From Serratia proteamaculans (GTDB lineage: Bacteria > Pseudomonadota > Gammaproteobacteria > Enterobacterales > Enterobacteriaceae), in contig NZ_SWDE01000004.1 in NCBI RefSeq assembly GCF_013337185.1, positions 186,001 to 250,000 on the forward strand: a DNA stretch of 64,000 nucleotides, given 5' to 3'. Made by a program: the position numbers and the translations under genes. The notes beneath the pieces were generated by a model. The model worked only from the letters and a program-made list of their open reading frames with translations, was not told the DNA's origin and made no database searches. Of this stretch, positions 1 through 64,000 are shown piece by piece (the first letter of the stretch is position 1; every line of letters starts with the position of its first letter).

Positions 1-1236
1 CGGCGTTTCCGGTTGATTGAGCGCCAGCACGTTCAGCGTAGTGGTGCTGCTAGCCAGTTGATCAACGTTTTCTTTCAGCAACGGGCCGACCACCAGGGTC
101 GCACCATCCTGCTGTGCCTGCGTCAGCAACGCGGCCAGCGGCTGGCTGGAGGTATCATACACCTTAATCTGTGCGTTAGCGGCCTGTGGCGGTGTAATTG
201 GCGCAGTGGAAGGTGCAGAAGGCTGGGCGGTGGTCACCGGGGCTGCATCTGGTGCCGAGGTGCTTACCGCGCCATTGGCATTTTGATCGGTTGATGCGGG
301 CTGCGCTGCCTGCTCAGATACGCTGGCAGGTTGCTGTTGCTGAACCGGCGTAGAAGGCGTCACGCCATTTTTAGCCGCTTCAAAGCCTTTTTGGATCGCG
401 TCGGCGAACACTTTGGCCTGGCCGTTCAACGGCAGCAGCAGGGCGATTTTCGACGTGGAAGCCTGGGTAAAGTTCAGCACCTGGTTCAACTGGGTCGGTA
501 GCGTTTTTGCCGCCGGGTTCTGCGGATAGCGGTTCTGCCAGTCTTTAATCCCGGCCTTCAGCAGGTCAGGATCCTGTTTGTTGTCCTGATATACCCGCAA
601 CAGATCCAGCCAGCCTTGCAGCACATTTTCATTGGCGTTGATCACCAGGCTGTTCATGTCCTGTGGCGTCAGTTGCAACAGCGACTGCCAGGTTTGATCC
701 AGGTTGCTTTGATGTGCCTTGCCGGTCAGCAATGGCTCTTGTGCAATGTAAGCGCGGATCAGCGGCAGGGAAGGTTTGCCCTGATTGGCCGCGATCTGCG
801 CCTGGTAGAAGCGCACCAGCTGGTTGGCCGATAGCGAGCCGCTATCGATATGGCCCAGCGTACTGCGAGCGCTGACATAGCTTTTGTTCGCTACCTGCAG
901 TTCTGCGGTCAGCAACTGGCTTTCCGCCTGCTGCACGCTGCTGAGGTTTTTCGGCAGTTGGTTCAGTTGTTCACTGGCCTGCGGCAGTTTCCCTTCACGT
1001 AACAACGCGCGAATAGCAAGTAATTGCCAGTCAGCCTTGTTATCATTGCTGCTTTGCTGCAACTGCTGCAGATAGTAATCGGAACTGGCGCTCGCTTCGT
1101 CCTGTATATTGGCAGGCGGCGTCTGCGGGGCCTGACTCGGACAGCCTGCAAGGAAAAGGGCTGCTGCGATAACTGCGGTCAGTCGGACAGGCTTTGAACG
1201 CCCTGCTTTGGTACGAACGAATGTTGAGGAAAGCAT
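1..1236 (-). CDS. lpoA: LpoA, outer-membrane lipoprotein activator of PBP1a (3' end outside window)
   Basis: The reading frame begins with ATG at 1236 and runs leftward off the window, so only about 412 N-terminal codons are present; the E. coli protein is about 680 residues. The N-terminus has basic residues, a hydrophobic stretch and a lipobox LAGC with the lipidated Cys at about residue 32. A Gln/Ala/Pro-rich linker-like segment lies in the distal part, as in the family. LpoA is known to reach from the outer membrane through the periplasm to stimulate penicillin-binding protein 1a during peptidoglycan synthesis. It is divergent from rsmI with a 62-bp gap, the arrangement of yraM/yraL in E. 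coli. The identification rests on this context, the lipobox and the N-terminal repeat-like region. Confidence 0.9.
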   Translation of the reverse strand, partial: MLSSTFVRTKAGRSKPVRLTAVIAAALFLAGCPSQAPQTPPANIQDEASASSDYYLQQLQQSSNDNKADWQLLAIRALLREGKLPQASEQLNQLPKNLSSVQQAESQLLTAELQVANKSYVSARSTLGHIDSGSLSANQLVRFYQAQIAANQGKPSLPLIRAYIAQEPLLTGKAHQSNLDQTWQSLLQLTPQDMNSLVINANENVLQGWLDLLRVYQDNKQDPDLLKAGIKDWQNRYPQNPAAKTLPTQLNQVLNFTQASTSKIALLLPLNGQAKVFADAIQKGFEAAKNGVTPSTPVQQQQPASVSEQAAQPASTDQNANGAVSTSAPDAAPVTTAQPSAPSTAPITPPQAANAQIKVYDTSSQPLAALLTQAQQDGATLVVGPLLKENVDQLASSTTTLNVLALNQPETP

Positions 1237-1298
1237 ACTGTATCCAGTGATGTTTTTTTCAAGATGCTCAATATTAAATCGGCAACCCGGATGAAACA

Positions 1299-2162
1299 AT
1301 GAATCAACACCAACAATCAGTCATTTCTGCATCAACGCTGTATGTGGTGCCCACCCCAATCGGCAATTTAGGGGATATTACCCACCGTGCGTTAGAGGTA
1401 CTGAAAAGCGTTGATCTGATTGCGGCGGAAGACACGCGCCATACCGGGTTGCTGCTGCAACACTTTGCGATTAGCGCGCGGTTGTTTGCGCTGCATGACC
1501 ATAACGAACAACAAAAGGCCGATCAACTGTTGGCGAAACTGCAGGAAGGCCAGAGCATTGCGCTGGTATCCGACGCGGGTACGCCTTTGATCAACGATCC
1601 TGGTTATCACCTGGTGCGCCGTTGCCGTGAAGCCGGCATTCGCGTGGTGCCGTTGCCCGGAGCCTGTGCGGCAACTACCGCACTCTGTGCCGCCGGTTTG
1701 GCTTCAGACCGCTTCTGCTACGAAGGGTTCCTGCCGGCGAAAACCAAGGGGCGTAAGGATACGCTGATGGCGCTGGCAGAGGAACCGCGCACGTTGATTT
1801 TCTACGAATCCACCCACCGCTTGCTGGAAAGTTTGCAGGACATGGTCACCGTCTGGGGGCCGCAACGTTATGTGGTGCTGGCGCGCGAGCTGACCAAAAC
1901 CTGGGAGTCCATCACCGGTGCGCCGGTGGGTGAACTGCTGGCCTGGGTGCAGGAAGACGAAGTCCGACGCCGGGGTGAAATGGTATTAATCGTTGAAGGC
2001 CACAAGGCGCAGGAGGATGCATTGCCGCTGGAGGCGCTGCGTACCCTGGCATTGCTGCAAAAAGAACTGCCGTTGAAAAAGGCAGCGGCACTGGCGGCGG
2101 AGATCCACGGCGTGAAGAAAAATGCGTTGTATAAATACGCGTTAGAGCAACAAGAACAGTAA
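1299..2162 (+). CDS. rsmI: 16S rRNA (cytidine1402-2'-O)-methyltransferase RsmI
   Basis: This 287-residue protein belongs to the tetrapyrrole (corrin/porphyrin) methylase superfamily. The motif TPIGNLGD at about residues 19-26, DTRH near 45, SDAGTPLI near 90 and the proline-rich VPLPGAC near 117 form the SAM and substrate site. RsmI 2'-O-methylates C1402 in the 16S rRNA decoding centre. Length and sequence match E. coli YraL closely. The ATG at 1299 follows a weak GGATG ribosome site; an out-of-frame ATG lies 8 bases upstream. The gene is divergent from lpoA, and the rnpB promoter overlaps the end of the gene and the bases just after its stop codon. Confidence 0.95.
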
Positions 2163-2167
2163 AGCGG

Positions 2168-2196
2168 TTGACCTGCCGTGAGCGCAACGCTACTAT
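2168..2196 (+). promoter_or_regulatory. Sigma-70 promoter of rnpB
   Basis: A TTGACC -35 box (2168-2173) and a TACTAT -10 box (2191-2196) are separated by exactly 17 bases. The -10 ends seven bases before the first base of the mature RNase P RNA, so the +1 coincides with the RNA 5' end. This is strong, canonical spacing. Confidence 0.85.
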
Positions 2197-2203
2197 CCGC
2201 GCC

Positions 2204-2580
<377 letters not shown>

Positions 2581-2590
2581 CTATAAAGAA

Positions 2591-2626
2591 AACCCCGCGT
2601 GACGCAAGTTACGCGGGGTTTTTTCC
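2591..2626 (+). terminator. Rho-independent terminator of rnpB
   Basis: A perfect 10-bp stem, AACCCCGCGT with ACGCGGGGTT (2591-2600 and 2611-2620), is followed by a T run. It ends rnpB and may act in reverse on yhaK. Confidence 0.9.
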
Positions 2627-2640
2627 TTTCTGGAAGCCCA

Positions 2641-3342
2641 TCACACCGGCAAATCGATCAGCAGCGCGCGCAGCGGTGTCTCGGCGCGGATGGTCAGGCG
2701 GTTTTCTTCGTGGATAAACGCCCCATCGCCGCAGGTCAGGTATTGGCTGTCGTTGCGCTCGCCATGGGCTTTAATGGTACCGTGGATCGATTGCAGGTAC
2801 GCCCGAGGTCCGTTGAGCGCCAGCGTCTGCTGTTCGCCCGGTTGTAAATCCAGATGGTGGATCCACACCTGTTGACGCAGTTGCAGGCTGCCCTGAGCAC
2901 CGTCTGGAGAGGCCAGCAGGGTCAGCCCGGCCTCTGGCAACATCAGGCGCTGTACGCGTTCGTTGTTGCGCTCTGGGCAGGCATCCAGCCACAGCTGCAA
3001 ACGGGTCAGCGGTGTATCACTGCTGATGTTCTGCTCGCTGTAGCTCAGTCCCGGCTGGGTAGCCAGCAACAAAGCCTCACCGGCCTTGGCGCTGACCGTA
3101 TTGCCTTCGCTGTCGCGGTATTCCGCTTTACCTTGCAGGATTAAATTCAGGATATCCACGCTGGGATAGGTGCGTGGCTGGAAAGACGCACCCGGTGCCA
3201 GCACCTCCTGATTTAACACCCGCAGTGAGGCGTAACCCATCAGCTTGGGATCGAAGTAGTGTCCAAAAGAAAAGGTGTAGCGAGCCTGCAGCCAACCAAA
3301 GTCAGCTTGCCCGCATTGTTGTGCTGTTCTGCATGTAATCAT
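2641..3342 (-). CDS. yhaK: Pirin-family bicupin YhaK
   Basis: A 233-residue protein matching E. coli YhaK along its whole length, including the N-terminal TRTAxQCGQAD-like opening and the C-terminal LRALLIDLPV. The N-terminal half carries the pirin cupin, with FSFGHYFDP near residue 24. YhaK is described as a cytosolic, redox-sensitive bicupin of unclear physiological role; pirin relatives can have quercetinase activity. It is divergent from the LysR regulator yhaJ across 107 bp, the usual arrangement of a LysR gene and a target. That gap contains an 8-base motif shared with the yqjF upstream region. Confidence 0.93.
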   Translation of the reverse strand: MITCRTAQQCGQADFGWLQARYTFSFGHYFDPKLMGYASLRVLNQEVLAPGASFQPRTYPSVDILNLILQGKAEYRDSEGNTVSAKAGEALLLATQPGLSYSEQNISSDTPLTRLQLWLDACPERNNERVQRLMLPEAGLTLLASPDGAQGSLQLRQQVWIHHLDLQPGEQQTLALNGPRAYLQSIHGTIKAHGERNDSQYLTCGDGAFIHEENRLTIRAETPLRALLIDLPV

Positions 3343-3449
3343 GGCAATCGGCTCTCTAAATTCATTATCTAGATGGTAAGCATCTGGACGGCGGATTGTT
3401 AGCCAGTTAATCTGGTCGGTATATTCAAATTTCCTGACAGAGAGATTCG
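3343..3449. promoter_or_regulatory. yhaK/yhaJ divergent intergenic region with candidate YhaJ site
   Basis: The gap contains TTGTTAGC at 3396-3403, inside the imperfect dyad GATTGTTAGCCAGTTAATC (3394-3412). The same octamer occurs twice, as an inverted pair, upstream of yqjF. LysR regulators commonly bind dyads between their gene and a divergent target. That YhaJ binds here is inference. Confidence 0.4.
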
Positions 3450-4355
3450 ATGGCCAGAGATCGGGCGTTAACGCTTGAAGCGTTAAGGGTTATGGATGCG
3501 ATCGACCGACGTGGCAGCTTCGCTGCGGCAGCCGATGAGCTGGGGCGTGTGCCTTCGGCGCTCAGCTACACCATGCAAAAATTGGAAGAAGAATTGGATG
3601 TGGTGCTGTTTGATCGCTCCGGCCACCGCACCAAGTTCACCAACGTCGGACGCATGTTGCTTGAGCGTGGACGGGTGCTGCTGGAGGCGGCAGACAAGTT
3701 GACCACCGATGCAGAAGCGCTGGCACGCGGCTGGGAAACTCACCTGACTATTGTCAGCGAGGCGCTATCGCCACCGAGCAAATTGTTTCCGCTGGTCGAT
3801 AAGTTGGCGTTGAAGGCCAACACTCAGGTGTCGATCTTCACCGAAGTGTTGGCGGGAGCCTGGGAAAGGCTGGAGCAGGGGCGCGCCGATATCGTTATCG
3901 CTCCGGACATGCATTTTCGCGCGTCGTCCGAAATCAACACCCGCAAGCTGTACAAGGTGATGAGCGTGTATGTGGCCGCACCGAACCATCCCATTCATCT
4001 GGAGCCGGAGCCGCTGTCTGAAGTGACGCGCGTGAAGTACCGAGGCATTGCGGTAGCGGATACTGCGCGTGAGCGTCCGGTGTTGACCGTGCAATTGTTG
4101 GATAAACAGCAGCGTCTGACGGTCAGCACCATTGAGGACAAGCGCCTGGCTTTGCTGGCCGGTTTGGGCGTGGCGACCATGCCTTACCCGATGGTCGAGA
4201 AAGACATCGAAGAAGGGCGTTTACGCGTGGTGGGGCCGGAATACAGCCGCGAGGCTGATATTATCATGGCCTGGCGACGTGACAGCATGGGGGAGGCGAA
4301 AGCCTGGTTCCTGCGCGAAATTCCGCGGCTGTTCGCCCAACTGGAACGCCAGTAA
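3450..4355 (+). CDS. yhaJ: LysR-family transcriptional regulator YhaJ
   Basis: 301 residues with an N-terminal winged helix-turn-helix (about residues 8-66, core SFAAAADELGRVPSALSYTM) and a C-terminal periplasmic-binding-like effector domain. The sequence is nearly identical to E. coli YhaJ in the DNA-binding domain. In E. coli YhaJ is reported to activate yqjF and to respond to dinitrotoluene-related compounds or quinone-like metabolites; applying that here is inference from orthology. Its candidate targets yhaK, yqjG and yqjF are all within 2.5 kb. The ATG follows an AGAGAG ribosome site. Confidence 0.93.
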   Translation: MARDRALTLEALRVMDAIDRRGSFAAAADELGRVPSALSYTMQKLEEELDVVLFDRSGHRTKFTNVGRMLLERGRVLLEAADKLTTDAEALARGWETHLTIVSEALSPPSKLFPLVDKLALKANTQVSIFTEVLAGAWERLEQGRADIVIAPDMHFRASSEINTRKLYKVMSVYVAAPNHPIHLEPEPLSEVTRVKYRGIAVADTARERPVLTVQLLDKQQRLTVSTIEDKRLALLAGLGVATMPYPMVEKDIEEGRLRVVGPEYSREADIIMAWRRDSMGEAKAWFLREIPRLFAQLERQ

Positions 4356-4392
4356 AACTCCCCTTCGCCATTAAGCAAAGAGGAGGAGTGCG

Positions 4393-5379
4393 TTAACCGA
4401 AGCGCCGGTCACGGCCGTGTGGTTCATCCAAATCTTGCGCCGGCCCGATAGAAATAATGCCGTGCGGATTAATGGTGGCGTGGCTGCGGTAATAGTGATT
4501 GCGGATGTGCGGCAGACTGACCGTTTCGGCAATGCCCGGCATTTGGTAGATGTCACGCAGGAAGCCGTACAGGTTGAGGTAATCGCTGATACGGTGTTTG
4601 TCACATTTAAAATGGGTGACATACACCGGATCGAAGCGTATTAGCGTGGTCCACAGGCGCAGGTCGGCCTCAGTCAGGCGATCGCCCGTCAGGTAACGCT
4701 GTTGCCCCAGTATCTGCTCCAGTCGTGCCAGCGCGTCAAATACCCCGTTGACCGCTTCGTCATAGGCTTCCTGGCTGGTGGCAAAACCGGCCTTGTAGAC
4801 ACCATTATTCACCTGGTCATAAATCCAACCATTCAGTTCATCAATTTTTCCGCGCAGCTCGGTGGGGTAATAGTCACCGGCGCGCGCGCCAACACCATCA
4901 AATGCGCTGTTGAACATGCGAATGATATCGGCGGATTCATTGCTGACAATGGTCTGTTGCTGTTTGTCCCACAGCACTGGCACCGTTACACGACCGGTGT
5001 AGTGTTTGTCGGCACGCAGATAAAGTTGGTAGAGGAAGTCCGAGTGGTACAGGCTGTCGCCGGTGGCTTCAGGGAAGTCGGTGCCGAAGGTCCAGCCATT
5101 TTCCAGCATCAGCGGATGTACCACGGAAACAGGAATGAGTGACTCCAGCCCTTTCAATTTGCGCATCAGCAGGGTGCGGTGTGCCCAGGGGCAGGCGAGT
5201 GAAACGTACAGGTGATAACGATCTTGCTCCGCTTGAAAACCTCCAACTCCATGTTCGCCCGGCAGACCGCCTGCGGTCACCCAATTGCGGAACTGAGAGG
5301 TTGAGCGTTTGAAACGGCCTCCGGTAGATGAGGTGTCATACCAGATGTCTTGCCAAACGCCATCGACGAGTTGTCCCAT
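4393..5379 (-). CDS. yqjG: Glutathionyl-hydroquinone reductase YqjG
   Basis: 328 residues from the ATG at 5379, chosen because AAGGAG lies seven bases upstream and because it matches the E. coli length; an upstream in-frame ATG at 5412 has no such site. This is a Xi-class glutathione transferase. The active-site segment LACPWAHRTLL near residue 60 carries the catalytic Cys. The enzyme reduces glutathionyl-hydroquinones with glutathione and is cytosolic. It lies downstream of yqjF on the same strand but is separated from it by a clear terminator, so it may have its own promoter. Confidence 0.95.
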   Translation of the reverse strand: MGQLVDGVWQDIWYDTSSTGGRFKRSTSQFRNWVTAGGLPGEHGVGGFQAEQDRYHLYVSLACPWAHRTLLMRKLKGLESLIPVSVVHPLMLENGWTFGTDFPEATGDSLYHSDFLYQLYLRADKHYTGRVTVPVLWDKQQQTIVSNESADIIRMFNSAFDGVGARAGDYYPTELRGKIDELNGWIYDQVNNGVYKAGFATSQEAYDEAVNGVFDALARLEQILGQQRYLTGDRLTEADLRLWTTLIRFDPVYVTHFKCDKHRISDYLNLYGFLRDIYQMPGIAETVSLPHIRNHYYRSHATINPHGIISIGPAQDLDEPHGRDRRFG

Positions 5380-5403
5380 GAGAGTCTCCTTCGTGTCCGA
5401 GTG

Positions 5404-5433
5404 AAAAAACAAAAGGGCCCGACATGCGGGCCC
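5404..5433 (-). terminator. Rho-independent terminator after yqjF
   Basis: On the minus strand the 7-bp stem CGGGCCC/GGGCCCG with a 5-base loop (5415-5433) is followed by TTTT-G-TTTTTT. It lies between yqjF and yqjG, only 25 bases before the yqjG start codon, and would limit read-through into yqjG. Confidence 0.85.
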
Positions 5434-5452
5434 CTGAGTCGGTGTTAAAACC

Positions 5453-5848
5453 TTACCACTTTTTGTTCAAAAGACGGTCGATGCTGAAACCGCCTGGGCC
5501 GGCAACGGCCAGTACGATGAAGCCGCCGGCGATGGTCAGGTTTTTCATGAACATCAGCTGGTTTACGCCATCCGCAAAGTTAGTATGGAACAGTAACGCG
5601 GTCAGGATGGTAAAACCTGCGGTAAACAGTGCCACGGTGCGGGTCAGGAAACCGAACAAAATTGCCAGACCGCCGCCAAATTCCAGCAGGATGGTCAGTG
5701 GCAGCAAGAAGCCAGGTACGCCCATCGATTGCATATACTGTTGGGTACCGGCATAGGCATCACCCATTTTGCCGTAGCCTGCCACGATAAACAGGATTGG
5801 CATCAGAATACGAGCAACCAGCAAACCTGCATCTTCTAATTTTTTCAT
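5453..5848 (-). CDS. yqjF: DoxX-family inner-membrane protein YqjF
   Basis: 131 residues with four predicted transmembrane helices, typical of DoxX/SURF4-like proteins, including the conserved LILPxLFxxAGxxK-like first helix and LLEFGGGLAILFG near residue 57. Two ATGs stand in tandem. The second (5848) is preferred because the GGAG ribosome site is then six bases away, and because E. coli YqjF starts with the same MKKLED. The E. coli yqjF promoter is known as a dinitrotoluene-responsive biosensor element activated by YhaJ; the protein may handle quinone-like compounds, but its biochemistry is not established. Confidence 0.93.
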   Translation of the reverse strand: MKKLEDAGLLVARILMPILFIVAGYGKMGDAYAGTQQYMQSMGVPGFLLPLTILLEFGGGLAILFGFLTRTVALFTAGFTILTALLFHTNFADGVNQLMFMKNLTIAGGFIVLAVAGPGGFSIDRLLNKKW

Positions 5849-5977
5849 CATTTACTCCAAAGTGATTTTGTTTGCCAGTTTTGGCGTTTGTCATGTTAGT
5901 GAGCGGTATGCCGGGTCTCTGACCCTGTCCTGCCCGTTCCTTATTGATGGAGTGAATGTTAATCGGGATGCGTACGC

Positions 5978-6040
5978 TTTGTTAGCAAGTAAAACTGTCG
6001 TATTTTTTCAAAAAAACTGAATCTTTAGCCTGCTAACAAA
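5978..6040. promoter_or_regulatory. Perfect 10-bp inverted repeat upstream of yqjF (candidate YhaJ operator)
   Basis: TTTGTTAGCA (5978-5987) and its exact complement TGCTAACAAA (6031-6040) are separated by 43 bases, so the arm centres are 53 bp apart, close to five helical turns. The shared octamer TTGTTAGC is also in the yhaK/yhaJ gap. The region 5849-6142 holds no convincing gene. Binding by YhaJ is inferred from motif sharing and the E. coli regulatory link. Confidence 0.45.
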
Positions 6041-6142
6041 TCGTGGGGAATCAGAAAGTTGCCCAGCCTTCACCGGCAGAAACGCAAAGTCTCTGTGAAA
6101 AGGCGGGCAAAACATCGGAAGTATTGATGGAATTGTGGAAGG

Positions 6143-6430
6143 TTACTTGCTGGAAAAAGTTTTCTGGATCAAGCGGATAGTACCAAAGGCACCAAAAGCG
6201 CGGCGTGACCAGCGAATCAGCTTGCTGGGATGGCGGATGCCGTACAACGCCATCACGCTGGAGCCGACCACCAGATATTTACGCAGGCCGAAAAGGGTTT
6301 GCCAACCGCGATCGATGCGCTCGGTCTTTTCCAGCCACAGGGTTTTGTTTTCGGCAAGATCCAGCCTTTGTTGCTGGATCTTGCCGATCAGCTTCTCTTT
6401 TCTCCATTCCAGATAGCGGCGGCGATTCAT
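6143..6430 (-). CDS. yqjK: YqjK-family small protein
   Basis: 95 residues. A basic, Arg/Lys-rich N-terminus (MNRRRYLEWRKEKL) and a coiled-coil-like segment (residues 10-40) precede a short hydrophobic stretch (KYLVVGSSVMALYG, residues 51-64). It matches the YqjK family found next to YqjE and YqjD. Its start overlaps the yqjE stop by four bases (ATGA), so the two are translationally coupled. Function is unknown; the conserved cluster suggests an envelope or stationary-phase role. Confidence 0.88.
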   Translation of the reverse strand: MNRRRYLEWRKEKLIGKIQQQRLDLAENKTLWLEKTERIDRGWQTLFGLRKYLVVGSSVMALYGIRHPSKLIRWSRRAFGAFGTIRLIQKTFSSK

Positions 6431-6828
6431 TTTTCACCTTCCAGCTCGGAACGGTCGATTTCCAACTGCTTGCGTGTCGCACCCAGCAGCGTGGAGCGGC
6501 GGGCTTTGACCAGTGTCCAGATAGCGCCAACCACGGCAAGGAACAACAGCACCCCGGTAGTCGCACCTAATGCCATCACACGGTAAACAGGATCGATAGC
6601 CCAGAAAATCAGGATCAGCAGGCTCATCAGGCCGAATGCGGTGAAGAGCAGGGTCATGCCGGCCATAATCAGCAACTGAATGAGGTTGGCTTTCTCCTCT
6701 TCCAGCTCGACCACGGCCAGGCGAACCCGGGTTTCCACCATACCGACCAGAATAGTGATGATGCGCTGAGCGACATCCAGGACCCCTTTAGCGGGGCCCT
6801 GTGCACGAACTTGCGGTTGTTCTGCCAT
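6427..6828 (-). CDS. yqjE: YqjE-family inner-membrane protein
   Basis: 133 residues with two transmembrane segments (about residues 50-75 and 80-105) and charged termini, matching the phage holin-like YqjE family (DUF1469). It sits between yqjD and yqjK: two bases after the yqjD stop and overlapping yqjK by four bases, so the three are one transcript. In E. coli yqjD-yqjE-yqjK is a stationary-phase, RpoS-linked set. A molecular function for YqjE is not established. Confidence 0.9.
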   Translation of the reverse strand: MAEQPQVRAQGPAKGVLDVAQRIITILVGMVETRVRLAVVELEEEKANLIQLLIMAGMTLLFTAFGLMSLLILIFWAIDPVYRVMALGATTGVLLFLAVVGAIWTLVKARRSTLLGATRKQLEIDRSELEGEK

Positions 6829-6830
6829 AA

Positions 6831-7136
6831 TTAGCGGCGCGCTAGCAGAACGCCCAGCACTACGCCGACCGCAGCGCCGATACCGATACCGGTCCAGGGA
6901 TTATCACGAACGTAATCATCCGCCTGGCCGGCGATTTGTTTGGTCTGGGAAGCAATCTTGTCCCCGGCATCGCTCAGACGTACGCGGGTATCTTTCAATG
7001 CGCTTTCGGCTTTGGAACGCAGCTTTTCCAGTTCAGCTTTTGGCTTATCGGTGGAAGAGTTCAACACCTCTTCCAGCGTATCGGCTAAGGATTTAAGTTC
7101 AGCGCGTAAGTTTTCTGCATTTGAATCATGTGCCAT
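6831..7136 (-). CDS. yqjD: YqjD/ElaB-family ribosome-associated membrane-anchored protein
   Basis: 101 residues from the ATG at 7136; an upstream in-frame ATG at 7247 gives an extension unlike the family, and AAGGAA precedes the chosen ATG. The soluble part (residues 1-75) is a helical DUF883 domain. The C-terminal glycine-rich membrane anchor (WTGIGIGAAVGVVLGVLLARR) is diagnostic. In E. coli YqjD tethers stationary-phase ribosomes to the inner membrane and inhibits growth when overproduced. First gene of yqjD-yqjE-yqjK. Confidence 0.92.
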   Translation of the reverse strand: MAHDSNAENLRAELKSLADTLEEVLNSSTDKPKAELEKLRSKAESALKDTRVRLSDAGDKIASQTKQIAGQADDYVRDNPWTGIGIGAAVGVVLGVLLARR

Positions 7137-7300
7137 GTGATTATTCCTTAACGTTAACTTCGACAGACTTTCAACATAGCGGATTTTTTCGCCGGAGCAA
7201 AGGGCGGATGGGTAGCTGATATCACTAAGCATCCATTTTATACGCAATAATAATCCCGTGTGGCGTGGCTCTCAGCGATAAATCCGCTGGTGTAAAAAAA

Positions 7301-7672
7301 TTATTCCGCCTGAGCCTGTTTCAGCTCGGCTTGAGCTTCAGCCAGCTTTTTCTGCTTCTTGGCCACTTTCTCCAGGTTGCCGGTCTGCTGGGCTTCTTTC
7401 AGCTCCTGCTGACGCTCGGCAACCTTGCTTTGTTTCTCATCGATTTTTTTCTGACGATCGGCCTGCAGGCTGGCTGGTGTGCAATGGGTTTGCACCTCGC
7501 TCAATGCCGTCTTCAGCCCGGCCACACGTTGAGTATTGCCGTGTTGGGTGGCGTAATCGATCTGCTTTTGAATTTCTTGCGCCTTGGTCACACAGCCGTT
7601 TTCTGCTGCGAACGACAGTGCCGGTAGGGCGAATAATGGGAGAGCCAGTAAAATGGCTGGGCGTAATTTCAT
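7301..7672 (-). CDS. yqjC: DUF1090 periplasmic protein YqjC
   Basis: 123 residues with a signal peptide (MKLRPAILLALPLFALPALSFA, cleavage after about residue 22). A Gln/Lys/Glu-rich helical region with heptad character follows (residues 70-123: RQQELKEA, KVAKKQKKLAEAQ). Two Cys (about residues 27 and 59) could form a disulfide. It is the usual neighbour of yqjD and mzrA in enterics. Function is unknown; some E. coli work links YqjC to acid or stationary-phase expression. Its leader contains two perfect hairpins. Confidence 0.88.
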   Translation of the reverse strand: MKLRPAILLALPLFALPALSFAAENGCVTKAQEIQKQIDYATQHGNTQRVAGLKTALSEVQTHCTPASLQADRQKKIDEKQSKVAERQQELKEAQQTGNLEKVAKKQKKLAEAQAELKQAQAE

Positions 7673-7693
7673 ACTATCAGTTCCTTATTAATG

Positions 7694-7741
7694 GGATGCA
7701 TTGGCATGCATCCTCTGTTCCTGACTGCCCAAAAAGGCAGT
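7694..7741. promoter_or_regulatory. Two perfect inverted repeats in the yqjC upstream region
   Basis: GGATGCA and TGCATCC (7694-7700, 7707-7713) flank a 6-base spacer. ACTGCC and GGCAGT (7724-7729, 7736-7741) flank another 6-base spacer. They lie 22-69 bases upstream of the yqjC start and could be operator dyads or leader hairpins. No known consensus is recognised. Confidence 0.4.
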
Positions 7742-7867
7742 GCGACAGGAGTCTACGCAGCTGACTGACGCTAACCTTTAGCATAGTCACAGATCACGCA
7801 GACCCCCAAAGAATCCGCCCCAGTTCGGTAGTGATCGGTGAATAATTGAACAGGGAGGGCAAATGAA

Positions 7868-7890
7868 AGGAAAACCCTTCATGTGAAGGG
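7868..7890 (-). terminator. Terminator after mzrA
   Basis: On the minus strand CCCTTC/GAAGGG with a 4-base loop (7875-7890) is followed by TTTTCCTTTC, directly after the mzrA stop. Confidence 0.7.
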
Positions 7891-7894
7891 GGTA

Positions 7895-8266
7895 TTATCC
7901 CAGATTGAGTGGGGCGCGTGCAAATTCACGCACCCAATGGGTAGGCACAGGGGATTCGCTCAGGGCGATGATGTAGCCCGGCGGTAGAATATTTTGCAAT
8001 GCTTCGCGCGCCAGCAACTGTTGTTCCGGCGAGTCCAGACGGATCACCAGGCCATCGCCTTCCGGGGTGATGCTTTTGATGCGAATACCGCGCTGATCCA
8101 GCCTTTGGTAGACATAAAAACCGTCAGGCAGCGAAAGGCCTTGCTGGCCTGCACGGATGCGCAGTTCGCTTTCGGTACGCACCATGCAGGGCACCAACAG
8201 CGTGGCGAGCGCCAGCAAAGCTAGCGCAATCAGCAACACGTACTGCCAGCGCGGGCGCTTGGTCAT
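7895..8266 (-). CDS. mzrA: MzrA, modulator of EnvZ/OmpR
   Basis: 123 residues with one N-terminal transmembrane helix (about residues 8-27) and a periplasmic domain. This fits MzrA (formerly YqjB), an inner-membrane protein that binds EnvZ and links the CpxAR envelope stress system to the EnvZ/OmpR regulon. The ATG at 8266 shares a base with the yqjA stop (TGATG), so translation is coupled; a GTG one codon upstream is also possible. The yqjA-mzrA pairing is the same as in E. coli. Confidence 0.92.
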   Translation of the reverse strand: MTKRPRWQYVLLIALALLALATLLVPCMVRTESELRIRAGQQGLSLPDGFYVYQRLDQRGIRIKSITPEGDGLVIRLDSPEQQLLAREALQNILPPGYIIALSESPVPTHWVREFARAPLNLG

Positions 8267-8946
8267 CACGCCCCTTTCCCCTGATCCTGGCTATCGGCGC
8301 GTTTCTTGCGCCACAGTACGATCAATGAGCCGACCAGCCCGACCACCAGCAACACCAATGGCAGTAGCATCAGGCAGAACATCAGCTGGTCTTCATACTT
8401 GCGGAACACCGGAGTTTTACCCAGCGCAAAGCCCAGCGAGGTGAGGATCACCACCCACAGCAAACCGCTCATCCAGTTAAAGAACTGGAAACGTGCGTTA
8501 CTCAGGCCGGAGAGCCCGGCAATGGTCGGCAACAGGGTGCGGACAAACGCCAGGAAACGACCGACCAGCAGAGCGGAAAGCCCGTGGCGGTGGAACAACT
8601 GATGGGCGCGCTGATGATAGTGCGCCGGCAGATGGGATAGCCAGCCCTGCACGGTTCGGGTATTACCGAGCCACTTGCCCTGTATGTAACTGACCCAGCA
8701 CCCCAGACTGGCGGCGACGGTGAGGATAAAAATGGTGAGCGGGAAATTCATGGTGCCTTTGGCGATCAGCACGCCAACCAGGATCAGCAGGCTGTCACCC
8801 GGCAGAAACGCCGCCGGCAACAGGCCATTTTCCAGGAACAGGATCAAAAACAGCAGGCCGTAGAGCGTCCAAACCAGCGAAGGGTTCGCCAGCGTCTCAA
8901 AATCCTGCTGCCATAAGGCATGTAACAGTTCTTTAATGATGTCCAT
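8266..8946 (-). CDS. yqjA: DedA-family membrane protein YqjA
   Basis: 226 residues of the DedA/SNARE-associated family, with multiple membrane helices and the conserved motifs [19 protein letters not shown] (near residue 36) and the re-entrant-loop segment [13 protein letters not shown] (near 135). In E. coli YqjA and YghB are partially redundant proteins needed for cell division and envelope proton homeostasis at alkaline pH; acidic and arginine residues in the membrane are essential. An AGGAA ribosome site precedes the ATG. It forms an operon with mzrA. Confidence 0.94.
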
Positions 8947-9086
8947 CCGGTGTTCCTAAAACGTCATTGTTTGTTTTTGTCTCAGCGGCGGATCGGGAGT
9001 GGGCGCAAAGCGCGCGGGCGATCCTGGCTGCTGATAATGATGAAACGGCGTTGCTTTTTAGTGGTTTCTAATCGGTGCGACACCGG

Positions 9087-9533
9087 TCAAGAGTGGTAAG
9101 TCAGCGTGCCACGATAAAGCATATTACTTTCTTTCCAGCCACCCAGCCTGCTTTGCTGCTGTGAGGTATGCAGCGTCCAGTTCATCTGGGCAAGCCGGTT
9201 TGGCGCAGGTGATTTCTGGCGCGGGAGTCGAGTGCTGTGACCCAACTCTGTGGCTAACGAATAAACCGGCAGCAGTTGGGCGGGGGCGGGTAGCGAGCCG
9301 GGGTAAGAATGTACCCGCGGTAGCAGCAGCGGCATTTTACCTGGCGCTTTACGTCGCAGTTCTGCCGGTGACCGGTAAACCGGGTCATCAGGGGAAAACA
9401 CCGACTCGGCGAGCGATGGCTGACCGTTCAGTGCTGTGGGAATAGCCTTGGAAGACGCCGCGCATAGCTTTTGGCCGGAGACCGAACCGGTCCAGCAAAA
9501 AAGAGCAATAAGCATGGCAAACAACCAGCGCAT
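9087..9533 (-). CDS. Unrecognised small exported protein
   Basis: I do not recognise this 148-residue product. It has a good signal peptide (MRWLFAMLIALFCWTGSVSG, cleavage near residue 20), no lipobox and no further membrane segment. The mature part is Pro/Ser/Leu-rich (SLAESVFSPDD, LLPRVHSYPG) and ends in a Thr/Tyr-rich tail. The ribosome site is weak (a GGGGCGGGA stretch 9-17 bases upstream). E. coli has no gene between yqjA and exuR, so this is a lineage-specific insertion or a fast-evolving gene. Evidence for it being real is the signal peptide and the uninterrupted frame in an otherwise empty 770-bp gap. Confidence 0.5.
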   Translation of the reverse strand: MRWLFAMLIALFCWTGSVSGQKLCAASSKAIPTALNGQPSLAESVFSPDDPVYRSPAELRRKAPGKMPLLLPRVHSYPGSLPAPAQLLPVYSLATELGHSTRLPRQKSPAPNRLAQMNWTLHTSQQQSRLGGWKESNMLYRGTLTYHS

Positions 9534-9717
9534 GTATTCGCGTCCCGCCCCGTAGCAGAGGGTAAAAAGTGGCTCAACTTTACCAAAATAGCACGATTGG
9601 CAACAGGGAAATCTACGTTGCCAGCGGTGAAATACTACACGGCAAATCGCCGTTCAGGCATCGATTCAGCGGATTTTACAATACCTGACATAACACTACG
9701 GTTTTTGACCGCCTGCG

Positions 9718-10494
9718 CTATTTATTTTCTGCGGCCACGCCGTCCAGATGAACCACCGGATTATCGGCGAACAGATAGCGGTCAGCGTTATATTCAAAAT
9801 CGTCGCTGGTGGCGTTGAACAGCATTTGCTTGGTATTTTCCAGATGCTGCCACATGGCCAGTTTGGCGGCGTAAGGATCTTTACGTATCAATGCCTTGAG
9901 GATCTGATCGTGATCGTCACACCAGCTGGCGATCGAGCGGTGGTCGATATGCTCGTGCAGCTTGATCCAGTAAGGGTTATTTACGCGCTGCACCCACATT
10001 TTTTCCACGATGGTGGCCATCGCCGTATTCTGGGTAGCCAGTGCCACCTGAACATGGAATTTCAGATCCCACTGGGAATCACGGAAGCGATCTTCTTTAC
10101 GCGCCTGTTCCTGGATCTCCATCAACTGAACAATGTCCTGTTTGGTGACCTGGGTGGCGGCGAATTCGGCAATGTTGCTTTCAATCAGCTGGCGTGCCTG
10201 CAGCAGTTCAAACGGCCCGGCGGTGGCAAACTCAATGCTGTCGCCCGGCACCACCAGATTTTTTTGGTGGTTGGACATCACGTGGATCCCGGAGCCTTTG
10301 CGCACGTCAACATAGCCTTCCACTTCCAGCATGATGATCGCCTCCCGCACGACGGTGCGGCTGACGTTCATCTCTTCGGCAATATAGCGTTCGGCTGGCA
10401 GTTTATCGCCCACCGGATAGCGGCCGCTTTCAATACGCTGCTTAAGTTCGGCGGCCAGTTGCTGATACAGGCGTCTGGTTTCAGTGAATTCCAT
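9718..10494 (-). CDS. exuR: ExuR, GntR/FadR-family hexuronate repressor
   Basis: 258 residues. The N-terminal GntR winged helix (residues 5-75, [22 protein letters not shown]) is followed by an all-helical FCD ligand-binding domain with its metal/acid-binding histidines (residues 90-230). It matches E. coli ExuR, the repressor of uxaCA, uxaB and exuT, which releases DNA on binding galacturonate or glucuronate-derived ligands. An ExuR-like operator lies 40 bp upstream of its own start, consistent with autoregulation. It is on the same strand as exuT with a 114-bp gap. Confidence 0.95.
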
Positions 10495-10533
10495 AGTGAA
10501 TGCTCTTAGGGTAGGGAGGGGCGCGTAACCATG

Positions 10534-10551
10534 GATTTGTTATACCACTTA
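10534..10551. promoter_or_regulatory. ExuR/UxuR-like operator upstream of exuR
   Basis: GATTTGTTATACCACTTA matches the enteric ExuR/UxuR consensus AAATTGGTATACCAATTT at 13 of 18 positions, with the core TATACCA exact. It lies 40 bp upstream of the exuR ATG. Confidence 0.6.
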
Positions 10552-10580
10552 TCCGGCAGAGCTACCAGTGGCTGCGGGAA

Positions 10581-10602
10581 CGCCCGGCACGGTGGCCGGG
10601 CG
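10581..10602. terminator. GC-rich hairpin between exuT and exuR
   Basis: CGCCCGGC and GCCGGGCG form a perfect 8-bp stem with a 6-base loop just after the exuT stop codon. It lacks a T run on either strand. It may stabilise the exuT transcript end or help Rho rather than act as an intrinsic terminator. Confidence 0.35.
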
Positions 10603-10608
10603 GTGGGG

Positions 10609-11907
10609 TTAACTGCGTGCAGAGGCCGGTTGTAGCGGATCTTCTTCCGGCTGGGAGGCCGGTCGATTTTGCAGAATGGTCCAGATGGCGATGGCACCGA
10701 GAATATCGAATACCGACAGCGCGGCGAACAGCGGGCTGAAGCCCAGGGTATCGGCCAATGCACCGACCACCAGGGCAAACATGGTGCTGGCGGTCCAGGC
10801 GGCCATGCCGGTCAGGCCGTTGGCGGTGGCCACTTCGTTGCGACCAAACACGTCAGAAGACAGGGTAATCAGCGCGCCAGACAGCGCCTGATGGGCAAAA
10901 CCACCGACGCACAGTAGCGCGATAGCTGCATAAGGGCTGGTGAACAAACCGATCATGCCAGGGCCAATCATCAGCACCGCACCCATAGTGACCACCAGTT
11001 TGCGTGAAACGATCAGGTTCACCTTGAAGTGCTTTTGGAAAAATGGTGGCAGGTAGCCACCCACGATGCAGCCGAGATCGGCGAACAGCATCGGCATCCA
11101 GGCGAACATGGCGATCTCTTTCAGGTTAAAACCATAGGCTTTGAACATGAATAACGGGATCCAGGCATTGAAGGTGCCCCAGGCAGGCTCAGCCAGAAAA
11201 CGCGGTAGTGCGATGCCCCAGAACTGGCGGTTGCGCACAATCTGCCAGGCGGACATTTTCTTGGCGTTGTCGGTTTGGTGCTGCGCTTCCTGGCCCTCCA
11301 GGATGTAATCGCGTTCCTCACTGCTGAGTTTCTTCTGGTCTTTCGGATGCTTATAGAAAATCAGCCAGCAGATGGCCCAGATCAGGCTCAGTACGCCGGT
11401 GATGATAAATGCCATTTCCCAACTGTGTGCCACTATGGCCCAAACCACCAGTGGTGGAGCGAGCATGCCGCCGATCGACGATCCGACGTTGAAGTAGCCA
11501 ACGGCAATTGAACGCTCTTTGGCCGGGAACCACTCGCTGCTGGCCTTGAGCCCGGCGGGGATCATCGCCGCCTCTGCCATGCCGACAGCGCCGCGTGCCA
11601 GTGCCAGCCCGCCCCAACTGTTGGCGAGCGCGGTGCCCATACAAAACAGCGCCCACAGAATGGCGAACATGGCATATCCCACCTTGGTACCCAATACGTC
11701 CAGTACGTATCCCGCCACCGGTTGCATCAGGGTGTAACAGGCTGAGTAGGCCGCGACAATGTATGAGTATTGCTGCGTGGTGATATGTAAGGTGCCTTCC
11801 AGCGTTGGTGCCGCCACGGCGATGGCGTTACGGGTCAGGTAGCCCAGCACGGTGCCAACGGTCACCAGCCCAATCATGTACCAGCGTAACCCTTTAATTT
11901 TACGCAT
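10609..11907 (-). CDS. exuT: ExuT hexuronate/H+ symporter (MFS)
   Basis: 432 residues from the ATG at 11907, preceded by GGGAGA; the in-frame ATG 36 bases upstream gives an unlikely extension. Twelve membrane helices of the anion:cation symporter branch of the MFS can be traced, starting with LRWYMIGLVTVGTVLGYLTRN. The conserved loop signature GYLFDxxG-like (GYVLDVLGTKVGYA near residue 68) is present. It imports galacturonate and glucuronate. It is divergent from uxaC, with an ExuR-like operator between them. Confidence 0.95.
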   Translation of the reverse strand: MRKIKGLRWYMIGLVTVGTVLGYLTRNAIAVAAPTLEGTLHITTQQYSYIVAAYSACYTLMQPVAGYVLDVLGTKVGYAMFAILWALFCMGTALANSWGGLALARGAVGMAEAAMIPAGLKASSEWFPAKERSIAVGYFNVGSSIGGMLAPPLVVWAIVAHSWEMAFIITGVLSLIWAICWLIFYKHPKDQKKLSSEERDYILEGQEAQHQTDNAKKMSAWQIVRNRQFWGIALPRFLAEPAWGTFNAWIPLFMFKAYGFNLKEIAMFAWMPMLFADLGCIVGGYLPPFFQKHFKVNLIVSRKLVVTMGAVLMIGPGMIGLFTSPYAAIALLCVGGFAHQALSGALITLSSDVFGRNEVATANGLTGMAAWTASTMFALVVGALADTLGFSPLFAALSVFDILGAIAIWTILQNRPASQPEEDPLQPASARS

Positions 11908-12298
11908 CCAAAATATCTCCCAGTCTTCAATAGGTGGCGCCAAGATGGCGGCAGCGTTTTAGGGGGCTCCCCCCTTTTCGTTGTTCTGCGCCGGCCTGTC
12001 CGTCACCGACGTATTCCCGCCGCATGAACGACTGGGTGGCGAGACAATAACTTGTCATACAGATTTAAAAGTTGAGTGATATCACAAAAGCCATTTTTCA
12101 ATTGGGCAATACTGATTGCTGGATAATTATGCGATTCAGGCGGCTTTTTGCCGTAAAACTGCCGGTTAACGGCCTTTTATGGGCGATGGCGCTAAAGCAG
12201 AGAGTGATATTTTGCTGGACGCTCAGTTAAATTGGTGTGATAACTTTGTCGCATTGGACACAGTGCCGAACGGCAAGCAAGGTGAGGAGCCAAAAAAG
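11908..12298. promoter_or_regulatory. exuT/uxaC divergent control region
   Basis: The 391-bp gap contains no convincing gene. It holds an ExuR-like operator at 12049-12066 (AACTTGTCATACAGATTT, 13 of 18 consensus matches). It also has a perfect palindrome GTGATATCAC at 12076-12085, and a G/C tract hairpin AGGGGG/CCCCCT at 11961-11975 followed by TTTT. The operator sits between the two divergent genes and could control both. The role of the other two elements is unknown. Confidence 0.55.
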
Positions 12299-13711
12299 AT
12301 GGCGACGTTTTTAAGCGAAGATTTTCTGTTGAGCAGCGAATTTGCCCGACGTTTGTATCATGACTATGCGGCAGACCAGCCGATCTTTGACTATCACTGT
12401 CATTTACCGCCGGAGCAGATCGCCGAGAACACCCGCTTCAAAAATTTATATGAGATCTGGCTAAAGGGCGATCACTATAAATGGCGGGCGATGCGTACCA
12501 ACGGCGTGGCTGAACGGCTGTGTACCGGCGATGCCGGTGACCGTGAAAAATTCGATGCCTGGGCCGCCACCGTGCCGCACACCATAGGTAACCCGCTGTA
12601 CCACTGGACCCATCTGGAGCTGCGTCGTCCGTTTGGGATTACCGGCACGCTGCTTTCCCCAACGACGGCGGACGATATCTGGCAGCGCGGCAACGCCTTG
12701 CTGGCGCAGGATGATTTCAGGGCGCGTGGCATCATGCAGCAAATGAATGTGAAGATGGTTGGTACTACCGACGATCCGATCGACGATTTGCGCCACCATA
12801 AAGCGATTGCGGCTGACACTAGCTTCGATATCAAGGTGTTGCCAAGCTGGCGACCGGACAAGGCGTTCAATATCGACGCGCCGGGTTTCAATGATTACCT
12901 GCAAAAACTGGAAGCGGCAGCGGATATCAATATTGGCCGTTTTAGCGCGCTGTGTGACGCGTTGAAAAAACGCATGGATCATTTTGCCGCCCATGGCTGC
13001 AAAGTGGCTGACCATGCGCTGGACGTGGTGGTGTATGGCGAAGCGGACGAAAGCACATTGGACGCGATTTTAACGGCGCGCCTGAGTGGCAAGCTACCGA
13101 CGCCGGAGCAGAGCGCCCAGTTCAAAAGCGCGGTGCTGCTGTTCCTGGCCGCTGAATATCAACGTCGCGAATGGGTACAGCAGTATCACATTGGCGCGCT
13201 GCGTAATAATAACAGCCTCATGCTGGCTAACGTCGGCCCGGATATCGGCTTCGACTCGATTAACGACCGGCCGCTGGCGGAGCCGCTTTCTCGCCTGCTG
13301 GACGCCCAGTCACGTCAGGGCGGCCTGCCGAAAACCATTCTGTATTGCCTAAACCCGCGCGACAACGAAGTGATCGGCACCATGGTCGGCAACTTCCAGG
13401 GCGAGGGCACGCCGGGCAAAATGCAGTTCGGCTCCGGCTGGTGGTTTAACGATCAAAAAGACGGTATGCAGCGGCAGATGACACAGCTGGCGCAACTGGG
13501 CCTGCTGAGCCGTTTTGTCGGCATGCTGACCGACAGCCGCAGTTTCCTGTCTTATACCCGCCATGAATACTTCCGCCGCATCCTTTGCCAGATGATTGGT
13601 GGCTGGGTGGAGAACGGGGAGGCACCGGCGGATATCACCCTGCTGGGTGAGATGGTGAAAAACATTTGCTTCGACAATGCCAAAAACTATTTTGCCATTG
13701 AACTGGCGTAG
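12299..13711 (+). CDS. uxaC: UxaC, glucuronate (uronate) isomerase
   Basis: 470 residues from the ATG at 12299, the same length as E. coli UxaC and preceded by GAGGAG; an in-frame start 120 bases upstream adds a leader not seen in the family. This is an amidohydrolase-superfamily enzyme: FDYHCHLPP near residue 31 gives the HxH metal motif. It converts galacturonate to tagaturonate and glucuronate to fructuronate in the cytosol. It forms an operon with uxaA 20 bp downstream. Tagaturonate reductase (uxaB) is not in the window. Confidence 0.96.
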
Positions 13712-13731
13712 CCGTTGCCCGAGGTGGGTTT

Positions 13732-15222
13732 ATGCAAAGCATGGTAAAAATTCATTCGCTGGATAATGTTGCGGTAGCGCTGCGCGATCTGGCCGCCGGT
13801 GAAACGCTGGCGCTGGAGACGCAGACTATTCATCTGATGCAACCGGTGACGCGCGGGCACAAGTTTGCCCTGCAGCCGATTGCCGTCGGTGAGGCCATCA
13901 CCAAGTACGGTTTGCCTATCGGCCATGCGCTGGAGGCCATAGCGCCGGGTGAACATATTCACTCGCAAAATGCCAAAACCAACCTGAGCGATCTCGACAG
14001 CTATCAGTATCAACCCGCTTTCCCGACGTTGCCGCCACAGGCTGCGGATCGTGAGGTGCAGCTTTACCGCCGTAACAGCGGGGAGGTGGGGATCCGCAAT
14101 GAGCTGTGGATCGTGCCGACCGTTGGCTGTGTCAACGGTATTGCCCGGCAAATCCAGCAGCGTTTTCTGAAGGAAACTCAGGACGCGCAGGGGATCGACG
14201 GTGTGCACCTGTTCAGTCATCCGTTTGGTTGCTCGCAACTGGGTCAGGATCACGAGAACACGCGCACCATGCTGCAAAACATGGTGCGCCATCCGAACGC
14301 CGGGGCGGTGTTGGTGATTGGCCTCGGGTGCGAGAACAATCAGGTGGATGTCTTCCGCAGTACGCTGGGCGCTATCGATGAGCAACGGGTGCGCTTTATG
14401 GTGTGCCAGCAGCAGGACGATGAGGTCGAGGCCGGGCTGGAGCAGTTGCATGCGCTGTATCAGGTGATGCGCGACGATCGCCGCCAGCCGGGCAAGCTGA
14501 GCGAGTTGAAGTTCGGACTGGAGTGTGGTGGTTCGGACGGTCTGTCGGGCATTACCGCCAACCCACTGCTGGGGCATTTTTCTGATTATCTGATCGCCAA
14601 CGGCGGTACCACGGTATTGACCGAAGTGCCGGAGATGTTTGGTGCCGAACGGATCCTGATGAGCCGCTGTCGCGATCGGGAGACCTTCGAGAAGACCGTC
14701 AGCATGGTGAACGACTTCAAACAGTACTTCATCGCCCATAATCAGCCGATTTATGAAAACCCTTCACCGGGCAACAAAGCCGGCGGCATTACCACGCTGG
14801 AGGAGAAATCCCTCGGCTGCACGCAGAAAGCCGGGCAGAGTCAGGTGGTGGACGTGCTCAAGTATGGCGAACGCTTGCGGCAGCCTGGCTTGAACCTGCT
14901 CAGTGCGCCAGGCAATGACGCGGTGGCAACCAGCGCGCTGGCCGGGGCCGGTTGCCATATGGTGTTGTTCAGCACCGGACGCGGCACGCCTTATGGCGGC
15001 TTTGTTCCGACGGTGAAACTGGCCACCAACAGCGAACTGGCGGCGAAGAAACCCCACTGGATTGATTTTGACGCAGGTCGATTGATCCATGGCACCCCGA
15101 TGGAGAGTCTGCTGGAACAGTTTGTCGACCTGATCGTGGCGATTGCCAATGGTCAGGCGGCACGTAACGAAGTGAATGATTTTCGTGAGTTGGCGATTTT
15201 TAAAAGCGGGGTGACCTTGTAG
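13732..15222 (+). CDS. uxaA: UxaA, altronate dehydratase
   Basis: 496 residues with the N-terminal SAF domain (residues 10-85) and the large C-terminal UxaA domain (WIVPTVGCVNGIARQI near 125, GCENNQVD near 198, the Cys-rich metal motif SGITANPLLG near 273). It dehydrates D-altronate to 2-keto-3-deoxygluconate, using Fe2+/Mn2+. GAGGTGG precedes the ATG by six bases. It is the second gene of uxaCA and is followed by a strong terminator. Confidence 0.96.
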   Translation: MQSMVKIHSLDNVAVALRDLAAGETLALETQTIHLMQPVTRGHKFALQPIAVGEAITKYGLPIGHALEAIAPGEHIHSQNAKTNLSDLDSYQYQPAFPTLPPQAADREVQLYRRNSGEVGIRNELWIVPTVGCVNGIARQIQQRFLKETQDAQGIDGVHLFSHPFGCSQLGQDHENTRTMLQNMVRHPNAGAVLVIGLGCENNQVDVFRSTLGAIDEQRVRFMVCQQQDDEVEAGLEQLHALYQVMRDDRRQPGKLSELKFGLECGGSDGLSGITANPLLGHFSDYLIANGGTTVLTEVPEMFGAERILMSRCRDRETFEKTVSMVNDFKQYFIAHNQPIYENPSPGNKAGGITTLEEKSLGCTQKAGQSQVVDVLKYGERLRQPGLNLLSAPGNDAVATSALAGAGCHMVLFSTGRGTPYGGFVPTVKLATNSELAAKKPHWIDFDAGRLIHGTPMESLLEQFVDLIVAIANGQAARNEVNDFRELAIFKSGVTL

Positions 15223-15240
15223 GGCCGTATTATCGAGACC

Positions 15241-15272
15241 AAAAAAAGGCGCCCGATAACGAGCGCCTTTTT
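15241..15272. terminator. Bidirectional terminator between uxaA and sstT
   Basis: AAAAAGGCGC and GCGCCTTTTT flank a 10-base loop, giving a stem with A and T runs on both sides. It serves the convergent uxaA and sstT transcripts. Confidence 0.9.
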
Positions 15273-15287
15273 GAGTAAGCCTGGAAA

Positions 15288-16523
15288 TTAACGTACCTTC
15301 AGCGGATCTTCATCTGCCAAACGTTGGTCTTCCGCCTGGCAAGCTGCTGCGGTGAACAGGACGTCGGTAGAAGAGTTCAGCGCGGTCTCGGCGGAGTCTT
15401 GCAGCACGCCGATGATAAAGCCGACGGCGACCACCTGCATGGCCACGTCGTTCGGAATGCCGAACATGTTACACGCCAATGGGATCAGCAACAGCGACCC
15501 CCCAGCCACACCTGAAGCGCCGCAGGCGCAGACGGCAGCCACGATGCTCAGCAGCAGCGCGGTCGGCACGTCAACCGGGATCCCCAGAGTATGCACCGCC
15601 GCCAGCGTCAGTACGGTAATGGTGATCGCCGCACCGGCCATATTAATGGTCGCGCCTAATGGGATAGAAACCGAATAGGTGTCTTCGTTCAGATTCAGCT
15701 TTTTGCACAGCTCCATATTCACCGGAATATTGGCGGCCGAGCTGCGGGTGAAGAACGCGGTCACGCCGCTTTCACGCAGGCAGGCGAACACCAGCGGGTA
15801 AGGATTGCGGCGGATTTTCCAGTAAACGATCAGCGGGTTCAGCACCAGTGCCACCAGCAACATACAGCCGATCAGCACCACCAGCAGTTGGGCATAACCC
15901 CACAGCGCACTGAAGCCGGTTTCTGCCAGCGTCGAAGCCACCAGGCCGAAGATGCCGAGCGGGGCGCAGCGGATCACTGCACGCACCACCATGGTGACGG
16001 CATGTGACAGATCGTTAATCAGTGATTTGGTGGTGTCAGAGGAGTGGCGTAGTGCCAGCCCCAGGCCCACAGCCCAGGCCAGAATACCGATATAGTTAGC
16101 GCTAATCAGCGCCTGGAACGGGTTGGCCACCACGCTCAACAGCAGGCCTTTCAGCACTTCAATAATACCGCCCGGCGGGTTGATGTCGGTATTGCCTGCT
16201 ACCAGTGCCAGATTGGACGGGAACATAAAGCTGAGTACCACCGCCACCAGCGCCGCAGCGAAAGTGCCCAGCAGGTAGAGGAACAGGATCGGCCGGATAT
16301 TGGTTTTCTGCCCGTGCTTGTGATTGGCGATTGAGGCCATTACCAACACCAGTACCAATACCGGAGCCACTGCTTTCAGTGCGCCAACGAACAGCGCGCC
16401 CAGCAAGCCGACTGCCGAAGCCGTTGCCGGTGAGACCAGCGCAACGATAATACCGGCCACCAGGCCGACCATGATTTGTTTGACCAGACTGCCCTGAGTG
16501 ATCTTCTGTAATAGTTTTTGCAT
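15288..16523 (-). CDS. sstT: SstT, Na+/serine-threonine symporter
   Basis: 411 residues of the dicarboxylate/amino acid:cation symporter (DAACS) family, with eight helices, re-entrant hairpins and conserved segments SSAANIPVN (near residue 260), [10 protein letters not shown] (near 293) and [12 protein letters not shown] (near 337). It imports L-serine and L-threonine with sodium. Neighbour of alx, as in E. coli. The 266-bp gap upstream holds its promoter and a hairpin ending alx. Confidence 0.95.
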
Positions 16524-16758
16524 AGTGCTTTTTCTTCCCGATGATGTTGCTTACAGCTTTATCTCGGCGGGAACCTCGCCGGACAACTTTTATTTGAATC
16601 TGTAACCAGGTGTGTTTGCCAAATCAGTATTCAGTAAACCAGGGGGGTTGGAAAGGGCCAGCGGTGAAATTCTGAGGGCGGATCAACTCTTGATAACATA
16701 CTGGTTACATTTGTGTGATCGCAATAACGTTTGGCGTTTTAGGCGAATTGCCAAACAA

Positions 16759-16781
16759 TCACGGGGCGACTAGCGCCCCGG
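16759..16781 (-). terminator. Probable terminator after alx
   Basis: CGGGGCG and CGCCCCG (16762-16780) form a 7-bp stem with a 5-base loop; on the minus strand it is followed by TGATTGTTT. Otherwise I see no gene in 16524-16789. Confidence 0.5.
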
Positions 16782-16789
16782 ATAACAGA

Positions 16790-17764
16790 TTATGGTGCTT
16801 TATTATTCGCCAGGCGGTCATTCCGGCGGTTAACCCAGGCGTTGATCAACAGCGTCAGCGTCAGGATACTGGCGACGACACCGAGCGAAACACCGATCGG
16901 AATGTGGAATAAATCGATAATCAGCATTTTGACGCCGATAAACATCAGGATCAGCGACAGGCCATATTTCAGCATCGAGAAGCGTTCTGCCACGTTAGCC
17001 AGCAAGAAGTACATGGCGCGCAGCCCCATGATGGCAAACAGGTTAGAAGTCAGGACGATGAACGGGTCGGTGGTCACGGCAAAGATCGCCGGGATGCTGT
17101 CGACCGCAAAGATCACATCGCTCAGTTCTACCAGGATCAGCACCAGCACCAGCGGTGTAGCAAACAGCAGGCCGTTGCGGCGCACGAAGAAGCGCTCACC
17201 TTCCAGATTATCGGTCATGCGCAGATGGCTGCGCAGCCATTTCACCAGCGGCTTGTCGCCAATTGCTGCGCCATCTTCCTTCGCCAGCGCCATCTTGATA
17301 CCGGTAAACAGCAGGAAAGCGCCGAACAGGTACAGCAGCCACTGGAACTGGGTCACCAGCCAGCTACCGGCGAAGATCATGATGGTACGCAGTACGATCG
17401 CGCCCAGTACGCCAAAAATCAGCACCCGGCGTTGCAGGTTTGCCGGCACGGCAAAGTAGCTGAACAGCATCAGCCAGACAAAGACGTTATCAACCGCCAG
17501 CGCTTTTTCGATCAGGTAGCCGGTGAGGAAGGCCAGCGCCTGAGTATCGGCAACGGCACGCCCGGCGGTTTGGTTCAGGTAGTACCAGAAACCCAGGTTG
17601 AACAGCAGAGAAAGGCTGACCCACACCAGCGACCAACTGGCGGCCTGCTTCAGCGTCATGGTATGTGCGCCTTTGCGGCCCTGCAGCAGCAGGTCAATTG
17701 CGAGCATCACAACTATGATGGCGGCAAAGCTGCCCCATAACCAAGGTGTGCCAACGGTATTCAT
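16790..17764 (-). CDS. alx: Alx, TerC-family manganese-related membrane protein
   Basis: 324 residues from the second of two tandem ATGs (the E. coli start MNTVGTP). It is a TerC-family protein with about nine membrane helices and conserved acidic motifs: [12 protein letters not shown] near residue 101 after EKxLAVD, and [19 protein letters not shown] near 213. Alx is induced at alkaline pH and by manganese and is implicated in Mn2+ export. A yybP-ykoY riboswitch directly upstream supports this role. Confidence 0.95.
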
Positions 17765-17781
17765 CATCAGTGGTATCCTTC

Positions 17782-17980
17782 AAAAACAAAAACGGCCAAC
17801 GTCGGAAGACGCTAGCCGCTCTTATGAACGCTGCAAGCAAACCTCGCCTTCCGGCAAGGTCTCACTTACAACGTTGATGAAGGTGCACCTTGGTGCTCCC
17901 TGACATCAGGTTGCCCGGTAACCGGGTGCTTGCGCACCGTAATGACGATTAACCGGCAATGAAGTTACTCCCCTTTGCAC
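17782..17980 (-). promoter_or_regulatory. yybP-ykoY (Mn2+) riboswitch / PRE leader of alx
   Basis: Reading the minus strand from 17980, the leader begins with the conserved GGGGAGTA segment and later has the family signature GAGACCTTGCCGG near 17853-17866. Both are hallmarks of yybP-ykoY aptamers and the alx PRE. It ends in an 11-bp stem (17793-17818, two G-T wobbles, TTCC loop) followed by TTTTTGTTTTT, then the AAGGA ribosome site of alx. The layout supports control of alx by Mn2+ (and pH). Confidence 0.88.
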
Positions 17981-18025
17981 GGCAGAAAGTAATGCAAAAT
18001 GTGTCAGCGGTCAACGTTTATTGCG

Positions 18026-18757
18026 TTACCCGGCCAGGGCTTTTTGTGCCCCCAGGCTGACGACAAACCCTTGCAGCAGCAGCCGGCTGAAGGGCGTGTC
18101 GCTAACCTGCTGTTGCTTAAGCTGATACTCCGCCTGTTGCTGTGGATACAGCTCGCCGAGCCAGCTCAGATACTGGTGCATCACCGCGCCATTAAACTCT
18201 GGGTGGAACTGGGTGGTCAGCACGTTATCGCCATAACTGAGGATCTGAAAAGCATCCTGCTGTGAACGTGCCAGTACGACGGCACCGGCAGGGGGCGTTA
18301 ATACGCTCTGCGAGTGGATCAGATTGGCCTTGAAGCGCGGCGGCAGCATCGCCATCCGCCGGTCATGGGCGGCGGCGGGCAACAGTTCGATATCCAGTGT
18401 GCCGACCTCCATACCCTGCGGGTGATAGCCAACTTCCCCGCCAAGCGCATAGGCCAGCAACTGATGACCGTAGCAGGCGCCAAAAATCGGCAGTTTGATC
18501 AGCATCGCCTGACGCAGCCATTCTGCGGCCTGTTCGCTCCATGGCAGTTGCTCGGTGACCATCGCCGGTGAACCGGTGATCACCACGCCAGAGTAGTGTT
18601 GCGGCGGCAGCGGCTGTTGGCCGGCGGGTAGGTGCACGATCTGTACGCGATCGGCGTCGATATTCCCCTGTTGCAGGAACATACCGTCGAAATTAGCTTT
18701 TTCGTTGCGGATAACTTCCGGTGCGTCGCCGGTTTGCATCAGTAATAACGGTTTCAT
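18026..18757 (-). CDS. Class-I glutamine amidotransferase-like protein
   Basis: 243 residues with a single GATase class-I domain. The nucleophile elbow GACYGHQ places the catalytic Cys at residue 95, and the QFHPEF segment near 185 supplies His and Glu of the triad. No synthetase domain follows, so this is a stand-alone amidotransferase or gamma-glutamyl hydrolase of the GuaA-like group. The natural amide acceptor is unknown. It starts one base after the ygjR stop, with GGAG six bases upstream, so the two are co-translated. It does not correspond to an E. coli gene at this place. Confidence 0.8.
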   Translation of the reverse strand: MKPLLLMQTGDAPEVIRNEKANFDGMFLQQGNIDADRVQIVHLPAGQQPLPPQHYSGVVITGSPAMVTEQLPWSEQAAEWLRQAMLIKLPIFGACYGHQLLAYALGGEVGYHPQGMEVGTLDIELLPAAAHDRRMAMLPPRFKANLIHSQSVLTPPAGAVVLARSQQDAFQILSYGDNVLTTQFHPEFNGAVMHQYLSWLGELYPQQQAEYQLKQQQVSDTPFSRLLLQGFVVSLGAQKALAG

Positions 18758-18758
18758 C

Positions 18759-19739
18759 TCATTCTCCGTCGGCAGGAAACACTACGCCGGTCTGGCGGCG
18801 GATTTCGGTCAGCAGGCGGGCGATAATCAGCGAGTTTTCCAGCCCCGGGTGTTCAACCTGCCGTTTCTCCACCAGTCCGGCGAACACTTGCGCTTCGTAT
18901 AGCATGGTATTGATATGCTGCGGCTGGCTCAGATCCTGACGTTGGCCACCGCGTGGCGTCAGCACCACGCCCTGACACTCCGAGATTTTCTCAATCACCA
19001 GCGTGCCTTCTTCGCCCTGGATCTCGCTCGGGATATCCGAGTTGCTGACCTTGGAATGGGAGATTGTCACATCGAAGTCGCCGTAGTTGAGGCAGGCGGT
19101 GCCGTGCGCATCAACGCCGGTATCCAGCAAGCTGGCGCTGGCGATCACCGATTTTGGCTCGCCAAACAGCGCCACGGCACTGGCCAGGCAGTAATAACCA
19201 ATGTCCATAATTGAACCGTTGGAAAACTGTGGATTGAAGGTGTTTGGATTTTCACCGGCAAGATAGCGTGGGTAGCGTGAAGAGTATTGGCAGTAGTTGA
19301 TAAAGGCTTTGCGCAGCCGGCCGATTTTCGGCAGCGTTTGCTGCAGGGTCAGGAAATTGGGCAGGTGGGCGCTTTTAAAGGCTTCGAACAGCACCACCTG
19401 ATTTTCGCGCGCACAGGCCACCAGCTTTTCGGCTTCGCGCAGGTTGGACACCAGCGGCTTCTCGCAAATTACGTGTTTTTTATGGCTGAGGAACAGCAAC
19501 GCTTGCTGGAAGTGCAGGCTATTGGGGCTGGCGATGTAAACCGCGTCGATAGCGTCTGACTGGGCCAGTGCCTCCAGGGAATCGAAAAACAGACTGACGG
19601 GGTAGTTGGCACCAAATGCCTGCGCCTGTTCCAGCTTGCGCGAATAGACGGCGGTCAGCTTCAGCTTGCCGCTTTCGTGAGCGGCGTCGATAAAGCGTTC
19701 CGTAATCCAGTTGGTACCAACAACGGCAAAGCGAATCAT
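18759..19739 (-). CDS. ygjR: Gfo/Idh/MocA-family oxidoreductase YgjR
   Basis: 326 residues from the ATG at 19739, which has a GGAGAA ribosome site; in-frame codons extend upstream but are not family-like. The N-terminal Rossmann fold starts at FAVVGTNWI (residue 3), the EKP motif (HVICEKPL) is near 95, and the C-terminal GFO/IDH/MocA substrate domain follows. It probably oxidises or reduces a sugar or inositol-like compound with NAD(P); the substrate is not known. It lies upstream of and is coupled to the amidotransferase gene. Confidence 0.88.
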   Translation of the reverse strand: MIRFAVVGTNWITERFIDAAHESGKLKLTAVYSRKLEQAQAFGANYPVSLFFDSLEALAQSDAIDAVYIASPNSLHFQQALLFLSHKKHVICEKPLVSNLREAEKLVACARENQVVLFEAFKSAHLPNFLTLQQTLPKIGRLRKAFINYCQYSSRYPRYLAGENPNTFNPQFSNGSIMDIGYYCLASAVALFGEPKSVIASASLLDTGVDAHGTACLNYGDFDVTISHSKVSNSDIPSEIQGEEGTLVIEKISECQGVVLTPRGGQRQDLSQPQHINTMLYEAQVFAGLVEKRQVEHPGLENSLIIARLLTEIRRQTGVVFPADGE

Positions 19740-19789
19740 AGAGTTCTCCGGTTCCCAGACGTAAGAAATCAGAGTATCACAGGGACTCG

Positions 19790-20302
19790 TCAGGTATACA
19801 GATTGCCAAACACCGACAGGTGGGTCAGATACAACCGGGTATCGAACTCCAGTTGGTGGTAGTTGGGCTCCATATGGCAACACAGGCTGTAGAAAGCCTT
19901 GTTGTGGTCTTTTTCTTTCAGGTGCGCCAGTTCATGCACCACGATCATGCGCAGAAACGGCTCCGGTGCCAGCTTGAATACTGTCGCCACGCGGATTTCC
20001 GCCTTGGCCTTCAGCTTGCCACCCTGCACGCGGGAAATGGCGGTGTGCATGCCGAGCGCATGTTTCATCACCTGGATTTTACCGTCGTAGGCCACCTTGC
20101 TCAGCGGCTGGGCGTTGCGCAGGTACTGGTTTTTCAGATCGACAGTAAACTGATAAAGCGACTTGTCGGTGGTGCAGTCGTGCACCTGCGGATAGCGCTG
20201 TAACAGCACCTCACCCAGGCGTTGCTGGTCGATCAACTGTTGCACCTGGCTTTGCAGATGATCAGAGTAACCCTGCAGGTAAGTCAGTTCGATTTCACGC
20301 AT
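19790..20302 (-). CDS. ygjP: M48-like zinc metalloprotein YgjP
   Basis: 170 residues with the HELAH zinc motif near residue 121 (VVHELAHL) and a third ligand region near KDHNKAFY, as in the YgjP family (DUF45/WLM-like). E. coli YgjP has been reported as a UTP pyrophosphatase, although the fold is metallopeptidase-like; which activity applies here cannot be told from sequence. The start overlaps the stop of the upstream HigA-like antitoxin gene by eight bases, so ygjP may be transcribed with the toxin-antitoxin pair. Confidence 0.88.
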   Translation of the reverse strand: MREIELTYLQGYSDHLQSQVQQLIDQQRLGEVLLQRYPQVHDCTTDKSLYQFTVDLKNQYLRNAQPLSKVAYDGKIQVMKHALGMHTAISRVQGGKLKAKAEIRVATVFKLAPEPFLRMIVVHELAHLKEKDHNKAFYSLCCHMEPNYHQLEFDTRLYLTHLSVFGNLYT

Positions 20303-20618
20303 GAGTAATATTACGCCCCAGTATTTCCATAATCGGGCGCAGTCGCTCGCGCTGTATATTCGCCTGTCGGGCTTCCCAGCGATCGTGGGCCGCCTGCAGG
20401 TTTAGCCAAAAGTCTGCCGTGGTTTCAAAAAGATCGGCAAACAGGTTGGCCTCCGCAACGCTGAGACGGCGATGCCCATTGCATAAGCGGTTTACCGTAG
20501 CGCGAGTGACGCCCAAGACCTTGGCCAGATCCTCCTGGCCGATACCCAGCGGTGTTAAGTACTCTTCTTGCAGCACTTCCCCCACCGTAGTGGGTTTTCG
20601 GCTTGTGGTCTCTAACAT
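20295..20618 (-). CDS. higA: HigA-family antitoxin (XRE helix-turn-helix)
   Basis: 107 residues. A HigA/VapI-type XRE domain (about residues 12-75: LGIGQEDLAKVLGVTRATVNRLCNG) ends in the characteristic ADFWLNLQAAHDRWEA segment. Antitoxins of this family neutralise a RelE-like toxin and repress the operon. It follows the toxin gene by 14 bases (toxin-first order, as in other higBA systems) and overlaps ygjP by eight bases. Confidence 0.88.
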   Translation of the reverse strand: MLETTSRKPTTVGEVLQEEYLTPLGIGQEDLAKVLGVTRATVNRLCNGHRRLSVAEANLFADLFETTADFWLNLQAAHDRWEARQANIQRERLRPIMEILGRNITHA

Positions 20619-20632
20619 ATATTCTCCGTTGC

Positions 20633-20923
20633 CTAGGTATCTTGATGTGGGTCCAGGTAAATCTGCTCGGCGGCATCATTGCGCCAGCGGAACATTAAGC
20701 GCCATTGAATATTAACCCGCATACTGGACCAACCTTGAAAGGTGCCGGACAGGCGTTTGTAGTAATTGCCGGTCGGATTATGTAAATCACACTCTTTTTC
20801 AGCGGCGGCCAGCATATCGAGTTTTCTGGCTAGTTGGCGTTCAATGGTCGAAGGAATCAAACGATCGTGTCGACCCTCCTGATAGAATTGCGCCAAATAT
20901 TTGTCTCGGAAAGACGAAATCAT
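20633..20923 (-). CDS. higB: HigB/RelE-superfamily toxin
   Basis: 96 residues from the ATG at 20923, preceded by GGGGAAGGAA; an in-frame ATG four codons upstream lacks a good site. The sequence fits the HigB-type plasmid-maintenance killer family: an N-terminal helix with RDKYLAQFYQEG and a C-terminal beta sheet with MRVNIQWRLMFRW and QIYLDPH, where basic and aromatic residues would form the mRNase site. It likely cleaves mRNA on the ribosome. Whether it is active cannot be told from sequence. Confidence 0.82.
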   Translation of the reverse strand: MISSFRDKYLAQFYQEGRHDRLIPSTIERQLARKLDMLAAAEKECDLHNPTGNYYKRLSGTFQGWSSMRVNIQWRLMFRWRNDAAEQIYLDPHQDT

Positions 20924-20952
20924 TTCCTTCCCCATTCCATTGGGTCAATGAG

Positions 20953-20971
20953 TGTAACATTTAAAGTTACA
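20953..20971. promoter_or_regulatory. Probable operator of the higBA module
   Basis: TGTAAC and GTTACA flank a 7-base AT spacer, 30 bp upstream of the toxin start. On the minus strand a TTGAGC element (20994-20999) lies about 17 bases from an AT-rich -10-like region inside the dyad. Such dyads are typical HigA-binding sites. Confidence 0.55.
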
Positions 20972-21153
20972 TTGCGTCGGATTAAAAATTGCTCAATACA
21001 GATTAAGCGGAAGGAATGCTATAGCTATCAGCGGCGAAAAGCGGGTTTGGCTTTCCGCTATGCGAGTGAATGCGCAATTTATCCGAAAAAACATTTTACT
21101 GGCGGACGTTTTTAGGGGATAAACAGCCCAAATTTTATCAGTCAGGAGGGGCA

Positions 21154-22293
21154 ATGAGCCAACTCGATCTGGGAACACAGCAACTTGAGCTGGAACGTTA
21201 TCCCCAACAGGAAGAATCCACCCAACTACAGGCGTGGGAAGCGGCGGATGAATATCTGCTGCAACAGCTTGAAAATGTAAACATTGGCGATCGTCCGGTG
21301 CTGATTTTCAACGACAACTTCGGCACCCTGGCCTGCGCACTGCACGGTCACCAGCCTTACAGCATCAGCGATTCCTATATGAGCCAGTTGGCCACGCGCC
21401 ATAATCTGAAGCTCAATGAATTGGATCCGGAGCAGGTTACGCTGCTGGACACCCTGGCCGAATTGCCGGCGTCACCGGCGGTGGTGCTGATCCGCATTCC
21501 TAAAGCGTTGGCACTGCTGGAGCAGCAACTGCGTGCGCTGCGCGATGTAGTGGCACCAGACACGGTGATCATCGCCGGGGCCAAAGCGCGCGACGTGCAT
21601 ACCTCAACCATGCAGCTGTTTGAAAAGGTGCTCGGCCCCACTCGCACCAGCCTGGCATGGAAGAAAGCGCGGTTGATCCACTGTGAAGTCGCAGACATCG
21701 TGCCACCGGCAGCGCCGGTAACCACCAACTGGGTGCTCGACGGCACCGATTGGGTGATCCACAACCATGCTAACGTGTTCTCACGCAGCAACCTGGATAT
21801 TGGCGCGCGCCTGTTCCTGGATCACCTGCCGCATGACATTGAAGGCCACATCATCGATCTGGGTTGCGGTAACGGTATCATCGGCATGGCCGCATTGATG
21901 CAGAACCCGCAGGCGCAGGTGAGCTTTGTTGATGAGTCTTATATGGCGGTGGCCTCCAGCGAACTGAACGTGGAACATAACCTGCCGCAGGATATGGATC
22001 GTTGTCAGTTTGAAGTGAACAACTCGCTGGCGGGGATTGAACGTGAAAGCGTGCAGGCGGTACTGTGTAACCCACCGTTCCACCAGCAGCATGCCATCAC
22101 CGATCACACCGCCTGGCAGATGTTCTGTGATGCCAAGCGTTGCCTGCAGGTGGGTGGCGAGCTGCGCATTGTCGGCAACCGCCATCTGGATTACCACCAG
22201 AAGCTGAAACGTTTGTTCGGCAACTGCACCCTGATCGCTTCCAACAAGAAGTTCGTGATCCTCAAAGCGGTGAAATCCGGCGCACGTTACTGA
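21154..22293 (+). CDS. rlmG: RlmG, 23S rRNA (guanine1835-N2)-methyltransferase
   Basis: 379 residues from the ATG at 21154 with GGAGGGG five bases upstream; an earlier in-frame ATG adds 28 non-conserved residues. It has two Rossmann-like methyltransferase domains of the RsmC/RlmG type: the N-terminal one is degenerate, and the C-terminal one carries the SAM motif [14 protein letters not shown] (near residue 233) and the catalytic NPPF (near 307). It makes m2G1835 in 23S rRNA. It is flanked on both sides by toxin-antitoxin modules and overlaps the convergent hipA-like gene by seven bases. Confidence 0.95.
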
Positions 22294-23543
22294 TTGGCGC
22301 CCCGTAAGGTTTGCCATTTATCATTAATATCTCTTTGAATTTCCTTGGCTAATGCGGTTGGTATACCAACCGCATTAGCCTGTTGTTGGAAATTGCTTGC
22401 CACGCTGTAAATCTCCTCGGCTATTTTCATTGCGGCTTTGGCATTGGCCAACCCAGCCTGCCCAGCCATCATCGCCATGGCCGATGCGGTAATTTGCGAA
22501 CCGTTACCGTTAAAAGCCGTCATATGTCCACCATAAGGCGATGGGCTATAAACGATGTCATAGCAGGGGGATAGCCGCCAACTGTCGTGATCATCCGCCA
22601 GAAAGGCAAAGTTTTTGGCATGGTCATCCTGATTCACCGTCAGATAATTGAACAGGGCCCGGCGTAGTAGCTTTTTAGCTTCTTCAACACCACAGAGTAT
22701 TCGGGTCGCTTTAATCAGGTCGACATAATCTAATGAAGGTTCACGAAAAGGGGCATCCAATAATCCGCTGGCAGAAATCATGTGCCGACGGCCATGGTCG
22801 CCCACGCAGTCAAAGCGTTCTTGCTGAAGCCAATGACGGTCTTTGCCGATATCGATCAAAGTAAAGTCTGCGACTTCAATACCGGCTTGCCGCGCCATCA
22901 TCATATAAACGTATTCGATCTGGCTTTCACGATGCCCAAGGGCAAATTTCTCGGAAGTTAGCTTTACCAAAAGCTTCTTGCCGACAGCATCCTGTTGGCT
23001 GGAAAAAGTACCATCAGCTAAGCGAGTGACGCTTAATTTTGGCCGTGCGCCCCCCGATCCCCCGGCATCCATCAAATGAGCAATCAGGTGCGATTCCGTC
23101 CCTTCAAACTCCTTAACGGCCTCATTCCCCAGTGTTATCAAGGTTAACTCTTGATTATTCTCCTGCTGGGAGAATGGCAAGTCAGGTTCATAAAACAAAG
23201 CACCAAACCCACGTTCACCGGTGAAGGCCAACCTTTCCAATACGCTAATTGTTCTGGGGTTGTAACCATTTTGTCGAAATACCCGGTCCATCAAATAAAG
23301 CCCCCAACCGTCCGGCAGGCTATCGGCAAAAACGCCCTGTAACCCGTAATGTGGCTGTTTTGGCGCCTGATGCAAAAAGTTATCCCAGGGCAAATTGAAG
23401 GGGGAAAGTGAACTCTGATGTGAGGCTAAATAGCTTTCGTCGTAACGGAAATAAACACCGGTGGCATTTTCTGCCAGTTGCCCCACATTTTGTACATAGC
23501 CATCGCTCAGGCGACGTTTTACCAGCAGAGGGATATCAAGCAT
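22287..23543 (-). CDS. hipA: HipA-family serine/threonine kinase toxin
   Basis: 418 residues with the HipA N-terminal subdomain ([11 protein letters not shown] near residue 77) and the kinase core: [10 protein letters not shown] near 153, the RFD segment near 246, catalytic NQDDHAKN (near 307) and the metal motif SPCYDIVYS (near 328). All catalytic residues look present. Canonical HipA phosphorylates glutamyl-tRNA synthetase and causes persistence; related HipA-like kinases use other targets, so the substrate here is open. It overlaps the upstream HipB-like gene by eight bases and converges on rlmG. Confidence 0.88.
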
Positions 23544-23808
23544 TTTTCAATACCTCCTCGATAGTTTGCGGTCTATGGTGGGTTTTGGTCAGTTGATGAA
23601 GTTCATTCAGATTGCCAAGAGCGTCATAGAGCATCAGGAACTGACGCAATGAGATATTGCCGTCGGCTTCAAACTTGCGGATGGTACTATTGGGGACGCC
23701 AGAAATTTTAGCCAAGGCGGCGACGGATAATTTACGGTGTTTACGCAATTGCCTCAGGTAATCCTGCAGGGCGAGTTGCGTATCGTAGGGAGTATGTAGG
23801 GAAATCAT
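23536..23808 (-). CDS. hipB: HipB-like XRE antitoxin/repressor
   Basis: 90 residues with a single helix-turn-helix (about residues 22-75: LSVAALAKISGVPNSTIRKFE). It precedes and overlaps the hipA-like gene, the standard order for hipBA. It likely neutralises the kinase and represses the operon. Two near-identical 18-bp operators stand directly upstream, one covering a TATAAT -10 box. The C-terminal [20 protein letters not shown] tail is the part likely to contact the toxin, by analogy. Confidence 0.85.
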   Translation of the reverse strand: MISLHTPYDTQLALQDYLRQLRKHRKLSVAALAKISGVPNSTIRKFEADGNISLRQFLMLYDALGNLNELHQLTKTHHRPQTIEEVLKNA

Positions 23809-23822
23809 GGTGCACCTATGAC

Positions 23823-23856
23823 GACCTTAATTGCTACTATTATAGCAATTAAGGTC
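23823..23856. promoter_or_regulatory. hipBA promoter and operator 1 (14-bp perfect inverted repeat)
   Basis: GACCTTAATTGCTA (23823-23836) and its exact complement (23843-23856) flank a 6-base centre. The inner 18-mer TTGCTACTATTATAGCAA recurs with two changes 41 bp away. TATAAT on the minus strand (23839-23844) sits in the centre of the dyad, so repressor binding would block RNA polymerase. Confidence 0.75.
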
Positions 23857-23871
23857 ATATACAGGCATTTT

Positions 23872-23889
23872 TTGCTACTATAATGGCAA
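23872..23889. promoter_or_regulatory. hipBA operator 2
   Basis: TTGCTACTATAATGGCAA matches operator 1 at 16 of 18 positions, pattern TTGC-N10-GCAA. It ends four bases before the fadH stop codon; the two sites are 41 bp apart, about four helical turns. Confidence 0.7.
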
Positions 23890-23893
23890 TTTT

Positions 23894-26213
<2,320 letters not shown>

Positions 26214-27833
26214 ATGGCTCATTTTACGCAGCCCCCTTATCTCGTTTTACATCAACTGACCTGCCAGTTTTCTGACGGCGAAACGCTGTTCGGCCCGCTG
26301 GATCTGACTTTCGATCAACAACACTGTGGCCTGGTTGGGCGTAACGGCGTCGGCAAAACTCGTCTGCTACGGCTGATTGCCGGGCTGGATTTGCCGGGTA
26401 GCGGCCATGTTGAATCTCATGCTTCACTGGCCTACGTGGCGCAGCAGCCGGATATCGTTCCCCAGACCACGCTGGCGCAGCTGCTCGGCTACGGCGAGAT
26501 CTTTGCCGCTTTGGCCCGTCTTGAGCAGGGGCGGCCGCAAGCGGAAGATATCGATCGTCTGGAAGGGCAGTGGGATCTCAGCGATCGTCTGCAGGCGGCT
26601 TTTAGCGCTGCCGGGCTGCCGGTATTTGATCCGAAGCGGCCAGCGAGCGATCTTAGCGGTGGTGAACGGATGCGTGCCGCCTTGTGCGGGGCGATGCTGG
26701 GTGGGGCGGACTTCCTGCTACTGGACGAACCGACCAACCACCTTGATACCCGCGCTCGCGACTGGCTGTATCAGCAGTTGGAAAGCTGGCGTGGCGGTTT
26801 GCTGGTTGCCAGCCACGATCGGCAACTGCTGGCGCGCATGCAGCGTATTGTCGAACTGACCCCCGCTGCATTGCACAGCTACGGCGGTAATTACCAGGAT
26901 TATCGCCGCCAGCGTGACCTGGAGCAGCAGGCTGCGCGTGCCGGGCTGGAACATGCGCGTCAGGAACGTCGGCGCACCCGCGCCCGGCAGCAGAAAGAGC
27001 ATGACATCAGCCAACGGCGTTCCGCGCAGACGCTAAAAGCCGTCGATACGCTGAACATCGCCTCTTTTGAGCGGGTGGCCTACAAGGCGGCGGCCAAAGA
27101 GAGCCTGGGTACGCTGCGCAAGCAGCATCAGGAGCAGAAAGGCTCCCTCGATGCCGCAGTGCATGAAGCCTGGCAGCGGGTGGAAGAAGACAGCCCGGTG
27201 ATGCTGACCCTGCCGGGCAGCGCGGTGGCGGCGGGCAAACAGGTACTGGTGCTGGAACAGCTGCAACTGCCCTTTATCGCTATGCCGCCGCTGGATTTAC
27301 GCATCGATGGCCCGATGCGCGTGGCGTTAACCGGCCCGAACGGCTGCGGTAAAACGACCTTGCTGAAGGTGATCCTGGGGCAGTTGGCCGCCAGAGCCGG
27401 TTGTTGCCATTGCTCGCTATCGACGGCTTATCTTGATCAAAACCTTTCGCAGCTCGATCTGTCGCTTTCGGTGGTTGAGCATCTTGGCCTGCAGGATTCG
27501 CCGCTCAATGAGGGCAGGATGCGCAGCCAGTTGGCGCAGTTGCAGCTAAACGCCGAGCGCGTACTGTTGCCCCTGGCGGCGCTGAGTGGGGGGGAACGGC
27601 TGAAAGCGGCGCTGGCTTGCATGCTGTGGCGGCAGGAACCGGCGCAGTTGCTGTTGCTGGATGAACCGACCAACCACCTGGATCTCGCATCGTCACTGGC
27701 GATCGAGGCCGCATTGGCCAGTTTTCCCGGCGCGATGCTGGTGGTCTCCCATGATGAGGCGTTTTTGCAGGCATTGAAATTAACTCATCGCTTGCAATGG
27801 CAGCAGGAAGGGTGGCAATTGCAGAGCCTTTGA
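26214..27833 (+). CDS. ABC-F family ATP-binding protein
   Basis: 539 residues with two ABC domains and no membrane segment. Walker A GRNGVGKT (near residue 42) and GPNGCGKT (near 377), two LSGGER signatures (near 147 and 460) and two LLLDEPTNHLD Walker B motifs are intact. The inter-domain linker (about 240-300) is highly basic and helical, the P-site tRNA interaction motif of translation factors such as EttA. It does not look like EttA, Uup, YbiT or YheS, so it is a separate paralogue. Ribosome-associated translational control is the inferred role. GGAG precedes the ATG at 26214. Confidence 0.85.
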   Translation: MAHFTQPPYLVLHQLTCQFSDGETLFGPLDLTFDQQHCGLVGRNGVGKTRLLRLIAGLDLPGSGHVESHASLAYVAQQPDIVPQTTLAQLLGYGEIFAALARLEQGRPQAEDIDRLEGQWDLSDRLQAAFSAAGLPVFDPKRPASDLSGGERMRAALCGAMLGGADFLLLDEPTNHLDTRARDWLYQQLESWRGGLLVASHDRQLLARMQRIVELTPAALHSYGGNYQDYRRQRDLEQQAARAGLEHARQERRRTRARQQKEHDISQRRSAQTLKAVDTLNIASFERVAYKAAAKESLGTLRKQHQEQKGSLDAAVHEAWQRVEEDSPVMLTLPGSAVAAGKQVLVLEQLQLPFIAMPPLDLRIDGPMRVALTGPNGCGKTTLLKVILGQLAARAGCCHCSLSTAYLDQNLSQLDLSLSVVEHLGLQDSPLNEGRMRSQLAQLQLNAERVLLPLAALSGGERLKAALACMLWRQEPAQLLLLDEPTNHLDLASSLAIEAALASFPGAMLVVSHDEAFLQALKLTHRLQWQQEGWQLQSL

Positions 27834-27846
27834 TGGAAGAGCGCGT

Positions 27847-29313
27847 TCAGGGACGGATGCATTCCAACAGCAGGGTAAAGGCGGCGGCCATTTGTTCTTC
27901 CGGCACGCAGGCAAATCCCATCAGCAGGCCGCGGCGATGGTTAGGTAACATGTAGTAGCGGGACAGCGGCCGCACCAGCACGCCGCGTTGGTTGGCGGCG
28001 GCGGCGATCGCCACGTCGTCCGCCTCGTCCGGCAGGTTAAGGATCAGGTGCAGGCCGGCGTTGTTGTTGAACTCGCTCAACGCCTGTTTGCCCAGGTGCT
28101 GTTCGATCAATGCGGTCAGAAATGTCCGGCGGCGGGCATACAGCAACCGCATGCGACGAATATGCGCGGTGTAGTGACCTTCCTGAATAAACTGCGCCAA
28201 TGCGGTCTGGATCAGCAGATGACCGCCGCGGTACAGCTCGGCATGGGCGGTTTTCAATGCCGCGACCAGCGGCTTTGGCAACACCACGTAACCCAGCCGC
28301 AGCGCTGGGTACAGCGTTTTACTGAAGGTGCCGATATAGATCACCGGCGCGTCGGCTTCCAGCCCCTGCAATGCCGGGATCGGCTGGCCGGAAAAGCGGA
28401 ATTCACTGTCGTAGTCATCCTCAACGATCCAACTGCCGCCGTTACGTGCCAGTGCCAGCAAGCGTTGTCGCCGTGCCAGACTCATCACCGAACCCAGCGG
28501 ATATTGGTGCGACGGAGTGACAAATATCAACCGTGGTGCAGCGGTAGGTTGCTCCGGCGGTACCATACCGGCCTCATCAACCTCCAGCGGGCAGATATTC
28601 ACGTCGTTCATTCGCAGGATATTGCGGATCCCCCAATAGCCAGGCTCTTCAATCCACGCGTCGTCGCCCGGATTGCACAGCAGCCGCGTCACCAGATCTA
28701 TTGCCTGATGGATGCCCTCGGTAATCAGAATTTGCTCCGGTGAGCAGCGTACCGAACGCGCCACGCGCAGATAATCCACCAGCGCATGTTGCAGTTCCGG
28801 GCTGCCACCCTGGTTGCTGTAGGTCAGTTTCTGCGGGGCAGGGCGACGGCTAATACGTGCCTGGATCTTGCTGAATAACTGATGAGGGAAGGCATTCACA
28901 TCGGGTACGCCGGGGATAAACGCGCCCCATTGTTTGGGGCTGGCGCTGGCGTGATGCAACAGAGCAGCACCCCGGGCCGACAGCTCAATACGCCGTTGTT
29001 CCCCGTCACTGCCGGCAGGGGCGCTGGCAGTGGATAAACAACTGTCCGGCACGGTTTCGGCGACGAATGTGCCACTTCCGGCGCGTGCCAAAACATATCC
29101 TTCTGCCAACAATTGTTCGTAAACGGTTAAAACGGTGTTACGTGAAAGGCTAAGCTCCTGCGCTAAATCGCGTGAGGCGGGCAGGCGGCTGGAGGGCGGC
29201 AGGCTACCGTCCAGAATGCTGGTGCGGATCGCATTATAGAGCCGCTTATGCAGCTTATCCTCCGGCTGTTCGCCGAGACGTTGCAATAACAGGTCGCCAC
29301 TCAGTGAGCGCAA
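27847..29313 (-). CDS. MocR/GabR-like regulator (GntR helix-turn-helix fused to aminotransferase domain)
   Basis: 488 residues. The GntR winged helix (about 20-90: LPASRDLAQELSLSRNTVLTVYEQL) is joined to a class-I aminotransferase-like PLP domain with the Schiff-base lysine in GTFSKTLYPALRLGY (near 330). No ATG is available: translation appears to start at TTG 29313, with GAGGG six bases upstream. GabR-type regulators bind PLP and GABA and activate divergent gabT-gabD; the position here, divergent from gabT across 121 bp, fits exactly. The effector and the sign of control are inferred. Confidence 0.85.
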   Translation of the reverse strand: MRSLSGDLLLQRLGEQPEDKLHKRLYNAIRTSILDGSLPPSSRLPASRDLAQELSLSRNTVLTVYEQLLAEGYVLARAGSGTFVAETVPDSCLSTASAPAGSDGEQRRIELSARGAALLHHASASPKQWGAFIPGVPDVNAFPHQLFSKIQARISRRPAPQKLTYSNQGGSPELQHALVDYLRVARSVRCSPEQILITEGIHQAIDLVTRLLCNPGDDAWIEEPGYWGIRNILRMNDVNICPLEVDEAGMVPPEQPTAAPRLIFVTPSHQYPLGSVMSLARRQRLLALARNGGSWIVEDDYDSEFRFSGQPIPALQGLEADAPVIYIGTFSKTLYPALRLGYVVLPKPLVAALKTAHAELYRGGHLLIQTALAQFIQEGHYTAHIRRMRLLYARRRTFLTALIEQHLGKQALSEFNNNAGLHLILNLPDEADDVAIAAAANQRGVLVRPLSRYYMLPNHRRGLLMGFACVPEEQMAAAFTLLLECIRP

Positions 29314-29384
29314 TTGGATCCCTCAATTAATCGTAACTGGCTCTCGATTATAGGGCCACATCCTGTGTAAATAAACGTCATTGT

Positions 29385-29398
29385 TTCACAAATGTGAA
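29385..29398. promoter_or_regulatory. TTCACA-AA-TGTGAA dyad upstream of gabT
   Basis: A 14-bp perfect palindrome ends 36 bases before the gabT ATG, in the gap shared with the MocR-type gene. The spacer (2) is too short for a CRP site. It may be an operator of the neighbouring regulator or another factor. Confidence 0.35.
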
Positions 29399-29434
29399 CG
29401 AAACGTACAGATGGCACCGATCGGAGAGAACAAC

Positions 29435-30700
29435 ATGAAAAACGCAGAATTGAACCAACGTCGTCAGGATGCTACCCCACGTGGGGTGGGTGTCATGTGC
29501 GGTTTTTACGCTGAGCGTGCAGAGAACGCCACGCTGTGGGATGTCGAAGGCAATGAAGTCATCGATTTCGCCTCGGGTATTGCCGTATTGAATACCGGCC
29601 ACCGTCACCCGAAAGTGATCGCCGCGATTGAAAAGCAACTAAAGGCCTTCACCCACACCGCTTACCAAATTGTTCCTTACGAAAGCTACGTTACGCTGGC
29701 GGAACGCATTAATCAGCGCGCGCCAATTGAAGGCCCATGTAAAACCGCCTTCTTCACCACCGGTGCCGAAGCGGTAGAGAACGCGGTCAAAATTGCCCGT
29801 GCTCATACCGGTCGTCCGGGCCTTATCACCTTTGGCGGCGGCTTCCACGGCCGTACTTACATGACCATGGCGCTGACCGGCAAAGTGGCACCTTACAAAC
29901 TGGGCTTTGGGCCATTCCCTGGCTCGGTGTTCCACGGCCAGTACCCGAATGAGTTGTACGGCGTGACCACCGAAGACGCGATGAACAGCCTGGAACGCAT
30001 TTTTAAAGCGGATATCGATCCCAAGCAGGTTGCGGCTATCGTGCTGGAGCCGGTGCAGGGCGAGGGCGGTTTCAACATCGCCCCGGCCGAGTTTATGCAA
30101 GCGCTGCGCACGCTGTGTGACGAGCACGGCATTCTGCTGATTGCTGATGAAGTGCAGACCGGCTTTGCCCGTACCGGCAAGCTGTTTGCCATGGATCATT
30201 ACAGTGTGAAACCCGATCTGATCACCATGGCGAAAAGCCTGGCGGGCGGTATGCCGCTGTCGGCGGTGGCAGGGCGTAGCGAGGTGATGGATGCCCCGGC
30301 TCCGGGTGGGCTGGGCGGTACCTATGCCGGTAACCCACTGGCGGTGGCGGCCGCGTTGGCGGTGTTGGAAGTGATTGAAGAAGAGCAGCTGTGCCAACGT
30401 TCGCAGCGCCTGGGCCAGCATCTGGTGGAAGTGTTGCAGCAGGCGCGCCAGACCAGCCCGGCGATCGTGGATATCCGCGCGCAGGGTTCGATGGTGGCCG
30501 TGGAGTTCAACGATCCAACCACCGGCAAGCCTTCGGCGGAGATTACCCGTCAGGTGCAGCAGAAAGCGCTGGCAGAGGGCCTGTTGTTGCTGAGCTGCGG
30601 CGTGAACGGCAACGTGATCCGTTTCCTGTATCCGCTGACCATTCCGGAAGACCAGTTCACCAAGGCGCTGGGTATTCTTTCCCGCGCGCTGGCCCAATAA
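29435..30700 (+). CDS. gabT: 4-aminobutyrate aminotransferase
   Basis: 421 residues from the ATG at 29435 (GGAGA upstream; 18 in-frame residues before it are not conserved). This is a class-III PLP aminotransferase with VLEPVQGEGGFN near residue 205, the DEVQTGFARTGK segment (near 239) and the PLP lysine in MAKSLAGGMP (near 268). It converts GABA and 2-oxoglutarate to succinate semialdehyde and glutamate. gabD follows 13 bp after the stop. Confidence 0.95.
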   Translation: MKNAELNQRRQDATPRGVGVMCGFYAERAENATLWDVEGNEVIDFASGIAVLNTGHRHPKVIAAIEKQLKAFTHTAYQIVPYESYVTLAERINQRAPIEGPCKTAFFTTGAEAVENAVKIARAHTGRPGLITFGGGFHGRTYMTMALTGKVAPYKLGFGPFPGSVFHGQYPNELYGVTTEDAMNSLERIFKADIDPKQVAAIVLEPVQGEGGFNIAPAEFMQALRTLCDEHGILLIADEVQTGFARTGKLFAMDHYSVKPDLITMAKSLAGGMPLSAVAGRSEVMDAPAPGGLGGTYAGNPLAVAAALAVLEVIEEEQLCQRSQRLGQHLVEVLQQARQTSPAIVDIRAQGSMVAVEFNDPTTGKPSAEITRQVQQKALAEGLLLLSCGVNGNVIRFLYPLTIPEDQFTKALGILSRALAQ

Positions 30701-30713
30701 GGAGTGCGTGGCA

Positions 30714-32168
30714 ATGAAATTGAATAATCCCGAGCTGCTGCGCAGCCAGTGTCTGATTAACGGTGAGTGGTGTGATGCGCTGAGCGGCAAACGTGAAGTG
30801 GTGATCAACCCGGCGACCGGCGTCGAACTGGCCAGTATTCCGCTGGTCAGCGGTGAAGAAACCCAACAGGCGATTAACGCGGCGCAGGTGGCGCAGCAAG
30901 GCTGGAAGCAACTGACCGCCAAGCAACGGTCCACCCTGCTGTTGGCCTGGGCCGACAAGATAATGGTGGCCCAGGAAGATTTGGCGCAGCTGATGACCGC
31001 TGAACAGGGCAAGTCATTGGCGGAAGCGCGTGGTGAAGTGGCCTATGCCGCGTCGTTTATCACCTGGTTTGCCGAAGAGGCCAAACGGGTCGACGGTGCA
31101 GTATTGCAGGCGCCGCTGGCCTCACAGCGTCTGGTGGTGGTCAAGCAACCCATTGGCGTTTGTGCGGCGATCACCCCCTGGAACTTCCCGGCGGCGATGA
31201 TCACCCGCAAGGTGGCACCGGCGCTGGCGGCCGGCTGCGCGATTATCGTTAAACCGGCCGAACAAACGCCACTGACCGCGCTGGCGTTGGGCAAGCTGGC
31301 GCAGGATGCCGGCATTCCGGCGGGCGTTTTGCAGATTGTCACCGGTGATGCCGCTCAGGTGGGCAAGGTGCTGTGCGACAGCCCGGTGGTGCGCAAGTTG
31401 AGCTTTACCGGTTCGACCGAGGTCGGCCGCATTCTGATGGCGCAGTGCGCGCCAACCATCAAAAAACTGTCGCTGGAACTGGGCGGCAATGCGCCGGTGA
31501 TCGTCTTCGATGACGCCAACCTGGACGCGGCAGTCGCTGGCATTATGGCCTCCAAATTCCGCAACAGCGGCCAGACCTGCGTCTGCGCCAATCGTATCTA
31601 CGTGCAGGACGGCATTTATGACCGACTGGTGGACAAACTGGTGGCGGCGGTTGAACAGCTGAAAGTCGGCGACGGCAGCCAGGAGGGCACCACTCAGGGG
31701 CCACTGATCGACCAGGACGCGGTGGAAAAAGTGCAGAGTCACATCGACGATGCGTTGATCAAGGGGGCGCAGATTGCTATTGGCGGTCAGCCACACGCGC
31801 TGGGGCGTACCTTCTTCCAGCCAACGGTCGTGACCGGCGTGACGCAGAAAATGCGTTTCGCCAAAGAAGAAACCTTTGGCCCGGTAGCGCCGCTGTTCCG
31901 TTTCCATGATGAGGCAGAAGCCATCGCCATGGCCAACGATACCGAATTCGGCCTGGCTGCCTATCTGTTTACGCAGAACGCCTCGCGTCAGTGGCGTGTG
32001 CCGGAAGCGCTGGAGTACGGCATGGTCGGCATCAATACCGGACTGATTTCCAACGAAGTCGCGCCGTTTGGCGGCGTGAAACAGTCAGGGCTCGGACGTG
32101 AAGGATCGCGTTACGGGATTGAAGAATATCTGGAGTTGAAATACCTGTGTATCGATGTGAGCTGTTAA
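30714..32168 (+). CDS. gabD: NADP-type succinate-semialdehyde dehydrogenase
   Basis: 484 residues from the ATG at 30714; AAGGAG is nine bases upstream, whereas the GTG at 30708 would be too close. Aldehyde dehydrogenase motifs: ITPWNFPAAM near residue 150, FTGSTEVGR near 230, the general base Glu in LELGGNAP near 252, and the catalytic Cys in GQTCVCANR near 287. It oxidises succinate semialdehyde to succinate, completing GABA breakdown started by gabT. Confidence 0.95.
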   Translation: MKLNNPELLRSQCLINGEWCDALSGKREVVINPATGVELASIPLVSGEETQQAINAAQVAQQGWKQLTAKQRSTLLLAWADKIMVAQEDLAQLMTAEQGKSLAEARGEVAYAASFITWFAEEAKRVDGAVLQAPLASQRLVVVKQPIGVCAAITPWNFPAAMITRKVAPALAAGCAIIVKPAEQTPLTALALGKLAQDAGIPAGVLQIVTGDAAQVGKVLCDSPVVRKLSFTGSTEVGRILMAQCAPTIKKLSLELGGNAPVIVFDDANLDAAVAGIMASKFRNSGQTCVCANRIYVQDGIYDRLVDKLVAAVEQLKVGDGSQEGTTQGPLIDQDAVEKVQSHIDDALIKGAQIAIGGQPHALGRTFFQPTVVTGVTQKMRFAKEETFGPVAPLFRFHDEAEAIAMANDTEFGLAAYLFTQNASRQWRVPEALEYGMVGINTGLISNEVAPFGGVKQSGLGREGSRYGIEEYLELKYLCIDVSC

Positions 32169-32226
32169 CCACCGGGAAATTAACCGATCCCGGTGGCCTG
32201 GGCTGCCGGGAGACAAAGGATGCTGT

Positions 32227-33471
32227 ATGTCTGCTGAAAATACCTCTATTTCTCCGGCGCTTGCCGCCGGGGTGCGAGCACCTGCACCCACCAAATCACT
32301 GAGTTTCCTCGAAGGGGTGGCGATGATTGTCGGCACCAATATTGGTGCCGGCGTGCTGTCCATCGCTTACGCCTCCAGTAAGGCGGGTTTTTTACCGCTG
32401 TTGTTCTGGCTGGTACTGGTCGGCAGCCTGACCACCATCACCATGCTGTATGTCGCCGAATCCACCCTGCGCACCCGTGCGCACCTGCAATTAAGCGGGC
32501 TGGCGAAACGTTATGTCGGCGGTATCGGTGCCTGGCTGATGTTTGCCTCGGTTTGCGTTAACAGCGTCGGGGCGCTGACCGCCTATATGACCGGCAGCGG
32601 CAAACTGCTGCAATCCCTGTTTGGTATCTCACCGGCGATCGGCAGCCTGCTGTTTTTCGTACCGGCGGCGGGGGTGTTGTACCTGGGGCTGAAGGCGATT
32701 GGCCGCGGTGAAAAGTTTATCAGTATCGGCATGGTAGTGATGCTGACCGCTTTGGTGGCGGCCACACTGCTCAAAGATACCAGCCAGATGCGCAACCTGC
32801 TGGACGGTGACTGGCGCTTTATGGTGCCGGTATTCAACGTGGTGGTGTTCTGCTTCTCGGCGCAATATATCGTGCCGGAAATGGCGCGCGGTTTCTCGGA
32901 CAAACCGGAGCAGCTGCCCAAGGCGATTATGGTCGGTATGGCGGTGACCTTTGTGTTGCTGGCGGCGGTACCGATGTCGGTCATTGCCCTCAGTGGATTG
33001 GATGGCATTTCTGACGTGGCGACCATTTCCTGGGGCCAGGCATTGGGGCAATGGGCGTTCTTCTCCGCAAATATCTTCGCCCTGTGCGCGATGCTGACCT
33101 CTTACTGGGGATTGGGCGGCAGCTTCCTGACCAATATTTTCGACCAGTTCAGACTGGGTAATGACGAACAGCCGCTGCGCCGTTTCGGCGTGTTGATGCT
33201 GGTGGTGTTGCCCCCCTTCGTGCTGGCTTACAGCGGGCTGGTGTCATTCGTTAACGCACTGTATTTCGCCGGGGTATTCAGCGGGGTGATCCTGTCGATT
33301 ATGCCGATGCTGATCCTGCGCGGGGCGCGCAAGCACGGTGACCAGACGCCACGCTGGCAGTGCAGCTGGATCACTCACCCGCTGTTACAGATTTGCATTG
33401 TGCTGCTGTATCTGGGCAGTGCGGTGTACGCCATTGCGTCGTTGTTCGGCTATCTGCCCTCTGGATGGTGA
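32227..33471 (+). CDS. HAAAP-family amino acid permease
   Basis: 414 residues with about eleven membrane helices and the opening motif GVAMIVGTNIGAGVLS (near residue 27) typical of Mtr/TnaB/TyrP-like aromatic or hydroxy amino acid permeases. It is 58 bp after gabD with an AAGGA ribosome site, so it is probably the third gene of the GABA operon. That makes it the likely importer, in place of the E. coli gabP (APC family). The substrate is inferred from context only; a terminator follows. Confidence 0.82.
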   Translation: MSAENTSISPALAAGVRAPAPTKSLSFLEGVAMIVGTNIGAGVLSIAYASSKAGFLPLLFWLVLVGSLTTITMLYVAESTLRTRAHLQLSGLAKRYVGGIGAWLMFASVCVNSVGALTAYMTGSGKLLQSLFGISPAIGSLLFFVPAAGVLYLGLKAIGRGEKFISIGMVVMLTALVAATLLKDTSQMRNLLDGDWRFMVPVFNVVVFCFSAQYIVPEMARGFSDKPEQLPKAIMVGMAVTFVLLAAVPMSVIALSGLDGISDVATISWGQALGQWAFFSANIFALCAMLTSYWGLGGSFLTNIFDQFRLGNDEQPLRRFGVLMLVVLPPFVLAYSGLVSFVNALYFAGVFSGVILSIMPMLILRGARKHGDQTPRWQCSWITHPLLQICIVLLYLGSAVYAIASLFGYLPSGW

Positions 33472-33516
33472 ATTGCCTTCCCTCAAGAAGTGATGTTGTT
33501 TCTCGATAATTGAGAA

Positions 33517-33543
33517 CGGCGGCGTCGTGGCCGCCGGTTTTTT
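33517..33543 (+). terminator. Terminator after the permease gene
   Basis: CGGCGGC/GCCGCCG with a 6-base loop is followed by GTTTTTT, closing the gabT-gabD-permease transcript. It also faces the convergent yfcF-like gene. Confidence 0.85.
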
Positions 33544-34177
33544 ACCCGCGCATTTTCTCCGGCAGCGCCAACCAGGCCTGCACCGAAGGACGTTGCCACT
33601 GTTTTTGCGCATAGTGGCGAATGTTTTCCGGCACCGCATCACCGTGTATCACCAGCCGATTGAGCATCAACGCCAGATCCGTATCGGCAATGCACCATTC
33701 CCTGAACAAATTATCCTGGCCGTGACTCAGCAGTTTTTCGACGGCGGCGATCAGCTTGTTGGCGTCAGCCTGTGCGGCGGCGGACAGCGGGGGAAACTTG
33801 CCCTTGCCGAAAACGGCCTCGGTAGAGCGTTCGGCGCGCAGGCCCTGCAGATCGCTGCGTAGCCATGCCTGGACTTCCCGGGCCTTGGCGCGTTGTTTCA
33901 CGTCGCGCGGATACACCGGATGGGCCGGGTGGATCTCATCGAGATATTCATCAATGGCCGAGGACTCCGAGAGTTGAAACTCGCCGACCACCAGCGTAGG
34001 GACTCTACGTGTCAATGACAGCGCTGTGTAGCTTGCCGCTTTGTTTTCCCCTTGTGACAGGTCGACCGGCTTAACGGTGAAGGGAATGCCTTTCTCCGTC
34101 AGGGTAATAAACGCCGACATGGCATAGGGGCTGAAAAAGTTGGCATCGGTATAGAGTTCGACAATCGGCTGAGACAT
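33542..34177 (-). CDS. yfcF: Glutathione S-transferase YfcF-like
   Basis: 211 residues with an N-terminal thioredoxin-like GST domain (LYTDANFFSPYAMSAF with the active Ser/Tyr region, the cis-proline segment RRVPTLVVG near 57, and ESSAIDEYL near 69) and an all-helical C-terminal half. It matches the E. coli YfcF type, reported to have glutathione-dependent peroxidase/transferase activity and a role in peroxide defence. It is convergent with the permease and divergent from the HPP gene. Confidence 0.85.
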   Translation of the reverse strand: MSQPIVELYTDANFFSPYAMSAFITLTEKGIPFTVKPVDLSQGENKAASYTALSLTRRVPTLVVGEFQLSESSAIDEYLDEIHPAHPVYPRDVKQRAKAREVQAWLRSDLQGLRAERSTEAVFGKGKFPPLSAAAQADANKLIAAVEKLLSHGQDNLFREWCIADTDLALMLNRLVIHGDAVPENIRHYAQKQWQRPSVQAWLALPEKMRG

Positions 34178-34348
34178 TGGGTTTTCCTCAAGGCAAAGGG
34201 CTGCGAACTTTGATAATTGACGAGCAGTGGCTAAAGATCAATCTGTTAACAGAAAGTTATTTCAACGGTGAGCCGTGCTACGGGCGAGGGTTGCCGACGC
34301 TGTGATATATTTGTTGCCATTAAGTTGAGTTTGGCAGCGTGAAGTAAC

Positions 34349-35065
34349 ATGAAGCAGCAGTGGATAGAGAGTTTGAAACTGGGGTGTGCACGTTTGTGGC
34401 CGCACCCCTTGGCCGTAGGCAAAAAAGAGATATTTCTTTCCAGCGTTGGCGCCGGGTTGGGGCTGATGATTGCCGGCTGGATCAGCCATTTTGTACTGGG
34501 TGAGGTGAACCTGTGGTTTATCGCGCCGATGGGGGCATCTGCCGTGCTGCTTTTTGGCGTGCCGAACAGTCCGCTGGCGCAGCCATGGTCTATTGTTGGT
34601 GGCAATATGTCGGCCGCCGCGGTGGGGGTCAGCACCGGCCTGCTGATAGCCGATCCCGGCCTGGCCTGTGGGGTGGCTGCGGCATTGGCGATTGGGTTAA
34701 TGTTCAAACTGCGTTGTCTGCATCCTCCCGGTGGCGCAGTCGCGCTGACTGCGATCCTCGGTGGGCCGGGCATTCACCAATTGGGTTATAGCTTCGTGCT
34801 GTATCCGGTGTTGCTGAACTCGGTGTTATTGGCGGTGTTGGCGATTATCTTCAATAACCTGGCCGGTCGACGCTACCCGCATCCCCTGGCCTCCGCCGAG
34901 GCCAAACCAGCCAATCTGCCGATCGATGCGGTGTCTATTACCCGCGCCGACTTGCATCAGGCACTGATGCAGGGCGAACTGTTTGATATCGACGAAGACG
35001 ACCTGCAGGAAATCCTGCTGCGTGCTGAACAGCTGGCGCACCAGCGGCAGAACGGTGGCGCCTGA
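34349..35065 (+). CDS. HPP-family membrane protein
   Basis: 238 residues with an N-terminal membrane domain of four to five helices (about 25-165) containing the family signature CLHPPGGAVALTA (near residue 124). A soluble acidic C-terminal tail follows (IDEDDLQEILLRAEQ). Some HPP proteins of plants and cyanobacteria transport nitrite; function in enterics is not established. It stands alone, with a terminator downstream that serves the facing gene as well. Confidence 0.82.
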   Translation: MKQQWIESLKLGCARLWPHPLAVGKKEIFLSSVGAGLGLMIAGWISHFVLGEVNLWFIAPMGASAVLLFGVPNSPLAQPWSIVGGNMSAAAVGVSTGLLIADPGLACGVAAALAIGLMFKLRCLHPPGGAVALTAILGGPGIHQLGYSFVLYPVLLNSVLLAVLAIIFNNLAGRRYPHPLASAEAKPANLPIDAVSITRADLHQALMQGELFDIDEDDLQEILLRAEQLAHQRQNGGA

Positions 35066-35085
35066 TTAGGCTAGCGGGCGGAAAC

Positions 35086-35112
35086 AAAAAAACCACCTTC
35101 AGGAAGGTGGCT
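35086..35112. terminator. Terminator of the PH/SHOCT gene
   Basis: CCACCTT and AAGGTGG with a 4-base loop; on the minus strand it runs into seven Ts (35086-35092). It lies between the convergent HPP and PH/SHOCT genes. Confidence 0.8.
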
Positions 35113-35120
35113 GGCATTGC

Positions 35121-35681
35121 TTATCCGTTAAGAATGAGCTGTTTTTGCTGTTGGAACTCTTCATCCGTCAGAACACCATCTGCTTTGAGCTTTGCCAAAC
35201 GCTCAATTTTCGCGATGACATCATCTTGATTTACCGCTACTGGTTGAGGATTGGTCTGCGTAGACTGAGCAGCATTATTGCGTGTTTCATTTACTAAATT
35301 TGTAAAAGGAATAACGGAAGCTTTTATCACGTTTTTGATGGTGTAGTTTTGGCCACTTGTTGAGATAGTGATCTCACCAAATAGTAAGCCCGTTTTACCC
35401 CCTACGCTGACGATGTTTTGCAGATTTACATCAACCTGTTTAACGCCGAAGAACATTCCTTTATCAAGAAAAATTACGCGTTTATTGGTGAGGGTGATGA
35501 GCCAGGTGTTCCCATCCATTTGCCCGCTTGCGATGGCCAGCGGTGTTTCTCCAACGTTGAGAATTTCAGGAAGGTGAAAGAACTCTTTTTTAGTGCCAAA
35601 AGATACATCGGAAACAACCGATGCCAGGCGCTTCATTTCTGCTTTTAGCTGATCTTTAGAGGCTGTTTTGTAGTCAATCAT
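35121..35681 (-). CDS. PH-like and SHOCT domain protein, probably prophage-derived
   Basis: 186 residues. An N-terminal bacterial PH-like domain (about 35-115: NTWLITLTNKRVIFLDKGMFFGVKQVDV) is followed by a Gln/Asn/Thr linker. The C-terminal SHOCT motif (IERLAKLKADGVLTDEEFQQQKQLIL, residues 158-184) is complete. No signal or membrane segment is seen. GGGAG lies six bases before the ATG. The base composition is visibly more AT-rich than its neighbours. It begins 14 bases after a remnant of an S24-type phage repressor, so it looks like surviving prophage cargo. Function unknown. Confidence 0.78.
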   Translation of the reverse strand: MIDYKTASKDQLKAEMKRLASVVSDVSFGTKKEFFHLPEILNVGETPLAIASGQMDGNTWLITLTNKRVIFLDKGMFFGVKQVDVNLQNIVSVGGKTGLLFGEITISTSGQNYTIKNVIKASVIPFTNLVNETRNNAAQSTQTNPQPVAVNQDDVIAKIERLAKLKADGVLTDEEFQQQKQLILNG

Positions 35682-35695
35682 GGTAACTCCCTGTC

Positions 35696-36021
35696 TTATT
35701 TAATGGTTAATACAACTTTTCCGATAATTGCTATATCGTCAATCGAATAATCGAAAGCTATCTTACCATCGCTGACTCGTAGTTTTTTGACTGGGATTCT
35801 GCTCAACGTTCGGACGCTTGTTTTTCCCTCAATATTTATCAGCCATTCATCGACCTAAACTTCAGTGAAGTTCTGCCCAACAATGTATTGCGCTTGTCGC
35901 CCAACACACCGATAGGGTATCTGGGAATTCGCTTACCAGGCTGGAACATTACTAACATCTGGGGTGTATTAAGCAATGGGAGCCGGTCAATCGTGGTGTC
36001 CTGCAAAATCATGCATGACAC
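35696..36021 (-). pseudogene. Remnant of an S24-type phage repressor
   Basis: From 35854 down to the TAA at 35696-35698, one frame reads VDEWLINIEGKTSVRTLSR, then IPVKKLRVSDGKIAFDYS and IDDIAIIGKVVLTIK. That matches in order the C-terminal end of CI/LexA-like S24 peptidases (D-x-Y-L-I-R-x-D-G ... G-x-L-x-V-x-S-D-N ... I-I-G-R-V-V). Upstream in the same frame there are stops (TAG at 35855-35857 and a TAA further up), while a 60-codon stretch to 36021 is open in another frame. There is no start or DNA-binding domain. I read it as decayed and frameshifted. Confidence 0.5.
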
Positions 36022-36032
36022 TCTATGGAGGC

Positions 36033-36066
36033 AAAAAACAAAAAAGCCACCTCGTTAGAAGTGGCT
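36033..36066 (-). terminator. Terminator after ileX
   Basis: On the minus strand AGCCACTTC/GAGGTGGCT forms a stem with one mismatch and a 4-base loop (36045-36066), followed by TTTTTTGTTTTTT. It ends the tRNA transcript and insulates the remnant downstream. Confidence 0.85.
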
Positions 36067-36093
36067 TAATATGCTGTTATATCAGCGAAAATT

Positions 36094-36170
36094 TGGTGGC
36101 CCCTACTGGACTTGAACCAGTGACCAAGCGATTATGAGTCGCGTGCTCTAACCAACTGAGCTAAGGGGCC
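36094..36170 (-). tRNA. ileX: tRNA-Ile2 (anticodon CAU, modified to lysidine)
   Basis: A complete 77-base cloverleaf with genomically encoded CCA (36094-36096). The acceptor stem GGCCCCT pairs with AGGGGCC, the D-loop is AGCTCAGTTGGTTAGAGC, the anticodon loop CTCATAA gives CAU, and the T-loop is GGTTCAAGTCC. It matches the E. coli ileX gene, which reads AUA codons after TilS converts C34 to lysidine, and lies next to mug as in E. coli. Annotation pipelines often mislabel it tRNA-Met. Confidence 0.95.
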
Positions 36171-36317
36171 AAGCGGCGAGATTATACGGTAATCCTCCGG
36201 CGCAGGTCTACTGTTAACCATCTGTATGTTGCTTTTCTGCGCAGTTCTAGCCTGTTGTAATTACTGGCGGATTTTGCGATAACCGCTGTAAATCCCTTTA
36301 ATGGACTCTCAAACCCT

Positions 36318-36806
36318 ATGGAACTCCTGGCACCCAACCTGCGGGTCGTGTTTTGCGGTATCAACCCCGGCCTGTCCTCGGCCCACCAGGGCTACCCCTT
36401 TGCTAACGGCAGTAACCGCTTCTGGAAGGTGGTGCATCAGGCGGGCTTTACCGACACTCAGTTAGCGCCGGAGCAATGGCAACAGCTGCAGGATACCGGT
36501 TGTGGTATTACTGCGTTGGTGGCGCGGCCCACGGTGGCGGCCAGTGAGGTGACGCGTGAGGAGTTGCTCAGCGGTGGTGAGGCATTAAAGGAAAAAATCC
36601 TGCGCTACCAGCCGCGTGCGCTGGCGATTTTGGGCAAGCAGGCGTTCAGCAGTGCCTTCGGGGTACGTAATGCGTCCTGGGGACGTCAGGAAATGACGAT
36701 CGGTAAAACTGAGGTGTGGGTGCTGCCGAACCCCAGCGGATTGAACCGTGCCACGCTGGAGCAGCTTACGGAGAGCTATCGCGAGCTGTTCCTGGCATTG
36801 AAATAA
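36318..36806 (+). CDS. mug: Mug, G:T/U mismatch DNA glycosylase
   Basis: 162 residues of the uracil-DNA glycosylase superfamily, family 2. The active-site segment [10 protein letters not shown] (near residue 13) has the characteristic Asn in place of the Asp of Ung, and [10 protein letters not shown] (near 136) is the minor-groove wedge. It removes uracil and ethenocytosine opposite G. Start ATG 36318; the ribosome site is weak. It converges on rpoD across a strong terminator. Confidence 0.93.
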
Positions 36807-36829
36807 GCCCGATGGATTTTAGGCAATAA

Positions 36830-36856
36830 AAAACCCCGGCAAGCCGGGGTTTTTTG
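36830..36856. terminator. Bidirectional terminator between mug and rpoD
   Basis: AACCCCGGC/GCCGGGGTT with a 2-base (effectively 4-base) loop, flanked by A and T runs, ends both the mug transcript and the rpsU-dnaG-rpoD operon. Confidence 0.9.
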
Positions 36857-36870
36857 CGAGCAGCTAAACC

Positions 36871-38706
36871 TTAGTCGTCCAGGAAGCTACGCAGCACTTC
36901 GGAACGGCTTGGGTGACGCAGTTTACGCAGCGCTTTGGCTTCGATCTGACGAATACGCTCACGGGTAACGTCGAACTGTTTGCCCACTTCTTCCAGCGTA
37001 TGGTCGGTGTTCATATCGATACCGAAACGCATACGCAGCACTTTCGCTTCACGGGCGGTCAGGCCAGCCAGGACGTCGTGCGTGGCAGAGCGCAGGCTCT
37101 CTGAGGTAGCAGAATCCAGCGGCAGCTCGAGGGTGGTATCCTCGATGAAATCGCCCAGATGTGAATCTTCATCATCACCGATCGGCGTTTCCATGGAGAT
37201 CGGCTCTTTGGCGATCTTCAGCACTTTGCGGATTTTGTCTTCCGGCATCAGCATGCGTTCAGCCAGCTCTTCCGGCGTCGGTTCGCGGCCCATCTCTTGC
37301 AGCATCTGGCGCGAAATACGGTTGAGTTTGTTGATGGTCTCAATCATATGCACCGGAATACGGATGGTACGCGCCTGGTCGGCGATAGAACGGGTGATAG
37401 CCTGACGGATCCACCAGGTGGCGTAAGTAGAGAACTTATAACCACGACGGTATTCAAACTTGTCTACCGCTTTCATCAGACCGATGTTGCCTTCCTGGAT
37501 CAGATCCAGGAACTGCAGACCGCGGTTGGTGTATTTCTTGGCGATAGAAATAACCAGACGCAAGTTGGCTTCAACCATCTCTTTCTTCGCACGGCGGGCT
37601 TTCGCTTCACCGATAGACATGCGACGGTTAATGTCCTTCACCTGCTCGATGGTCAGGCCGGTCTCTTCTTCGATCTGACGCAGTTTCTGCAGGCTGCGCT
37701 GGACGTCATCCGCGACGTCTTTCAGCTTTTCTGACCATGGCTTGGCCATTGCCAGTGCGGCTGCGAACCAGGTATCGCTGGTTTCGTTGCTGGAGAACAG
37801 GGTAACGAAGTTTTTCTTCGGCATTTTGCACTGCTCAACGCACAGTTTCATGATGATACGTTCTTGAGTACGAACGCGGTCCATCATGATGCGCATGCTG
37901 TTGACCAGGAAGTCGAACTGTTTTGGCACCAGGCGGAACTGCTTGAACACTTCAGACAGCTTCAGAATTTCTTCTGCTGCGCTGGCGTGGCTGCGGCCGT
38001 TCTTTTTGATGACTACACGAGTTGCTTCATACTGATCGCGCAGATCGGCGAATTTCTGACGAGCCAGCTCTGGATCGATGCTGTTGTCATCTTCTTCTTC
38101 GTCTTCGTCGTCTTCTTCTTCGTCATCTTTCTGCTCTTCGGTCGACAGCTCAGAACCGACGTGCGTTGCGGTAGGAGCGATGTCTTCTTCCGCATTAGGA
38201 TCGACGAAGCCGGTGATCAGATCGGACAGGCGAGCTTCGCCTGCTTCGACGCGATCGTACTGCTCCAGCAAATAGGTAATGGCTTCCGGGTACTCGGCAA
38301 CTGAGCACTGAACCTGGTTGATGCCGTCTTCAATACGCTTGGCGATGTCGATTTCGCCTTCGCGCGTCAGCAGTTCAACGGTCCCCATTTCACGCATGTA
38401 CATGCGCACCGGGTCGGTGGTACGGCCAATTTCAGACTCAACGCTGGACAACACTTGAGCAGCCGCTTCAGCCGCATCATCATCGGTATCGGTGGTGTTC
38501 TCGGCCAGCATCAGGTCATCGGCGTCCGGTGCTTCTTCCAGCACCTGGATGCCCATGTCGTTAATCATCTGGATGATGTCTTCGATCTGGTCGGAGTCGA
38601 CGATATCTTCCGGCAGATGGTCATTGACCTCAGCATAGGTCAGATAGCCTTGCTCCTTACCACGGGTGACAAGTAGCTTTAGCTGTGACTGCGGGTTTTG
38701 CTCCAT
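36871..38706 (-). CDS. rpoD: RpoD, primary sigma factor sigma-70
   Basis: 611 residues from the ATG at 38706; a 44-codon upstream extension is not family-like. Regions in order: 1.1 (residues 1-95), 1.2 ([12 protein letters not shown] near 98), an acidic insert ([11 protein letters not shown] near 195-212), 2.1-2.4 ([20 protein letters not shown] near 425), 3 ([10 protein letters not shown]), and 4.2 ([17 protein letters not shown] near 575). It directs most promoter recognition. It is the last gene of the rpsU-dnaG-rpoD macromolecular synthesis operon. Confidence 0.98.
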
Positions 38707-38865
38707 AAGACGGTATCCACACTTCAGAGTATTGGGGGTTGGTGTCGGTCGGCGAAACCGCCAACAATAGCATTTGGGGCGTTTTTGTTGTTGCCGCGGC
38801 CCACTGTGGCGGCATATTGCAGGGCTCTGCCCTCGCATTTATCGGCACTTAAGCCGTTTAGGTAT

Positions 38866-40614
38866 TCAGTTTTTCTTCGCTAGCACTTGGTTAAGAGAAC
38901 GGACTTCTTCACGTTCTTCCGGGCTGAGGCCGTGCGTTCTGGCCTGGGCGATCAATGTCTCCAGCCGTTGCTCCAGTACCGAGTCATATAGGCTGGCCAA
39001 GGTGTCCAAAAAGGTCTGTTCGACCCTTTCCTCAACGATCATATGGTTCCATGTCGCCAAGGTTTCAAGTTGCTGGCTCAATTTGTTGTCGCGATACTGC
39101 TCCAACAACTGGCCGGTAGTCAGGCCTGGCTGAGCTAAACAGGTCTGCACCAACTCGACAAACAGCGGTAAACCGGCCTGTTTGGTCTGCTCCAATCCCT
39201 CGAGTGAAGGGATAAGTGTAGCCAACTGCGGATTTTGTACCAGTAACCCTATTAGTATACGCATGGTTGTGCGTTTTAGCTGGGGCGCCTGATAGGTATT
39301 CGCATTTTCAGCCTGTTTGGGCATCAGCTTGTCTAGCTGGCTGTCATCGAGCAGGCCAAGCTTGCTGCCGAGCTGTTGACGCAGGTACAAGCGCAACGTT
39401 TCGCCCGGCACCTGAGTAATCAGCGGTAGCGCCAGCGTGCTCAGCTTGGCGCGGCCGTCCGGGCTGCTCAGATCAACCTGTGGCATCAAGGTTTCGAACA
39501 GGAAAGTGGAAAGCGGCTGCGCCAGCTCCATCCGTTGTTCGAAGGCCTCTTTGCCTTCTTTGCGTACCAATGTGTCCGGATCTTCGCCATCAGGCAAAAA
39601 CATAAACCGCAGCTGACGCCCGTCATTGAGATAGGGCAGCGCGGTTTCCAGTGCGCGCCAGGCCGCTTCACGACCGGCCCGGTCACCGTCATAGCAACAG
39701 ACTACGTTGTCGGTGGCGCGGAACAGCAGCTGAATATGTTCAGCCGTCGTTGAGGTTCCGAGCGAGGCGACGGCATAATCGATGCCGTATTGCGCCAACG
39801 CCACCACGTCCATATAACCTTCCACTACCAGCAAACGCTGCGGGGTAGGGTGGTTCTGCTGCGCTTCATACAGGCCGTACAATTGACGACCCTTGTGGAA
39901 TACTTCGGTTTCCGGCGAGTTCAGGTATTTCGGCATGCCGTCACCCAACACGCGCCCGCCAAAGGCGATCACTCGCCCACGTTTGTCGCGAATAGGGAAC
40001 ATTACGCGTTCACGGAAACGATCGTACGAGCGTCCTTGATCGTTAGTCACCAGCATACCGGCATCGTTCAATGCACTACGGCTGTCGGCGTCGCGACCAA
40101 AACGCTTTAAGGCATTATCCCAACCGGCAGGAGCAAAGCCGATGGCAAAATGGCGGATAACATCGTCACTCAACCCGCGCTGTTGCAGATAATTCCGCGC
40201 CGGCGTACCGGAAGGTTGATGCAGTGACTGTTGATAGAACGAACTGAGCTGTTCCATCAGTTGATACAGGCTTTGGCGCTGATGACGTTCGATTTGGGTC
40301 GGTCCGGAACCTGCCTCGTAAGGCACTTCCAGTCCGTGCATGGTTGCCAGCTCTTCGATGGTTTCGACAAACTCAAGTCGGTCGTAATTCATCAGAAAGT
40401 CGACGGCGTTACCGTGCGCACCACAACCAAAACAGTGATAAAACTGCTTTTCACCATTAACGGTAAATGAAGGCGTTTTTTCGTGGTGGAACGGACAGCA
40501 CGCGTGATAGTTCTTGCCCTGCTTCTTGAGCTTTACCCGGGCGTCGATCAGATCGACGATGTCGGTGCGAGCCAGCAAGTCATTGATAAATACACGCGGA
40601 ATTCGTCCAGCCAT
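38866..40614 (-). CDS. dnaG: DnaG primase
   Basis: 582 residues. The N-terminal CHC2 zinc ribbon has C40, H43, C61 and C64, the TOPRIM core has VVEGYMDVVALA near residue 265 and the DGDRAGREAA metal motif near 308, and the C-terminal third is the helicase-binding domain that contacts DnaB. It makes RNA primers for replication. AAGGG precedes the ATG. It is the middle gene of the operon; the rpsU-dnaG gap carries an attenuator-like hairpin. Confidence 0.97.
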   Translation of the reverse strand: MAGRIPRVFINDLLARTDIVDLIDARVKLKKQGKNYHACCPFHHEKTPSFTVNGEKQFYHCFGCGAHGNAVDFLMNYDRLEFVETIEELATMHGLEVPYEAGSGPTQIERHQRQSLYQLMEQLSSFYQQSLHQPSGTPARNYLQQRGLSDDVIRHFAIGFAPAGWDNALKRFGRDADSRSALNDAGMLVTNDQGRSYDRFRERVMFPIRDKRGRVIAFGGRVLGDGMPKYLNSPETEVFHKGRQLYGLYEAQQNHPTPQRLLVVEGYMDVVALAQYGIDYAVASLGTSTTAEHIQLLFRATDNVVCCYDGDRAGREAAWRALETALPYLNDGRQLRFMFLPDGEDPDTLVRKEGKEAFEQRMELAQPLSTFLFETLMPQVDLSSPDGRAKLSTLALPLITQVPGETLRLYLRQQLGSKLGLLDDSQLDKLMPKQAENANTYQAPQLKRTTMRILIGLLVQNPQLATLIPSLEGLEQTKQAGLPLFVELVQTCLAQPGLTTGQLLEQYRDNKLSQQLETLATWNHMIVEERVEQTFLDTLASLYDSVLEQRLETLIAQARTHGLSPEEREEVRSLNQVLAKKN

Positions 40615-40649
40615 AAGCCCTTACTTTACTAGCCTATAAACGAGAACAA

Positions 40650-40677
40650 GCCGCGCATTCCTTTCGGAAAGCACGGC
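40650..40677 (-). terminator. Attenuator-like hairpin between rpsU and dnaG
   Basis: On the minus strand GCCGTGCTTTCC/GGAATGCGCGGC with a 4-base loop (two mismatches) is followed by TTGTTCTCGTTT. It corresponds in position to the T1 partial terminator of the E. coli operon, which keeps S21 output higher than DnaG output. Confidence 0.75.
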
Positions 40678-40750
40678 CTTCGTATGCAACTACTCGGTCT
40701 GCGCGATTTTTAAAATCAGAAATTCACGCGGCGGGGTTGCCCCCGAAGAA

Positions 40751-41292
<542 letters not shown>

Positions 41293-42306
41293 ATGCGAGT
41301 ACTGGGTATAGAAACTTCCTGCGATGAAACCGGAATTGCAGTGTATGACGATCAGGCCGGTTTATTAGCCAATCAATTGTACAGCCAGGTGAAGCTGCAC
41401 GCCGACTACGGCGGTGTGGTGCCGGAACTGGCTTCCCGCGATCATGTGCGTAAAACCGTGCCCCTGATTCAGGCGGCATTGAAGGAAGCGAACCTGACCG
41501 CGGCCGATATCGACGGCGTTGCCTATACCGCCGGGCCAGGCCTGGTGGGTGCACTGCTGGTTGGCGCGACCATTGGTCGTGCGCTGGCGTTTGCCTGGGG
41601 CGTACCGGCAGTACCGGTGCATCACATGGAAGGCCACCTGCTGGCACCGATGCTGGAAGACAATCCACCGGCGTTCCCGTTTGTCGCGCTGCTGGTTTCC
41701 GGCGGCCATACCCAGTTGATCAGCGTGACCGGCATTGGTCAATACGAACTGCTGGGCGAATCGGTCGACGATGCGGCGGGTGAAGCCTTCGACAAAACGG
41801 CCAAGCTGTTGGGGTTGGACTATCCCGGCGGGCCAATGCTGTCGAAAATGGCGCAGCAGGGTACCGCAGGCCGTTTCACTTTCCCACGGCCAATGACCGA
41901 TCGGCCGGGGCTGGATTTCAGCTTCTCCGGCTTGAAGACCTTTGCCGCCAATACCATCCGTTCCAACGGTAATGACGATCAAACTCGTGCGGACATTGCC
42001 CGGGCGTTTGAAGATGCGGTAGTGGATACGTTGGCGATCAAATGCAAACGTGCGCTGGAACAAACCGGTTTCAAACGACTGGTTATGGCCGGCGGCGTCA
42101 GTGCCAACCGCACGCTACGGACCAAAATGGCGGAAATGCTGCACAAACGCGGCGGCGAGGTGTTTTATGCCCGTCCGGAATTCTGCACGGATAACGGTGC
42201 CATGATCGCTTATGCGGGTCTGGTGCGGTTGCAGAGCGGTGCCAATCCGGAACTGAGCGTTTCGGTGCGACCGCGTTGGCCACTGGCTGAATTGCCTGCA
42301 GTATAA
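41293..42306 (+). CDS. tsaD: TsaD, tRNA N6-threonylcarbamoyladenosine transferase subunit
   Basis: 337 residues from the ATG at 41293 (second in-frame ATG; the family starts [13 protein letters not shown]). ASKHA-fold ATPase-like domains with the metal site [10 protein letters not shown] (near residue 110), [14 protein letters not shown] near 156 and [11 protein letters not shown] near 266. With TsaB, TsaE and TsaC it makes t6A37 in ANN-decoding tRNAs; essential in enterics. It is divergent from rpsU, the conserved arrangement. Confidence 0.97.
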
Positions 42307-42313
42307 ATAGTCG

Positions 42314-42340
42314 AAAGGCCGGAGATCTCCGGCCTTTTTA
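42314..42340. terminator. Bidirectional terminator between tsaD and plsY
   Basis: AAGGCCGGAGA is followed by its exact complement, flanked by AAA and TTTTT; it serves the convergent tsaD and plsY genes. Confidence 0.9.
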
Positions 42341-42341
42341 A

Positions 42342-42980
42342 TTACTCTTCTTTCTTCTCTTCCTGTTCTGCCGCGTCGGTTTTCTTCTTGCGGAAGACAC
42401 CCCAGATTTTCCCTTCCTGGCCACGCCACAGGCGCTGAATATTGTCGTGGTGCCGCATCAGGATCAAACACGACAGCATCGCTACCGGGAAGGTGAACTG
42501 CGGTTTGAACCACCAGACGTAGAACGGAGCAATCAGCGCGCTGATAATCGCCCCCAGCGAAGAATAACCGCTGAGCAGCACGGTCAGCAGCCAGGTACCG
42601 GTCATCAGGCCGGTAAGATCCCAGCCGATCGGTGCTATGGCACCAAACGCGGTTGCCACGCCCTTACCGCCGCGGAAGTGGAAGAACACCGGGTAAATAT
42701 GCCCCAGACAGGCGGCGATCGCCGTCAGGCCCAGATACAGCGGCGGGACATCAAGTTTGTATGCCAGCCAGACCGGCAACATCCCTTTGAGAATATCGAA
42801 TACCAGCACCGCCGCCGCAGCTACGCGCCCGCCGATACGCAGGACGTTGGTCGCTCCTGGATTCCCTGAGCCATTTTCACGCGGATCGGGCAGCCTGGCG
42901 ATCCGGCAAACCAGGATCGCACTGGAAACTGAGCCACACAGATACGCGAAGATAATCATGCCAAGCGCGGTAGCACTCAT
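42342..42980 (-). CDS. plsY: PlsY, acyl-phosphate:glycerol-3-phosphate acyltransferase
   Basis: 212 residues with five membrane helices and the three family motifs: GSxxxA-like [11 protein letters not shown] (near residue 16), [14 protein letters not shown] (near 35) and [14 protein letters not shown] (near 100). It acylates glycerol-3-phosphate from acyl-phosphate in the inner membrane, the first step of phospholipid synthesis. The C-terminal Lys/Glu-rich tail ([15 protein letters not shown]) is longer than in some relatives. It is divergent from folB. Confidence 0.96.
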
Positions 42981-43087
42981 AACGCGGTTCCGTTTAATAA
43001 GGGTCGTTTTACTCTCAACATATATGGATAATACTCATATTCCGCTGGAAGTGGTATCCGGCAAGGCCAAAAACAGAGAATGACGTG

Positions 43088-43447
43088 ATGGATATCGTAT
43101 TTATAGAAGAGCTTACCGTAATTACTACCATTGGCGTTTATGACTGGGAACAAAACATTCGCCAGAAGCTGGTGTTCGATATCGAAATGGGCTGGGACAA
43201 CCGCCAGGCGGCCGCCAGTGACGATGTGAATGACTGCCTTAGCTACGCCGATATCAGTGAAGCCATCATCCAGCACGTGGAGCCCAATCGCTTTGCGTTG
43301 GTGGAGCGGGTTGCTGAGGAAATATCTGAAATATTACTCCAGCGCTTCAATTCCCCGTGGGTCCGTATTAAGGTCAGCAAACCGGGCGCTGTTGCACATG
43401 CCAGCCGGGTTGGGGTGATCATTGAACGTGGCACCCGGCCGGCGTGA
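43088..43447 (+). CDS. folB: FolB, dihydroneopterin aldolase
   Basis: 119 residues from the ATG at 43088; the GTG one codon before is less likely. It matches E. coli FolB from MDIVFIE to VGVIIERG, with the catalytic Lys in VSKPGA (near residue 98), the Tyr in LSYADI (near 53) and the Glu in LVERVAEE (near 73). It cleaves 7,8-dihydroneopterin in folate synthesis and acts as an octamer. It is followed by a terminator before uppP. Confidence 0.96.
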   Translation: MDIVFIEELTVITTIGVYDWEQNIRQKLVFDIEMGWDNRQAAASDDVNDCLSYADISEAIIQHVEPNRFALVERVAEEISEILLQRFNSPWVRIKVSKPGAVAHASRVGVIIERGTRPA

Positions 43448-43508
43448 CGTTCTGTCATACCTGTGCAACTTAAGACCGTTAACCTGGTCTGAACCTGAGA
43501 ATTGTTTT

Positions 43509-43541
43509 AGCGGCAATGTATTGAACACTGCCGCTTTTTTA
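43509..43541 (+). terminator. Terminator after folB
   Basis: AGCGGCA and TGCCGCT flank a 13-base loop that includes a further short TGT/ACA pairing, followed by TTTTTT. Confidence 0.8.
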
Positions 43542-43578
43542 TGTTTATAGCCGTACATTTATAGGGTGATCGAAGCAC

Positions 43579-44403
43579 ATGGCGGACATGCATTCACTGT
43601 TTATTGCGTTTGTTCTTGGGGTGGTCGAAGGGTTAACTGAATTTTTACCGGTGTCTTCAACCGGGCACCTGATCATTGTCGGCGAGTGGCTGGGCTTCAC
43701 TGGCGATAAGGCCAAAACTTTTGAGGTGATCATCCAGCTGGGGTCGATTCTGGCAGTGGTGGTGATGTTCTGGCGTCGCTTGTTCGGGCTGATCGGCATT
43801 CATTTCGGTGGTAAGCCGGTTGAGCACGAAGGCAAAACGTCGGGCCATTTGAAACTGGGCCATATTCTGCTGGCGATGATCCCGGCGGTGGTGCTGGGGC
43901 TGCTGCTTCATGACTTTATCAAGTCGCTGTTCGAGCCGAAAAATGTGATGTATGCGCTGGTGGTGGGTGGTTTCCTGCTGCTGGCCGCGGAATGGTTCAA
44001 GCCGAAAAAACCGAGTGCCGAAGGGCTCGATGACATCACCTACCGCCAGGCGTTTATGATTGGTTGCTTCCAGTGTCTGGCTCTGTGGCCGGGCTTCTCC
44101 CGTTCAGGCTCCACCATTGCCGGTGGCATGCTGGTGGGCGTGAATCGTTACGCGGCTGCGGAGTTCTCTTTCCTTCTGGCGGTGCCGATGATGATTGGTG
44201 CCAGTGCGCTGGATTTGTATAAGAGCCTGCACTTCCTGACGATGGGCGATTTACCGATGTTTGCGGTCGGCTTTGCCACTGCCTTCGTAGTCGCGCTGAT
44301 CGCGATCAAGACCTTCCTGTCGCTGATCAAACGCATCTCGTTTGTGCCGTTCGCCATCTACCGCTTTATCGTGGCCGGCGTGGTTTACATGGTCTTCATG
44401 TAA
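43579..44403 (+). CDS. uppP: UppP/BacA, undecaprenyl-diphosphatase
   Basis: 274 residues with about eight membrane helices. The catalytic segments [16 protein letters not shown] (near residue 16) and [13 protein letters not shown] (near 173) are intact. It dephosphorylates undecaprenyl pyrophosphate to recycle the cell-wall lipid carrier; extra copies give bacitracin resistance. It stands alone between two terminators. Confidence 0.97.
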
Positions 44404-44415
44404 GCGGCACCGCAA

Positions 44416-44445
44416 TAAAAAAACCCGCGCTGCGGGTTTTTTTAT
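44416..44445. terminator. Bidirectional terminator between uppP and cca
   Basis: AAACCCGC/GCGGGTTT with a 3-base loop, flanked by A and T runs; the T run overlaps the cca stop region. Confidence 0.88.
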
Positions 44446-45686
44446 GCCTGATCGAGAGGGATATCCTGGGTTTGTTTCCACTCGGCCAGTGCCTGTTGGC
44501 GGCGGCGCTTTAGCTCGTCGCGGATCGCCAGCCCTTGCAGGCCACTGGCTACCACCTCTTTGACCGACACCGCATTTGCTACCTGAAACGCCTGGCGCAG
44601 GTAATCGCCCTGAGGATAAGGGTTGTTTTCAAAACCGGTACGGCCGCGGGCGTCGGCTTCGCTGGTGAGGATCATCTGTTCCAGCCGCTGCGGTTTGCGC
44701 CAAACATCGACCGCATCAAACAGTTTCAGCAGGGTCTCAGGGCGCAGCTTGTTTACCGTATGGATCAGGTCGTGATATTCGGCGACCAGCTTGGCCAAAT
44801 CGCGTACCGGATTGGGGACTCGCAGCCGCTGGCACAGTGCTTCGACCAGCAGAACGCCTGCGGGTCCATGGCCGTGGTGATGTGGCCAGAGCTCTTTTGG
44901 CGTCTGCCCCTTGCCAAGGTCATGACAGAGTGCGGAGAAGCGTACGTCCACTTCAGGGCTGAGCTGGGCAGCGATGGCCAGCGTCATCAGAGTATGAATG
45001 CCGGTGTCGATCTCCGGGTGCCATTTGGCGGGGGCCGGTACGCCGAACAGTGCGTCGATCTCCGGGAACAGCACGCCCAGCGCCTCGCAGTCACGCAGCA
45101 CCTGAAAATACACCTGTGGGCTCTGGCTTTGCAGCGCCTTCTCGGTTTCTTTCCATACCCGTTCGGCCGTCAGCGCCGCCAGTTCACCGCTGCGCGCCAT
45201 CTGACGCATCAACTCGGCGGTTTCCGGGGCGATGCTAAAACCCAAATGGGCGAAGCGGGCGGCGAAACGCGCCACGCGCAGTACACGCAATGGATCTTCA
45301 CCAAAGGCATCGGACACGTGGCGTAGTACTCGCGCTTGCAGGTCGGCCACGCCGTGGAAAGGGTCGATCAGCTCACCGTCGGCGCTGCGGGCAATGGCAT
45401 TGATGGTTAAATCACGACGCTGCAGATCTTCTTCCAGCGTTACGTCCGGTGCGGCGTAGCAGGTAAAACCGGTATATCCCTGGCCGGATTTCCGCTCGGT
45501 GCGTGCCAATGCATATTCTTCATGCGTTTTCGGGTTGAGAAACACCGGGAAGTCTTTACCGACCTGTTGATAGCCCAGGGCTGTCAGCTCTGAAGGCGCA
45601 GCGCCAACCACCACCCAGTCGCGGTCGAATACCGGTATCTCAAGCAAGCTGTCGCGGACGGCACCGCCGACCAGGTAAGTCTTCAC
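44442..45686 (-). CDS. cca: Multifunctional CCA-adding enzyme
   Basis: 414 residues. A class-II nucleotidyltransferase head ([12 protein letters not shown] at residues 4-15, the metal DxD in FDRDW near 22), the RRDLTINA motif near 91, neck and body helices, and a C-terminal HD phosphohydrolase domain (ALCHDLGKG near 253) are seen. It builds or repairs the 3' CCA of tRNAs; the HD domain gives phosphatase and 2',3'-phosphodiesterase activity. It is followed by ygiM upstream on the same strand. Confidence 0.97.
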
Positions 45687-45757
45687 TGTTAACTCCTGAA
45701 TTTATGTTAAGGCTCTGTTGACCAGATTACCTCAATTAGCGGGCGCTGCCGAAACCA

Positions 45758-45783
45758 ATAAAAAGGGCGCCCCGCAGGCGCCC
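45758..45783 (-). terminator. Terminator after ygiM
   Basis: On the minus strand GGGCGCC/GGCGCCC with a 5-base loop is followed by TTTTTATT, between ygiM and cca. Confidence 0.85.
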
Positions 45784-45808
45784 AATCTCAAACCGAACGA
45801 TACTTTAA

Positions 45809-46429
45809 TCAGTTCATCCAGCGGTTGTTGCTTTTGCGACGTGGGATCAGATGTGGCAACAGCAGACCCAACAGCAGGCCTACGCCGGCCACGCCACCGC
45901 CGTACATAAACCACTGCAGGATAATGGTGCGCTGTTTGTCGTCGAGCTGCAGGTTAACGGCGTTAACCTTTTTCTGTGCCACTACCAGCTGATTTTTCAG
46001 ATCCTGGTTTTCCTGCTGCAGACCGCTGATGGTGCTGTCGCTGCCAGCCACTTTCTGCTGCATTTCAGCGGTACGCTGGTTCCAGCTGTTGTCGATATTG
46101 GCCAGTTTATCGGTCAGGGTTTTTACCTGTTGCTCCAGCGCGGGCACCTGGGTGCGCAGGCTTGGTGTCTGGCTCAGCTGATCCAATGGGATCCAGGTGT
46201 TACGGCCCTTGGCATCGCGGATCTGGCCATAGTTGGTGCTGTCATTTACGCTCAACAGGGTCACTTCTTCACCGGCGTTCAAGGTACCGACAATACGGTA
46301 CTGATTACCCGGGCCGCTGTGGACGTAAGTATTCAATTCATCGGAGATATAGCGTTTATCTTCGGCATGGGCGCCCCAAGTGATGCTGAAGCTCAGCACG
46401 GCAAGGCAAATCAGGCGTAATTTCTGCAT
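45809..46429 (-). CDS. ygiM: YgiM, SH3-domain membrane protein
   Basis: 206 residues from the ATG at 46429, the E. coli length; a 68-codon upstream extension is not conserved. Order: signal peptide (about 1-22, ending GAHA), bacterial SH3 domain (about 27-90: YVHSGPGNQYRIVGTLNAGE), coiled coil (95-165) and a C-terminal transmembrane helix (about 171-191) with a basic RRKSNNR end. The SH3 domain should face the periplasm and bind cell wall. Function is not established. It is divergent from ygiF across 280 bp with no other gene. Confidence 0.9.
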   Translation of the reverse strand: MQKLRLICLAVLSFSITWGAHAEDKRYISDELNTYVHSGPGNQYRIVGTLNAGEEVTLLSVNDSTNYGQIRDAKGRNTWIPLDQLSQTPSLRTQVPALEQQVKTLTDKLANIDNSWNQRTAEMQQKVAGSDSTISGLQQENQDLKNQLVVAQKKVNAVNLQLDDKQRTIILQWFMYGGGVAGVGLLLGLLLPHLIPRRKSNNRWMN

Positions 46430-46709
46430 TAGTTCATCGTTTCTGTGTGAATTTATGGGAACGATAGTAGAGCGTTCAGTCTGACGACGCAACGCAAAAA
46501 CCGGAATGAGAACTATCTTACTGTGGCAGATTCTGTGAGTTGCGCAGTGTTTTATAACGTAACAGGTTTTTTCTGCAGTTAGCAGGGTTAAGGCGCCGGG
46601 AATCGCGGTAAGATAACGGCAACTGTGCGTCACCGGGCAGAACGTGGCAGGCCAGGCCCGCCGCCGTGAAGGCTGACGCGAATGCGTAACTTATTGGTGT
46701 AAAAGACTT

Positions 46710-48017
46710 ATGACCGTTGAAATTGAACTGAAATTTATTGCCACCCCGGATGCGGTTGCCGCCTTGCCGCAGCAACTGGCCGCCTGGCCGAATCAGCATT
46801 CTGCACCGCAAAAACTGACCAATATTTATTTCGAAACCGCCGATAATTTCCTGCGTGGTCAGGATATGGGGCTGCGTATCCGCGGGTTCGACGACAGTTA
46901 TGAAATGACCATCAAAACCGCCGGAAAGGTGGTCGCGGGCTTGCATCAGCGTCCGGAATACAATGTGGCGATCGCCACGCCGGAACTGGCGCTGGATCGG
47001 TTCCCGGCAGATATCTGGCCGCAGGGTTGTGATATCCCGGCTTTGCAGCAGGCGTTGCAACCGCTGTTCCGCACCGACTTCGTGCGTGAGAAGTGGGTGG
47101 TCACTTACGGTAAGAGCGAGATTGAGGTTGGTCTTGATCAGGGTGAAGTGCGTGCCGGAGAGCAGAGCGAAGCGCTGTGCGAAATCGAGCTGGAATTAAA
47201 GGAAGGCAATACCGCAGATTTGCTGGCGCTGGCCAACGCACTGGCGGAACACGGCGGCCTGCGTCAGGGCAGCCTGAGCAAGGCGGCGCGGGGCTACCAT
47301 TTGGCGCAGGGCAACGCCCCGCGCGAGCGTCATCCATTGGCGGTATTGAAACCGGCCGCTAAATCCACCGTTGAGCAAGGGATGATCGCCAGTTTTGAAC
47401 TGGGTTTGAGCCATTGGCAATATCACGAAGAACTGTGGTTGCGTGGTGATACTCAGGCCCGTCGTTCCGTGATGGAGGCGATTGCGCTGATCCGCCAGGC
47501 ATTGGTGATTTTCGGCGGTCTGGTACCACGCAAGGCCAGCGCCGATCTGCGCGCCCGACTGACCGTACTGGAGCCGCTGCTGGTTGATAAAACCACTCAG
47601 CCACAGGAGTTGTGCTACAGCGCGGAATATCTGCAATGTAAGTTGGCGCTCACATCGTGGTTGGTGACCGCTGCCTGGAAACCCTTTATCGATGCCAAGG
47701 CGCAGGCCAAGCTTGACGGCTCCTTCAAACGTTTCAGCGACATTATGCTGGGGCGCAGCGCCGCCGAGTTGAAAGAAGCCTTCACCCGCACGCTGAACGA
47801 TGACGAATACGAGGAACAGCTGCCGCGCCTGACGCGTCAGGTCTCGGCATTTATCCTGCTGTCCGGGGCTTACCCTGACGACGAAACCGGCCCCTACATC
47901 GACGGCTGGCGCGAGCTGCAGCTGGCGGTAGCCGAACGGCGCCAGGGCTGGTACGAAGGCAGCCGCAAGCAGGCCTTATCGCATGCGCCATTCTGGTTAA
48001 ACGGCGCCCTCCGCTAA
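46710..48017 (+). CDS. ygiF: YgiF, inorganic triphosphatase (CYTH-CHAD)
   Basis: 435 residues. The N-terminal CYTH tunnel domain begins MTVEIELKF (the EIELKF motif) and includes RIRGFDD near residue 54 and the EIELELKEG strand near 162. The C-terminal CHAD domain (about 220-420) is helical and conserved-histidine-rich, and binds polyphosphate. It hydrolyses tripolyphosphate. It lies 45 bp upstream of glnE, the usual pair. Confidence 0.94.
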   Translation: MTVEIELKFIATPDAVAALPQQLAAWPNQHSAPQKLTNIYFETADNFLRGQDMGLRIRGFDDSYEMTIKTAGKVVAGLHQRPEYNVAIATPELALDRFPADIWPQGCDIPALQQALQPLFRTDFVREKWVVTYGKSEIEVGLDQGEVRAGEQSEALCEIELELKEGNTADLLALANALAEHGGLRQGSLSKAARGYHLAQGNAPRERHPLAVLKPAAKSTVEQGMIASFELGLSHWQYHEELWLRGDTQARRSVMEAIALIRQALVIFGGLVPRKASADLRARLTVLEPLLVDKTTQPQELCYSAEYLQCKLALTSWLVTAAWKPFIDAKAQAKLDGSFKRFSDIMLGRSAAELKEAFTRTLNDDEYEEQLPRLTRQVSAFILLSGAYPDDETGPYIDGWRELQLAVAERRQGWYEGSRKQALSHAPFWLNGALR

Positions 48018-48062
48018 TTAAGCTGGCCTGCCCGGCGCAGGCCGCAGAACGGATCATTCACT

Positions 48063-50900
48063 ATGTTGCCACTTTCAGCAGCGTTACAGACTCAGGCACA
48101 GAACATCGTGCAGCGTTTTCAGGAAACTCAGGGCGCGGACTGCGCGCTCAGCGATCAGGAACAGTGGGTTTTGGCGTCGAGCGACTTTGTCTGCGACATG
48201 TTGCTCAACCAGCCGGAGTGGCTGGCGACGCTGCGCAAGCAACCGCCGGTGGCGGACGAGTGGCAACATTATGCCGCCTGGCTGCAGGATGATTTGGAAG
48301 AGGTGCGTGACGAAGCGCAACTGATGCGAGCATTGCGCCTGTTTCGCCGTGAGACGCTGGTAAGGATCGCCTGGGCGCAGGCGCTGGGCCAATGTAGCAC
48401 GCAAGAAACGTTGTTGCAGTTGAGTGGGCTGGCGGAAACGCTGATTGTCAGCGCCCGCGACTGGCTGTACCAAACCTGCTGCCGTGAGTGGGGCACCCCA
48501 TGCAATGCTCAGGGCGTGCCGCAGCCGTTGTTGATCCTCGGGATGGGGAAATTGGGCGGCGGTGAGCTGAACTTCTCGTCCGATATCGATCTGATTTTTG
48601 CCTACCCTGAAAACGGCCAGACCCAGGGCGGGCGGCGTGAGCTGGATAACGCCCAGTTCTTCACCCGTCTGGGGCAGCGGCTGATCAAAGCGCTGGATCA
48701 GCAAACCATCGACGGCTTTGTTTATCGCGTGGACATGCGGCTGCGACCGTTCGGCGACAGCGGCCCACTGGTGATGAGCTTTGCCGCGCTGGAGGATTAT
48801 TATCAGGAGCAGGGCCGTGACTGGGAACGTTATGCGATGGTCAAGGCGCGGCTGATGGGCGGTTCGGAAGACGTCTACAGCGAAGAGCTGCGCAAAACTC
48901 TGCGGCCATTTGTCTTCCGTCGCTATATCGACTTCAGCGTGATCCAGTCGCTGCGCAATATGAAAGGCATGATCGCCCGTGAAGTCCGGCGGCGCGGGCT
49001 AAAAGACAATATCAAACTGGGTGCCGGTGGCATCCGCGAAATTGAATTTATCACCCAGGTATTCCAACTGATCCGCGGCGGCCGTGAGCCGGCGTTGCAA
49101 GGGCGTTCCTTGCTGCCGACGTTACAGGCGGTGGGGGAACTGGGGCTGCTGGAGCCGCAACAGGTGCAGGCGATGAGTGCCAGCTACCTGTTCCTGCGCC
49201 GGCTGGAAAACCTGCTGCAGGCGATTGCCGATCAACAAACGCAAACCTTGCCGCAAGATGAACTCGACCAGGCGCGGCTGGCCTGGGGGATGGGGTTCGA
49301 CGACTGGTCGGCCCTGCTGCTGGCGCTGGATGACCATATGCAGGCGGTCAGGGCAGTATTTAACGACCTGATTGGCGACGATAGTCCGGATGTCGGTGAA
49401 GATCCCGACTATCAGCACTATCACAGCCTGTGGCAGGACGCGCTGGAAGAGAACGAACTGGCCCCGTTGACGCCGCACCTGGACGAAGAGGCGCGCAGAC
49501 AGATGCTGCGCACCATCGCCGAGTTTCGTCATGACGTCGACAAACGGACCATTGGCCCGCGTGGCCGCGACGTGCTCGACCAACTGATGCCGCGCCTGCT
49601 GGCGGAAGTCTGTCCGCGTCAGGACGCGCCGACCGCACTGCTCAGGCTGACCCAACTGTTGCTGAGCATCGTGACCCGTACCACCTACCTTGAGCTGTTG
49701 GTGGAATACCATGCGGCGCTCAGCCATCTGATTCGTTTGTGTGCCGCTTCGCCGATGGTGGCCAACCAGCTGTCGCGTTATCCGCTGCTGCTCGATGAGC
49801 TGTTGGAGCCGGCGACGTTGTATCAGCCGGTGGCTCCGGATGCCTATCGCAGCGAGCTGCGCCAGTACCTGTTGCGGGTGCCGGAGGACGACGAAGAGCA
49901 AAGGCTGGAGGCACTACGCCAGTTCAAACAGGCGCAGCAGCTGCGTATTGCCGCCGGGGATATCTCTGGTGCCCTGCCGGTGATGAAAGTGAGCGATCAC
50001 CTCACCTATCTGGCGGAGGCGATTATCGACACTGTGGTGCAGCAGGCGTGGAACGATATGGTCGCACGCTATGGCCAGCCGACCCATTTGCAGGAGCGTG
50101 AAGGGCGTGGTTTTGCGGTGATTGGCTACGGCAAGCTGGGCGGTTGGGAACTGGGTTACAGTTCCGATCTTGACCTGGTATTTATCCTCGATTGTCCGCC
50201 GGAGGTGATGACCGACGGCGATCGCAGCATTGACGGTCGTCAGTTTTATCTGCGTCTGGCACAGCGGGTCATGCACCTGTTCAGCACTCGAACCTCGTCC
50301 GGTATTTTGTATGAAGTGGATGCCCGCCTGCGGCCGTCGGGCGCGGCCGGTATGCTGGTCAGCACCGTCGAAGCCTTTGCCGATTATCAGCAGAGCGAAG
50401 CCTGGACCTGGGAACATCAGGCGCTGGTGCGGGCACGTATCGTGCATGGCGATCCGCTGTTGCATCAGCAGTTTGACGTTATCCGCCGGGAGATCCTGTG
50501 CAAACCGCGTGACCTGGAAACGCTCAAGCGCGAGGTGCGTGAGATGCGTGAGAAAATGCGCAATCACCTTGGCAACAAGCAGCGCGATCTGTTTGATATC
50601 AAAGCCGACGAGGGCGGGATCACCGATATCGAATTTATTGCCCAGTATCTGGTCTTAGGCTATGCGGCCGCCGAACCGCGCCTGACACGCTGGTCTGATA
50701 ACGTGCGCATTTTCGAGCTGATGGCCAATTACGACATCATGCCGGAAGAGGAAGCGCGCGCACTGACTCAGGCTTACGTCACCATGCGCGACGAGATCCA
50801 TCATCTGGCGTTGCAGGAGCATTCCGGCAAGGTCGGTAACGGCCAATTCGCCGCCGAACGTGAACAGGTCCGCGCCAGTTGGGCGAAGTGGCAGGGCTGA
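48063..50900 (+). CDS. glnE: GlnE, bifunctional glutamine synthetase adenylyltransferase/deadenylase
   Basis: 945 residues with two nucleotidyltransferase domains: [20 protein letters not shown] near residue 160 (deadenylylation half) and [20 protein letters not shown] near 688 (adenylylation half), joined by a regulatory helical region. Each is followed by a GlnD PII-uridylyltransferase-like helical domain. It adenylylates glutamine synthetase in response to PII state and glutamine. Between ygiF and hldE. Confidence 0.97.
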
Positions 50901-50923
50901 GCAGGCCGGTTGCGCAATACGTT

Positions 50924-50954
50924 TTGCAGCTATTACAGACGTCTGTGGTAATAT
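50924..50954 (+). promoter_or_regulatory. Candidate hldE promoter with palindrome
   Basis: TTGCAG (50924-50929) and TAATAT (50949-50954) are 19 bases apart. The perfect 12-bp palindrome ACAGACGTCTGT (50935-50946) lies in the spacer. The spacing is long for sigma-70. Confidence 0.4.
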
Positions 50955-50993
50955 CTGCGCCACTAAAATTTTGTACTTTTTTGGAGTTATCGG

Positions 50994-52424
50994 ATGAAAG
51001 TTACACTGCCTGATTTTCGCCGCGCCGGGGTATTGGTGGTGGGTGACGTCATGTTGGATCGCTATTGGTATGGGCCGACCAGCCGTATTTCACCGGAAGC
51101 GCCGGTGCCGGTGGTCAAGGTTGAAACCATTGAAGAGCGTCCCGGCGGTGCGGCTAACGTGGCGATGAACATTGCTTCGCTGGGCGCCAATTCACGCCTG
51201 GTGGGCCTGACCGGTATTGATGATGCCGCGCGGGCGCTGAGCGCCAAGCTCAATGAAGTCAACGTGCGCTGTGATTTTGTCTCGGTGCCGACGCATCCGA
51301 CCATCACCAAACTACGCGTGCTGTCGCGTAACCAGCAATTGATCCGCCTCGATTTCGAAGAAGGTTTCTCTAACGTCGATCCGCAGCCGCTGTTGGAACG
51401 TATTCAGCAGGCGCTGCCGCAGATTGGCGCACTGGTGCTGTCTGACTACGCCAAAGGCGCGCTGAGTCAGGTACAGAGCATGATCCAACTGGCGCGTGCC
51501 GCCAAGGTACCGGTGCTGATCGATCCTAAAGGATCGGATTTCGAGCGCTATCGCGGTGCAACGCTGCTGACGCCAAACCTGTCCGAATTCGAAGCGGTGG
51601 TAGGCCACTGTAAAGACGAAGCCGAACTGGTTGAACGCGGCATGAAGCTGGTGGCGGACTTTGAGCTTTCCGCTCTGCTGGTCACCCGCTCCGAGCACGG
51701 CATGACGCTGCTGCAGCCGGGCATCGCGCCGCTGCATTTGCCCACTTTGGCGCAGGAAGTGTTTGACGTTACCGGTGCCGGCGATACCGTTATCGGCGTG
51801 TTGGCCGCGGCACTGGCTGCCGGCAACACGTTGGAAGAGTCCTGTTTCCTGGCCAATGCCGCTGCCGGCGTGGTAGTGGGCAAATTGGGGACTTCGACCG
51901 TTTCACCGATTGAACTGGAAAATGCGGTACGCGGCCGGGCCGAAACCGGCTTTGGTGTGATGACCGAGGCCCAGTTGAAAACTGCCGTGGCGCAAGCCCG
52001 TCAGCGCGGTGAAAAAGTGGTGATGACCAACGGCATCTTCGACATTCTGCATGCCGGTCACGTCTCTTATCTGGCTAATGCCCGCAAGCTGGGCGATCGC
52101 CTGATTGTGGCAGTGAACAGCGATGCTTCCACCAAACGTCTGAAAGGCGAAACTCGCCCGGTCAACGCGCTGGAAAACCGCATGATTGTACTGGGTGCGC
52201 TGGAAGCGGTGGATTGGGTGGTGCCATTCGAAGAAGACACGCCACAACGCCTGATCGCCGATATCCTGCCGGATCTGCTGGTGAAAGGCGGCGATTACAA
52301 GCCTGAAGATATCGCCGGTAGTACCGAGGTATGGGCTAATGGCGGCGACGTCAAAGTGCTGAACTTTGAAGACGGCCTGTCGACCACCAACATCATCAAG
52401 GCAATCAAAGACGGGCGTGGCTAA
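50994..52424 (+). CDS. hldE: HldE, bifunctional heptose-7-phosphate kinase/heptose-1-phosphate adenylyltransferase
   Basis: 476 residues. Residues 1-320 form a ribokinase/PfkB domain ([11 protein letters not shown] near 52, DVTGAGDTV near 259), and residues 340-476 a nucleotidyltransferase ([16 protein letters not shown] near 344). It phosphorylates heptose-7-phosphate and adenylates heptose-1-phosphate for ADP-heptose and LPS core. GGAG precedes the ATG. In E. coli ygiF-glnE-hldE is the same series. Confidence 0.97.
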
Positions 52425-52449
52425 CGTTCGCTGAAAACGGCGGTGGGCA

Positions 52450-53703
52450 GTGAGTGGACTGAAGCAAGAGCTGAGTTTGGCGCAGGGCGTTGGGCTATTG
52501 TCCACTTCACTGCTGGGTACCGGCGTCTTTGCCGTTCCGGCTTTGGCGGCACAGGTGGCGCAGGGCGATAGTCTGTGGGCCTGGCCGCTGCTGATTATCC
52601 TGGTGTTCCCGATCGCGATTGTCTTTGCGGCTTTGGGTCGCCACTTCCCCAGCGCGGCTGGCGCAGCGCACTTTGTCGGGCTGGCCTTTGGTCCGCGTAT
52701 GGCGAAAGTCACCGGCTGGCTGTTTTTGTCGGTGATTCCGGTTGGGTTACCCGCTGCGTTGCAGATTGCCGCCGGTTTTTGGCAGGCCACTTTCGGCTGG
52801 AGCGCCAATGTCCTGCTGTTGGTGCAAATTGCCACGCTGGTGGTGATTTGGTTTTTAGGCACGCGCAGCGCGGGTTCCAGTGCCAATATTCAAACGCTAA
52901 TTGCCATTCTGGTGGTGGCGCTGGTGGCCGCTATCTGGTGGCGTGGCGACATCTCTCTATCCCAAATTCCCTGGCCGGCAATCAACGAAATCTCCTCGCC
53001 CAATCTGTTCCACGCGCTGGCCGTGATGTTCTGGTGCTTTGTCGGCCTGGAGGCCTTTGCCCATCTGGCAACCGAGTTCCGTAACCCTGAACGCGATTTT
53101 CCGCGTGCGCTGCTGTTTGGCATGTTGGTCGCCGGGGCGGTGTACTGGGGCTGTACCGTGGCGGTGCTGCATTTCCACGCCTACGGTGAGCATCAGGCGG
53201 CGGCTGCGTCGTTGCCGGGGATCGTGGTGCAACTGTTTGGTCAGCATGCGCTGTGGGTGGCCTGCATCATTGGCTATCTGGCCTGCTTTGCCAGCGTCAA
53301 TATCTATACCCAAAGCTTTGCCCGGCTGGTGTGGTCGCAGGCGCAGGAACGTCCGTCCAGCGCGCTGGCCAGGCTGTCTGCCGGACAGGCACCGGTCAAT
53401 GCATTAAGCGCGGTGGTAGGCAGCTGTTTGCTGTTCACTTTGCTGATTTATACGTTGAAGTTACCGCTGGATACGCTGCTGGTGTATGCCAATGGCATCT
53501 TCGTGCTGATCTATCTGCTGTGTATGTTGGCGGGCTGTCGAATTTTGCACGGGCGTTCGCGGCTAATGGCGGCGACAGGATTAGGGCTGTGTGTGCTGTT
53601 GATGGTGATCATCGGCTGGAAAAGCCTGTATGCACTGGGAATGTTTGCGCTGATTTGGCTGGTGTTGCGGTTTAAGGCACAGACGGCGCTCAAAGCGCAA
53701 TAA
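52450..53703 (+). CDS. yjeH: YjeH-like L-methionine/branched-chain amino acid exporter
   Basis: 417 residues, APC superfamily, with about twelve membrane helices and an opening segment SGLKQELSLAQGVGLLSTSLLGTG shared with E. coli YjeH, so GTG at 52450 is the start. E. coli YjeH exports methionine and branched-chain amino acids. It follows hldE by 25 bp, whereas in E. coli yjeH sits elsewhere on the chromosome (near groL), so its position here is a rearrangement. A 9-bp hairpin follows. Confidence 0.9.
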   Translation: MSGLKQELSLAQGVGLLSTSLLGTGVFAVPALAAQVAQGDSLWAWPLLIILVFPIAIVFAALGRHFPSAAGAAHFVGLAFGPRMAKVTGWLFLSVIPVGLPAALQIAAGFWQATFGWSANVLLLVQIATLVVIWFLGTRSAGSSANIQTLIAILVVALVAAIWWRGDISLSQIPWPAINEISSPNLFHALAVMFWCFVGLEAFAHLATEFRNPERDFPRALLFGMLVAGAVYWGCTVAVLHFHAYGEHQAAAASLPGIVVQLFGQHALWVACIIGYLACFASVNIYTQSFARLVWSQAQERPSSALARLSAGQAPVNALSAVVGSCLLFTLLIYTLKLPLDTLLVYANGIFVLIYLLCMLAGCRILHGRSRLMAATGLGLCVLLMVIIGWKSLYALGMFALIWLVLRFKAQTALKAQ

Positions 53704-53723
53704 GGGCGCGTTGCCGCGCCCTT
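53702..53723. terminator. Hairpin between yjeH and ubiK
   Basis: AAGGGCGCG/CGCGCCCTT with a TTGC loop, without a clean T run on either side. It probably ends both convergent transcripts. Confidence 0.5.
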
Positions 53724-53731
53724 AAGGGTAA

Positions 53732-54010
53732 CTATTCGGCGTCTGGCTGTTGCGCAGCAGGCGTGGCGTTCAGCTTGCTTTCCAGCTCGCTCATACGCTG
53801 TTCCAGCAACGCCAGTTTCTCACGGGTGCGCAGCAGTACCTGGGTCTGCACGTCGAACTCTTCGCGGTTGACCAAATCCAGACGGGTGAGCTGTGACTGC
53901 AACACCTGACGGATTTTCTTCTCAACGTCTTCCCCGAATTCGCGCACGCCTTTAGGCATGGACTCATGCACCTGACGTGCGATCTGTTCAATTTTTTTCG
54001 GGTCAATCAT
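53732..54010 (-). CDS. ubiK: UbiK (YqiC), ubiquinone biosynthesis accessory factor
   Basis: 92 residues with a helical N-terminus ([16 protein letters not shown]) and a C-terminal coiled coil (residues 50-80) that trimerises in E. coli YqiC. It is a membrane-fusogen-like accessory factor needed for efficient aerobic ubiquinone-8 synthesis, interacting with UbiJ. It is divergent from the ribB leader. Confidence 0.92.
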
Positions 54011-54157
54011 GGCGTATCCCTTTCAGAGTTTAATAGCTGTCGCCTAGTGTAATGCGAGTTGCCCGCCGGATAAACTATTTAACCGCATTCCCTGCGGCTG
54101 GCCGAATTGTGCTTTTGCCAATTGCCCTGATTAATCATTAGCGTTATAGTCGAGAAG

Positions 54158-54318
54158 CTTATTCTCAGGGCGGGGTGCAAGTCCCCACCGGCGGTAAATC
54201 ACCTTTTACGGTGAAAGCCCGCGAGCGCTCAGCCAGTTTTTGCAGTTTGGTTAGAGGTCAGCAGATCCGGTGTAATTCCGGGGCCGACGGTTATAGTCCG
54301 GATGGGAGAGAGTAACGG
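54158..54318 (+). promoter_or_regulatory. FMN riboswitch (RFN element) of ribB
   Basis: The conserved RFN core is intact: TCAGGGCGGGGTGCAA, CCCCACCGGCGGTAAA, AAAGCCCGCGAGCGC, AGCAGATCCGGTGTAATTCC, GGGGCCGACGGTTATAGTCC and GGATGGGAGAGAGTAACG appear in order. A stem (TAACG/CGTTA, closing a CGGG/CCCG hairpin) followed by T7 at about 54312-54356 is a likely transcription terminator. FMN binding would lower ribB expression. Confidence 0.97.
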
Positions 54319-54427
54319 TATCTGCCGGGTTTGCGCCCGCTTGCGTTATTTTTTTAGCTATTGCTAGCTACTCCTCAAGATCGCCCTGGTTCTGGTAATC
54401 CATAATTTTCTAATGAGGTTTTTTACC

Positions 54428-55081
54428 ATGAATCAGACCCTACTTTCAGATTTCGGCACGCCGGTAGAACGCGTAGAACGCGCTCTTGAAGCATTGCGCA
54501 ATGGGCGCGGTGTGATGGTGCTCGATGATGAAAATCGTGAAAACGAAGGTGATATGATCTTCGCCGCAGAAACCATGACCGTTGAGCAGATGGCGCTGAC
54601 CATTCGCCACGGTAGCGGTATTGTGTGCCTGTGTCTTACCGAAGAACGTCGTCAGCAGCTTGAACTGCCGATGATGGTGACCAACAACTCCAGCCAGTTC
54701 CAGACTGCCTTCACCGTGACTATCGAAGCGGCGCAGGGCGTGACGACCGGTGTTTCCGCGTCCGACCGCCTGACCACCATTCGTGCGGCGATTGCCGATA
54801 ACGCCAAGCCGAGCGATCTGAACCGCCCTGGCCACGTGTTCCCGCTGCGTGCGCAGCCGGGTGGCGTGCTGAGCCGTCGTGGTCATACCGAAGCGACTAT
54901 CGATCTGGTGGCAATGGCCGGTTTCAAACCTGCCGGCGTGCTGTGTGAACTGACCAACGATGACGGCAGCATGGCGCATGCGCCAGAAGTTATCCTGTTC
55001 GCCAAACAGCATGACATGACCGTACTGACCATCGAAGATCTGGTGGCTTACCGCCAGTCACACGAGCAGAAAGCCAGCTGA
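54428..55081 (+). CDS. ribB: RibB, 3,4-dihydroxy-2-butanone-4-phosphate synthase
   Basis: 217 residues from the ATG at 54428 with GAGG nine bases upstream; a start five codons earlier adds unconserved residues. Conserved segments [16 protein letters not shown] (near residue 36) with the metal-binding Glu and the [12 protein letters not shown] motif near 107 are present. It makes the four-carbon riboflavin precursor from ribulose-5-phosphate. It is under the FMN riboswitch directly upstream, as in E. coli. Confidence 0.97.
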
Positions 55082-55105
55082 TATCAGACTGATTTTCTGA
55101 ATATG

Positions 55106-55133
55106 AAAAAAGCCGCATACGCGGCTTTTTTTG
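55106..55133. terminator. Bidirectional terminator between ribB and zupT
   Basis: AAAAAGCCGC/GCGGCTTTTT with an ATAC loop serves the convergent ribB and zupT genes. Confidence 0.9.
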
Positions 55134-55147
55134 TAGCTGAAAAACGG

Positions 55148-55915
55148 TTAACCGATGCCGCCACTCTGTAACAGCGTCAGGCTGAATCCCATCACCGCCA
55201 TTCCGCATAATACGCCGTAGCTCGGGTTATTATCCGGATCAATCTCTTTCGCCAACGGCATCAGCTCATCGACCGACAGCGCCACCATAATGCCGGCGAC
55301 GGCCGCCATAATAGACGCCATCACCACCGGCGATATCATCGGGCCAAGCAGCAAAAATGCCAGCACGCCGCCGAGAATTTCTGCCATGCCGGAAATACCC
55401 GACCACAACAGCGCCTTGGTCTTTGAGCCGGTCGCGGCATATACCGGCCCGGCGACCGCCAGGCCCTCAGGGATATTGTGGATAGCGACGGCCAGCGCGA
55501 TACCCATTCCCAGTTCCAGATCGGCGCTGGCGGTCACGAAGGTGGCGATGCCCTCCGGGAAGTTGTGCAGGCTGATGCCCAGCGTCAGCAGCACGGCAGT
55601 ACGTTTCAGGTTGTGTGGCTGGAGCGGCTGTTGCAGCAAATCCTGCGGATGCTGGTGTGGCAGCATCCGGTCCAGCGCAAAATAACCCAGCAGGCCAAGC
55701 ATGAACATGCCGTAGCCCAGCATCGGCGACATACCGACGGTGTGCAGCGCTGCGGGCAGCATTTCCATCAGCGATATCAACAGCATAATCCCGGCGGCAA
55801 AGCCGAGAGCAAACGCCAGCATTCGGTTGGAGGGCTTCTGGCCGATAATGCCGAACAGGGCACCGACGAAGGTGGCACCGCCGGCCAACAAGGTCAGGAG
55901 TAGCGGTACGGACAT
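55148..55915 (-). CDS. zupT: ZupT, ZIP-family zinc/divalent metal importer
   Basis: 255 residues from the ATG at 55915 (AGGAGAAG upstream; an in-frame ATG ten codons earlier is less likely). Eight membrane helices, with metal-site motifs [10 protein letters not shown] (near residue 118) in TM4 and [10 protein letters not shown] (near 147) in TM5, and a cytosolic His-rich loop (LPHQHPQDL near 90). It imports Zn2+, Fe2+, Mn2+. The ERIC element lies directly upstream. Confidence 0.95.
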
Positions 55916-55927
55916 GGTCTTCTCCTC

Positions 55928-56126
55928 ATACCCGTCATCTTTCAAGCTGCAGCGTTGTTACCTGCTTACAAGGCCCATCCATGGGCCTTGCCCTTTCAGG
56001 GCCGCTGCAAGCAGCGTTCAAATCTGTTCCCGACAGATTTGTCGCTCACCCCAGTTACTTACTAAAGTAAGCGCCTGGGGATGAGCGAGCTGGGCGCCTA
56101 GCTGCAACTTGAAAGCTATAGGGTAT
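55928..56126. repeat. ERIC (IRU) element with a hairpin-rich internal insert
   Basis: The ends ATACCC and GGGTAT and the central ERIC core (CCCCAGTTACTTACT and GTAAGCGCCTGGGG) define an ERIC repeat of 199 bp. It shares its outer halves with the 125-bp copy at 62709. After ACCTGC it carries about 75 extra bases with three perfect hairpins: AAGGCCCAT/ATGGGCCTT near 55972-55991, GCTGC/GCAGC near 56003-56014, and AAATCTGT/ACAGATTT near 56020-56040. Confidence 0.85.
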
Positions 56127-56319
56127 AGGCTGAAATTATTGTTTATTTTCTGATACTAACAGAGTAAAGGCATAAATCGAGTGGATTTGGCTGATTGCTT
56201 CCATTGTTTTAACCATTCAAATTTATTGAAGATCATCATCATGGTTATCCGGCTGTTTTACCCCGGTAAACGGCGTAGTCTGGTCCACAGAATGTATTGC
56301 GACCAACCAAGGATCCTGT

Positions 56320-57102
56320 ATGAACATCTCTCGTATGCCAGCACTTTTCCTCGGCCACGGTAGCCCGATGAACGCGCTGGAAGAAAACCGCTACACCCGT
56401 GCATGGCGTACGTTGGGCGAAACCTTGCCACGTCCGAAGGGTATCGTTGCCGTTTCCGCTCACTGGTATACCCGTGGCACTGCGGTTACCGCGATGGAAA
56501 AGCCGAAAACCATCCATGACTTTGGTGGTTTCCCACAGGCGCTGTTTGATACCCAGTATCCGGCTCCCGGCTCTCCTGAATTGGCTGCGCAGGTCCAGCA
56601 AGTGCTGGAGCCAGTTCGCGTCAAGGCCGACGTCAGTGAGTGGGGTTTGGATCACGGTACCTGGGGCGTGTTGATCAAGATGTACCCTGAGGCTGACATT
56701 CCGGTCGTGCAGCTGAGCATCGACGGTACTCAGCCGGCAGAATACCATTATGACCTGGGCCGCAAGCTGGCAGAGCTACGCGATCGGGGGATTATGATCG
56801 TTGCCAGTGGTAACGTGGTGCATAACCTGCGGATGGTGAAATGGCAGGGCGACGCGACTCCTTATCCGTGGGCCACGTCGTTTGACAAGTTCGTGCGGGA
56901 TAACCTGAATTATCAGGGCAATAACCACCCGCTGGTGAACTTTATGCAGCATGAAGGCGCGGCGCTGTCGAACCCGACGCCGGAGCACTACCTGCCGCTG
57001 TTGTACGTGCTTGGCGGTTGGGACGGTGAGGAAGCGATAACCGTACCGGTAGATGGCATTGAGATGAGCTCATTGAGCATGCTGTCAGTGCAAGTCGGCT
57101 AA
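56320..57102 (+). CDS. ygiD: YgiD, LigB-type extradiol (4,5-DOPA) dioxygenase
   Basis: 260 residues of the extradiol dioxygenase class III (LigB/DODA) superfamily. FLGHGSPMNAL near residue 10, VSAHWYTRG near 46, GLDHGTWGV near 111 and GNVVHNL near 173 carry the histidine and acidic residues that bind iron or zinc. In E. coli YgiD can oxidise L-DOPA to betalamic-acid-type products; the physiological role is unknown. It lies downstream of zupT, as in E. coli. Confidence 0.92.
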   Translation: MNISRMPALFLGHGSPMNALEENRYTRAWRTLGETLPRPKGIVAVSAHWYTRGTAVTAMEKPKTIHDFGGFPQALFDTQYPAPGSPELAAQVQQVLEPVRVKADVSEWGLDHGTWGVLIKMYPEADIPVVQLSIDGTQPAEYHYDLGRKLAELRDRGIMIVASGNVVHNLRMVKWQGDATPYPWATSFDKFVRDNLNYQGNNHPLVNFMQHEGAALSNPTPEHYLPLLYVLGGWDGEEAITVPVDGIEMSSLSMLSVQVG

Positions 57103-57117
57103 ATTACTCACGCCAGC

Positions 57118-58143
57118 TCAGGCTGGCGTGATTTTATCGGCAAAACCGCAGGACTCTCGAATCACCAAAGAAGGCGGCAGGATGATGCGTTTGGGTGGTT
57201 CATCATTGCCCTGAATACGGCTGTACAGCAGTTCCCCGGCCTTCCGGCCAATCTCGCGCGAGGCCACCGATACGGTAGTCAAACCTGGCTGCACCAGCGA
57301 GGCTTCGGTAATATCATCAAAACCAATTAGTGCAAAATCACGGCCAATCTGGCGGTCGAGTTTGCGTAATGTCTGCATCACCCCCAGCGCGACAATGTCC
57401 TGATAGCATAAGGCCGCAGTGATTTCCGGATGGGCTTTCAGCAGTTGTTCCGCTGCCTTGGCACCGGAACTCTGGCTGGCCTCGCTGTCTACAATCCATT
57501 CCCCGTTGACCATAATCCCGTGTTCCAGCAGCTTGCTGGTGTAGCCGCCCAGCCGCTGCGCGCGGGTAGTCGAGTTGATAGATCCCCCGATAAAGGCGAT
57601 ATGGCGATGCCCCAAATCCAGCAGATGCTGCGTTGCTAACTGGGTACCCAGAAAGTTGTCGGTGCCGACAAAGTCAAAGTGTGCATCGGCCACCGGCCTG
57701 ACCACCATAATGGCCGGGATCTTGCGGCGCTTCAGCGTTTCAAAAAACAGCGGGGGCGTTTGCCGGGCGGCGCACAGCACCATACCGCTGGTATTGTTTT
57801 GCAGCAGGGAGTCGACAAATTTTTGCTGCCTGTCGGCGGACTCTTCGCTGTTGGCCAGAAACAGCATCAACTGGTGGCGCTCCATTTCCTGGCTCAGCCC
57901 GGCGGTCATCTCCGCATAAAACGGGTTGGTGATGTCGTGCAGCAGCAGGCCGACCTGATTGCTGCTGCGATTGCGCAGGTTGGCGGCGGTCTGATTGTAG
58001 ACATAGCCCAGTTCATCAATGGCGCTCAGCACTCGTTTGCGGGTGGCGTCCGATATGCGGCCACGATTGCGCAATACCATCGATACGGTCGCGGTGGAGA
58101 CTTTTGCGTGCGCGGCGACGTCCGCCAAGGTTATTGTGCTCAT
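57118..58143 (-). CDS. LacI/GalR-family transcriptional repressor of the adjacent PTS operon
   Basis: 341 residues. An N-terminal LacI helix-turn-helix (LADVAAHAKVSTATVSMVLRN at residues 6-26) with hinge helix and a PBP-I-like effector domain (about 60-335, GLLLHDITNPFYAEM near 65) are seen. It is divergent from the mannose-type PTS operon across 214 bp containing two ATCGAT-centred dyads, so it very likely represses that operon. The effector is presumably the incoming sugar or its phosphate. The closest E. coli relatives by feel are MalI-like; the gene is not part of the conserved ygi cluster. Confidence 0.85.
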   Translation of the reverse strand: MSTITLADVAAHAKVSTATVSMVLRNRGRISDATRKRVLSAIDELGYVYNQTAANLRNRSSNQVGLLLHDITNPFYAEMTAGLSQEMERHQLMLFLANSEESADRQQKFVDSLLQNNTSGMVLCAARQTPPLFFETLKRRKIPAIMVVRPVADAHFDFVGTDNFLGTQLATQHLLDLGHRHIAFIGGSINSTTRAQRLGGYTSKLLEHGIMVNGEWIVDSEASQSSGAKAAEQLLKAHPEITAALCYQDIVALGVMQTLRKLDRQIGRDFALIGFDDITEASLVQPGLTTVSVASREIGRKAGELLYSRIQGNDEPPKRIILPPSLVIRESCGFADKITPA

Positions 58144-58174
58144 TTCATCTCCTGTCGGGGCCGACTGTCATATC

Positions 58175-58194
58175 AAGGTATATCGATTAACCTT
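58175..58194. promoter_or_regulatory. LacI-type operator 1
   Basis: AAGGTATATCGATTAACCTT is a 20-bp dyad centred on ATCGAT with one mismatched base pair on each side. It lies 32 bases upstream of the LacI-family gene start codon, suited to autoregulation. Confidence 0.6.
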
Positions 58195-58218
58195 ATTCCG
58201 TAAAATTCCGCTAATAAA

Positions 58219-58236
58219 TCGTGATTCCTGTCACGA
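58219..58236. promoter_or_regulatory. CRP-like site
   Basis: TCGTGA-N6-TCACGA is a perfect dyad matching the CRP pattern GTGA-N6-TCAC. It lies midway between the divergent genes, consistent with catabolite control of a PTS sugar operon. Confidence 0.6.
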
Positions 58237-58303
58237 AAGTTCGGCTTTTTATAGGGTTATTATCGATTCTATGAGGTTAATCTCGTTAATCAGCCTGTTT
58301 AAC

Positions 58304-58325
58304 TAAAGGTTAATCGATTAATCTT
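58304..58325. promoter_or_regulatory. LacI-type operator 2
   Basis: The perfect 12-bp palindrome TTAATCGATTAA (58310-58321), extended to AAAGG on the left and TCTTT on the right, lies 37 bases before the isomerase start. A TTAACT -10-like element is at its left edge. A weaker ATCGAT half-match is near 58261-58269. Confidence 0.65.
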
Positions 58326-58357
58326 TTTCTATGTATCCAGCTCATAGGCAGAAGAAT

Positions 58358-60127
58358 ATGACAGACCAACAGCATAAATCAACCAGCTATGACAAGTATC
58401 CGGAAGTGGCGGTGCAGGGGTTTGACCGCGCCGCCTGGCAAGGCTGGCAGGCAGTGACCGAGGCGGTCAGCCGGAAGATTGCCGCCTTAGAGCTGCGCAA
58501 AACCCTGTTGGTAGTGGATTGCTACCATGGGGTGAATCTGGCAGAGCTAATCGAGAATTTTATTCATCCTCTGCAGCCGGTCAGTAGCGTCAATGCCGAA
58601 TTGGCCAAATACGATGAGCCACACATCCACGCGATGATTGAGCGCAATTTAACGGATGACCGTGTGTTTGGCGTGCTGTCGTGCCATGAAATGCCCGAGT
58701 TTTTTGATGCTGAGCGCGTCCAGCAGTTGCGCGATCAAATTGCGCGCGTCGACAGTGGGCTGGTGGTGGTTTATGGGCCGGGTGCGGCGCTGATCGCCGA
58801 AGCCGATGTATTGGTGTATGCCGACATGGCCCGCTGGGAAATTCAGCAGCGTTTCCGCCGCGGCGAACTGGGTAACTGGGGGGCGAATAATGTGGACGAA
58901 GATGTGCTGCGCCGCTACAAGCGAGCCTTCTTCGTGGAATGGCGAGTCTTCGATCGTCATAAAACCCCGTTGCTACAGCGTGCCGATTTTGTGTTGGACA
59001 CCAATCAGGCCGGCCAACCCAAGCTGGTGACCGGTGCGGCTTTCCATGCCGGATTGCAGCAGGCGACCCAACGCCCATTCCGCGTAGTGCCGTTTTTCGA
59101 CCCCGGCGTTTGGGGCGGCCAGTGGATGAAGCAACAGTTCGATCTCGACCCGACGGCAGCCAACTATGCATGGTGTTTTGACTGCGTGCCCGAGGAAAAC
59201 AGCCTGCTAATGCGTTTTGGTGACGTTCGGGTCGAGATCCCCTCACAGGATTTGGTGCTGTTATATCCTCAACCCTTGCTGGGTGAGCGGGTACATGCCC
59301 GTTTCGGTGCCGAATTCCCGATTCGCTTTGACCTGCTCGATACCGTCGGCGGGCAAAATCTCAGCTTCCAGGTGCACCCGCTGACGGAATACATCCAGCA
59401 GCATTTCGGTATGCATTACACCCAGGATGAAAGCTATTACATTCTGGCGGCAGAGCCGGGTTCCGAAGTGTACCTGGGCGTGAAAAACGGCACCGAACCG
59501 CAGGCGATGATGGCTGACCTGGCCGCCGCCCAAAGAGGTGAGAAAGCTTTCGATGACCAGCGTTTTGTGAATCGTTTCCCGGCGCGTAAACATGACCATT
59601 TCCTGATCCCAGCGGGGACGGTGCACTGTTCCGGCTTCGGCGCCATGGTGCTGGAGATCAGCGCTACGCCGTACATTTTCACCTTCAAACTGTGGGATTG
59701 GGGCCGCCTGGGATTAGATGGCCAGCCACGCCCGGTGCATCTGCAGCATGGCGAGCAGGTGATCAACTGGCAGTGCGACACCACCTGGGCGAAGGAGCAC
59801 CTGGTAAACCGCATTGAACCGGTTGCCGAAGGTGCGGGCTGGCAGGAAGAGCGAACCGGTTTGCACGAGCGCGAATTTATCGAAACCCGTCGCCACTGGT
59901 TTAGTGAACCGGTGCTGCACCATACCGAAGGCCGGGTGAACGTGTTGAATCTGGTCGAAGGGGAAGAGGCGGTGGTTGAAAGCCCGGAAGGCCATTTCGC
60001 GCCCTTTGTGGTGCATTACGCTGAAACCTTCATCGTACCGGCCGCAGTGGGGCCGTATCGCATCAGCCCCCATGGTCGCAGCCTGGGCAAAACCTTGGGC
60101 ACCATCAAAGCCTGGGTAAGGGGATAA
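58358..60127 (+). CDS. Two-domain class-I mannose-6-phosphate isomerase
   Basis: 589 residues from the ATG at 58358. Residues about 250-589 are a cupin phosphomannose isomerase: the zinc ligands lie in SFQVHP (Q338, H340), QDES (near 358) and GTVHCSG (H423), with FTFKLWDWGRLG near 445. The N-terminal ~245 residues look like a uridine-kinase-type domain in which the nucleotide-binding loop is replaced by DCYHGVNLAE (near residue 50), so it is probably not a kinase. It should interconvert mannose-6-phosphate and fructose-6-phosphate. First gene of the PTS operon. Confidence 0.82.
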   Translation: MTDQQHKSTSYDKYPEVAVQGFDRAAWQGWQAVTEAVSRKIAALELRKTLLVVDCYHGVNLAELIENFIHPLQPVSSVNAELAKYDEPHIHAMIERNLTDDRVFGVLSCHEMPEFFDAERVQQLRDQIARVDSGLVVVYGPGAALIAEADVLVYADMARWEIQQRFRRGELGNWGANNVDEDVLRRYKRAFFVEWRVFDRHKTPLLQRADFVLDTNQAGQPKLVTGAAFHAGLQQATQRPFRVVPFFDPGVWGGQWMKQQFDLDPTAANYAWCFDCVPEENSLLMRFGDVRVEIPSQDLVLLYPQPLLGERVHARFGAEFPIRFDLLDTVGGQNLSFQVHPLTEYIQQHFGMHYTQDESYYILAAEPGSEVYLGVKNGTEPQAMMADLAAAQRGEKAFDDQRFVNRFPARKHDHFLIPAGTVHCSGFGAMVLEISATPYIFTFKLWDWGRLGLDGQPRPVHLQHGEQVINWQCDTTWAKEHLVNRIEPVAEGAGWQEERTGLHEREFIETRRHWFSEPVLHHTEGRVNVLNLVEGEEAVVESPEGHFAPFVVHYAETFIVPAAVGPYRISPHGRSLGKTLGTIKAWVRG

Positions 60128-60132
60128 GCCGT

Positions 60133-60561
60133 ATGTTGAAAGTGATAGTGACTTCCCATGGCCCGCTGGCTGAGGCGCTGATGAGCAGCGCGCGTATGGT
60201 TTACGGTGAATTGCCGGGGACCAGCCATGTGGGCCTGAGTGAAGGTGCCGGTATCGAAGCCTTTAAACAGAATTTTGCCGACGAATTGCAGCGGGTGAGT
60301 GCCGGGGCCGACGGGGTACTGGTGCTGTGCGACATGCTGTGCGGCACGCCTTACAACGTGGCCTGTCGCCACGCTTTTGATCCCCAAACACCGGTGCCGA
60401 TAGCCGTGGTGACCGGCGTAAATTTCCCGATGCTGTTGATGAGTGCCGAATTGCTGGAAGAAAAGGACGTTCACCAGGCGGCTCAAGAGCTGGTAGCGCT
60501 GGCGGGTGAGGCGATTGCCGTTGCCCGTCCGGCGGTAACGGCGCAATTGGACGATTTCTGA
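60133..60561 (+). CDS. Mannose-family PTS enzyme IIA
   Basis: 142 residues of the EIIA-Man family (PF03610). The phosphorylated histidine is H9 in VTSHGPLAEA, and LCDMLCGTPYN near residue 67 is the conserved Asp loop. It accepts phosphate from HPr and passes it to EIIB. It starts five bases after the isomerase stop. Unlike E. coli ManX, EIIA and EIIB here are separate proteins. Confidence 0.9.
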   Translation: MLKVIVTSHGPLAEALMSSARMVYGELPGTSHVGLSEGAGIEAFKQNFADELQRVSAGADGVLVLCDMLCGTPYNVACRHAFDPQTPVPIAVVTGVNFPMLLMSAELLEEKDVHQAAQELVALAGEAIAVARPAVTAQLDDF

Positions 60562-60570
60562 GGAGAGAAG

Positions 60571-61065
60571 ATGGCCATTTCATTTGTACGTATCGACGAC
60601 CGGGTTATTCACGGTCAACTGGTGACCCGCTGGGCGAAGGAATTGCCTTGCGACGGTATTGTGGCGATCGATGATGAGGTGGCGGCAGACCCGTTGCTGT
60701 CATCGGTGATGAAGGGGGCGGTGCAGGACACTAAAGTGTGGTTGTTTACCGTGCAGCAGGCGATAGAAAAGCTGCCGAAGGTGATTGCCAGCGACAAGCA
60801 GTACTTTGTGATCGGCAAGTCGCCGGTCACGCTGCGCAGGCTGACAGAGGCAGGGATCGATCTGAGTAATCGTAACAAGAAAATTAACGTTGGGCCGATG
60901 TCTGCCCGCAAGGACACGGTGACCATTGGGCCCAATCAATCGGTAAGCACACCAGAGGCAGAGGCCTTCGATTTCCTGGCTGAACAGGGACATGCCATCG
61001 AATTCCGTTTAGTTCCTGACGCCAGTCATTTCAGTTGGCTGGACGCTAAAAAGAAACTCAAATAA
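60571..61065 (+). CDS. Mannose-family PTS enzyme IIB
   Basis: 164 residues of the EIIB-Man/Sorbose family (PF03830). The active histidine is H14 in RIDDRVIHGQLVTRW. It transfers phosphate to the sugar during transport. GGAG lies upstream of the ATG, nine bases after EIIA. Confidence 0.92.
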   Translation: MAISFVRIDDRVIHGQLVTRWAKELPCDGIVAIDDEVAADPLLSSVMKGAVQDTKVWLFTVQQAIEKLPKVIASDKQYFVIGKSPVTLRRLTEAGIDLSNRNKKINVGPMSARKDTVTIGPNQSVSTPEAEAFDFLAEQGHAIEFRLVPDASHFSWLDAKKKLK

Positions 61066-61087
61066 GCCTGAACGGCAGGAGTGAACT

Positions 61088-61888
61088 ATGTGGTTTGAAG
61101 CGACGCTTATCGGGATACTTTGCTATCTCGGTGCGCTGAGCAGCCCCTGGCTGCTGGGACTGACCGGAGGCTGGTATATTCTCAGCCGCCCGCTGGTCTC
61201 CGGCATGCTGGTGGGGGCTATTCTCGGCGATGTACAGACCGGCATTATCATCGGTGTTGCGGTACAGGCGGTGTATATCGCCATGGTAACACCGGGCGGA
61301 TCGATGCCGGCCGATCTCAACTTTGTGGCGTTCCCGGCGATTGCGCTGGGCATTCTTTCCGGTAAAGGAACCGAGGTAGCGGTGGCGCTGGCGGCGACTA
61401 TCGGCATCATGGGCACTGTGTTGTTCAACGCCATGATGGTGCTCAATTCCTACTGGAATCACCGGGCGGATCTGGCGGTAGAGCGCGGTGATGAGCGAGG
61501 GATTTACCTCAATAGTGCCATCTGGCCGCAGGTCACCAACTTGCTGCTGCGTTTTATACCGACGTTTATCGCGGTCTTTTTCGGGGCGCGCTATATCAAC
61601 GCCTTTATGGACAGCCTGCCGGCGCTGGTGTTGACCACCATGAACGTGGTGGGCGGCATTTTGCCTGCGGTCGGCATCGCCATTCTTCTTAAACAGATTA
61701 TTAAAAGCTACAGCATGCTGATTTACTTCCTGGTGGGGTTCATCTGCATCGTTTTCCTCAAGCTGAATATGGTGGCGCTGGTGATTGTCGGCGCGCTGCT
61801 GGCACTGATTCACTACAACTATAAGCCAGAGCCGCAGGTGGCCGCCGCACAGGCCGCGCCTCAGGCTGATGATGAGGATGAATTCTGA
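61088..61888 (+). CDS. Mannose-family PTS enzyme IIC
   Basis: 266 residues with about seven membrane helices and the EIIC-sorbose pattern of Gly-rich loops (GVAVQAVYIAMVTPGG near residue 57, FVAFPAIALG near 80). It forms the sugar channel with EIID. Its stop shares a base with the EIID start (TGATG), so the two are translationally coupled. Confidence 0.92.
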   Translation: MWFEATLIGILCYLGALSSPWLLGLTGGWYILSRPLVSGMLVGAILGDVQTGIIIGVAVQAVYIAMVTPGGSMPADLNFVAFPAIALGILSGKGTEVAVALAATIGIMGTVLFNAMMVLNSYWNHRADLAVERGDERGIYLNSAIWPQVTNLLLRFIPTFIAVFFGARYINAFMDSLPALVLTTMNVVGGILPAVGIAILLKQIIKSYSMLIYFLVGFICIVFLKLNMVALVIVGALLALIHYNYKPEPQVAAAQAAPQADDEDEF

Positions 61889-62709
61889 TGGATACGCCAA
61901 CACCTAAATTGAATAAGCAGGATCTGCGTCGTTGCTGGCGCAGCTGGATGATGTACAACCTGTCATCGATGAGCTTCGAACGCCTGGAATCTTACGGTTT
62001 TTGCCTGAGCATGATGCCGGCGCTGAAAAAACTGTATCAGGATAAACAGCAGCGTATTGAAGCCATTCGCCGTCATACCTCTTTCTATAATACCGAGCCA
62101 CAGCTGGGCGCGATTGTTAACGGCATGGTGATTGGGCTGGAAGAAAAACGCGCCAACGGCGAGCCGATCGACGGGGAAACCATCAACACGCTCAAAGTCG
62201 GGTTGATGGGGCCGGTGGCCGGCATTGGTGACTCGATGGTACCGGGCATGCTGATCCCGATTTTGTTGAGTATCGGCATGGCACTGGCGGCCGGTGGCAG
62301 TGTGATTGGCCCGCTGTTTTACATCATCGCGTTTAGCCTGATCGTCATTCCGGGGTCTTACTGGCTGTTTATGAAAGGCTACAACATGGGCTCCGGCTCG
62401 GTGGAGATGCTGGTCAGCAGCAAGTCCTCACGGCTGCGAGAGGCACTTTCCCTGCTGGGGGTGTTCGTCATGGGCGGCGTAGCGGCGAGTTACGTCAAAC
62501 TGGGGACCGGCTTGGAGTTTGTTACCAAAGACGGGGTGAATATCCACCTGCAGCAAATGCTGGACGGTATTTTCCCTAACCTGATGCCGTTGATCGTGGT
62601 GCTGGCGACCTGGTACCTGATGGCTAAGCGCGGGCTTTCGCCGGTGAAAGCGATGCTGGGGCTGCTGGTGTTGGCAGCGGTAGGGGTAGCCTGCGGCCTA
62701 TTCTCATAA
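61888..62709 (+). CDS. Mannose-family PTS enzyme IID
   Basis: 273 residues of the EIID-Man family (PF03613), opening with DLRRCWRSWMMYNLSSMSFERLE-type sequence and containing the conserved GLMGPVAGIGDSM segment near residue 107 and C-terminal membrane helices. It completes the transporter. The ERIC element begins at its stop codon, and no terminator other than the ERIC hairpin is visible. Confidence 0.92.
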   Translation: MDTPTPKLNKQDLRRCWRSWMMYNLSSMSFERLESYGFCLSMMPALKKLYQDKQQRIEAIRRHTSFYNTEPQLGAIVNGMVIGLEEKRANGEPIDGETINTLKVGLMGPVAGIGDSMVPGMLIPILLSIGMALAAGGSVIGPLFYIIAFSLIVIPGSYWLFMKGYNMGSGSVEMLVSSKSSRLREALSLLGVFVMGGVAASYVKLGTGLEFVTKDGVNIHLQQMLDGIFPNLMPLIVVLATWYLMAKRGLSPVKAMLGLLVLAAVGVACGLFS

Positions 62710-62833
62710 TACCCGTCGCCTTTCAAGTTGCAGCGTTGTTACCTGCACTCACTCCCCCCAGTTACTTACTTAAGTAAGCGCCTGGGGATGAGTGAGCTGG
62801 GCGCCTAGCTGCAACTCGAAATTCATAGGGTAT
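62709..62833. repeat. ERIC (IRU) element
   Basis: A 125-bp copy with ends ATACCC and GGGTAT and the ERIC core (CCCCAGTTACTTACTT, GTAAGCGCCTGGGG). It fills the gap between the convergent PTS operon and the cupin isomerase genes. Its outer halves match those of the copy at 55928. Confidence 0.9.
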
Positions 62834-62866
62834 GAAATTTCCTGTTATTGAACGAGACAGTGGTCT

Positions 62867-63649
62867 TTATGGCTCAAATCGTTGCCATTTTTCCGCGACG
62901 CTACCCGGTTTGGAAATGAACTGAAAGCGTGCCGGTTCGGCTTCAAACTGCGAATATAAGGGAGCGTCGCTCAAACCGAACTCGTGGTATTGGCGTGGTC
63001 CGATGGCGTGCAGCCTGCCGGATTGATAGCGCGGATTCTGTTGCCAGATAATATTGCTGCCCTGCAACAGCGGGTACCAGGCCAGCCCTTTGTACTCACG
63101 GACGGCATCATATTCGAAGCCATATTCACGATCGCACCAGGCGGCGAAGGTCAGCGGCTGGTTGGGATCGGCGGAAATGGTGGCGTGTGCCCATCCTGGC
63201 GGCACCAGCACCTTCTCACCCGGTCCGGCATGCACGGCAAAGCAACGTCCCGGCTCATGCTCAACCCGTTCTTGCATGTAAATAATGGCCTTGCCTTGCC
63301 AGATCTCGTACAGCTCCGGCGGTGACCAGCCACTGTGTACGCTGATGCGGTGCACATGGCCCTGGCTGCGTACCGGCTCCTGACCCAACTGGCCTTTGGC
63401 ATAGGTGACAATGCCGAACAGCAACATGCGCTTTTTCAATTCAGCCAAATGCTGCTGTTTAGCGACGTCCATGGCGATGGCATAGACCTGTTCTGGCCCG
63501 CTGCAGTCGGGATCGCGCAGGGAGCGGCGGATTTGTTCCAACGTCCGAATCTCCGGCAAGGGGCCAATCACTTCCTCGCCATAGCCGAATCCCATCGGGT
63601 TGTCGCTAATGCGTACATCAAGGCCAAATTGCAGCATCGAGTCACTCAT
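62867..63649 (-). CDS. Cupin-type phosphoglucose isomerase-like protein (downstream copy)
   Basis: 260 residues from the ATG at 63649, with GGAGG seven bases upstream. A cupin core contains HVHRISVHSGWSPPELYEIWQGKA (near residue 92) with metal-type His residues and a Glu, and VLVPPGWAHATIS near 143. This is the pattern of archaeal-type glucose-6-phosphate isomerase (PF06560-like). The C-terminal extension (about 175-260) is unlike the compact enzyme. Overlaps the upstream cupin gene by eight bases. It may isomerise the sugar phosphate delivered by the PTS; the substrate is unknown. Confidence 0.7.
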   Translation of the reverse strand: MSDSMLQFGLDVRISDNPMGFGYGEEVIGPLPEIRTLEQIRRSLRDPDCSGPEQVYAIAMDVAKQQHLAELKKRMLLFGIVTYAKGQLGQEPVRSQGHVHRISVHSGWSPPELYEIWQGKAIIYMQERVEHEPGRCFAVHAGPGEKVLVPPGWAHATISADPNQPLTFAAWCDREYGFEYDAVREYKGLAWYPLLQGSNIIWQQNPRYQSGRLHAIGPRQYHEFGLSDAPLYSQFEAEPARFQFISKPGSVAEKWQRFEP

Positions 63650-64000
63650 ATTGCGCCTCCGCTTTCCAACCGCTGCCATCGGCAAACACCCGCAATTTGA
63701 AACCCTGTGGCTGCAGTGCGTCGTAGTTGTGTCCCGCCACCGTTGGCCAGACTGCCAGTGCCGACAGCACCTCAGTACCGGTGTTGATCAGGCGGTGAGC
63801 GGTAAAGGAAGGAATATGGTGAACGCTGCCGGGGGAAACCTGTTCCAGCCTGCAAGCACCGTCCCGGTGTTGCAGCAGCAGCAAACCCTGGCCACGCAAG
63901 CCAAAATAGAATTCCGCCTGTTCGGGGCGTTGATGAAAATGCCCACGGGTCATAAAGAACTCGTTGCCTACCCGGCCAGGTTGCAGATGAGTGGTGCCTA
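63642..64000 (-). CDS. Cupin-type phosphoglucose isomerase (5' end outside window)
   Basis: The frame runs open from the TGA/TAA at 63642 leftward to the window edge at 64000, so only the C-terminal ~119 residues are seen; the ATG at 63953 is internal. MTRGHFHQRPEQAEFYFGLRG and the VHHIPSFTAHRLINTG and VWPTVAGHNYD segments match the core of cupin glucose-6-phosphate isomerase (GHxH and Glu metal ligands, proline-rich strand). It lies upstream of, and overlaps by eight bases, the second cupin gene, so the two are co-transcribed. Confidence 0.82.
   Translation of the reverse strand, partial: GTTHLQPGRVGNEFFMTRGHFHQRPEQAEFYFGLRGQGLLLLQHRDGACRLEQVSPGSVHHIPSFTAHRLINTGTEVLSALAVWPTVAGHNYDALQPQGFKLRVFADGSGWKAEAQYE

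Follow-up and report, generated by a model that had tools for sequence, protein, structure and literature searches.

A candidate LacI-type sugar regulon in Serratia proteamaculans joining mannose-type uptake with three predicted isomerases

The locus and its genes

Eight genes lie at the end of the window, by which we mean the whole 64,000-nucleotide stretch of Serratia proteamaculans DNA that was analysed, and run slightly beyond it. Their order is lacI, a two-domain phosphomannose isomerase (PMI)-like gene, EIIA, EIIB, EIIC and EIID, followed by the convergent pair cupin 2 and cupin 1 (Table 1). The block was confirmed as an accessory set, present as first described, and its reading as an accessory unit for sugar uptake and isomerisation is borne out by the presence of the PMI in 9 of 30 genomes of the genus. 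The convergent operons are separated by a dispersed repeat, which we take to be ERIC-like, with at least 44 further matching pieces at at least about 38 places (40 of 115 candidates scored).

The earlier note had proposed reading past 64 kb for kinases, glycosidases or a second regulator of the pathway. The flank read there holds ygiC, ygiB, gldA, dhaKLM, dhaR and tolC past cupin 1, with gldA, dhaKLM and dhaR forming a glycerol/dihydroxyacetone set, and none of these genes adds to the pathway.

Table 1. Features of the cassette, in window coordinates.
Feature	Position	Strand	Basis
LacI-family repressor, MalI-like, 341 aa	57118..58143	-	PF00356/PF00532; NCBIfam MalI subfamily
Operator-like palindrome GGTATATCGATTAACC, 2 mismatches, lacI end	58177..58192	none	sequence match
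CRP-like site CGTGA-N6-TCACG	58220..58235	none	read from sequence
Operator GGTTAATCGATTAATC just 5' of preferred PMI start	58308..58323	none	exact match, one of two in genome
Two-domain PMI-like isomerase, 589 aa from ATG 58358 (ORF opens 58331)	58358..60127	+	
PMI N-domain	~58358-59068	+	no family given
PMI C-domain, type I PMI fold	~59069-60127	+	
PTS EIIA, mannose family	60133..60561	+	PF03610
PTS EIIB, mannose/sorbose family	60571..61065	+	PF03830
PTS EIIC, mannose/sorbose family	61088..61888	+	PF03609
PTS EIID, mannose family	61888..62709	+	PF03613
Dispersed intergenic repeat between convergent operons; outside pathway	62706..62836	none	
Cupin 2, 260 aa, divergent PF06560 protein	62867..63649	-	
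Cupin 1, 187 aa, cupin-PGI-like	63642..64205 (L009 9642-10205); window part 63642..64000	-	
Second exact operator, 5' of cupin 1, beyond window	64251-64266 (L009 10251-10266)		

Predicted activities of the encoded proteins

All four subunits of a mannose-type PTS are present, each above the cut-off of its Pfam family, and EIIABCD complexes of this type phosphorylate their sugar at C6. The cassette resembles the ManXYZ-type PTS with ManA in that phosphomannose isomerase-type chemistry accompanies an EII complex of the mannose family, but the Serratia subunits score below every NCBIfam cut-off, those of ManXYZ included, and match no characterised substrate subfamily (Man, Aga and Sor models). 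It differs further in its two-domain PMI family, its LacI-type control and its two cupins.

The two-domain PMI was recognised by no Pfam or NCBIfam model in scans of the cassette proteins. Its C-domain has the type I PMI fold, with Q337, H339, E357, H422, E432 and R449 aligned and invariant; the first four retain the metal ligands Q97, H99, E134 and H255 of Salmonella ManA, and E432 and R449 are the counterparts of ManA E264 and R274 (ManA numbering from PDB titles, except for Q97, which is presumably the remaining ligand). The ManA lysines K86 and K132 are replaced by D324 and Q355 in all 18 aligned sequences; as proof of a new substrate this exchange was dismissed, because the GH38-adjoining relatives L112 and L114 share the same Asp and Gln. 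In the N-domain, the motifs DCYxGV and DxLVYADMARWEIQ look kinase-like by eye. A uridine-kinase-like domain was rejected on profile comparison with uridine kinase/PRK sequences (probability only 0.1-0.2%). A Pfam search of five N-domains returned one chance-level match at E <= 10, and the best match among PDB sequences had E 0.5, which, for a sequence search, is compatible with a known fold.

Both cupins match PF06560 (cut-off 20.7), cupin 1 with 63 bits on its window part and cupin 2 with 60 bits. Cupin 1 has the H-x-H / E / H metal site intact (H89, H91, E98 and H137, invariant in 12 sequences), and it aligns with the cupin-type PGIs, such as that of Pyrococcus furiosus (PfPGI), over about 150 residues with all metal ligands (E 1e-37 to the solved 1j3p). 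Cupin 2 likewise keeps H99, H101, E113 and H156, invariant in 20 sequences, with YGFEY in place of AGHDY and a nearly invariant Phe at the position that we take to be H158 of PfPGI. Unlike the known cupin-PGIs, cupin 1, a predicted enzyme, is paired with a longer, divergent partner and lies in a sugar regulon. A fused cupin protein (P0145, 441 aa) on a single 3.1 kb contig was left out as a probable frameshift at the gene overlap.

The close match of cupin 1 to solved enzymes, metal site included, agrees with an account that involves no new chemistry, in which plain mannose or glucose enters through a second mannose-type PTS and the cupin-PGIs cover for Pgi when it is inhibited or limiting as mannose-6-P accumulates. 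Pgi is inhibited by mannose-6-P. According to PMC12965863, cupin-PGIs depend on a metal and act specifically on G6P/F6P. We nevertheless regard this account as doubtful, for it leaves unexplained both the pairing of two different cupins and their link, elsewhere, with a ROK/GH2 cluster that lacks the PMI.

Apparent common control of the two operons

The palindrome GGTTAATCGATTAAYC stands 5' of both operons, and the 5.28 Mb genome contains no other exact copy. Among relatives, the operator lies upstream of the PMI in 61 of 64 regions and upstream of cupin 1 in 59 of 63, whereas 2 of the 1300 control windows contain it. CRP-like sites scoring at least 8/10 precede the PMI in 61 of 64 relatives (89 of 1300 control windows), and those scoring at least 9/10 in 54 of 64 (5 of 1300). 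The LacI-type and CRP-type sites first proposed at the left operon are supported. The repressor belongs to the NCBIfam MalI subfamily by score (323 bits against a cut-off of 310); MalI is typically adjacent to malXY, but the divergent partner here is the PMI-PTS operon. Three operator look-alikes with two mismatches elsewhere in the genome (L160, L161 and L163) were not taken as regulon members; L160 lies within the 5' end of what is presumably mlc, and L161, presumably resembling a Cra site, precedes an ORF that we take to be ppsA.

Co-occurrence tells the same story. Cupin 2 is present in 22 of 196 family genomes, every one of which also carries cupin 1 (at 57% or more) and the PMI; the 26 PMI-bearing genomes among 198 contain all 22, and 2 further genomes have a cupin-1 match of 32-36%. 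In 12 genomes chosen for carrying cupin 2, the PMI was found in all 12. Might the cupins nonetheless form an unrelated operon that merely adjoins the PTS genes? Their convergent orientation, the repeat between the operons, and the separation of cupins from PMI in L063, L105 and Parabacteroides would suit such a reading. It is countered by the common operator, by the co-occurrence in all 22 cupin-2 genomes, and by Buttiauxella sp. B2, where the cupins have moved away from the PTS operon with a perfect operator kept (L063, L140); it is already disfavoured, and we hold it to be very improbable. The operator pair and the co-occurrence of cupin 2, cupin 1 and PMI both strengthen the case for one system to which the cupins belong, as the earlier note had it, and one sugar-sensing repressor apparently switches the whole eight-gene set.

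Distribution and neighbouring genes

The exact eight-gene order recurs in 55 of 64 enterobacterial-type loci, at several chromosomal sites (52 counted directly, plus L052, L059 and L064, in which EIIA was placed by tblastn). When region 9440-18500 of L073, an unusual "E. coli", was compared by megablast with 5426 complete E. coli genomes, none matched 80% of it at one place, and the eight matches listed cover only dapB-carA; this "E. coli" is therefore not typical. Genomes outside the family seldom carry the set, yet it recurs in several phyla, and the trio of PMI and two cupins ranges from Enterobacterales to Acidobacteria, Bacteroidota and Bacillota with differing transporters. A Bacillota locus (L179) combines PMI, EIIABCD (EIIC 66%, EIID 60%) and cupin 2; as cupin 1 is absent from the stretches examined at L179 and L136, pairing of the cupins is not strict beyond the enterics. 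The PMI stands without a cupin in the stretch examined in at least L132, L133, L180-L183, L201, L202 and L204. Parabacteroides distasonis has the cupins (CUP1-ROK-CUP2-MFS-3gyc-like-GH2-SusCD) and the PMI (ROK-GH92-MFS-GH38) at separate loci, and in Cohnella (L105) the cupins lie beside an FGGY kinase and polyol-type dehydrogenases, with the PMI elsewhere. No title or abstract on the cassette itself was found in the literature with open-licence full texts.

The modules that would load the isomerases vary: mannose-type PTS, MngA-like EII with GH38, cellobiose-type EIIC with GH1, and MFS or ABC transporters with ROK kinase. GH38 occurs in 8 of the 64 enterobacterial-type loci, in 7 of them with MngA-like EII, whole or in pieces (family models for both were run on the L080 genes only). 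These seven, with MngA-like EII and MngB-like GH38 in or beside the cassette, recall the MngAB mannosylglycerate system of E. coli; the L080 genes, however, reach 445 of 763 (MngA) and 641 of 1138 bits (MngB), below the equivalog cut-offs, and such genes are absent from the Serratia window. The GH1 of L080, L087 and L117, found with cellobiose-type EIIC, resembles 6-phospho-beta-glycosidases. The combination of PTS, GH1 and PMI in these loci echoes the glucomannan gmu operon of Bacillus subtilis, which has a cellobiose-type PTS, GH1 and PMI but is not known to carry the cupin pair of the Serratia-type cassette.

PMI relatives share a stretch with GH38 in L112, L113, L114, L138, L142, L180, L182, L183, L199 and L201, and with GH76, GH92 or GH125 in L199, L200, L201 and L203; no recognised mannosidase was found in the distant PMI stretches L179, L181, L132, L133, L198, L202 and L204. 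Since relatives lie in alpha-mannan clusters, the PMI most likely converts mannose-6-P to fructose-6-P, and it seems to represent a mannose-6-P isomerase that turns up repeatedly in mannan clusters. These neighbours support the mannosyl-type source that had been proposed; they point to plain mannose, and the suggestion of a less common sugar finds no support in them. A mixed mannosyl/glucosyl supply is plausible from the GH38/MngA-like and GH1/cellobiose-type modules, which fall short of proof.

A proposed pathway

With moderate confidence, we read the cassette as a single LacI-type regulon of two convergent operons, in which mannose-type uptake feeds three isomerases draining to fructose-6-P. 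EIIABCD would import a hexose of mannose-like configuration and phosphorylate it at C6. The two-domain PMI, judging from its fold, kept metal ligands and mannan-type neighbours elsewhere, would convert mannose-6-phosphate to fructose-6-phosphate, and the metal-dependent, PGI-like cupin 1 together with cupin 2 may interconvert further hexose-6-phosphates, most simply glucose-6-P and fructose-6-P, which is the weakest step. Hexose-6-phosphates of mannosyl or glucosyl origin would all end as fructose-6-phosphate, and no other enzyme would be needed because this enters glycolysis. The repressor would control both operons through the one operator, probably being released by sugar or sugar phosphate, and CRP, whose sites are observed, would activate the PTS operon. 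Among species, the isomerase core would stay constant as the loading modules change. That the three isomerases are fed by an imported mannose-type sugar is probable. The regulon reading gives no reason for two cupin isomerases on mannose or glucose, and a housekeeping ManA is encoded in the same genome; both points speak against it, as do the separate cupin and PMI loci of Parabacteroides distasonis and Cohnella.

A rarer sugar is the rather unlikely alternative: the PTS would import a hexose of the allose, altrose or talose type, for instance, the PMI would perform one step only, and the cupins would go beyond 1,2-isomerisation (C3 epimerisation or a 3-hexulose phosphate), with products again ending at fructose-6-P. 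The smallest sets (L137, L179, L195 and the window) consist of transporter, kinase or PTS, and isomerases with no recognised aldolase, which fits because a pure isomerisation relay needs none. Cupin 2 with its Phe is divergent, the Cohnella cupins adjoin sugar-alcohol-type dehydrogenases, and a cupin on a Salmonella plasmid adjoins the 3-hexulose-6-P enzymes hxlB and hxlA, a comparison that spans only 24% identity. The gene order there is ptsG-like, cupin, hxlB and hxlA, in the one record examined of five Salmonella records listed. Set against this, the alpha-mannan clusters and GH38 add-ons imply mannose, and the cassette comes without a recognised epimerase gene. Tentatively, and with a small chance of being right, the trio itself could form a relay, as yet undescribed, that isomerises a rarer hexose-6-phosphate, its cupins sequential or heteromeric and catalysing a carbonyl shift or epimerisation beyond C1-C2; hexose-6-phosphate from interchangeable PTS, glycosidase or kinase modules would then reach fructose-6-phosphate with neither aldolase nor second kinase.

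Because the trio recurs, albeit rarely, across phyla under different transporters, a conserved catabolic step may hide under the bland annotations "class I mannose-6-phosphate isomerase" or "glucose-6-phosphate isomerase family protein". The common operator offers a clean handle, as a single reporter for inducer screens would reveal the sugar.

Shared operator and gene order

The sugar uptake and isomerisation block described in the earlier note was confirmed, and is strengthened by a shared operator, conserved gene order and co-occurrence. From their upstream sites, the operon of the two-domain phosphomannose isomerase-like protein (PMI) with its mannose-type PTS and the convergent cupin operon are predicted to form one regulon. 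Exact copies of the palindrome GGTTAATCGATTAATC occur only twice in the whole genome, before PMI and before cupin 1. Among relatives, an operator score of at least 13/16 was reached in 61/64 PMI and 59/63 cupin-1 upstream regions, against 2/1300 random windows drawn from the same loci; this count includes locus L140 and both PMI copies of L080, with no PMI region from L047 or L063 and no called cupin 1 in L094. The three PMI regions lacking the operator (L071, L078, L080) have a GH38 gene immediately 5' of a PMI copy, and the operator was found upstream of an EII gene instead; four cupin-1 regions (L045, L046, L053, L089) fell below the threshold. A CRP-like site precedes PMI at a score of at least 8/10 in 61 of the 64 regions (89/1300 control windows) and at least 9/10 in 54 (5/1300).

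Scanning named genomes with a cupin-2 alignment yielded 344 relatives; the best 80 were retained, 64 being enterobacterial-type loci (one, L084, filed as Chryseobacterium). The exact order lacI, PMI, EIIABCD, cupin 2, cupin 1 was present in 52 of these 64, and in three more after EIIA had been located by tblastn. The cassette is truncated by a contig end in L047; in L063 the cupins, retaining their operator, lie apart from the PTS operon (in L140); and seven loci (L071, L078, L080, L087, L094, L098, L101) carry insertions within it. By gene names assigned on recognition, Serratia and Chimaeribacter have it inserted between ygiC and ygiD, and in many other loci it lies near ispH/rihC and dapB/carAB.

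Coordinates of sites and loci in the window and its relatives
Feature	Location	Description
Operator palindrome GGTTAATCGATTAATC	window 58308-58323	upstream of PMI; exact match
Operator palindrome GGTTAATCGATTAATC	window 64251-64266	upstream of cupin 1; exact match
Operator-like copy	window 58177-58192	lacI end; 2 mismatches
Dispersed repeat, ERIC-like	window 62706-62836	separates the convergent operons; at least 44 other matching pieces, spread over about 38 sites
Second copy of repeat	window 55920-56126	in two pieces
Inserted 221-aa ORF	L101 10863-11528	between cupin 2 and EIID; by eye resembles family 25 glycosyltransferase
Two PMI copies	L080 2774-4537, 16222-17970	one after GH38/EII, the other ahead of EIIABCD
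Decaying cassette (G054)	L134 5345-10621	PMI as three ORFs, LacI as two, EIID shortened
Paralogous cassettes	L132 2311-13774, L133 2109-13565	LacI, EIIABCD, MtlD-like dehydrogenase, PMI (49-53%), AGE-type epimerase, Zn-ADH, second PTS protein; cupin 2 absent
Parabacteroides distasonis polysaccharide-type locus	L193 11524-24770	AraC, cupin 1, ROK, cupin 2, MFS, 3gyc-like hydrolase, GH2, SusC, SusD
Salmonella plasmid pST1030-1B operon	L194 6171-9906	ptsG-like, distant cupin, hxlB, hxlA; resistance genes and IS elements on either side

Co-occurrence and distribution

In the family-wide sample, cupin 2 was found in 22/196 genomes, and those same 22 have a cupin 1 of at least 57% identity, with weaker cupin-1 matches (32-36%) in G171 and G086; PMI was present in 26/198 genomes, and in 9/30 of the genus sample. 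Fisher's test for co-occurrence gave 2e-25, a value that overstates independence because the genomes are related. Four genomes have PMI only: G004 and G171 (paralogues, 49-53%); G054, where PMI and LacI are decayed and cupin 2 was not found; and G107, with the PTS operon present and an assembly 81% complete. A PF20511 match was missing in 3/9 genomes searched (G208, Yersinia aleksiciae, locus L058; G198; G201); these possess the two-domain PMI, and a housekeeping ManA may be absent from them or have diverged.

Outside the enterics the set is rare: with the centre genome included each time, cupin 2 occurred in 3/296 Bacteroidota-centred genomes, and PMI in 5/398 Bacillota-centred and 3/198 Spirochaetota-centred genomes. 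PMI accompanies one or both cupins in loci of Acidobacteria, Calditrichota, Spirochaetes, Bacteroidota and Bacillota. The module loading the trio varies by locus, one type being a ROK kinase with an MFS or ABC transporter; a cellobiose-type EIIC with GH1 occurs in L117, and the same module is inserted in enteric L080 and L087. Seven enteric loci pair an MngA-like EII with GH38, and an eighth, L052, has GH38 but lacks that EII. The mannose-type PTS of the window recurs in Bacillota locus L179 (EIIC 66%, EIID 60% identity).

Substrate of the isomerase

Metal ligands and the equivalents of E264 and R274 (Salmonella ManA numbering) are retained in the PMI alignment, and those of K86 and K132 are Asp and Gln in 18/18 aligned sequences. 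Because GH38-neighbouring members also have this change, mannose-6-P remains the best candidate substrate. Among distant PMI stretches, GH38 is present in L180, L182 and L183 and was not found in L179 or L181. A PMI match occurred in 75 plasmid records, 20 of them listed; of eight opened via that match, four place PMI in mannan-type clusters: Streptomyces tendae (GH38, GH76, GH125), Spirosoma (GH76, GH92), Hymenobacter tibetensis (GH92) and Parabacteroides distasonis (GH92, GH38). No annotated mannosidase lies beside PMI in the other four: Deinococcus (AGE epimerase, ROK, ABC), Listeria (flanking GntR regulators, PTS IIC close by), Arthrobacter (ROK, ABC, aldo/keto reductase) and Photobacterium (LacI-PMI, then an EII 32% identical to that of L080, with operator-like sites). 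A ninth record, Persicobacter, opened via a cupin match, reads GntR-cupin 1-ROK-PMI-cupin 2.

The paired cupins

Known enzyme types are arranged here in a new way, and only the paired cupins are truly puzzling. The earlier note had proposed catabolism of a less common aldose or a mixed mannosyl/glucosyl compound by the whole block; this interpretation is supported in part, shared operator and co-occurrence pointing to a single unit, cupins included. Cupin 1 is near solved cupin-type phosphoglucose isomerases (cupin-PGIs), with every metal-site residue present. Cupin 2 is longer and has diverged further: its best match to a PDB sequence has E 4e-7, and its best Foldseek match is a cupin-PGI. 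It is conserved across phyla, with identities of 58-73% in a set of 19 relatives selected out of the best 120.

Both cupins occur apart from PMI in Cohnella, with an FGGY kinase and polyol-type dehydrogenases, and in Parabacteroides, with ROK, MFS, GH2 and a hydrolase nearly identical to 3gyc, a structure itself without assigned function; therefore the cupin substrate need not be that of PMI. For this reason we keep, as an unlikely alternative, the reading that the PTS imports a less common hexose on which the cupins act beyond 1,2-isomerisation. The Parabacteroides GH2 is 54-58% identical to GH2 genes of L108, L112 and L114. On pST1030-1B, a distant cupin (24% to cupin 2) stands in an operon combining a PTS with 3-hexulose-6-phosphate enzymes.
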